From positions 1 through 33,631 of the forward strand of contig CAUJEE010000082.1 of assembly GCA_963169215.1 (NCBI GenBank): 33,631 nt of DNA, read 5' to 3'. The position numbers were made by a program, and so were the translations under genes. The notes beneath the pieces are model-generated. The model did no database searches and had not been told where the DNA came from. It was given only the letters and a program-made list of their open reading frames with translations. The stretch is from Actinomycetota bacterium. GTDB taxonomy: Bacteria > Actinomycetota > Acidimicrobiia > Acidimicrobiales > Ilumatobacteraceae. Positions 1 to 33,631 of this stretch are shown here, piece by piece. The first letter of the stretch is position 1. Every line of letters starts with the position of its first letter.

Positions 1-65
1 CGGGACTCGAACCCGGGACCTCCACCGTGTCATGGTGGCGCTCTAACCAACTGAGCTACACGCCC
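1..65 (-). tRNA. tRNA-Val (anticodon GAC), partial; 3' acceptor end lies beyond the window edge
   Basis: Reverse complement GGGCGTG-TA-GCTCAGTTGGTTAGAGC-G-CCACC-ATGACAC-GGTGG-AGGTC-CCGGGTTCGAGTCCCG: D arm, anticodon stem CCACC/GGTGG with loop ATGACAC (GAC), and T arm GGTTCGA. Confidence 0.92.
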
Positions 66-89
66 GTGCAGCGAGGCTGAATCTACCAG

Positions 90-1154
90 TCAGCGCAGCC
101 GCAGCGACACCTCGTTGGCCAGCAGGCGGCCGGCGCGGGTGAGGCGCGCTCGCCCTTCCGCGAACTCCACCAAGCCGTCGAGATCCCCGGAGGCGAGCGC
201 GTCATCGAGCGCCTCCGCAGGCACTCCTTCGCGCATGCGCAGGGCAAGCTGCAGCCCCTCGACGCGGCGGGTCTCGTCGTCGAGCGTCTCCCCCGCGGCT
301 CGCGTACTCTCCCCCGCGTTGACAGCAGCGATGTAGCGCTCGGGTGTGCGCACGTTCCACCAACGGTTGCCGGTGCAGTGGCTGTGCGCGGCGCTGCCGA
401 AGCCGCGGTAGTCGCCCTGACGCCAGTAGAGGATGTTGTGTCTGCACTCGTGACCGGGCAGCGCCCAATTGCTCACCTCGTAGTTGCCCAACCCGGCAGC
501 AGTGAGCAGGTCGTCGGCCAACTCGTACTTGTCGGCCAGGTCGTCGTCGTCGGGGTGCAGCTCCGGTCGACTGGCCAGCGGTGTGCCGGCCTCGACCGTG
601 AGTGCGTATGCCGACACGTGTGACGGCCCGAGGGCAATCACGCCCTCCACCGTCTGGCGCCAGTCGGCGAGCGTCTCGCCCGCCGCGCCGTAGATGATGT
701 CGAGGTTGAACGAGCCGATGCCCGCCTCGCCCACTGCCGTAACCGCGCGCGAGACATTGTCGGGAGTGTGGCCGCGGTCGAGTGCGGCCAGCACGTGAGG
801 CACCAGTGACTGCATGCCGATGCTCACCCGCGTCACCCCACCGGCGACGTAGGCGCGCATCATCTCGACGGTGACGTCGTCGGGATTGCATTCCACTGTC
901 ACCTCCGCGCCGGCCACGGTGGGAATCGTGGCCAGTACGCGCAGCAGTTCCGCGGGAGCGACCAGCGTCGGTGTGCCACCGCCGACGAACACACTGGTCA
1001 CCGGTGGCAGGTCGGCAGCCGCGATATCGGCGCGCAATGCGTCGAGGTATTGCTGCTGGAGATGGCCGCGATCGGTCCATGTCGCGAACGCGCAGTATCC
1101 GCAGCGGTGGGTGCAGAACGGAATGTGCACGTACACGCCGAACGGCTCGGTCAC
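90..1154 (-). CDS. hemW: HemW-like radical SAM protein (oxygen-independent coproporphyrinogen III oxidase family / heme chaperone)
   Basis: YVHIPFCTHRCGYCAF (CxxxCxxC radical SAM motif), GGGTPT; GTG start with TAGCTT 7 nt upstream. Confidence 0.93.
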   Translation of the reverse strand: MTEPFGVYVHIPFCTHRCGYCAFATWTDRGHLQQQYLDALRADIAAADLPPVTSVFVGGGTPTLVAPAELLRVLATIPTVAGAEVTVECNPDDVTVEMMRAYVAGGVTRVSIGMQSLVPHVLAALDRGHTPDNVSRAVTAVGEAGIGSFNLDIIYGAAGETLADWRQTVEGVIALGPSHVSAYALTVEAGTPLASRPELHPDDDDLADKYELADDLLTAAGLGNYEVSNWALPGHECRHNILYWRQGDYRGFGSAAHSHCTGNRWWNVRTPERYIAAVNAGESTRAAGETLDDETRRVEGLQLALRMREGVPAEALDDALASGDLDGLVEFAEGRARLTRAGRLLANEVSLRLR

Positions 1155-1305
1155 GACGGTGAAGCTAGCGGTGCATCGCCGCAGGCGTCAGCCAAGCCGC
1201 CAACTGGGGCATTGCAGACCCGGGGTACGGAACCACGCCAGACCAGAACCCGGTTTGGGAAGATCGCTGCCCAGAAGCCGAACCGACCGAGAGCGGGCTT
1301 GGCCG

Positions 1306-1812
1306 TCAGGGGCGGTAGAGCAGGTCGAGCGCATCGAGTCGTTGCGCAACCTGGTCGACCGGCACGTCGAGCATCGCCGCCAGGGCGCGGGTGTCGTCAC
1401 CGCGCACGGTGATCACCTTGCCGTTGAAGTCCTGACGTTGCACCTGGATCATCTTCAGGAAGCGGGTCAGCATCTCGAACGGCTGACCGCTCAGCTGGGT
1501 CAACTTCACCAGGTCGATGGCCACCTTGGCCGTCGCCGCGCCCTCGGCCTCGGCGGGGGCGGTGACGTCGTCGCGCGGCAGCAGTTGATCGACCGGGACG
1601 TTGTAGAACTTGGCCAGGCGCTCGAGGCGCGGCACCGAGATCGCCCGCTCGCCGCGCTCGTAGGCGCCGAGCACGGACGCCTTGAACTCCTCGCTGGAGG
1701 TGGCCTCCACCTCTTGTAGCGACAGCCGCTTCTGGCGGCGGATCACGCGCAGTCGCTCACCGACCTTGCGGCTGTACGGAGAGGAGGTGGCGTCGTCGTC
1801 GAACTCACGCAT
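1306..1812 (-). CDS. BldD-like XRE-family helix-turn-helix regulator
   Basis: N-terminal HTH (GERLRVIRRQKRLSLQEVEATSSEEFKASVLGAYERGERAISVPRLERLAKFYNVP) and C-terminal RQDFNGKVITVRGDD; start moved to the internal Met with AAGGAG SD about 6 nt upstream (ORF track start is 1845). Confidence 0.85.
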   Translation of the reverse strand: MREFDDDATSSPYSRKVGERLRVIRRQKRLSLQEVEATSSEEFKASVLGAYERGERAISVPRLERLAKFYNVPVDQLLPRDDVTAPAEAEGAATAKVAIDLVKLTQLSGQPFEMLTRFLKMIQVQRQDFNGKVITVRGDDTRALAAMLDVPVDQVAQRLDALDLLYRP

Positions 1813-1895
1813 GTGCACTCCTTGCTCCTTTCGGTGCCAGGTCAACTGGTCGTCGTGTGTCCCGCCCCACCGTTCGGATACGACCCAACGTGGTC

Positions 1896-1925
1896 ATTAT
1901 GTCACAGCCCGCGCACAATTGACAA
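1896..1925 (-). promoter_or_regulatory. Candidate sigma70-type promoter for the bldD-like gene (TTGTCA-N18-CATAAT)
   Basis: Minus strand TTGTCA (1920-1925) and CATAAT (1896-1901) inside an AT-rich island of an otherwise GC-rich region. Confidence 0.5.
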
Positions 1926-1930
1926 CCGAC

Positions 1931-1947
1931 AGTGATCTGATCTCACT
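1931..1947. promoter_or_regulatory. Candidate BldD-type operator AGTGA-N7-TCACT
   Basis: AGTGA TCTGATC TCACT on the plus strand; perfect 5-bp arms matching the published BldD consensus AGTgA(n)TCACc, just upstream of the putative -35. Confidence 0.45.
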
Positions 1948-1974
1948 CAGCGTTGCCGAATCCACGCCGCTTCT

Positions 1975-2658
1975 TCACGAGTGCACATGTGCTGCAAGCG
2001 CAGCGGCCACCACTGCCGCCGTTTCCACCCGTAGCACCGTCTCGCCCAGAGACACAACGCCTGCCGCATGAGCCAACTCCTCAGCGGTGAACCCGCCCTC
2101 GGGCCCGACCACCACCGTTGTCGTGCCCGCCATCGGTGGCCATGGCTGCGCTCCGGGCTCGGCTGCCACCGTGCCCGGTCGGGAGAGCACTTCCACCACC
2201 GGCAGCGGCCCTTCAACCAACGGCAGATTCGTGCGTCGACTCTGCATCGCTGCTTCGCGCGCCACGCGCGCCAAGCGCTCGCTGTTGCGGGCGGCCCGGT
2301 CGCCGCTCCAGCGCACCACGCTGCGGGCACAGTCGACGAGCACGATGCGATCGACGCCGACCTCGGTGAGCTTCTGCACCATCCACTCGGCGCGATCGCC
2401 CTTGGGGATCGCCGCCGCGATCGTGATCGAAGTCGACGTCGGAGGACCGATGCGCTCGACAGGACCCGCAGGCACCAACTCGCCGGATGCGAGAACGCAC
2501 GCCCGCCAGCCGCCCCGTCCGTCGCTGACGGTGACCGTCTCGCCGTCACGTAGGCGTTGCACCCGCAACAGGTGGTGTGCATCCTCGGCGCTGAGCAAAG
2601 GCGTCGCGAGCGACTCGACGAACACGTGGGCCGCGCTCGAGCGCAGCAGCGGGTTCAC
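1975..2658 (-). CDS. rsmE: 16S rRNA (uracil(1498)-N(3))-methyltransferase
   Basis: SPOUT signature VVVGPEGGFTAEELAHA and LRVQRLRDGETVTVSDG N-terminus; follows dnaJ with a GTGA overlap. Confidence 0.9.
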   Translation of the reverse strand: MNPLLRSSAAHVFVESLATPLLSAEDAHHLLRVQRLRDGETVTVSDGRGGWRACVLASGELVPAGPVERIGPPTSTSITIAAAIPKGDRAEWMVQKLTEVGVDRIVLVDCARSVVRWSGDRAARNSERLARVAREAAMQSRRTNLPLVEGPLPVVEVLSRPGTVAAEPGAQPWPPMAGTTTVVVGPEGGFTAEELAHAAGVVSLGETVLRVETAAVVAAALAAHVHS

Positions 2659-3782
2659 TGGAAGGCCGACTTGATGCGGTCCATCAGTCGCTGCTCGCCC
2701 TGCACTTGCTCGCCGCGCGACTCGGCGAACTTCTTCAACAGTTCGGCCTCGAACTCGCTCAGCTTGGTGGGCACCTGCACGTCGACACGCACCCGCAGGT
2801 CGCCGCGCCCGCGGCCCTGTACCCGGTGCGATCCCCGCCCGCGCAGCACGAACTCGCGCCCGGGCTGGGTGCCGGCGGGCAGAATGATCTCCTCGTCGCC
2901 GTCGAGAGTGGGCAACACGAACCTCGCACCGAGCGCGGCTTGGGCGATGCCCACCGGCAACTCGGTGACCAGGTCGTCACCCTCGCGTCGGTACCGCTCG
3001 TGCGGAGCGACGCGCAGGTGCACGTAGAGGTCGCCGGTGGCACCACCGCGCTTGCCCGCCGCGCCGCGGCCGGTGAGGCGCAGCGTGCTGCCGGTGTCGA
3101 CACCGGCGGGCACATCAACCTGGTAGGTCTTCTCGGTGACCACCCGCCCCTCGCCGCTGCAGGTCGCGCAGGGGGTGACGATCACTTGTCCGAGGCCACC
3201 ACACTTGCTGCACGCGGTCGAGGTGACCATCTGGCCGAGCATGCTCTGGCGGACGCGCTGAATCTGGCCGCGGCCGTTGCACTCGCTGCATGTCACCGGC
3301 TTGGTGCCCTCGCCCGCGCCGGAGCCCTTGCAGTCGTCGCACTTCAGCGCAGTGCGCACGGTGACCGGAATGGTGGCACCGAACACCGCCTGCTCGAAGG
3401 TGATGTCGGCCACTACTTCCAGGTCTTGCCCCCGCGGCGGACCTGTCGGCCCGCGCCGGCCGGCCCCACCGAAGGGGCTACCACCACCGCCGAAGAAGGC
3501 GTCGAACAGGTCGCCGAGACCGCCGCCGAACATGTCGCCCATGTTCGACTGCGCTCCCCCGCCGCCAACCCCCTGCTCGCCGAAGCGGTCGTAGCGCGCC
3601 CGTTGCTCGGGGTCGCTCAACACTTCGTAGGCACGAGCCACCTGCTTGAACTGTTCCTCAGTGGTGGCATCGCCGGGGTTGGCATCGGGATGCAATTCGC
3701 GTGCCCGCTGGCGGTAGGCGCGCTTGATCTGTTCGGCGGACGCATTGCGCGGCACTCCCAGCAGTTCGTAGAAGTCAGCCAC
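2655..3782 (-). CDS. dnaJ: Chaperone protein DnaJ
   Basis: J domain DFYELLGVPRNASAEQIKRAYRQRARELHPD, G/F region, four CxxCxGxG-type zinc repeats. Most likely GTG start at 3782; the ORF-track extension to 4208 is the antecedent reading frame inside hrcA. Confidence 0.95.
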   Translation of the reverse strand: MADFYELLGVPRNASAEQIKRAYRQRARELHPDANPGDATTEEQFKQVARAYEVLSDPEQRARYDRFGEQGVGGGGAQSNMGDMFGGGLGDLFDAFFGGGGSPFGGAGRRGPTGPPRGQDLEVVADITFEQAVFGATIPVTVRTALKCDDCKGSGAGEGTKPVTCSECNGRGQIQRVRQSMLGQMVTSTACSKCGGLGQVIVTPCATCSGEGRVVTEKTYQVDVPAGVDTGSTLRLTGRGAAGKRGGATGDLYVHLRVAPHERYRREGDDLVTELPVGIAQAALGARFVLPTLDGDEEIILPAGTQPGREFVLRGRGSHRVQGRGRGDLRVRVDVQVPTKLSEFEAELLKKFAESRGEQVQGEQRLMDRIKSAFQ

Positions 3783-4806
3783 TGGCACCTCCACTGGCAC
3801 CTCCACTGGCACCTCCGTCACCGAGACGCCGTCCAAGTCGGTCGCTGACGACCTCCACCGTGGCCAGTGCCTGCGGATAGTCCATGCGCGTCGGGCCGAG
3901 CACTCCGACTGTGCCGATGTGCTCGCCGTCGACCACGATCGGGCGCACCACCACCGAGCAGGCGGCCAGCGGCTCGACACCGTGCTCGGCGCCGATCGCC
4001 ACCGACAGCCCACGGTGCAGCACGTCGCGCACCAGCGATACGAGCACGTACTGCTGCTCGAGCGTGTGCAGCACAGAGCGCACGGTTTCCACCGTGTCGA
4101 ATGCCTGGGCCATCGACGACGCCCCACCGACGAACACCGACTCGTCGCCGGGGGTCGAGCTGAGCGCGGCGCACGCTGCGTTGCACAGCGAGTCGAGTTC
4201 GTCGTCACCGGTGGGTGGGACGGAAGTGGCCTGATCGAGTGTGCTGCCCACCAAGTGCTGGGCGAGGTGGGCGGTGGCCGCGGCGAGGCGCAACTCCGAT
4301 GCTTCGACGGCGAATTCGATCGTCTCGCTCTCCACGACCCCGTTCGACATCACCGCCACCACGGTTGCGTGGCGTCCGCCGAGGCCCACCACCTGCACCG
4401 AGCGCACACTGGCCGACTCGCCACGCGGCCCCACCACCAACGCGGTCTGATGGGTCATGTGCGCGAGCAGGTTCGACGTGCGGTGCAACAGCTCCTCCAG
4501 CCGGCCGTGGGCGCTGTCGAAGAAGCGGCCGACTTGGTCGCGGGTGGCATCGTCGAGGCGGCCAGGGGGCGCCATGTGATCGACGAAGAAGCGGTAGCCC
4601 TTGTCGGTGGGGATGCGTCCGGCGGAAGTGTGCGGCTGGGCCAGGTAACCCTCCTGCTCGAGCACCGCCATCTCGTTGCGCACTGTTGCCGAACTGACCC
4701 GCACCCCGGCCGCGTTGGCCACATGGGTCGACCCGACCGGTTGTGCGGTGGCGATGTACTCCTCCACCACCGCCCGGAGAATGGCTGTCTTGCGTTCGTC
4801 GAGCAT
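3775..4806 (-). CDS. hrcA: Heat-inducible transcription repressor HrcA
   Basis: MLDERKTAILRAVVEEYIATAQPVGSTHVANAAGVRVSSATVRNEMAVLEQEGYLAQPHTSAGRIPTDKGYRFFVD is diagnostic; start placed at the internal ATG downstream of the CIRCE element. Confidence 0.95.
   Translation of the reverse strand: MLDERKTAILRAVVEEYIATAQPVGSTHVANAAGVRVSSATVRNEMAVLEQEGYLAQPHTSAGRIPTDKGYRFFVDHMAPPGRLDDATRDQVGRFFDSAHGRLEELLHRTSNLLAHMTHQTALVVGPRGESASVRSVQVVGLGGRHATVVAVMSNGVVESETIEFAVEASELRLAAATAHLAQHLVGSTLDQATSVPPTGDDELDSLCNAACAALSSTPGDESVFVGGASSMAQAFDTVETVRSVLHTLEQQYVLVSLVRDVLHRGLSVAIGAEHGVEPLAACSVVVRPIVVDGEHIGTVGVLGPTRMDYPQALATVEVVSDRLGRRLGDGGASGGASGGASG
3781..3816. repeat. 12-bp tandem repeat, 3 copies (minus strand GGAGGTGCCAGT)
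   Basis: ACTGGCACCTCC x3 on the plus strand at 3781-3792, 3793-3804, 3805-3816; contains the dnaJ SD/GTG and encodes GGAS repeats at the HrcA C-terminus. Confidence 0.97.
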
Positions 4807-4826
4807 CGTGGTACCGCAGGGGGTGA

Positions 4827-4853
4827 TTGGCACTCAAGACTAGCGAGTGCCAG
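4827..4853. promoter_or_regulatory. CIRCE operator (HrcA binding site)
   Basis: TTGGCACTC-N9-GAGTGCCAG; perfect 8-bp arms TGGCACTC/GAGTGCCA with the canonical 9-nt spacer, immediately upstream of hrcA. Confidence 0.93.
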
Positions 4854-6186
4854 CCATCGTGCGGCGGTAACGGGCCAGCGCCTCGGCCCGCTCCTCGGCA
4901 TGGTCGACCAGCGGCGGCGGGTAGTCGTCTGGACGCCGATGGCCGGGGTCGTGCGCAGCAGCCCCTTCCAGCGCAGACAACTCCGGCACCCAGCGACGCA
5001 CGTACTCGCCGTCGGGATCGAAACGAAGACCCTGCGCAATGGGGTTGAACACACGGAAGTACGGCGCGGCATCGGTGCCCGTGCCCGCACACCACTGCCA
5101 GCCGTGGTTGTTCGACGCGAGGTCGCCGTCGGCCAGATGGCGCAGGAAGTGGCGCGCTCCCCACTGCCAGGGCAGGTGCAGATCCTTCACCAGGAAGCTG
5201 GCCACCACCATCCGCAGACGGTTGTGCATCCAACCGGTGGCCAGCAGTTGCCGCATGCCCGCGTCGACGAACGGATAGCCGGTGGTGCCGGCACTCCAGC
5301 GGGCGAAACGCTCGCGGGCGCCAGCATCGGTGTCGACCGGCATCGCGTCCATCCGCCGGTCGAGGTTGGCCCACGCCGAATCGGGGCGACGGTGCAGCGC
5401 GTCGGCGTAGAAGTCGCGCCAGGCCAACTCGCTGGCCAGCGTGTCGTGCCCCGCGTCGCCGGGCACCAGGTCGGCGAGCAGTGTGCTCGGGTGCACCGTG
5501 CCCCACCGCAGTGCTGCCGACAGGCGGGTGGTGCCGTCGACCGCGGGCAGGTTGCGCAGGTCACGGTAACCCGTGAGACCGGGCAGCACCTGCTCCCACC
5601 GCTCGCCGGCGGCGCGCTCGTCGACCGGTACGTCGACGAAGGCCGACCACCCGGCCAGTGGCTCTGTCGACTCGATTCCGGCCGTTGTGCAGCTGCCGGG
5701 CGCGACCTCCGTGGTGGGCAAGTCGTAGCCGTGCGCCCGCCATGCCCGTGAGAAGGGCGTGAACACCGCGTATGGGTTGCCGTCGGCCTTGGTGATGGTG
5801 CCCGGGGCCACCGCGTAGTTGCTCGCGACCTCCACCAGGTGTCGTCCGTCGCTTTGCAGGGCCGCTGCAACCGCTGCATCGCGGCGCATCCCGTAGGGCG
5901 CATGGTCGCGGGTGACGAACACCTCGCTGGCCTGCGCTTGCGCGGCCAGGCGCGGGATCTCCGCGACAGGATCGCCGGTGGCCAGCACAAGGTTGCCGGC
6001 GAGCTCGCGCTGCAGACCGGCGAGCACCTGGCGCAGCGCCGACTGGCGCACACTTGCCGCGGCGAACGCCGGATCGAGCACGAACACCGGCACCACGTCA
6101 CCACCATCGGCGGCAGCGGCGGCGAGGGCACCGTGGTGGGCGACGCGTAGGTCGCGTCGGAACCACACCAAGGTCCGTCGGGTCAC
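4840..6186 (-). CDS. phr: Deoxyribodipyrimidine photolyase / cryptochrome family
   Basis: MTRRTLVWFRRDLRVAHHGAL N-terminus and FAD-binding WMHNRLRMVVASFLVKDLHLPWQWGARHFLRHLADGDLASNNHGWQWCAGTGTDAAPYFRVFNP; GTG start overlapping the MFS stop (GTGA). Confidence 0.93.
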   Translation of the reverse strand: MTRRTLVWFRRDLRVAHHGALAAAAADGGDVVPVFVLDPAFAAASVRQSALRQVLAGLQRELAGNLVLATGDPVAEIPRLAAQAQASEVFVTRDHAPYGMRRDAAVAAALQSDGRHLVEVASNYAVAPGTITKADGNPYAVFTPFSRAWRAHGYDLPTTEVAPGSCTTAGIESTEPLAGWSAFVDVPVDERAAGERWEQVLPGLTGYRDLRNLPAVDGTTRLSAALRWGTVHPSTLLADLVPGDAGHDTLASELAWRDFYADALHRRPDSAWANLDRRMDAMPVDTDAGARERFARWSAGTTGYPFVDAGMRQLLATGWMHNRLRMVVASFLVKDLHLPWQWGARHFLRHLADGDLASNNHGWQWCAGTGTDAAPYFRVFNPIAQGLRFDPDGEYVRRWVPELSALEGAAAHDPGHRRPDDYPPPLVDHAEERAEALARYRRTMAGTR

Positions 6187-7436
6187 CCGGCGACCTCTGC
6201 CGCGGGCATGGTCGACGCGGCCACCCTGGCTCGCCGGCGCAGCACTACCGCGGCAACGGTGACCGCAACGGCCGTGACCAACCCGCCGTAGGCGACGCTC
6301 CACTCGGCGCTCACGTTGTCGGCGATCCACCCGGTGACCGGTGCGCCGATCGGGGTGGTGCCCAGGAACGCAACCGCACCGAGGGCCAGCAGGCGGCCGC
6401 GCATGTCGGGCGGCGACTCCTGCTGCATGATCGCGCTCTGTCCGGCCACGAACGCTGCGCCGCCCATGCCGAGCGGCACGGATAGCACCAGCGCGGCGTA
6501 CGACCAGGGCATCCACGCCACCGCGAGGCACATCACCGCCAGCAGTGCCCCGTTGCCGAGGAACCAGCGCACGGTCACCCGCGGGCGCGAGGCGGTGAGC
6601 AGCGAGCCGATCAAGCTGCCGAGGCCGGTGCTGGCCAACAGCCAGCCGTACCAGCGTTCGTCGCCAAAGCGCAGGTCGGCCAGCTTGAGCAGCGACACCG
6701 AGTAGTTGAAGGCGAACGTACCGACGACGGTGAACACGACGAGCACGGTGAGCAAGCGCCGGTCGGCGGCGATGAAGCGTAGGGCATCGCGCACTGGTGT
6801 GCCCCCGCGCTTGGCGGGCGGGGCGGCGAACATCTGCGTGCGGTCGATGGCCATCAGCGGCCAGATGATGCCGAGGAACGAGCAACCATTGAGCACGAAC
6901 AGCCACCCAGGTCCGCCGAGCGGGGTCTTTAGCGCGGCTGCGAGCGCGGGGCCGAAGATACGCGAGCCGGTCATCACTGCGGTGTTCAGCGACACCGCGT
7001 TGGAGATCTCGTCTACCTCGACCAACTCGATCACCAGCCCGCGTCGCGCCGGGTTGTCGATCGCGGCGACGATGCCGAGCACGGCGCTGAGCACGTACAG
7101 CAGCGGCAGGTTGATGTGGTCGGTGAGGGTGAGGATGCCGACGGTGAAGGCCTGGCCCGCCTGAAGGATCTGGGTGATCAGAGTCATGCGGTGCTTGTTG
7201 TGCCGATCGGCGATCGCCCCCGCCCACGCGCCGATCAGGAGCATCGGCAGAAACTGGGCGAGCATGGTGATGCCCACCTTCTCGGCCTCGCCGGTGAGGT
7301 CGTACACGAGCAGTGCCATTGCGGTCATCTGCATCCAGGTGCCGATGTTGCTCACGAACAGGCCGAGGAAGAACAGCCGGGCGTTGCGGTGGCGCAGCGA
7401 ACGGAACATCGACATCTGCGTCAGCGACTGCACCAT
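6183..7436 (-). CDS. MFS transporter (EntS/DUF894-like exporter)
   Basis: MVQSLTQMSMFRSLRHRNARLFFLGLFVSNIGTWMQMTAMALLVYDLTG followed by multiple TM segments; ADRHNKHRMTLITQ loop motif. Confidence 0.85.
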   Translation of the reverse strand: MVQSLTQMSMFRSLRHRNARLFFLGLFVSNIGTWMQMTAMALLVYDLTGEAEKVGITMLAQFLPMLLIGAWAGAIADRHNKHRMTLITQILQAGQAFTVGILTLTDHINLPLLYVLSAVLGIVAAIDNPARRGLVIELVEVDEISNAVSLNTAVMTGSRIFGPALAAALKTPLGGPGWLFVLNGCSFLGIIWPLMAIDRTQMFAAPPAKRGGTPVRDALRFIAADRRLLTVLVVFTVVGTFAFNYSVSLLKLADLRFGDERWYGWLLASTGLGSLIGSLLTASRPRVTVRWFLGNGALLAVMCLAVAWMPWSYAALVLSVPLGMGGAAFVAGQSAIMQQESPPDMRGRLLALGAVAFLGTTPIGAPVTGWIADNVSAEWSVAYGGLVTAVAVTVAAVVLRRRARVAASTMPAAEVAG

Positions 7437-7468
7437 TACCGTACGTTCTAGTGCGGCAGGATTGATTC

Positions 7469-9325
7469 GTGACACTTGGGCCGCGCTCAGCAACCGGCGG
7501 TCGGGTGTTGGTCGCTGCCGGCGGCGCGGCGGCGGCCGACGCTCTGGCCGCAGCGGGGATGCGTAGAGGCGACTTGCTCGGGCTCGCGGCCAGCACCGCT
7601 GGAGGGGCCGGCACCCGCACCACCGGCGATCCCGTCGCCGCCGCGGAATGCACCTCTGGCCGGTCCGCAGGCGACCCGGTGGTGGTCGTCGCGACCGGCG
7701 AACTTGGTGTGGTGTGCGCTGCGGCGGACGTGGCCGAGATCGAGCGTCGCCTGGCGCCGAGGTGGGTGCTGTGGTCGACCGCCGACGCCGGCGCGTTGCT
7801 GCGCGCCGGTGTCGCTCTCGGCCGCGCCTGGCACGTCGGCGCCGTGCACCGCATTCTCCACGGCGGGTGGCGCTGCGACCCGATGCGGGTGTGGTGTTCC
7901 GGAGCTGCGCTGCCGCTGGCAGGGGCACCGATAGCCGGTCAACTCGATCTGCACGGCGCGGGTGAGGACGGCGATCCGCTCTCGCCGGTGCGCCCGGACG
8001 GCTACCTGCGAGCGGACTGGATCGACGGCGCGTGGGCCGCGTCTGCGTCTGCGGCCGCGGGCTGTGCGTGGGCCGCGCTGGCAGTGGAGGTCGCCCGCCA
8101 TCAGCAGACCGCGCTGGCCGCGCTCGCTGTCGGCGGCGATGCCCTTGCGCTCGCCCGCGCCGAGTCGACCAGCGAGTTGCTCTGCGCCGAATTGACCGCC
8201 GAAGGCCTCCCCCTGCACCTGCCTTCCGCCGAGGCCCTCATCGCCGCGCTCGTCGGCCCGCGCGCTCGCACCGAGGCCGAGGCGGCAGCAGCCCGCGCCG
8301 CGCGCGACGCCGCGGTTCTGGCCCATGTGCCAGGCAGTACCACCGATCTGCGCAATCCGGCCGACGTGAAGGCGCTGTTGCGGCGGGTGGGCATCGAGCT
8401 CGACGACACACGCGCCTGGCGGCTGGAGACCGTGCGCGACCGTCACCCGGTGGTGGAGGCGCTGTTGCAGTGGCGCAAGGCTGAGCGCATCGCCACCACC
8501 TACGGCTACGGGTGGCTCGACCAGCACGTGCGTGTGACCGGCGGCGGGCCGTTGGGACGGCTGTGTGGTGAGTGGTCGGGCAGCGACGGCGCGGCGGGAC
8601 GGATGACCGCCACCGCCGGCCTGCACAACCTGCCGGCAGAGCTGCGCGCCGCAGTGCTCGCCGAGCCAGGGCATCTGTTCGTGCGCGCCGACCTCGGGCA
8701 GATCGAGCCGCGGGTGCTCGCGGTGGTGTCGGGCGACCCCGCACTCGTCCAGGCAACACAGGCCGACGACCTGTACGCGCCGGTGGCCGCGCAGCTGCAG
8801 GTCGATCGTCCGACGGCCAAGGTGGCGGTGCTGGCGGCGATGTACGGGCAGACGAGCGGGGCCGCCGGCGAGGCTCGGCGGCGAATGGACATCGCCTATC
8901 CGGTGGCGATGGCGTTCCTCGAACAGGCGGCGCAGGCCGGCACCGAGGGGCGCGACGTGCGCACCTTCGGGGGGCGGCTGGTGCGCATGTACGACATCGA
9001 CGAAGAAGGCCGCGGGGAGCAGCGATCCGCGGCAGCCGCCCGCGGGCGCTATGCGCGCAACGCGATGGTTCAAGGCGCCGCCGCTGAGCTGTTCAAGGTG
9101 TGGGCCGTCACCGTGCGCGCCAGGGCCGCGGCGCTCGGAGCACGCATCGTGCTCTGCCTGCACGACGAGCTGTTGATCCACTGCCCGCAGGATGCGGCCG
9201 ACGATGTCGCCCAACTCGTGAGCGACTGCCTGGCCGAAGCCGCCCACCGCTGGCAGCGCGGCGCCGGAGTGCGCTTCGTCGCCGATGTGGGCGTGGTGCA
9301 CAGCTGGGCCGACGCCAAGTCCTGA
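7469..9325 (+). CDS. Family-A DNA polymerase (actinobacterial bifunctional 3'-5' exonuclease/DNA polymerase type)
   Basis: Motif A ADLGQIEPRVLAVVSGD, O-helix RPTAKVAVLAAMYG, motif C LHDELLIHCP; GTG start. Confidence 0.87.
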   Translation: MTLGPRSATGGRVLVAAGGAAAADALAAAGMRRGDLLGLAASTAGGAGTRTTGDPVAAAECTSGRSAGDPVVVVATGELGVVCAAADVAEIERRLAPRWVLWSTADAGALLRAGVALGRAWHVGAVHRILHGGWRCDPMRVWCSGAALPLAGAPIAGQLDLHGAGEDGDPLSPVRPDGYLRADWIDGAWAASASAAAGCAWAALAVEVARHQQTALAALAVGGDALALARAESTSELLCAELTAEGLPLHLPSAEALIAALVGPRARTEAEAAAARAARDAAVLAHVPGSTTDLRNPADVKALLRRVGIELDDTRAWRLETVRDRHPVVEALLQWRKAERIATTYGYGWLDQHVRVTGGGPLGRLCGEWSGSDGAAGRMTATAGLHNLPAELRAAVLAEPGHLFVRADLGQIEPRVLAVVSGDPALVQATQADDLYAPVAAQLQVDRPTAKVAVLAAMYGQTSGAAGEARRRMDIAYPVAMAFLEQAAQAGTEGRDVRTFGGRLVRMYDIDEEGRGEQRSAAAARGRYARNAMVQGAAAELFKVWAVTVRARAAALGARIVLCLHDELLIHCPQDAADDVAQLVSDCLAEAAHRWQRGAGVRFVADVGVVHSWADAKS

Positions 9326-9335
9326 CCCCCGTCAT

Positions 9336-9445
9336 CCAAGTTGGCGTTGGGCCCGGGTCCGGGCCTGCCTCAACGCCGACTTGGGCCACGCGCGATCCAA
9401 GTCGGCGTTGGGCCCGGGCCCGGGCCTGCCTCAACGCCGACTTGG
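9336..9445. repeat. Two tandem copies (49 bp each, 61-bp period) of a REP-like palindrome
   Basis: CCAAGTyGGCGTTGGGCCCGGGyCCGGGCCTGCCTCAACGCCGACTTGG at 9336-9384 and 9397-9445, between convergent genes. Confidence 0.95.
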
Positions 9446-9458
9446 GGAGAGGGGGCTG

Positions 9459-11243
<1,785 letters not shown>

Positions 11244-11336
11244 GGCCGGTCGCTCGATCCTACCGGCCGCCGCGGCACGCGAGCCTGCCGGGTTGGGGAG
11301 CATGCCACCGCGCTGTTAGCCTTTCCAAGCCGTATT

Positions 11337-11355
11337 CGGGCGCAACCAGCGCCCG
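11337..11355 (+). promoter_or_regulatory. Hairpin in the rpsT 5' leader
   Basis: CGGGCGC-AACCA-GCGCCCG, perfect 7-bp stem, downstream of candidate -10 TAGCCT (11317-11322) and upstream of the rpsT GTG. Confidence 0.5.
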
Positions 11356-11379
11356 TCGAGTGTCCGAAGGTACCGAGCA

Positions 11380-11625
11380 GTGGCCAACATCAAGTCGCAG
11401 AAGAAGCGCATCCTCACCAACGCCAAGCGTGCCGAGCGCAACAAGGCCGTGAAGAGCGAACTGAAGACGCGGGTGAAGAACGCCGCCACCGAGCCCGCCG
11501 ACCCGGAGGCCCTGCGCCTGGCCGTGAAGCGGCTCGACATGGCCGCCGCCAAGGGCGTGATCCACAAGAACCAGGCCGCTCGCCGCAAGAGCCGCCTGAT
11601 GCGCAAGCTCAACGACGCCGGCTGA
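11380..11625 (+). CDS. rpsT: 30S ribosomal protein S20
   Basis: [38 protein letters not shown] start. Confidence 0.97.
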
Positions 11626-11654
11626 CCTCCAAGCTTCGCAATCCAAGCGTCAAC

Positions 11655-11681
11655 AGACCCGGGCTGCTGCCCGGGTCTTTC
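11655..11681 (+). terminator. Rho-independent-like terminator after rpsT
   Basis: AGACCCGGG-CTGCTG-CCCGGGTCT followed by TTCGC, between convergent rpsT and holA. Confidence 0.85.
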
Positions 11682-11694
11682 GCGTCGAGCCGAG

Positions 11695-12681
11695 TCAGCG
11701 CCGGCCGGCGGTGCGGTTGGGGGCGACGAGGCGCGACAGACGGGCCACCACCACCTCCATCACCAGTTCCTCCGGCCACTCCTTGGCGCCGCGCAGGTCG
11801 AGGTCGGCCTGGGCCAGCAGGGCGATCGCCTTCTGCACCGCTCCCCCACCCATGCGGCGGTACTGCTCGAGCGCCTTGCGCGCCGGGAAGCCGGGCTTGA
11901 TGCCCATCGCCGCCGCGGCACCTGCCTCGTCACGGGCATCAGCGCCGTCGAGCGCGAGCAGCTTGCCGTAGTGGCCGTGGAGGATGGCCATCACCTGCAG
12001 TGGATGGCGCTCACCGGCGCGCATCATCCGCTGCAACAGTTGCAGCGCGGCGGTGGTGTCGCCGCGGTCGATGGCGTCGGTGAGGTCCCACGGGGGCACA
12101 CCACCGGCGTCGCCGAGGAACGGAGCAATGTCGGCACTGTGCAGCACTCGTCCTTCGCCGTAGGTGGCGCGCAACGTGTCGAGGATGCCTTGCAGGCGGC
12201 CGGCGTCCTCGCCGAGCCAGGTGGTGAGCAGCTGCGCCGCGGCCGGGTCGAGCTTCAGCCCGGCTGCCTCGATCTGTTCCTCGAACCACCCCGTGCGCTC
12301 GCGAGCACGGCTGGGAGGATTCGACTCGACGATGGCCGCGCCGGCCTTCTTGAGCGCGTCAGTGAGCACCTTGGGCATTCGCCCGCGACCTGCCACCAGC
12401 ACCAACTCGGTGGTGGGCAGCGGATCGGCGAGATAGCCGAGGATGACAGTGACCGCGTCTTCGTCGAAGCGGCCCACACCGCGCGCCACCACCACCCGCT
12501 TGTCGGTGAGGAATGGTGGGGTCTGTGCAGCGTCGACGACGGCGCGCAGCTCGTACTCGTCGCTGTCGAAGTCGTCGACCATGAGGGTGCGGTCGTCGTC
12601 GCCCACCAGCGTCCGCACCATCTCGCCGGTCGCGCCGAGCACTAACGATTCGTCGTCGCCGGTGATGAGGTGGATCGCCAT
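11695..12681 (-). CDS. holA: DNA polymerase III delta subunit
   Basis: MAIHLITGDDESLVLGATGEMVRTLVGDDDR..., AQTPPFLTDKRVVVARGVG, VLVAGRGRMPKVLTDALKKAGA; position between rpsT and comEC. Confidence 0.9.
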   Translation of the reverse strand: MAIHLITGDDESLVLGATGEMVRTLVGDDDRTLMVDDFDSDEYELRAVVDAAQTPPFLTDKRVVVARGVGRFDEDAVTVILGYLADPLPTTELVLVAGRGRMPKVLTDALKKAGAAIVESNPPSRARERTGWFEEQIEAAGLKLDPAAAQLLTTWLGEDAGRLQGILDTLRATYGEGRVLHSADIAPFLGDAGGVPPWDLTDAIDRGDTTAALQLLQRMMRAGERHPLQVMAILHGHYGKLLALDGADARDEAGAAAAMGIKPGFPARKALEQYRRMGGGAVQKAIALLAQADLDLRGAKEWPEELVMEVVVARLSRLVAPNRTAGRR

Positions 12682-14141
12682 CGAGTGACCACATTGGCAT
12701 ATCGGGCGAGCCGCCACCCGCCCCACACAGCTATCAGCAGCAGCCAACCGGCAGTCGACCAGCCAGGAGACGGCTCGACTGCCGCTCCGACGCGGGCCAC
12801 CGTGGCCACCCAGCGGGCCCCGATCGAGTTGGGTGCCATCACCAGCGAGTGCATCGGCGCTGGAAGCGCGGGTGCGAGCAGGCCCGACGGCAGCCCGTAG
12901 AGCATCACCAGCGCGGCGACGGGCACCGCGGCGAGGTTGGCCAGCGGCGACACGAGCGGCAAACGGCCGAACACCAGCAGGCTCGGCAGCGCGACGCCCG
13001 CTTGCGCCCCGAGGGTGACGGCCAGCGGCACGCGCAGCCACTCCGGGCCGGGCAGCGCGCCCTGCAGCCAGGGCCCCACCAAGCACACCCCGGCCGTGGC
13101 GCCCACCGAAAGCCAGAACCCCACCGACCACACCAACAGCGGGTCGAGCACCACCAGCCCGCCAACTGCCAGGGCGAGCAGCCGCACCGGCGACACCTGC
13201 CGACCGAGCACGAATGCCGTCGCCGCCAGCCCGGCCATCACCCCGGCGCGCAGCACCGACGGCTCGAAGCGGGTGATCGCCATGAACCACCCGACCGTGC
13301 CGATGGTGCCCGCCCAGCGCCACCACGGCGGGAGCCGCCGCAGCAGTGGCAGCGCGGCGGCGAGGACGAAGGCGACGTTCTGCCCTGACACCGCGGTGAG
13401 GTGCGACAGTCCCGAGGCGCGGAAGTCGGCCACCATCGTCGGCGACTGGCGGGCGTCGTCGCCGATGACCAACCCGGTGAACAACGCAGCGCCGTCGCCC
13501 GACATCGAGGCCTCCGCGCTGTCACGCAGGCGGCCACGCACGCGATTCGATGCGCGAGCCAGCGCGCTACCAGCGACGCGATCGCCGATCACCTCCACCG
13601 TGAAGCGGCCGACGACGTGGCGCACGGCGGCTCGTCTCTGGCCGGGGCCGGGCCCGAAGCCGCTGCGCTCGCCCTGCATCCACACGAATTCGCCCGCCTG
13701 CGCCTCGGCCAGGCGGGCCCGTCGAGCGCCGTAGGCCCACACGTCGAAACGCTCACCCTCGACCGCGATGGTCACCCGCAAGCCCGAGCCATACGGCGCG
13801 GGATCGGCCGCCACCTGCACCCACCCCGTGTAGCGACCGAGGTGTCGCGGCTGTGCCTGTGCCCAGGCCCGCGCACCGAGTGCCCACCCGCACGACGCGG
13901 CGACGACCGCTGCCAACATCGCGGCCACGGCCGCTGCCACCACCACGGAGGTTGCACAGTTGTTGCCGGCCGGGCCGATGAGGCGGAGCGCAGCCACGGC
14001 GAGAGCGACGAGGCAGGCCAGCGCGACGCCTCGCCCGCCGAGCCACACACCGCCCACCAGCGCGGCCACCACCGCCACCACCGTGCCGTCGCCCACCGGG
14101 TGCACTTGCTGACCCGCTCGTGGCCCGTACGCTCGCATCAT
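12642..14141 (-). CDS. comEC: ComEC/Rec2-family protein lacking a C-terminal metallo-beta-lactamase domain
   Basis: Competence-domain signature TGLVIGDDARQSPTMVADFRASGLSHLTAVSGQNVAFV with many TM segments; ORF ends soon after the membrane domain, overlapping holA by about 40 bp. Exact start (14138/14141/14150) uncertain. Confidence 0.82.
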   Translation of the reverse strand: MMRAYGPRAGQQVHPVGDGTVVAVVAALVGGVWLGGRGVALACLVALAVAALRLIGPAGNNCATSVVVAAAVAAMLAAVVAASCGWALGARAWAQAQPRHLGRYTGWVQVAADPAPYGSGLRVTIAVEGERFDVWAYGARRARLAEAQAGEFVWMQGERSGFGPGPGQRRAAVRHVVGRFTVEVIGDRVAGSALARASNRVRGRLRDSAEASMSGDGAALFTGLVIGDDARQSPTMVADFRASGLSHLTAVSGQNVAFVLAAALPLLRRLPPWWRWAGTIGTVGWFMAITRFEPSVLRAGVMAGLAATAFVLGRQVSPVRLLALAVGGLVVLDPLLVWSVGFWLSVGATAGVCLVGPWLQGALPGPEWLRVPLAVTLGAQAGVALPSLLVFGRLPLVSPLANLAAVPVAALVMLYGLPSGLLAPALPAPMHSLVMAPNSIGARWVATVARVGAAVEPSPGWSTAGWLLLIAVWGGWRLARYANVVTRWRSTSSPATTNR

Positions 14142-14580
14142 GATCCCCAACCCGCTGCTTGCCGCGCCCGTGCCCCAGGGGCCGCGCGCCTACCGGCAGC
14201 GGTTGCGCCGCTTCGGGCCTGTGCTCGGTCTGTTGCCGGCCGCGGCGCTCGGTGGGCTGGCCTGGCTGTCGCTGCACGACAACGTCTCGTCGGTGCGTGG
14301 AGTGCTCGGCTTCTTGCTGGCGGTGTTGGCGGCCCCGTGCCTGCTGGCGGTCGGGGTGCCGTTGACCACCGGCGCGGCGTTGTACGTCGTTGCCTTCGTG
14401 GCCAGCGCCGTGATCTGGCTATCGCTGGGCTCGCTGGCCGCCCGCCGTGCCACCCGTCGCCCGGCGGCGATGTGGAGCGACTTCTGGCGCGAGTTCGTCT
14501 GGCTGGCTGCGGGTGTGTGGGTCGGCGTGGTGCTGGCGCTGGCCGCGATCGACCTGCTCCTCGGCCGCGTGTTCGTGTAG
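14140..14580 (+). CDS. Small multi-pass membrane protein of unknown function
   Basis: 146 aa, several hydrophobic segments; TACGCT-N6-ATG leaderless-type start; opposite strand to comEA/comEC. Confidence 0.65.
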   Translation: MIPNPLLAAPVPQGPRAYRQRLRRFGPVLGLLPAAALGGLAWLSLHDNVSSVRGVLGFLLAVLAAPCLLAVGVPLTTGAALYVVAFVASAVIWLSLGSLAARRATRRPAAMWSDFWREFVWLAAGVWVGVVLALAAIDLLLGRVFV

Positions 14581-14592
14581 CGCCAGCGGCGT

Positions 14593-15456
14593 TCATACCG
14601 TCACCAGCCCGCGTAGCGCCTCCAGTTTGGTGGGACCGATGCCGCGCACGTCGGTGAGGTCGTCGACGGTGGCGAACGGTCCGTGTTGTTGGCGATGGTC
14701 GATGATCGCCGCCGCGGTTGCCGGGCCGACGCCGGGCAACGTGTCGAGTTCGTCGGCCGTGGCCGAGTTGATGTTCACCGGGGCGGACGATGTCGTGCCG
14801 CCGGCCGGGACGGCGCCCGGCGAGGCGCCCTCCCCGCCTGACACGCCGGCGATGATTGCTGCCGCCTCGCCCACCCGGGGCACGTACACCTTCTGCCCGT
14901 CACCCACGGCGGCGGCGAGGTTGACCGCGTCGGCCATCGCGTCGGGGTCGCGGCCGCCGGCAGCCTCGACCGCGTCGATCACCCGCGCCCCAGGCGCGAG
15001 GGCGTAGACCCCCGGCGACACCACCGCACCTGCCACGTGCACGACCAGCGGCCCACTCTCGGCAGAGCCGGCCGCGCCACCGCCCGGGTCGTTGCCGTCG
15101 CCGGGCAGCACCCCTGGCTCGCCCACCGTCGAAGGGGTGCTGTGAGTGGCCGCGTAGGGCAACTTCGACTCGGTGGTGGCCGCCGGCGGGCGCACCAGCC
15201 AGTAGGCCGCAGCCAACACTGCGAGCGCGACGACCGCACCGCCCAGCACCCGTCCCGGGCCTACCCAGCGGACCCACCCGGCCACCCGCTCTGCGAGGGA
15301 TCGAGGCGGCAATGGCCGCTCGGGCATCACCAGCGCTTCGTCGCTCGGCCAGTCTTCGGGTAGTAGCGGCTGCACATCGACTCCCTCGGCTCCGCGGGCG
15401 CGCCCGCGTTCGGCGTCAGGGGGAAGTCGCTGGCGAACATATCGGCTCGCGGCCAA
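14593..15456 (-). CDS. comEA: ComEA-like helix-hairpin-helix DNA-binding protein with SLBB-type domain
   Basis: VHVAGAVVSPGVYALAPGARVIDAVEAAGG (SLBB) and VNINSATADELDTLPGVGPATAAAIIDHRQQHGPFATVDDLTDVRGIGPTKLEAL (HhH). N-terminal start uncertain. Confidence 0.88.
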   Translation of the reverse strand: MAASRYVRQRLPPDAERGRARGAEGVDVQPLLPEDWPSDEALVMPERPLPPRSLAERVAGWVRWVGPGRVLGGAVVALAVLAAAYWLVRPPAATTESKLPYAATHSTPSTVGEPGVLPGDGNDPGGGAAGSAESGPLVVHVAGAVVSPGVYALAPGARVIDAVEAAGGRDPDAMADAVNLAAAVGDGQKVYVPRVGEAAAIIAGVSGGEGASPGAVPAGGTTSSAPVNINSATADELDTLPGVGPATAAAIIDHRQQHGPFATVDDLTDVRGIGPTKLEALRGLVTV

Positions 15457-15518
15457 CAGCCAACCGAGAGCCAGCCGAGAGTCGACCGAAACTCAACCGG
15501 GAAGCTGCCCGGGCAGAG

Positions 15519-15860
15519 TCAGGAGGCGATGCGGGTGGGCAGTTCGTCGCGCACGGCAGTGGCGAGCTGGCGGCGCGCCACCCAATCGGCCTCGATCTCG
15601 AGCGGGATGCGGCGGTAGGCGCCCTTGTGCCCCTTGCGCCGCAGACGCCACAGCAGGTAGCTGCCCAGGTAGCGCACGGCGAACCCCACCGCCCCGTAGC
15701 GGCGCCACTGGCGCACATGCACCTGCTCGTGGCGCAGTAGGTAGGGAGTGTCCTTGCCCTCGCGCACGATCACCAGCGAGCCGAGGGTGATGCCGTCCGC
15801 ATTCTTCGGCACCGGCCCGCCCACCCACAGGCGGTATCCCTCGCGTTGCTCGACCGACAT
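15519..15860 (-). CDS. Small protein with HExxH metalloprotease-like motif
   Basis: LLRHEQVHVRQWRRYG (HEQVH) plus downstream EIEADWVARR; ATG at 15860 preceded by TATCGT-N8. Confidence 0.6.
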   Translation of the reverse strand: MSVEQREGYRLWVGGPVPKNADGITLGSLVIVREGKDTPYLLRHEQVHVRQWRRYGAVGFAVRYLGSYLLWRLRRKGHKGAYRRIPLEIEADWVARRQLATAVRDELPTRIAS

Positions 15861-15920
15861 GGCCCACCACGATACCGCCTCGCGTGACACCCCCGGACAA
15901 GTGGCCCTGCCCGCGTGCAA

Positions 15921-15926
15921 TACGCT
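15921..15926 (+). promoter_or_regulatory. Candidate -10 element TACGCT for the VNTR-led lipoprotein gene
   Basis: TACGCT about 10 bp upstream of the repeat array; same hexamer precedes other genes in this window. Confidence 0.45.
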
Positions 15927-15935
15927 GGCATCACC

Positions 15936-16039
15936 CTGGTCGAGCCACCCGGTCGAGCCGCCCAATCAAGCCGCCCAATCAAGCCACCCAATCAAGCCAC
16001 CCAATCGAGCCACCCAATCGAGCCACCCAATCGAGGAGG
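15936..16039. repeat. 13-bp tandem repeat array, 8 units (CCAATCRAGCCAC-like)
   Basis: CTGGTCGAGCCAC|CCGGTCGAGCCGC|CCAATCAAGCCGC|CCAATCAAGCCAC|CCAATCAAGCCAC|CCAATCGAGCCAC|CCAATCGAGCCAC|CCAATCGAGGAGG; last unit carries the SD. Confidence 0.97.
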
Positions 16040-16044
16040 TCGCG

Positions 16045-17496
16045 ATGCGTTCACGGCATCTGCTGCTCGTCACCCTGCTCCTGGCAGCCTCCGGCTGCAG
16101 CGACTCCGACTCCCCGCAGGGCTCCGACTCAACGACGTCCGGCGCTACCTCGCCGCCGACCTCGCTCGTGGCGAGTACCAGCGCACCGGGTGGTTTCACC
16201 GTCACCAGCGCCGACGGCGACCTGGAGGTCGACGTGCCGCCGGAGGCACTGGCTGCCGACCCGGGCATCACCATCCGCCTGCTCGCCCCCGACGAGTATC
16301 CACCCGAGCTGGCCGGCGCAGCCGACAACGCCAACAGCCGCATCTACGACCTGGGACCAGATGGCCTCACCTTCGATGCGCCGGTGCGGGTGACCCGCCG
16401 CATCGACGCGGCCGCGTTCGACAACCTGGCCGACGACATGACCCCTCTGGTCGCGCTCGTCACCCGCGCGGCTGACGGCACGTACCAAGCCTTCGACGAT
16501 CTGCGCGTGATCCGCGACGGCGACGACGTCAAGGTGTCGGGCACGACGACGCACTTCTCACCCGTGGTGTCGATCAATTTGGAGCAGTACGCCAAGGGTT
16601 CGCTCGACAGCTCACACCTCGGCTACGCCACCGAGGTGGGCACAGGGCTGCAGATCGGCTACTCGTTCAGTTCCGCAGGCGGGTCGTCGCTGGTGCCACC
16701 CGACATTGTCGAGCCGATCGGCTACTCACGGTCGGAGTTGTTCGATTTCGCCGGCAAAGGCACCATGCTCGAACTCAACTGCACCCAAGCAGGCGAGGCC
16801 CGCCCACGAATCGGCGTCAGGTTCACCCTCGAGCAGACCGCTGCCGACGGGCAGGTCGGCCTTGGCGCGCTGAACACCCTGGTCAACATGCTCAACCGGC
16901 TGGAGATGGAAGTCAAGTTCGTACCCAACTTCTTGTGTCTCGATCCCGAGTCGTCGTTCCTCGGCAAGATCAATCCGATCAAGATCACTGCTGCTGTCGA
17001 CCACCCTGGCGGCACCAAGTACATCGCCGACGGGAACTTCAACGGTGGCCTGTCGGGGGCCCAGATCAAGTTCGAGCTGCCGTACGGCGTCGATGGAGCC
17101 TGGGCGGGGCTGATCGCGGACACCGACGGTGACGGCAAACCTTCGGCCGCCGACACCATGTACCAGCCATGGACAATCGCACCATACGGCGGGCAGGGCT
17201 ATGGCTACGTCGCGCCTCTCTTCGGCTATGGCAACTATTTCGTGTACATGATCGACAACACCCAATTCTCGGCCGCGCCTGCCGGCGCCTCTTTGAAGCT
17301 CGCCGACGCGATCGGGGGCTACTACGACAACTACACCGGCGCGGCGCGCTTTGAGACAGCCTTCGGCATCCTGTCCGTCGGCCAAGACCCCTTCATACTG
17401 AAGGTGGATGCCGCCGAGCAGGAGGTCGAAGCCGACACGACTGCCCAAGGCCTCGGTGAGTACAGCCTGCTAGGTGGACTGCGCATCATCTTTTGA
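16045..17496 (+). CDS. Secreted lipoprotein of unknown function with ZU5-like N-terminal segment
   Basis: MRSRHLLLVTLLLAASGCSDSDS lipobox; LEVDVPPEALAADPGITIRLL...LGPDGLTFDAPVRVTRRID resembles ZU5-type domains; SD GAGGAGG directly upstream. Confidence 0.75.
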   Translation: MRSRHLLLVTLLLAASGCSDSDSPQGSDSTTSGATSPPTSLVASTSAPGGFTVTSADGDLEVDVPPEALAADPGITIRLLAPDEYPPELAGAADNANSRIYDLGPDGLTFDAPVRVTRRIDAAAFDNLADDMTPLVALVTRAADGTYQAFDDLRVIRDGDDVKVSGTTTHFSPVVSINLEQYAKGSLDSSHLGYATEVGTGLQIGYSFSSAGGSSLVPPDIVEPIGYSRSELFDFAGKGTMLELNCTQAGEARPRIGVRFTLEQTAADGQVGLGALNTLVNMLNRLEMEVKFVPNFLCLDPESSFLGKINPIKITAAVDHPGGTKYIADGNFNGGLSGAQIKFELPYGVDGAWAGLIADTDGDGKPSAADTMYQPWTIAPYGGQGYGYVAPLFGYGNYFVYMIDNTQFSAAPAGASLKLADAIGGYYDNYTGAARFETAFGILSVGQDPFILKVDAAEQEVEADTTAQGLGEYSLLGGLRIIF

Positions 17497-17542
17497 ACCT
17501 GGGGCGCACGTCCACGGCCCGAGCCGGCCAGCAGGGAGTTCG

Positions 17543-18535
17543 TCAGTATCCGGGGTCGCTCGGCCAGTTGGGCTGGAACATGTGCCACTGCTCGGGGGCG
17601 CGGCGGATGAGGAACTCGAGTTCATGGGCCAACTGTTGGGTGACGCGGGCGACGTCGTCGCGCAGGCCGCCGCGTCGCTCTGCCCGCAATCGCGGGCGCA
17701 CGATGGCGTGGTGGCCGTTGTAGTCGTCGGTGAAGTACGCCGCAGCGGGCAGGATCGGCGCGCCGACGCGTAGGCCGAGCACCGCTGGGCCCGGGGGCAA
17801 CGTGGTGCGCTCATCGAAGAACTCCACCTCCACCCCCTTGCGGTCGAGGTCGCGGTCGCACAACAGGCAGACGATCTCGTTGCGCGCCAGCGCGGCAACA
17901 ACCCCCGCGGCGGCTTGCGGTCCGGTGGGAATCACTGTCATTCCCAGGTTCTTGCGCAAGTCGGCGAACCACTCGAAAAGTTCCGGAGGCTCAAGCGCTT
18001 CCACCACCACGGTGAGCGGATACCCCTGGTCGGTCATCCACCGCCCGGCCCACTCCCACCCGCCGAGGTGCGGCAAGGCAAGTATGCAGCCGTTGCCCTC
18101 GGCCAGCGCGGCCGGGATGTGCTCGAAGCCGTCGACGCTGAACGACTTGCTCACCGTGCGTGCGCTGAGCGATGGCAGCCGGAAGCTTTCCACGTAGTAG
18201 CGGGCATAGCTGTCAAAGGCCTGGTGCACCGCCACTCGCAGCGAAGCGCCGCGCAGGTTGGGGTTGACCCGCTGTAGGTGGCGCTCGATGATCGCCCGTT
18301 TGGTCGGGCTGGCCACGCTGGCGCCGAAACCAAGGCCGGCAGCGGTGAGCGAGGTCATCGGGCCGGGCAGCAGCTTGGCCGCGAGCGCACCGAACCTGTA
18401 CGAACCCATCGTGGCCGCGTCGCTAAGTCGTTGTCGCGGCGACGCGCTGCGCGACCCGTTGCCGGTGTTGCCTTCGGCTGCCTCGGCAGCGTCAGTCACG
18501 GCGGAAGCCGTTGCGCCCGACGCGCCCGACCCCAC
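17543..18535 (-). CDS. PatA-like lysophospholipid/PIM acyltransferase (LpxL/HtrB superfamily)
   Basis: LPHLGGWEWAGRWMTDQGYPLTVVVEAL, DRDLDRKGVEVEFFDERTTLPPGPAVLGLRVGAPILPA, PEQWHMFQPNWPSDPGY; adjacent to a PgsA-like gene as in mycobacterial PIM loci. Confidence 0.82.
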   Translation of the reverse strand: MGSGASGATASAVTDAAEAAEGNTGNGSRSASPRQRLSDAATMGSYRFGALAAKLLPGPMTSLTAAGLGFGASVASPTKRAIIERHLQRVNPNLRGASLRVAVHQAFDSYARYYVESFRLPSLSARTVSKSFSVDGFEHIPAALAEGNGCILALPHLGGWEWAGRWMTDQGYPLTVVVEALEPPELFEWFADLRKNLGMTVIPTGPQAAAGVVAALARNEIVCLLCDRDLDRKGVEVEFFDERTTLPPGPAVLGLRVGAPILPAAAYFTDDYNGHHAIVRPRLRAERRGGLRDDVARVTQQLAHELEFLIRRAPEQWHMFQPNWPSDPGY

Positions 18536-19226
18536 GCGCTGCTCGCGGGCCGCGGGCGATGCGCGTGCGGCGCCGCTCGGTGCGGATGTGGCGGCGATTC
18601 TGGCGACGAGTGCGTCGCAACTCGATGCGCTGCGCTGTGACCGGCGCGATCGCAGCCTGCTTCCAGACCTTCACGAAACGCTGCACAGCGGTGATCGCGA
18701 TCAGGCCGAGCATCGCCCACAGGATCGGAATCAGCAGCACCGGGAAGAGCAAGCCGATGCACAGGGCAATGATCCGCTCGGCGCGTTCCATCAGCCCGCC
18801 CTTGGCGTCGAGCCCCAGCGACTCTGCCTTGGCCCGCATGTAGCTGATCACCGAGCTGAGGGCCATCACCGCGAACGGCAGCATCGCCATGTGCGCCGAC
18901 TCGTCGCTGGCGAAGTACCAGGCGACGCCACCGAACAGCAGCGCATCGGTGAAGCGGTCGATGGTGGAGTCGAAGAACGCGCCGCGCTGGCTGGACGAAC
19001 TGGTGGCCTTGGCCAACGCCCCGTCGAGCAGATCGGGCAGCGCGGCGAGCACCACCAGCACCAACCCGAGGCGTAGCTCGCCAAAGCCGATGGCGACGGC
19101 TGCGCCGACCGCCACGAGCAGGCCGAGGGCCGTGAGGTGGTCGGGGGTGAGGCCGGTGCGTCGCAGGCCGTTCCCCAGTGGTGTGACGGCCTTGTCGACC
19201 GGTGCGCGGAACTTGCCGTCGAACAT
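18492..19226 (-). CDS. pgsA: CDP-alcohol phosphatidyltransferase, phosphatidylinositol-phosphate synthase-like
   Basis: DLLDGALAKATSSSSQRGAFFDSTIDRFTD (variant of D-xx-DG-xx-AR-x8-G-xxx-D-xxx-D), SYMRAKAESLGLDAKGGLMERAERI. Confidence 0.85.
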   Translation of the reverse strand: MFDGKFRAPVDKAVTPLGNGLRRTGLTPDHLTALGLLVAVGAAVAIGFGELRLGLVLVVLAALPDLLDGALAKATSSSSQRGAFFDSTIDRFTDALLFGGVAWYFASDESAHMAMLPFAVMALSSVISYMRAKAESLGLDAKGGLMERAERIIALCIGLLFPVLLIPILWAMLGLIAITAVQRFVKVWKQAAIAPVTAQRIELRRTRRQNRRHIRTERRRTRIARGPRAARGVGRVGRNGFRRD

Positions 19227-19309
19227 CGCCGTCAGGCTACTCGCCGGTAGCCCCTACCGCTCTGGCCGGGCCTGTGATGCTCGACGACCGTTCGTGCCCG
19301 CGGGTGGGA

Positions 19310-19861
19310 TCAGATGTCCCAGTCCTCGACCGGGTTGTCCTGGGTGAGGTGCTCGAGCACGCTCCCGTCGACGGCGTCGACCAACACCAGCGCGCGGCGC
19401 CGGGGAGGCTCCTCGGCCGAGTAGACCAGCACCCGCCAGGTGGGGCGGCTGCGCAGCCCGTGCCACACCTGCTGCGCCGATGCGTGGCCGACGGCAAAGC
19501 CAACAGCCCCCTGCGCGGCCACCAACGCGTCCTGTTCGTTGACGCGCATACGCCACCCGGACGTGATCGAGAACAGGCCCACCGCGGCGAGCAGAATCGC
19601 AGCCCACAAGAATCCATCGTTCACCATCGCCGACGAGTCGTTCATCGTCGCCCACAACGCCACGCACAGGGCGGCGACCAGCAGGTAAAGCACGCCGGGG
19701 ATGCGACGACGGCTGTTGTCGGGGAACTTGTACGCCATCCCCGCAGCGTGGGCGTGCAAGTCGTCGGGCAACTCGTCGCGCAGTTCGTCAACGTTGGCCG
19801 CGCCGGCGTCGCTGCTGTCGCGGGCGTCGTCGGTGGCGCTGCTGTCGCGGTCGGTGGTCAT
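19310..19861 (-). CDS. Conserved membrane protein of unknown function
   Basis: 183 aa ORF with two TM segments (VLYLLVAALCVALWATM, FLWAAILLAAVGLFSITSGW); same orientation between ruvB and pgsA-like genes. Confidence 0.65.
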   Translation of the reverse strand: MTTDRDSSATDDARDSSDAGAANVDELRDELPDDLHAHAAGMAYKFPDNSRRRIPGVLYLLVAALCVALWATMNDSSAMVNDGFLWAAILLAAVGLFSITSGWRMRVNEQDALVAAQGAVGFAVGHASAQQVWHGLRSRPTWRVLVYSAEEPPRRRALVLVDAVDGSVLEHLTQDNPVEDWDI

Positions 19862-19889
19862 GCTCGGTGGAGGCTACTGGCCGACCGCT

Positions 19890-20918
19890 TCAGTCGAACA
19901 GTCCCGCTGGGCGCTGTGCGTTCGGCACGGCCAGGCCGAGGTGGGCGTAGGCGGCGGGCATTGCCACCCGCCCGCGAGGAGTGCGGGCGATCATCCCCTG
20001 CTGGATGAGGAACGGCTCGTACATGTCTTCCACCGTCTCGGGCTGCTCACCCACGCTGATCGCCACCGTCGACAACCCAACCGGACCACCGGCGAACTGC
20101 TGGCAGATCGCGCTGAGGATTGCCCGGTCGACCTTGTCGAGGCCGCGTTCGTCGACACCGAAGACCTTCAGCCCCTCACGAGCAGTGTGCTCGTCGATCG
20201 TGCCGTCGCCGCGCACCTCGGCGAAGTCGCGCACGCGGCGCAACAGCCGGTTGGCGATGCGCGGGGTGCCGCGCGAGCGGCGCGCGATCTCCCAGGCACC
20301 CTCGGGGGCGATCTGCACTTTGAGGATGCCCGCCGTGCGGCGCACGATCGCCTCCAGTTCGTCGTCGGCGTAGTAGTCGAGGCGGGCAACGAGACCGAAG
20401 CGATCGCGCAACGGGCCGGTGATCATGCCCGTGCGGGTTGTGGCGCCCACCAGCGTGAAGCGCGGCAGGGTGAGCCGGATACTGCTCGCCGCGGGACCCT
20501 TGCCCACCACGATGTCGAGCTGGAAGTCCTCCATCGCCGGGTACAGGATCTCCTCCACCACTCGCGACAGGCGGTGGATCTCGTCGATGAACAGCACGTC
20601 GCCGTCTTCCAGCTTGGTGAGGATCGCGGCCAGGTCGCCGGCCCGCTCGAGAGCCGGGCCGGAAGTGATGTGCAGGTGCACGCCCATCTCGGCCGCGACG
20701 ATGCCGGCCATGCTGGTCTTGCCCAGCCCCGGCGGACCGGCGAGCAGCAGGTGGTCAGCGGCCTGGCCCCGCTGACGGGCGGCCTCGAGCACGATCGCGA
20801 GGTGCTCTTTCAGCTCACGTTGGCCGACGAACTCGCTCAGCCGCCGTGGGCGCAGGCCGGCCTCGTCGAGCTCTTCTTGCGAGCCCACCGGGGCAGGATC
20901 GAGGAACTCGTCACGCAC
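19890..20918 (-). CDS. ruvB: Holliday junction branch migration helicase RuvB
   Basis: [70 protein letters not shown]. Confidence 0.97.
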
Positions 20919-21528
20919 GCTTGGCTCCCAACAGCTTCAGCGCGTCGCGCAACACCGCAGAGGCGTCGCTGCTGCCATCGGCCGTACCGGGCACCTCGCG
21001 CAGCACGTCGCGGACCTCCTCGACCCCGTAGCCGAGACCGATCAATGCTTCCCGCACGTCGCCCACCACTGAACCGCGACCGCCGGCCTGGCCCGCGGCC
21101 CCGGCACCCACCGGGTCGAGCAGGGGCAGGCTGAGCCTGTTGCGCAACTCGACCAACAACCGCTCGGCTGTCTTCTTGCCCACGCCCGGTACGAGCGTGA
21201 GCGCGCCAATGTCGCTGCCGGCGACGATGTCGACCAGCGCCGCCGGGGTGTGCGTGCCGAGGATGGCCAGCGCCAGGGCCGGGCCGATGCCGTGGGTGGT
21301 GATCAGCACCTGGAAGGTGTTGCGCTCGTCGCGGTGCAGGAATCCGAACAGCGTCTGCGCATCCTCTCGGATGTGGTGATGTACGTGGAGGAACACGTTG
21401 GCCCCCGGCTCGAGTTCGGCGAGCGTGCGCGGCGTGACGGCGACGTAGTAGCCCACTCCCCCCACCTCGACCAGCGCGGTGCCGTCCTCGGTGCGCTCGA
21501 GCACTGTGCCGCGTAGCGAGCCGATCAT
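20911..21528 (-). CDS. ruvA: Holliday junction branch migration protein RuvA
   Basis: [66 protein letters not shown] overlap with ruvC. Confidence 0.96.
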
Positions 21529-22061
21529 CGGGTGATCTCCGCCAGCCGACGGCGCATCGGGGCCGCAGCCAGGTAGGTGAGCGCCAGCGCCGCGGCATCT
21601 GCGGCATCGGCCGGTTTGGGCGGTGTGGATAGACCGAGGCGAGCCTGCACCATCTTCTGCACCTGGGTCTTGTCGGCACCACCCCACCCGGCCACTGCAT
21701 CCTTCACCTGGTTGGGGGTGAACTGCACCACGTCGCAGCCGAACGCCGCGGCCTCGGCCAGCGCGAGCCCGCTGGCCTGGCCGACGCTCATCGCCGTGCG
21801 CACGTTGGTCTGGAAGAACACCTGCTCGACGGCCACACCGTGCGGTCGGAACTCGCGCAACAGTGCCTGCAACTCGCGCTGCAGCTCGGCCAGCCGGTGC
21901 GGCAGCGGCTCGGCGGTCGGCGTGCGGATGACGCCCAACGCCATCGGACGCGTCTCGTGGCCGCTGGCGCGCAGCACCGCGTACCCGCAGCGGGTGAGGC
22001 CGGGGTCGATGCCGAGCACGACTGTTCCCTCGCGCTGATCGGGCGTTACAGGAGCGAACAC
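21525..22061 (-). CDS. ruvC: Crossover junction endodeoxyribonuclease RuvC
   Basis: VLGIDPGLTRCGYAVL, VAVEQVFFQTNVRTAMSVGQASGLAL; GTG start with TAGGCT 7 nt upstream. Confidence 0.96.
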   Translation of the reverse strand: MFAPVTPDQREGTVVLGIDPGLTRCGYAVLRASGHETRPMALGVIRTPTAEPLPHRLAELQRELQALLREFRPHGVAVEQVFFQTNVRTAMSVGQASGLALAEAAAFGCDVVQFTPNQVKDAVAGWGGADKTQVQKMVQARLGLSTPPKPADAADAAALALTYLAAAPMRRRLAEITR

Positions 22062-22069
22062 GCGTACGA
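22054..22069. promoter_or_regulatory. Candidate LexA/SOS box at the ruvC start
   Basis: GCGAAC-ACGC-GTACGA; 10/12 match by eye to the actinobacterial TCGAAC-N4-GTTCGA consensus, overlapping the ruvC start codon. Confidence 0.35.
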
Positions 22070-22111
22070 GCCTAGCCCGATGATGTAACCCGTTGGCGGA
22101 TCTCGCCGCTC

Positions 22112-22224
22112 AGCCGAAGTTGGCGATGAGTGGCTGCAGCGGCCCGGCTCAACGCCAAGTTGCATTCGGCCGAGCCGAAGTTGGCGATGAGTGGCTGCAG
22201 CGGCCCGGCTCAACGCCAACTTGT
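22112..22224. repeat. Two tandem copies (61-bp period) of a second REP-like palindrome related to 9336-9445
   Basis: AGCCGAAGTTGGCGATGAGTGGCTGCAGCGGCCCGGCTCAACGCCAA repeated exactly at 22112 and 22173; arms AAGTTGGCGATG / CAACGCCAACTT. Confidence 0.95.
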
Positions 22225-22236
22225 GTCTGCGGGCTG

Positions 22237-22686
22237 CTACGACAGCGACTCGACGACGGCCACCAGCTCGGCTGCCGGGCGGAAGGTGAGTCCGGCGACG
22301 GCCCGGTGGGCGTAGCGGATGATGCCCGCGCCGTCGACGATGAACGTGCTGCGCCGCGGAAACCCCATCGGACCAAGTGTTCCGTAGGCCTTGGCCACCG
22401 ATTGGTCGACGTCGGCGAGCAGCGGAAACTTGAACCCGTGCTCGTCGGCGAAGGCCTGGTGGCTGTCGAGATCCTGGGCGGAGATGGCCAGTACCTGCGC
22501 GTCGAGTTGGTCGAAGCGGGCCAGGTCGTCGTTGTACGAGTTGAGCTGCTTGGTACACACCGCCGTACCGTCACCCGGGTAGAACACGAGCACCACCGGA
22601 CGGCCGCGAAATGTGGTCAGCGAGAGCACACCCTGCGTTGAGGGCAGGGTGAAGTCGGGGGCCGGGTCGCCCACCCCCACCGTCAC
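22237..22686 (-). CDS. Peroxiredoxin (AhpC/TSA, BCP-like)
   Basis: GDPAPDFTLPSTQGVLSLTTFRGRPVVLVFYPGDGTAVCTKQLNSY. Confidence 0.9.
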   Translation of the reverse strand: MTVGVGDPAPDFTLPSTQGVLSLTTFRGRPVVLVFYPGDGTAVCTKQLNSYNDDLARFDQLDAQVLAISAQDLDSHQAFADEHGFKFPLLADVDQSVAKAYGTLGPMGFPRRSTFIVDGAGIIRYAHRAVAGLTFRPAAELVAVVESLS

Positions 22687-23432
22687 TCGTCCACCGCTTC
22701 CATCAGCTCGTCGCTGATGTCGAAGTTGCTGTACACGTCCTGCACATCGTCGTTGTCCTCCAGCGCGTCCATGATGCGCAGGATCTTCTTCGCATCGCTC
22801 GGGTCGCTGACCTCCACGGTGACGCTCGAAACCATCGTGCTTTCGGCCGAAGCCACATCGTGGCCGGCTCCCACCAATGCATCGCGCACGTCGAACACCG
22901 CTGCCGGATCACAGGTCACGCGCAACACCCCTTCGCCGTCGGCAGCAATGTCGTCGGCGCCCGCCTCCAGCGCCGCCATCATCACCGCGTCCTCGTCGCT
23001 GGAGTTCACCAGCAGCACTCCCCGCCGGCTGAACTGCCAGCCGACGGCCCCCGGCTCGGCCATCGAGCCGCCGAGCTTGGAGAAGATGTTGCGCACCTCG
23101 GCACCCGTGCGGTTGCGGTTGTCGGTGAGAACGTCGATCATCAGCGCGACACCCCCTGGTGCGTAGCCCTCGTAAGTGATCGCCTCGTAGCTGCCCGCGT
23201 CGTCGAGTCCGGCCCCTCGCTTCACGGCACGGTCGATCGCGTCGTTGGTCATCTGCGCGGCCTTGGCCTTCTGGATGACCGTGCGCAGCGAGGCATTGGC
23301 CGTCGGGTCGGGGCCCCCCTCGCGGGCGGACACCTCGAGTTGACGGGCGATCTTGTTGAACACCTTCGCCCGCGCCTTGTCGGCGGCGCCCTTCTTGTGC
23401 TTGATCGTTGCCCACTTGGAATGGCCGGACAT
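22683..23432 (-). CDS. yebC: YebC/PmpR family protein
   Basis: MSGHSKWATIKHKKGAADKARAKVFNKIARQLEVSAREGGPDPTANASLRTVIQKAKAAQMTNDAIDRAVKRG; AAGGAG SD. Confidence 0.96.
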   Translation of the reverse strand: MSGHSKWATIKHKKGAADKARAKVFNKIARQLEVSAREGGPDPTANASLRTVIQKAKAAQMTNDAIDRAVKRGAGLDDAGSYEAITYEGYAPGGVALMIDVLTDNRNRTGAEVRNIFSKLGGSMAEPGAVGWQFSRRGVLLVNSSDEDAVMMAALEAGADDIAADGEGVLRVTCDPAAVFDVRDALVGAGHDVASAESTMVSSVTVEVSDPSDAKKILRIMDALEDNDDVQDVYSNFDISDELMEAVDE

Positions 23433-23451
23433 CGGCAGATTCTCCTTCGGA

Positions 23452-24051
23452 TTACTTGGTGAGATCGTTGTCGGTCACGAACAGGCCGTGCAACCGCGGA
23501 TCGGGGGTCAGCTCGGGATGGAACGAGGCGACGGTGATCGCCCCTTGGCGGGCCAGCACCGGCACGCCCTCGTGCTCGGCGAGCACTGTCACCGCTGAGC
23601 CGGCGCGCTCGACCTTCGGGGCGCGGATGAACACTGCGTGGAACGGCGTTTCGAGGCCGACGACCTCGATGTCGGCCTCGAAGCTGTCGATCTGGCGGCC
23701 GTAGCCGTTGCGCCTCACGGCGATGTCGACTGCCGCAAATCCGTGCTGATCGGCGCGACCGTCGAGCACCTCAGTGGCGAGCAGGATCATGCCCGCGCAC
23801 GTGCCGAACACCGGCATGCCCTCGGCCAGCCGCGCCGCCAGCGGCGTGAACAGGCCAGAGGTGTGGAGCAACCGCGCCATGGTGGTGCTCTCCCCGCCCG
23901 GCATCACCAGCGCCTCCACAGCCGCCAGATCGCCAGGGGTGCGCACTTGCCGCGTCGCAGCCCCTACCGACGCGAGCGCGCGTTCATGAGCAGCGAACGC
24001 GCCCTGCAGCGCGAGCACACCGATAACGGGCCGCACCTGGGGGCTCCCCAC
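23452..24051 (-). CDS. pdxT: Pyridoxal 5'-phosphate synthase glutaminase subunit PdxT
   Basis: IGVLALQGAFAAHERAL, MPGGESTTMARLL, VFGTCAGMILLA. Confidence 0.95.
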   Translation of the reverse strand: MGSPQVRPVIGVLALQGAFAAHERALASVGAATRQVRTPGDLAAVEALVMPGGESTTMARLLHTSGLFTPLAARLAEGMPVFGTCAGMILLATEVLDGRADQHGFAAVDIAVRRNGYGRQIDSFEADIEVVGLETPFHAVFIRAPKVERAGSAVTVLAEHEGVPVLARQGAITVASFHPELTPDPRLHGLFVTDNDLTK

Positions 24052-24065
24052 TAGTGGCCTCGCTC

Positions 24066-24166
24066 GTCGGCCCTACTGTTCTCTTCACTCGGCTGCGACT
24101 CGTCACTGGCGTTTCCCGCGCCGCGTTCTGCCGGCCCCGCCTGTCGGCCCTACGGTTCTGCTCACC
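24066..24166. repeat. Imperfect 24-bp direct repeat pair around the pdxS 3' end
   Basis: GTCGGCCCTACTGTTCTCTTCACT (24066-24089) vs GTCGGCCCTACGGTTCTGCTCACC (24143-24166), 77 bp apart. Confidence 0.7.
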
Positions 24167-25055
24167 AGCCGCGCTCGGCGAACTTGACGGTGTCGTCCAT
24201 GCCGATGCCGGTCATCGGCGCGCCCAGACCGCGGCTCACCTTGGCCAGGATGTCGGCGTCACGGAAGTGGGTGGTGGCCTCGACGATCGCCTTCGCTCGC
24301 GGCGAGGGATCGTCGCTCTTGAAGATGCCCGAGCCGACGAACACCGCCTCGGCCCCCAGTTGCATGGCCAGCGCGGCGTCGGCCGGGGTGGCGATGCCGC
24401 CCGCGCAGAACAGCGGCACTTGCAGCCAGCCGGTCTCGGCGATCTCCTGCACCAGCGGCAGTGGTGCCTGCAGGGTCTTGGCCCACTGGAACAGCTCGGC
24501 ATTGTCGGCCTGGGTGATCTTGCGGATGTCGCCGATGATGCTGCGCAGGTGGCGCACCGCCTCGACGATGTTGCCGGTACCGGCCTCGCCCTTGCTGCGG
24601 ATCAAGCACGCGCCCTCGCTGATGCGGCGCAGCGCCTCGCCGAGGTTGGTGGCCCCACACACGAATGGCACGGTGAAGGCCCACTTGTCGATGTGGTGGG
24701 TCTCGTCGGCGGGGGTGAGCACCTCGCTCTCGTCGACGTAATCGACGCCCAACGCCTGCAGGATCTGCGCCTCGACGAAGTGACCGATACGCGCCTTGGC
24801 CATCACCGGGATGGTGACCGCAGCCTTGATGCCCTCGATCATCTCCGGGTCGCTCATGCGCGACACGCCCCCATCACGGCGGATGTCGGCAGGTACGCGC
24901 TCGAGCGCCATCACCGCGCACGCGCCTGCATCCTCGGCGATCTTGGCCTGGTCGGAGGTGACCACGTCCATGATCACCCCGCCCTTCAGCATCTCGGCCA
25001 GGCCGCGCTTGACCTGGACCGTGCCCGTTATGCGCGACTTCGACTCGCTGGTCAT
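24162..25055 (-). CDS. pdxS: Pyridoxal 5'-phosphate synthase PdxS
   Basis: [53 protein letters not shown]; start at MTSESKSR with TACGCT-N6-ATG. Confidence 0.97.
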
Positions 25056-25143
25056 GCCATCAGCGTACCCCTGCCGTGGCGGCTGCGCCTGGTCGAATTG
25101 GTGCTGCCGGGGCCGCGCACTGCCACGGCTAGCCTTCGGGCCG

Positions 25144-26052
25144 ATGCGGCGACACCCGTGCCTCCTGCTGATCGCCGCATCGTGCCTGGCAGCATGCACC
25201 GAGAGCGACCCGGCCGGCGAGGGTTCCAGCCCTTCATCGGTCTCGACCTCCGCACCCGCGTCGTCCGGCACGAGCAGCTCGACCGTCGCGCCGACGAGTC
25301 CATCAACGTCGGCCGCGACGACCACCACCTCGCCGCCGGAGCAATGCCTCACCCTGCGTCACGAGAATTACGCGCAGTTCGAGCTGATCGCTCCCGAGGG
25401 CACCCGCGTGCTGATCGACGTCGGCGATCCCGGCCGGTTGTCATCCCCTGTCGCACCCGCCGACATCCTGCTCACCACTCACACCCACTGGGATCACTAC
25501 GACGAACGCTTCCAGGCCTCGTTCCCCGGGCAACAGCTGTTCACCAGCGTGGGCACGATCGACACCCCGGGTGTGCACATCGAAGGCATCGCCTCCGTGC
25601 ACCGCAACAGCCAGCGCCCCACGCCCGAGGGCGGCTACAACTACATCTACCTGGTCGAGATCGCCGGGCTGCGCGTGGCCCACTTCGGCGACATCGGCCA
25701 GGACGAACTCTCCCCCGAGCAACTGGCCACTCTGGGCACGATCGACGTCGCTCTCAGCCAGGTGGCCAACCCCTACAGCGACATGGACGCCCGCAACCGC
25801 AAGGGCTTCGACCTGATGAAGCAGCTTGCGCCGCGCCTGTTCATCCCCACCCACGTCGACCGTGCCACCGCCGCACTGTTGCCCGAGTACTGGTTGGGTA
25901 CGCAGGCCACCGGAGCGGCGATCACCATCTGCCCGTCCGGTCTTCCCGACTCCACCGAATTCCTGCTGCTCGATGTCAATGCATCCGACTTCGCCGGCCA
26001 GCTGCAACTGCCACTGCACACGCCAACCGACTGCGTGTGCCGACAGGGCTGA
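25144..26052 (+). CDS. Secreted lipoprotein with metallo-beta-lactamase (UlaG-like) fold
   Basis: Lipobox SCLAAC, Ser/Thr-rich linker, [15 protein letters not shown] (HxHxDH), [21 protein letters not shown]. Confidence 0.82.
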
Positions 26053-26056
26053 CCAG

Positions 26057-26962
26057 TCACATCTCGCGCAGCAGGGCGATGCGCTCCTCGAGTGGCGGAT
26101 GGGTGTCGAACATCTTGTTGAACCAGCCGAGCTTGCCGTGGTCGGCGACCCCCGACATCGGCTGCTCGATCCACATGTGCGCCGTCGCGGTGGTGGCCGA
26201 GTGGGTGACGGTGACGTCGTCGCGCAGCTTCTCCAAGGCGGAGATCAGCCCGGGTGGATAGCGCGTCATCTGGCAGGCCGACACATCGGCGAGGGTCTCT
26301 CGGCGACGGCTCACCGCGGCCTGCATCGCCTTGGCGATGAGCGGGGCGAAGATGAGGAGCACGAAGCCGAAGATGGCGAGCACGTTGTTCGAGCTGCCGC
26401 GATCACCAGAGCGACGTTCGCGCCCGCCGTTCCACCACATCATCCGGATTCCGAGGTTGGCCAACAGCGCCACTGCGCCGACCAACGTGACAGCGAGTGT
26501 GCTCACCAGGATGTCGTAGTTGCGGATGTGCGACAGCTCGTGAGCGATCACGCCCTCCAACTCGACGCGGTTCAACTTCTCCAACAACCCGGTGGTGACA
26601 GCGATCGCGGCGTGCTTGGGGTTACGTCCGGTGGCAAACGCGTTTGGTGCCGGGTCGTCGATCACGTAGATCCGCGGCTTGGGCAGCCCGCTGGCGATGC
26701 ACAGCCCCTCCACCAAGTTGTGCAGGCGCTTGTACTGCTGCTCGTCGGCGGGCCGGGCGCGGCTCACCGCGAGGGCGATGGCGTCGGCCTTCCAGTAGGA
26801 GGCGAACGCCATCACGCCCGAGAACAGCAGGGCAGCGATGGTGCCCTGAATGCCGTATCCGATCCACAGACCGAATGCGGCACCCACCAGGCAGAGCACC
26901 AGCACGAAGCCGGCGATGAGCGCGACGCTGCGCCGCTTGTTGGCGCGAATCAATTCGAACAT
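26057..26962 (-). CDS. htpX: M48-family membrane metalloprotease HtpX
   Basis: VIAHELSHIRNYDILVSTLA zinc motif, TM N-terminus, NAFATGRNPKHAAIAVTTGLL. Confidence 0.95.
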   Translation of the reverse strand: MFELIRANKRRSVALIAGFVLVLCLVGAAFGLWIGYGIQGTIAALLFSGVMAFASYWKADAIALAVSRARPADEQQYKRLHNLVEGLCIASGLPKPRIYVIDDPAPNAFATGRNPKHAAIAVTTGLLEKLNRVELEGVIAHELSHIRNYDILVSTLAVTLVGAVALLANLGIRMMWWNGGRERRSGDRGSSNNVLAIFGFVLLIFAPLIAKAMQAAVSRRRETLADVSACQMTRYPPGLISALEKLRDDVTVTHSATTATAHMWIEQPMSGVADHGKLGWFNKMFDTHPPLEERIALLREM

Positions 26963-26983
26963 GGCGATGCTGGCCCTCGCGGG

Positions 26984-27535
26984 TCAGAACTCGACCTTGG
27001 GCACCTCGCGGCTGGCCTCGTCGGCCTCGAAGTACTCCCGCTTCTCGAAGTTGAACATGCTGGCGATGACCACCGTCGGGAAGGTCTGCAGCTTGTTGTT
27101 GTAGCTGAGCACCGAGTCGTTGTAGAACTGCCGCGCGTAGGCCACGCGACCTTCGGTGGCCGTCAGCTCCTCCTGCAAAGCAAGGAAGTTCTGGTTGGCC
27201 TTCAGGTCGGGGTAGGCCTCACTGAGGGCGAACAACTGGCGCAGGGCGCCAGTGAGAGCATTGTCGGCCGCGGCCTGACTGGCCGGGTTGGGGGCCGCGG
27301 CGATCGCCGCGTTGCGGGCGTTGATGACCGCTTCCAGGGTCTCTCGCTCATGGGCCGCGTAACCCTTGACCGTCTCCACCAGGTTGGGGATCAGGTCGAT
27401 TCGGCGCTTCAGCTGTACGTCGATCTGCGACCAGGCATTGTCGACCTGGTTGCGCTTGCGCACCAGCGCGTTGTAGGCGGTGATGACGTAGAGCACCAGC
27501 ACCACGACGACGGCGATCACGATGATCCAGACCAT
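26984..27535 (-). CDS. lemA: LemA family protein
   Basis: N-terminal TM then YNALVRKRNQVDNAWSQIDVQLKRRIDLIPNLVETVKGYAAHERETLEAV; GGAGG SD; next to htpX. Confidence 0.95.
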   Translation of the reverse strand: MVWIIVIAVVVVLVLYVITAYNALVRKRNQVDNAWSQIDVQLKRRIDLIPNLVETVKGYAAHERETLEAVINARNAAIAAAPNPASQAAADNALTGALRQLFALSEAYPDLKANQNFLALQEELTATEGRVAYARQFYNDSVLSYNNKLQTFPTVVIASMFNFEKREYFEADEASREVPKVEF

Positions 27536-27578
27536 GAGGTCCTCCGGGGAGAGCTCGGAGCGCCACGCGGATGCGGCG

Positions 27579-28769
27579 CTACTCGACCAGCATACGGGAG
27601 CGGCGCACCCGGCGTTGAGCCAGCCACCGCGGCCCGGTGGAGTGCCCCGCGCGGGGCGACTCGGCGATGGGCTCGCCGTCGATCTCGGCGGAGCGCATGG
27701 CGAGCGCGTGCATAGAGAATCGGTCGGCGCGGCACTGGCCGGCGGCCACCAGCCGGTGCCGTAACTCGGGTTCGTCGAGCGCCCGGCGCAGCGCGGCGGC
27801 CAGTTCCTGGGCATCACCGGGCGGTACGAGCAGCGAGTCGACATCGTTTGTGGCAACGTTGCGGTACCCGTCGAGCGCGCTGGCGACCACGCAGGTGCCG
27901 GCGGCCATCGCCTCGATCAGCACGACGCCGAACGACTCACCGTGCAACGAGGGAGCGCAGAACACGTCGGCTGCTTTCAGCCTGGCGATCTTCTCCGCGT
28001 CGTCGATACGTCCGAGCCAGACGAGGCGTCGGTCGTCACTGCTGCGGGCCCGCAGCCGCTCGGTGTCGGGACCGGTGCTGGCGATCCACAGGGTCACTTC
28101 CGGGTCGAGCAGTGCCATCGCGTCGAGCAGCACATCGAGGCCTTTGCGCTCTTCGTGGCGGCCGCAGAAGAAGATCGTGCGCCCGCCGGTGGGGTGCACG
28201 GGCGAGTTGCGGTACGCGTCGAGCTCGACGCCGTTGAACAGAGTCTCGTACTCGCCCGGGACGGCGCTGCCCACCAGTGCCTGCGCGTCCTTCGACACCA
28301 CCACCTTGCGGGCGATGTTCTTCGCCGCCGCCCGTACAAGGCCTGAGAGCCGGTCGTACAGGGCGATCTCGCCGGCTGCGTGGAATGTTGCCACCAGCGG
28401 TGCCGGATGCACCAGCAGCGCGGTCATCGTCGGCCCGGGGGCGAAAGGCTCGTGCACGTGCAGCACGTCGAACTGCTCGTCGAACAGCACGCGGATGGTG
28501 CGCAGCGTTGCCGCCGGATCGGGCGCCACCGGCGCGATCGACCCGTTCGTGGCGGTGGGCAGGCTGTTGCCGAGAGGGGTGACGAAGGTGGCCGGAGGTG
28601 GCCCGTCGCACGGGCCGAGTACCCGCACCTCGATGCCCATGCGGCGCAGCTCGCGGGCCAGCCCCATCACCTGCGCCTGCACTCCCCCCGGCACAGACAG
28701 GCTGTACGGGCAGATCATTCCCACTCGCAACGCGCGCGCACCCTGCTCATGTCGCGCGGCCGGGCCCAT
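27579..28769 (-). CDS. pimA: GT4 glycosyltransferase, PimA-like (phosphatidylinositol mannosyltransferase)
   Basis: RVGMICPYSLSVPGGVQAQVMGLARELR, VLHVHEPFAPGPTM, FFCGRHEERKGLDVLLDA, APSLHGESFGVVLIEAMAAGTCVVASALDGYRNV. Confidence 0.82.
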   Translation of the reverse strand: MGPAARHEQGARALRVGMICPYSLSVPGGVQAQVMGLARELRRMGIEVRVLGPCDGPPPATFVTPLGNSLPTATNGSIAPVAPDPAATLRTIRVLFDEQFDVLHVHEPFAPGPTMTALLVHPAPLVATFHAAGEIALYDRLSGLVRAAAKNIARKVVVSKDAQALVGSAVPGEYETLFNGVELDAYRNSPVHPTGGRTIFFCGRHEERKGLDVLLDAMALLDPEVTLWIASTGPDTERLRARSSDDRRLVWLGRIDDAEKIARLKAADVFCAPSLHGESFGVVLIEAMAAGTCVVASALDGYRNVATNDVDSLLVPPGDAQELAAALRRALDEPELRHRLVAAGQCRADRFSMHALAMRSAEIDGEPIAESPRAGHSTGPRWLAQRRVRRSRMLVE

Positions 28770-28805
28770 CACCCCGACGCTACCCCGCTGCGCTACCTTC
28801 TCGTC

Positions 28806-29552
28806 ATGGCCGACAGCAGCAGTGCCGCCAACGCGACCGATAGTGCCAGCACACCGAGTGGCTCACCGGTACCTGGTCTGTCCGACCTGCTCGGTCTGGC
28901 GGGAGTGCTGGGAACGAACAATCCCTTCTCCGGCATCAGCAGGTCGATCGGTCAGTTTCAGCGCGGAGTGGGCCAGTTTCTGGAGAGTGTCGAGAAGTTC
29001 AACGCCACGATGGACGAGTTGAACGGTGTCGCCGTGCGCGTCAACGCGCTGCTCGACAGCGTCGAGGAGCCGGTCAAGGCCTTCGTGCCGCAGGTGACGC
29101 GCACCATTCGCGCCACCGACGCGCTCGTCGAACAACTCTCCGGCCCGGCCTCGCGTTTGGGCCCCGCGCTGGTCGAGCTCACCCAGCGTCTGGGGCCGTT
29201 GGCGCAGTTGGCCGAGTCGGCCGGTGGTTGGTTCGGGTTGCGCCCGCTGGCCGCACTGCGCGGTGGCGGCGGCAGCGCCCGCACCGTCACCCACCAGCCT
29301 CCCGCGCCACGCGACGATCTTGACGGCCTCGGAGCGCCGGTGACTCCCCAGACCAAGCCCCGACCGCAGACCAAGGCTCGACCGCAGGCAAAGGCAACGT
29401 CGGCGCGGCCAGCGGCGAAATCGCGGGGCCAGACGACGCAGAAGGCCGTCGGCACCAAGCGGGCGTCGTCGGCTTCGTCGAGCAAGGCCCCAGCCAGCGG
29501 CGGGCGCACCCCCGCTCAGCGCGCCAACTCCACTCGCAAGCCAGCGCGCTGA
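28806..29552 (+). CDS. Amphipathic/coiled-coil protein with basic Ala/Lys/Pro-rich C-terminal tail, unknown function
   Basis: TACCTT-N6-ATG start; helical FNATMDELNGVAVRVNALLDSVEEPVKAF region followed by TKPRPQTKARPQAKATSARPAAKSRGQTTQKAVGTKRASSASSSKAPASGG tail. Confidence 0.75.
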   Translation: MADSSSAANATDSASTPSGSPVPGLSDLLGLAGVLGTNNPFSGISRSIGQFQRGVGQFLESVEKFNATMDELNGVAVRVNALLDSVEEPVKAFVPQVTRTIRATDALVEQLSGPASRLGPALVELTQRLGPLAQLAESAGGWFGLRPLAALRGGGGSARTVTHQPPAPRDDLDGLGAPVTPQTKPRPQTKARPQAKATSARPAAKSRGQTTQKAVGTKRASSASSSKAPASGGRTPAQRANSTRKPAR

Positions 29553-29575
29553 GCCGAGAGCGACCCGCTCCGGCT
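29552..29575. terminator. Hairpin between convergent genes (candidate bidirectional terminator)
   Basis: AGCCG-A-GAGCG-ACC-CGCTC-CGGCT: 10-bp stem with one bulged A and 3-nt loop, overlapping both flanking stop codons. Confidence 0.6.
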
Positions 29576-30629
29576 AGGAACTCTTGGCGACGAACGGCAG
29601 CGGCACGATCCGGCCGGACAGCGCGCCTCCGCGCACGTCGACCGTGACAGCGTCGCCTTCGCCCACCGTCGGTGCGAGCAGCGCGAGCGCGATGCCATGG
29701 CCGAGTATCGGTGAGAAGTTGCCGCTGGTCGTGGTGCCCACGACCTCCCCCGCGCGCAGCACTGCGCATTCGGCCCGCGGCGGCCGCCGGCCCTCGGTGG
29801 CGATGCCGCGCAACACCCGCGCAACACCGCGATCGCGCTCGGCAGCCAGTGCCTTGCGGCCTCGAAAGTCGCCCTTGTCCCACGACACGACCCAGCCGAG
29901 TCCGGCCTGCAGCGGGGTGATCCCCTGACCCAATTCGTGCCCGTGCAACGGCAGGCCGGCCTCCAGGCGCAGCGTGTCGCGTGCGCCCAACCCGGCTGGC
30001 ATCACGCCCGCGGCGACGATCGCGTCCCACAGGTCGCCGGCGACGTCCGCCGGCACTGCGATCTCCACACCCGCCTCGCCGGTGTAACCGGTGCCCGCCA
30101 CAGTGCACTGTGCGCCACGCCACGAGGCTCGCTCCACCCGGAAGCGCCCAATCGCCCCGGCCTCGGGGAACACATCTGCCAGCCGCTGCTTGGCCTGCGG
30201 ACCTTGCACCGCGAGCACGGAGCGCGATGCGGTCGTATCGGTGCCGCCGATCGCAGCGGTGACGCGGTCGGTGTTGGAGGCGTTGGGCATGACGTCGAAG
30301 ATCTCGTCGTCGATCCACCAGACGATGATGTCGTCGAGCACCGAGGCGTCGGCCTCGTCGAGCAAGTGGGTGTACTGGGCCCGGCCCGGCGCGACCTTGC
30401 CGAGGTCGTTGGTGAAGGCCGCTTGCAGCGCGGCGAAGGCATCTGGACCGGCAACACGGACCGTGCCGAGATGCGATACGTCGAACACGACTGCATCGCG
30501 TCGGCAGGCGAGATGTTCCTCGATCGTTCCGGCCGGGTAGGCCACCGGCATTTCCCAGCCGCCGAAGGGCACCAACTTCGCGCCGAGGGCGCGGTGGCGG
30601 TCGTCGAGCGGGCTGAGCCGGTCGCTCAT
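29574..30629 (-). CDS. gcvT: Aminomethyltransferase (glycine cleavage T protein)
   Basis: LSPLDDRHRALGAKLVPFGGWEMPVAYPAGTIEEHLACRRDAVVFDVSHLG; GYTGEAGVEI; ATGA overlap with the MerR gene. Confidence 0.95.
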   Translation of the reverse strand: MSDRLSPLDDRHRALGAKLVPFGGWEMPVAYPAGTIEEHLACRRDAVVFDVSHLGTVRVAGPDAFAALQAAFTNDLGKVAPGRAQYTHLLDEADASVLDDIIVWWIDDEIFDVMPNASNTDRVTAAIGGTDTTASRSVLAVQGPQAKQRLADVFPEAGAIGRFRVERASWRGAQCTVAGTGYTGEAGVEIAVPADVAGDLWDAIVAAGVMPAGLGARDTLRLEAGLPLHGHELGQGITPLQAGLGWVVSWDKGDFRGRKALAAERDRGVARVLRGIATEGRRPPRAECAVLRAGEVVGTTTSGNFSPILGHGIALALLAPTVGEGDAVTVDVRGGALSGRIVPLPFVAKSS

Positions 30630-31084
30630 CAGCCGGCCTGGGCCGAGGCCAGCGGCGCCGCGGCTACGTTGCCGAGTTCAACCAGCGAGGCATCGAGGTC
30701 GGTCTTCACACTGCCGATCGCGAGCAGGTTGAGCACGCCTTGGCCACCGCGCTTGACGATGTCGATCAGCGCGTCACCGTCGCACAGCAGCACGTCGCTG
30801 CCGCTGATCACCAACGTCGCCGAGGCGATGTCGGAGTCGCCCTGGGTGCGCAAGTAGGCGAACGCCTTGCGCACGGATTCGAGCTTGATGCCCGCGTCGA
30901 GCAGGCTCTTGATCACCCGCAACTCGAGCAGGTCGCGGTAGCTGTACAACCGGCGGCTGCCGCTGCCGGCGGCATCGCACAGCGAGGGACGCACCAGGTC
31001 GGTGCGCGCCCAGTAGTCGAGCTGGCGGTAGGAGATGCCCACCACCGCTGCCGCCCTGGTGCCGCTGAAACCCTCTTCGCCCAT
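30629..31084 (-). CDS. MerR-family regulator (Rv1830-like position)
   Basis: MGEEGFSGTRAAAVVGISYRQLDYWARTDLVRPSLCDAAGSGSRRLYSYRDLLELRVIKSLLDAGIKLESVRKAF; GGAGG SD 6 nt before ATG at 31084. Confidence 0.88.
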   Translation of the reverse strand: MGEEGFSGTRAAAVVGISYRQLDYWARTDLVRPSLCDAAGSGSRRLYSYRDLLELRVIKSLLDAGIKLESVRKAFAYLRTQGDSDIASATLVISGSDVLLCDGDALIDIVKRGGQGVLNLLAIGSVKTDLDASLVELGNVAAAPLASAQAG

Positions 31085-31090
31085 TGTCTG

Positions 31091-31154
31091 CCTCCTCGCT
31101 CGCTTGTGTCGCTTGCTCGCTCTGCCGCTTGCTGGTTCTGTCACTTGCCAGGCT
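31091..31154. repeat. Degenerate 16-bp tandem repeat (4 units) upstream of the MerR gene
   Basis: Minus strand AGCCTGGCAAGTGACA|GAACCAGCAAGCGGCA|GAGCGAGCAAGCGACA|CAAGCGAGCGAGGAGG; last unit ends in the SD. Confidence 0.65.
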
Positions 31155-31265
31155 GCTCGTCCGCCCGTTCGGCGAAGCCTCGTATCGGGTTGCTGACAGC
31201 GGAGTAACTACGTCGCTGTAACGGGGTGTTGATCGTACGTCTGCGAGCGCGCGCCGTCAAGCACG

Positions 31266-31288
31266 CTGCGCGCGGGCATTGCGCGCAG
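31266..31288 (-). terminator. GC-only hairpin downstream of the BFN gene (terminator-like, no U tract)
   Basis: CTGCGCGC-GGGCATT-GCGCGCAG, perfect 8-bp stem. Confidence 0.4.
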
Positions 31289-31307
31289 AGCGCGCGATTG
31301 GAGCAGA

Positions 31308-31802
31308 TCAGCCCTCGAAATCCTCCGGGCGCACGTCGTCGAGAAAGTCGCGGAACTCGTCGAGGATCGCCTCCTCGTCGTCGCCGTCCTCGGTCTCGCT
31401 CATCTCGACCGCAGCTTCGTCGAGCAGCGACTCGGTAGCGAAGATCGGTGACCCTGTGCGCACCGCGATGGCGATCGCGTCGCTCGGCCTGCTCGAAACC
31501 ACCGCTTCGCCGCTGTCGGTGCGCAGATGCAACTCGGCGTAGAAGGTGTGGTCACGCACCTCGGTGATCACAACCTTGTCGAGGCGGGCGCCGAGGGTTG
31601 CCAGCAACACCACCGCGAGATCGTGGGTGAGCGGCCGCGGCGGCACTATGCCCTCCAGCGCGGCGTGGATCGCGGCTGCCTCTGGACCTCCGATGAGAAT
31701 TGGCAACACCCGGCCTCGTCCCTCGTCGGTCTCGCGAAGCATCACCACCGGCGTGTTCGCCGGCAACTCCACGCGCACTCCGAGCAACTCCATCCGTACC
31801 AC
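31308..31802 (-). CDS. Bifunctional nuclease (BFN/DUF151) family protein
   Basis: MELLGVRVELPANTPVVMLRETDEGRGRVLPILIGGPEAAAIHAAL..., SRPSDAIAIAVRTGSPIFA; GTG start at 31802 (TACGAT-N8-GTG) or ATG at 31793. Confidence 0.9.
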   Translation of the reverse strand: MVRMELLGVRVELPANTPVVMLRETDEGRGRVLPILIGGPEAAAIHAALEGIVPPRPLTHDLAVVLLATLGARLDKVVITEVRDHTFYAELHLRTDSGEAVVSSRPSDAIAIAVRTGSPIFATESLLDEAAVEMSETEDGDDEEAILDEFRDFLDDVRPEDFEG

Positions 31803-31840
31803 TACCGCCGATCGTACCGTCGTCGTCGGTCGTCGGTGGC

Positions 31841-32722
31841 TCAGTCGTCGAGAAGGTGTGCCAGTGCGAGCGCGAGCATCACTTGGCGTAGTTCGCCACC
31901 GAGTCGCGACAGTTCGTTCAGAGTCTCCACTGCCTGGCGGTGGCTCTGCGGGTTGCGCTGACGCAGCATGGGCAGCACCAGTTGCTCGAACAGGTTGGCC
32001 TCTCGTTCGGCCGAGTAGCGCCACCCGCGCAGGTGCCGCGCCTCGACACCCCGGTCGAGGAATCCCTTGCACGCGCGGGCCACTTCGAGGTCGGACGGCG
32101 TGTAGGCGGCCGCTGGGCCGGGAGGCCGGCGGGCGATCAACCCGAACGATTCCAGGTCGGCCAACTGCTTGTTGGTGATCCCGGCGTGGATGCAGAGTTC
32201 GTTGGCGGAATAGCCGTCGGGCGTACCGCCGAGCACCGAAGGCGGCACGTCTCCCGGCCCGGCGAAGAACGCAGCAGCGTCGGCCGACGGTGGCGGGGCG
32301 GGCGGCGCCGACGGCGGTGGCTGGCTTCCCTGACGGTTCTGCGCCGCTGGGTGGTGTTCGGTCGGCACCGGCGTGCCGGCGGGGATGTCGAGTTCGCCGG
32401 TCTCGTCGAAGCCGTCGTCGAGCAGGGTGACGTTGCGGATCCCGCGGGGCGCACTGATGCTGCCGCTGTCGTCGATCTGCCCGTTCTCCAGACGATCGCG
32501 GATGACCCGCAGCGGCAGGAAGTTCTCCCGCTGTTCGCGCAGAATTACGCGCAGGCGCTCGACATCTGCCTCGTAGAACTTGCGGTAGCCCGAGGCAGTG
32601 CGCTCCGGATCGATCAATCCCTGGCTCTCGAGGAACCGGATCTTGGAGATGGTGACGTCGGGGAACTCCTCGAGGAGCAACCCGAGCACCTCACCGATCG
32701 ACAGGTAGGGGCGCTCCGACAC
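31841..32722 (-). CDS. ftsR: MerR-family regulator, FtsR/Rv1828-like
   Basis: YLSIGEVLGLLLEEFPDVTISKIRFLESQGLIDPERTASGYRKFYEADVERLRVILREQRENFLPLRVIRDRL; between FHA/GarA-like and BFN genes as in mycobacteria. Confidence 0.85.
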   Translation of the reverse strand: MSERPYLSIGEVLGLLLEEFPDVTISKIRFLESQGLIDPERTASGYRKFYEADVERLRVILREQRENFLPLRVIRDRLENGQIDDSGSISAPRGIRNVTLLDDGFDETGELDIPAGTPVPTEHHPAAQNRQGSQPPPSAPPAPPPSADAAAFFAGPGDVPPSVLGGTPDGYSANELCIHAGITNKQLADLESFGLIARRPPGPAAAYTPSDLEVARACKGFLDRGVEARHLRGWRYSAEREANLFEQLVLPMLRQRNPQSHRQAVETLNELSRLGGELRQVMLALALAHLLDD

Positions 32723-32725
32723 GCG

Positions 32726-33211
32726 TCACCTGTCCGCCTTCTCGAAGAACACCAACCGGAACTTCCCGACCTGCAACTCGTCGCCCTGGCGCAGGGGTGC
32801 TTCGTCGATGCGGGTGTTGTTCACGTAGGTGCCGTTCAAGGAGCCAGCGTCGCGGACGACGTATCCGGCCGCGGTGCGCACGATCTCGGCGTGACGGCGC
32901 GACACGGTGATGTCGTCGAGGCTGATCGCGCACTCTTCGTGACGGCCGAGGGTGGTGACCGGTGCGTCGAGGTTGAGTGCGAGACCTGCTTGTGGGCCAT
33001 TGCGCACCACCAGGGTGGCAACGTCGTCGGGCAAATCGGACATGTGCACGACGATGTCGTCGGCGCTGCCGGGAGCATCCTGCAAGGGGTCGACGTTCAC
33101 CAGCGTGATCGTGCGGTCGTCGATGTTGTCGAGTACCGCGCCGCAGGACGAGCAGAAGCCCGCTTCTGGCGGGTTGCGGTGCCCGCATTTGTTGCAGAAC
33201 ACGTGGGCCAT
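32726..33211 (-). CDS. FHA-domain protein, GarA/OdhI-like, with N-terminal zinc ribbon
   Basis: MAHVFCNKCGHRNPPEAGFCSSCGA (two CxxC knuckles) then TTLGRHEECAISLDDITVSRRHAEIVRTAAGYVVRDAGSLNGTYVNNTRI. Confidence 0.9.
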   Translation of the reverse strand: MAHVFCNKCGHRNPPEAGFCSSCGAVLDNIDDRTITLVNVDPLQDAPGSADDIVVHMSDLPDDVATLVVRNGPQAGLALNLDAPVTTLGRHEECAISLDDITVSRRHAEIVRTAAGYVVRDAGSLNGTYVNNTRIDEAPLRQGDELQVGKFRLVFFEKADR

Positions 33212-33222
33212 CGCGCGTCAGA

Positions 33223-33603
33223 CTAACCCTCTGTCAGCGCCCGGTAACCGGCCGCGTCGAGCAAACCCTCGGTCTCGGCCGGATCTGTGAATTCGATCTC
33301 GCAGATCCATCCCTCACCGTACGGATCGCGGTTCAGCAGATCGGGCGAGGAGTCGAGCGCCTCGTTCACTGCCGAGACCGTCCCCGACAGTGGTGAGTAG
33401 ATGTCGCTGACCGACTTGGTGCTCTCCACCTCGCCGAAGGAAGCCCCGGCCGCCGCCGACGCGCCGACCGCGGGTAGCTGCACGTAGACCACGTCGCCGA
33501 GAGCGTCCTGGGCGTAGTCGGTGATTCCGACCCGGGCGCGTGTGCCGTCAATGGCGACCCACTCGTGGTCGCGGGTGTAGCGGAGCTGCTCGGGAACCTG
33601 CAT
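33223..33603 (-). CDS. gcvH: Glycine cleavage system H protein
   Basis: LRYTRDHEWVAIDGTRARVGITDYAQDALGDVVYVQLP, SFGEVESTKSVSDIYSPLSGTVSAVNE (lipoyl-Lys motif ESTKS). Confidence 0.97.
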   Translation of the reverse strand: MQVPEQLRYTRDHEWVAIDGTRARVGITDYAQDALGDVVYVQLPAVGASAAAGASFGEVESTKSVSDIYSPLSGTVSAVNEALDSSPDLLNRDPYGEGWICEIEFTDPAETEGLLDAAGYRALTEG

Positions 33604-33631
33604 GGATCCGACACTAGTGCGTCGGCCCGCC

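Follow-up and report, generated by a model that had tools for sequence, protein, structure and literature searches.

REP, BIME and REPIN sequences are short intergenic palindromes that occur in tens of copies, frequently in pairs and clusters, with a patchy, species-specific distribution and conserved mismatches in their stems (PMC3733652, PMC8266576, PMC3116915). In proteobacteria, REPs are found at most 20 bp from the 3' ends of convergent ORFs (PMC3733652). The stem mismatches of the E. coli REP are required for its transposase (PMC8266576). An associated Y1 transposase (RAYT/TnpAREP) is a criterion for the GTAG group of REPs only, and CGTC REPs are without a dedicated transposase (PMC3733652, PMC8266576, PMC3116915); none was found for the family described below either. 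In REPINs, the spreading unit is an inverted pair of REPs. MITEs are non-autonomous inverted repeats with conserved ends and a freer middle part, which are present or absent at orthologous sites. Typical MITEs are longer than 47 bp. The palindromes analysed here have a 47-bp unit. They share the traits of REP, BIME and REPIN sequences that were named first, including a location no more than about 20 bp from the 3' ends of ORFs that are convergent or co-directional, and they resemble MITEs in being non-autonomous inverted repeats with conserved ends, a freer middle part and presence or absence at orthologous sites.

The window is the whole stretch of DNA that was analysed (33 631 nt). It corresponds to contig C82 of a 2.78-Mb host genome (249 contigs, 94% complete) and carries two doublets of the palindrome (Table 1). 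At the peroxiredoxin/ruvC junction, the arms were read directly as AAGTTGGCGATG (22117-22128) and CAACGCCAAGTT (22150-22161) in unit 1, and as AAGTTGGCGATG (22178-22189) and CAACGCCAACTT (22211-22222) in unit 2. In both units 21 nt separate the arms, and the units are 61 bp apart. This direct reading of arms, loops and period confirmed the paired palindrome that the sequence-only reading had placed between the peroxiredoxin 3' end and ruvC. The doublet lies 54-96 bp upstream of ruvC, the range being set by the choice of start codon. The arms and loops first described were correct, but the full unit was corrected to 47 bp: the outermost C/G pair is part of the family consensus, and the ruvC-side doublet has a G at its left end. 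Segments 22112-22162 and 22173-22223 are identical at 50 of 51 positions (repeat family D3), and the same repeat family additionally includes 9333-9383 and 9394-9444. The ruvC and lepA loci had been regarded as diverged members of one family. They are: arms, core length and period are kept, and the family occurs genome-wide and in sister species.

Table 1. Coordinates of the two doublets and their neighbouring genes in the window
Feature	Position	Strand	Remarks
47-bp palindromic unit 1, ruvC/peroxiredoxin doublet	22116-22162	.	arms 22116-22128 and 22150-22162, core 22129-22149
14-bp spacer between ruvC/peroxiredoxin units	22163-22176	.	period 61
47-bp palindromic unit 2, ruvC/peroxiredoxin doublet	22177-22223	.	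arms 22177-22189 and 22211-22223, core 22190-22210
Peroxiredoxin gene	22237-22686	-	stop codon 13 bp from unit 2
ruvC	21525-22061	-	start 22061 or 22019; co-directional downstream neighbour
47-bp unit 1, lepA doublet	9337-9383	.	between convergent polymerase-like gene and lepA
14-bp spacer, lepA doublet	9384-9397	.	period 61
47-bp unit 2, lepA doublet	9398-9444	.	top-scoring family member
lepA	9459-11243	-	stop codon 14 bp from lepA doublet
Bifunctional exonuclease/DNA polymerase-like gene	7505-9325	+	stop codon 11 bp from lepA doublet

The family unit is a dispersed imperfect palindrome, CAAGTYGGCGNT-N23-ANCGCCRACTTG. The search pattern, in which 22 positions were defined and up to three mismatches allowed, gave 72 places in its own genome; the reversed pattern, which served as control, gave 0. 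Eight of the 15 genomes of the genus carry it (72, about 50, about 34, about 20, about 18, about 7, about 7 and 1 copies) and the other seven have 0. No other genome among 397 sampled from the phylum had it in multiple copies, even with the core length left free from 15 to 40; with a free core length, the outer A and T of the matches in the genus were always separated by 45 nt. The public genome records carrying the family are Acidimicrobiaceae/Actinomycetota metagenome genomes, among which G008, G010, G003, G012 and G006 belong to the window's own genus. Matches in other genera of the host's family were single and within coding sequence, and they appear to be coding coincidences, the conserved sequence being non-palindromic. 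A covariance model, the check that had been proposed, was then built from 32 units (two from the window) and run on the window and the genus genomes. On both strands of the window it recovered exactly the four units (E 5e-14 to 8e-4), with no further match up to E = 1, and its best match in 396 kb of two family-free sister species had an E-value of 0.96. Among the matches listed, 144 were in its own genome and 101, 67, 40, 36, 13, 13 and 2 in seven sisters; these are strand-matches, which count both strands and so come to roughly twice the number of places. E-values per genome reached 5e-12. The model had no match in seven other sister species. The family is thus multicopy, with conserved 12-13-bp arms, a fixed 47-bp length and a species-specific core. 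Its densest clusters were G000:C110:858-3863 (five units) and G000:C9:4886-6884 (at least six), each within 2-3 kb. The mover could be among the genes inside these clusters.

Units stand singly, as pairs or in runs of three or four, and arrays are always head-to-tail. The start-to-start distances were 57 (1), 60 (20), 61 (23), 70 (1), 71 (4) and 72 bp (4), with no other up to 100. Cores agreed at 16.7-19.5 of 21 positions within doublets versus 13-15 between loci. The spacers are 13-25 nt long and unrelated; being shorter than the repeat, they do not fit a CRISPR, which was rejected. Spacer heads resemble the right flank of their own doublet (p about 0.002 or less); the resemblance of spacer tails to its left flank is weaker (p 0.006-0.08). 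Because cores are alike within pairs and spacer ends resemble their own flanks, a pair has the look of a stretch of about 60 bp, with the palindrome at its centre, that was duplicated locally. The spacers of the recent doublets confined to G010 (L075 and L082) show no match to the flanks; part of the doublet/single differences between species are therefore probably losses.

The sister species G003 and G010, whose flanks are 88-98% identical, were compared site by site, using 1.71 Mb of about 3.7 Mb for G003. Two sites filled in G010 are empty in G003 (L059/L245 and L081/L206), where 4-6 bp are left between the convergent genes, and these two showed no target-site duplication. At least two sites have a doublet in G010 and a single unit in G003 (L047/L179, L075/L249). 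At three sites (L082/L251, L083/L204, L086/L250) the core is exchanged between flanks that are 93-98% identical: flanks and arms agree, with an aberrant right end, CTTT, common to two, and the cores match at only 7-12 of 21 positions, no better than unrelated cores, versus 17-18 where a site was retained (four sites). The explanation is either that an ancestral mixed pair contracted differently in each lineage, or that cores were swapped between copies. Locus L087 of G010 is a surviving pair with two different cores. At the lepA site, a 133-bp gap with the doublet stands against gaps of 4-51 bp without repeat in six relatives whose convergent neighbour is annotated. The repeat is also absent from the peroxiredoxin end of the relatives; there, a 673-aa gene without Pfam match overlaps or abuts the peroxiredoxin stop, convergent to it, and is followed by ruvC. 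This gene is missing from the window's own genome, which has the doublet in its place (window 21525-22686). The position upstream of ruvC, although correctly described, is therefore incidental. Because the relatives have no repeat at either site, both window doublets appear to have been gained in, or retained only by, their own lineage. Presence or absence thus differs at both window sites and between G003 and G010, as is seen for mobile elements, and this comparison of orthologous intergenic regions, also proposed by the sequence-only reading, supports its idea of a shared mobility mechanism.

In each half, positions 1-5 and 7-10 are almost fixed, position 6 is C or T, 11 is free, 12 is T and 13 is C or G. 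The inner half-site has its own consensus in each species (GGSC-type in the window's genome, CCAC-type in G008, GGTCCGGAC-type in G010), so that the loop, first described as diverged, is not merely drifting. With one unit taken per locus, the two halves agreed at the free positions more rarely than randomly re-paired halves. Positions 11/37 were paired in 15% of cases (37% expected) and 21/27 in 23% (43% expected), and whole units had 15.99 pairs versus 17.05 in shuffles, below all 2000 shuffles. One of the 29 G000 units in this test was a coding coincidence, and the alignment without that unit gave the same result. An independent count on alignment A1 gave 26 double changes versus 39.6 expected, 500 of 500 shuffles being at least as high. 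The kept mismatches are about 5 bp apart (positions 6, 11, 16 and 21). TTC halves of G010 almost always have a GTG, CTG or ATG half as partner, on either side of the core. Pairing at the variable symmetric positions is below the chance level: the mismatches are kept, and this is not the covariation of an ordinary hairpin. Conservation bears on arm sequence, lengths and the presence of mismatches, not on base pairing by compensation; selection on structure in the usual sense, as first suggested, is not supported, and an RNA structure kept by compensation was rejected. Element polarity alone was also rejected as the cause of the mismatches: orientation by expectation-maximisation left 11/37 mixed, and the T-half of G010 swaps sides relative to the core. 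Selection against perfect palindromes would yield the same mismatch pattern.

The doublet is best read, with a probability of roughly 0.6, as a tandem pair of REP/MITE-like palindromic repeats that are non-autonomous and whose arms are recognised by a putative enzyme. Such an enzyme would read the arms in the form of an imperfect hairpin, or else as a pair of inverted half-sites, and would spread copies to the 3' ends of genes, where insertion would be least harmful and DNA exposed. It would cut symmetrically on the outer side of the arms, at a distance of about 6-7 nt or, a helical turn farther out, about 12 nt; fill-in of these staggered cuts on opposite strands could then give the tandem copies with their steps of 60/61 or 71/72 bp. 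The arrays would be contracted and homogenised by slippage between copies, leaving different cores in sister species. Once in place, the hairpins might act as bidirectional terminators or protect mRNA 3' ends, as a by-product. A bolder proposal, which is speculative and on the unlikely side, is a self-duplicating palindrome of a previously undescribed kind in Actinomycetota: a non-HUH/Y1 enzyme would bind the inverted arms, tolerate or require mismatches about every 5 bp and cut symmetrically outside, so that copies multiply in place by 60/61 or 71/72 bp and cores are exchanged.

For the analysis of placement, genes were called using a simple codon-usage finder written for this work. Among clusters with both neighbours called, 27 of 54 lay between convergent genes versus 18-19% of all gaps (p 3e-7). 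Most of the remaining clusters directly followed the 3' end of a single gene, and most clusters were within 25 bp of a stop. Units lie 1-20 bp behind stop codons, a distance that is often 0-7 bp in G010, and this 3'-end niche is the same as that of REPs in proteobacteria (PMC3733652). Besides gain or loss at orthologous sites and copy number changing in 60/61-bp steps, the family shows a placement directly behind stops, mostly at tight convergent junctions. The same placement, together with hairpins stable on both strands (mean energy -23.5 to -26 kcal/mol versus about -14 for shuffles), would suit bidirectional intrinsic terminators for convergent pairs, their similarity resulting from the copying of good terminators. 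This origin of the family seems unlikely, since no U-tract or T-run follows the units, a terminator needs neither identical arms across species nor an exact length of 47 nt, pairing is below that of random halves, and for it a further copy placed exactly 60/61 or 71/72 bp away would be meaningless. In addition, seven sisters have equally tight convergent junctions without the repeat. Terminators without a U-tract exist in actinobacteria, and the missing U-tract lowers membership among intrinsic terminators rather than the possible, secondary role of the repeat in termination. An Rfam search gave no family match apart from a tRNA.

Sites for a protein that binds duplex DNA at gene ends (gyrase, a nucleoid protein or another), for instance as a dimer on one helix face, were also considered. 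The half-site has invariant blocks, its degenerate positions Y6, N11 and S13 vary independently of pairing, the spacers are free in sequence, and the two classes of period, 60/61 and 71/72, are one helical turn apart. The 23-bp half-sites, which have no internal palindrome and of which the unit is an inverted pair, are nevertheless near background outside units (108 exact half-sites, nearly all inside units; control 10). Half of the genus is without the repeat, and placement is random with respect to gene function. Taken together, this makes a binding site a doubtful explanation of the family. The half-sites are not found alone, and a DNA uptake sequence was rejected on this ground.

The repeat with a putative enzyme, favoured here, may be compared with a canonical REP/REPIN whose RAYT is encoded in a genome part absent from the assemblies, or was lost once the copies had spread. 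In copy number and niche, in its doublets and conserved mismatches and in its patchy distribution, the family is REP-like. However, none of the 15 genus genomes, of which ten reach a completeness of at least 90%, contained the Y1_Tnp domain (PF01797), and the same search was positive in 5 of 14 control genomes. No bases are conserved outside the CAAG/CTTG ends, and the consensus starts with CAAGT, without a GTAG or CGTC tag. The arrays are head-to-tail and not head-to-head, and direct arrays are rare among REPs (PMC3733652). A RAYT as mover is thus very unlikely, and from these searches the mover appears not to be a Y1 transposase (IS200/IS605 or RAYT) encoded in these genomes. The IS110-type transposase (PF02371) was absent from the copy-richest genome; RAYT/IS200 and IS110 were both rejected as movers, being absent or uncorrelated. 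The search for a parent transposon covered PF01797 and PF02371 and found none, and in this, as in the lack of target-site duplication at the two filled/empty pairs, the family differs from MITEs. It also differs from REPs in its length (47 bp versus 20-40), in its head-to-tail pairs of fixed 60/61 or 71/72 bp period, in the replacement of the inner third of the unit between sister species, and in its host, an Acidimicrobiia-type actinobacterium; the text of the 2013 survey names no actinobacteria. Set beside REPINs, each 47-bp unit is itself an inverted pair of half-sites, but these are not found alone, and the clusters are direct tandems. The family behaves as a REP but lacks two features of the main superfamily, the GTAG/CGTC tag and the Y1 enzyme. 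For these reasons and because its array geometry is different, it was not assigned to a named REP family. No literature on such repeats in Acidimicrobiia was found among open-licence papers. The readings as enzyme-moved repeat, terminator, binding site and RAYT-moved REP are not fully exclusive. Phage carriage was rejected, no match to the family being found among 2.9 million viral contigs. A chance likeness between short inverted repeats of GC-rich DNA, for which nothing speaks beyond the shortness of the arms, is refuted by the pattern counts against the control, the covariance-model E-values and the fixed length and periods, and its probability is negligible.

Other palindromes were met during the searches. 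Pseudonocardiaceae bacterium YIM PH 21723 has the palindrome GAAGTTGGCGATGTTCGG-N11-CCGAACATCGCCAACTTC, 7-15 bp from stop codons (L045, L048, L050, L053, L058, L068, L074, L077, L090). Its first 13 arm bases, its 47-bp length and its location are those of the window unit, but it has perfect 18-bp arms, occurs in single copies only and belongs to a different class of Actinomycetota. As it was found through its fit to the search pattern, it may reflect either kinship or convergence with the window family. G002 has a different, imperfect 32-bp palindrome, GAACTTGAGTTCCGACGTCGGAACTTGAGTTC, at L153:4701, L155:9598, L159:18580 and L161:3982 (three of the four between convergent genes), possibly that species' own counterpart of the family. 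The family-free sister G004 had no other palindrome family in 180 kb. The window itself also contains a 13-bp tandem array, TCGAGCCACCCAA, of about nine copies (15927-16043), at or close to where the gene called at 16168-17496 starts.

Few kinds of repeat are as common in bacteria as the REP-like ones, and the present case bears on how those without a RAYT spread. It also calls for caution, as a hairpin between convergent genes should not automatically be taken for a terminator. This RAYT-less actinobacterial family allows a direct comparison, across sister species, of the filled, empty, single, double and core-exchanged states of a site, and the period steps of one helical turn, with the maintained mismatches, provide concrete handles on the putative enzyme.
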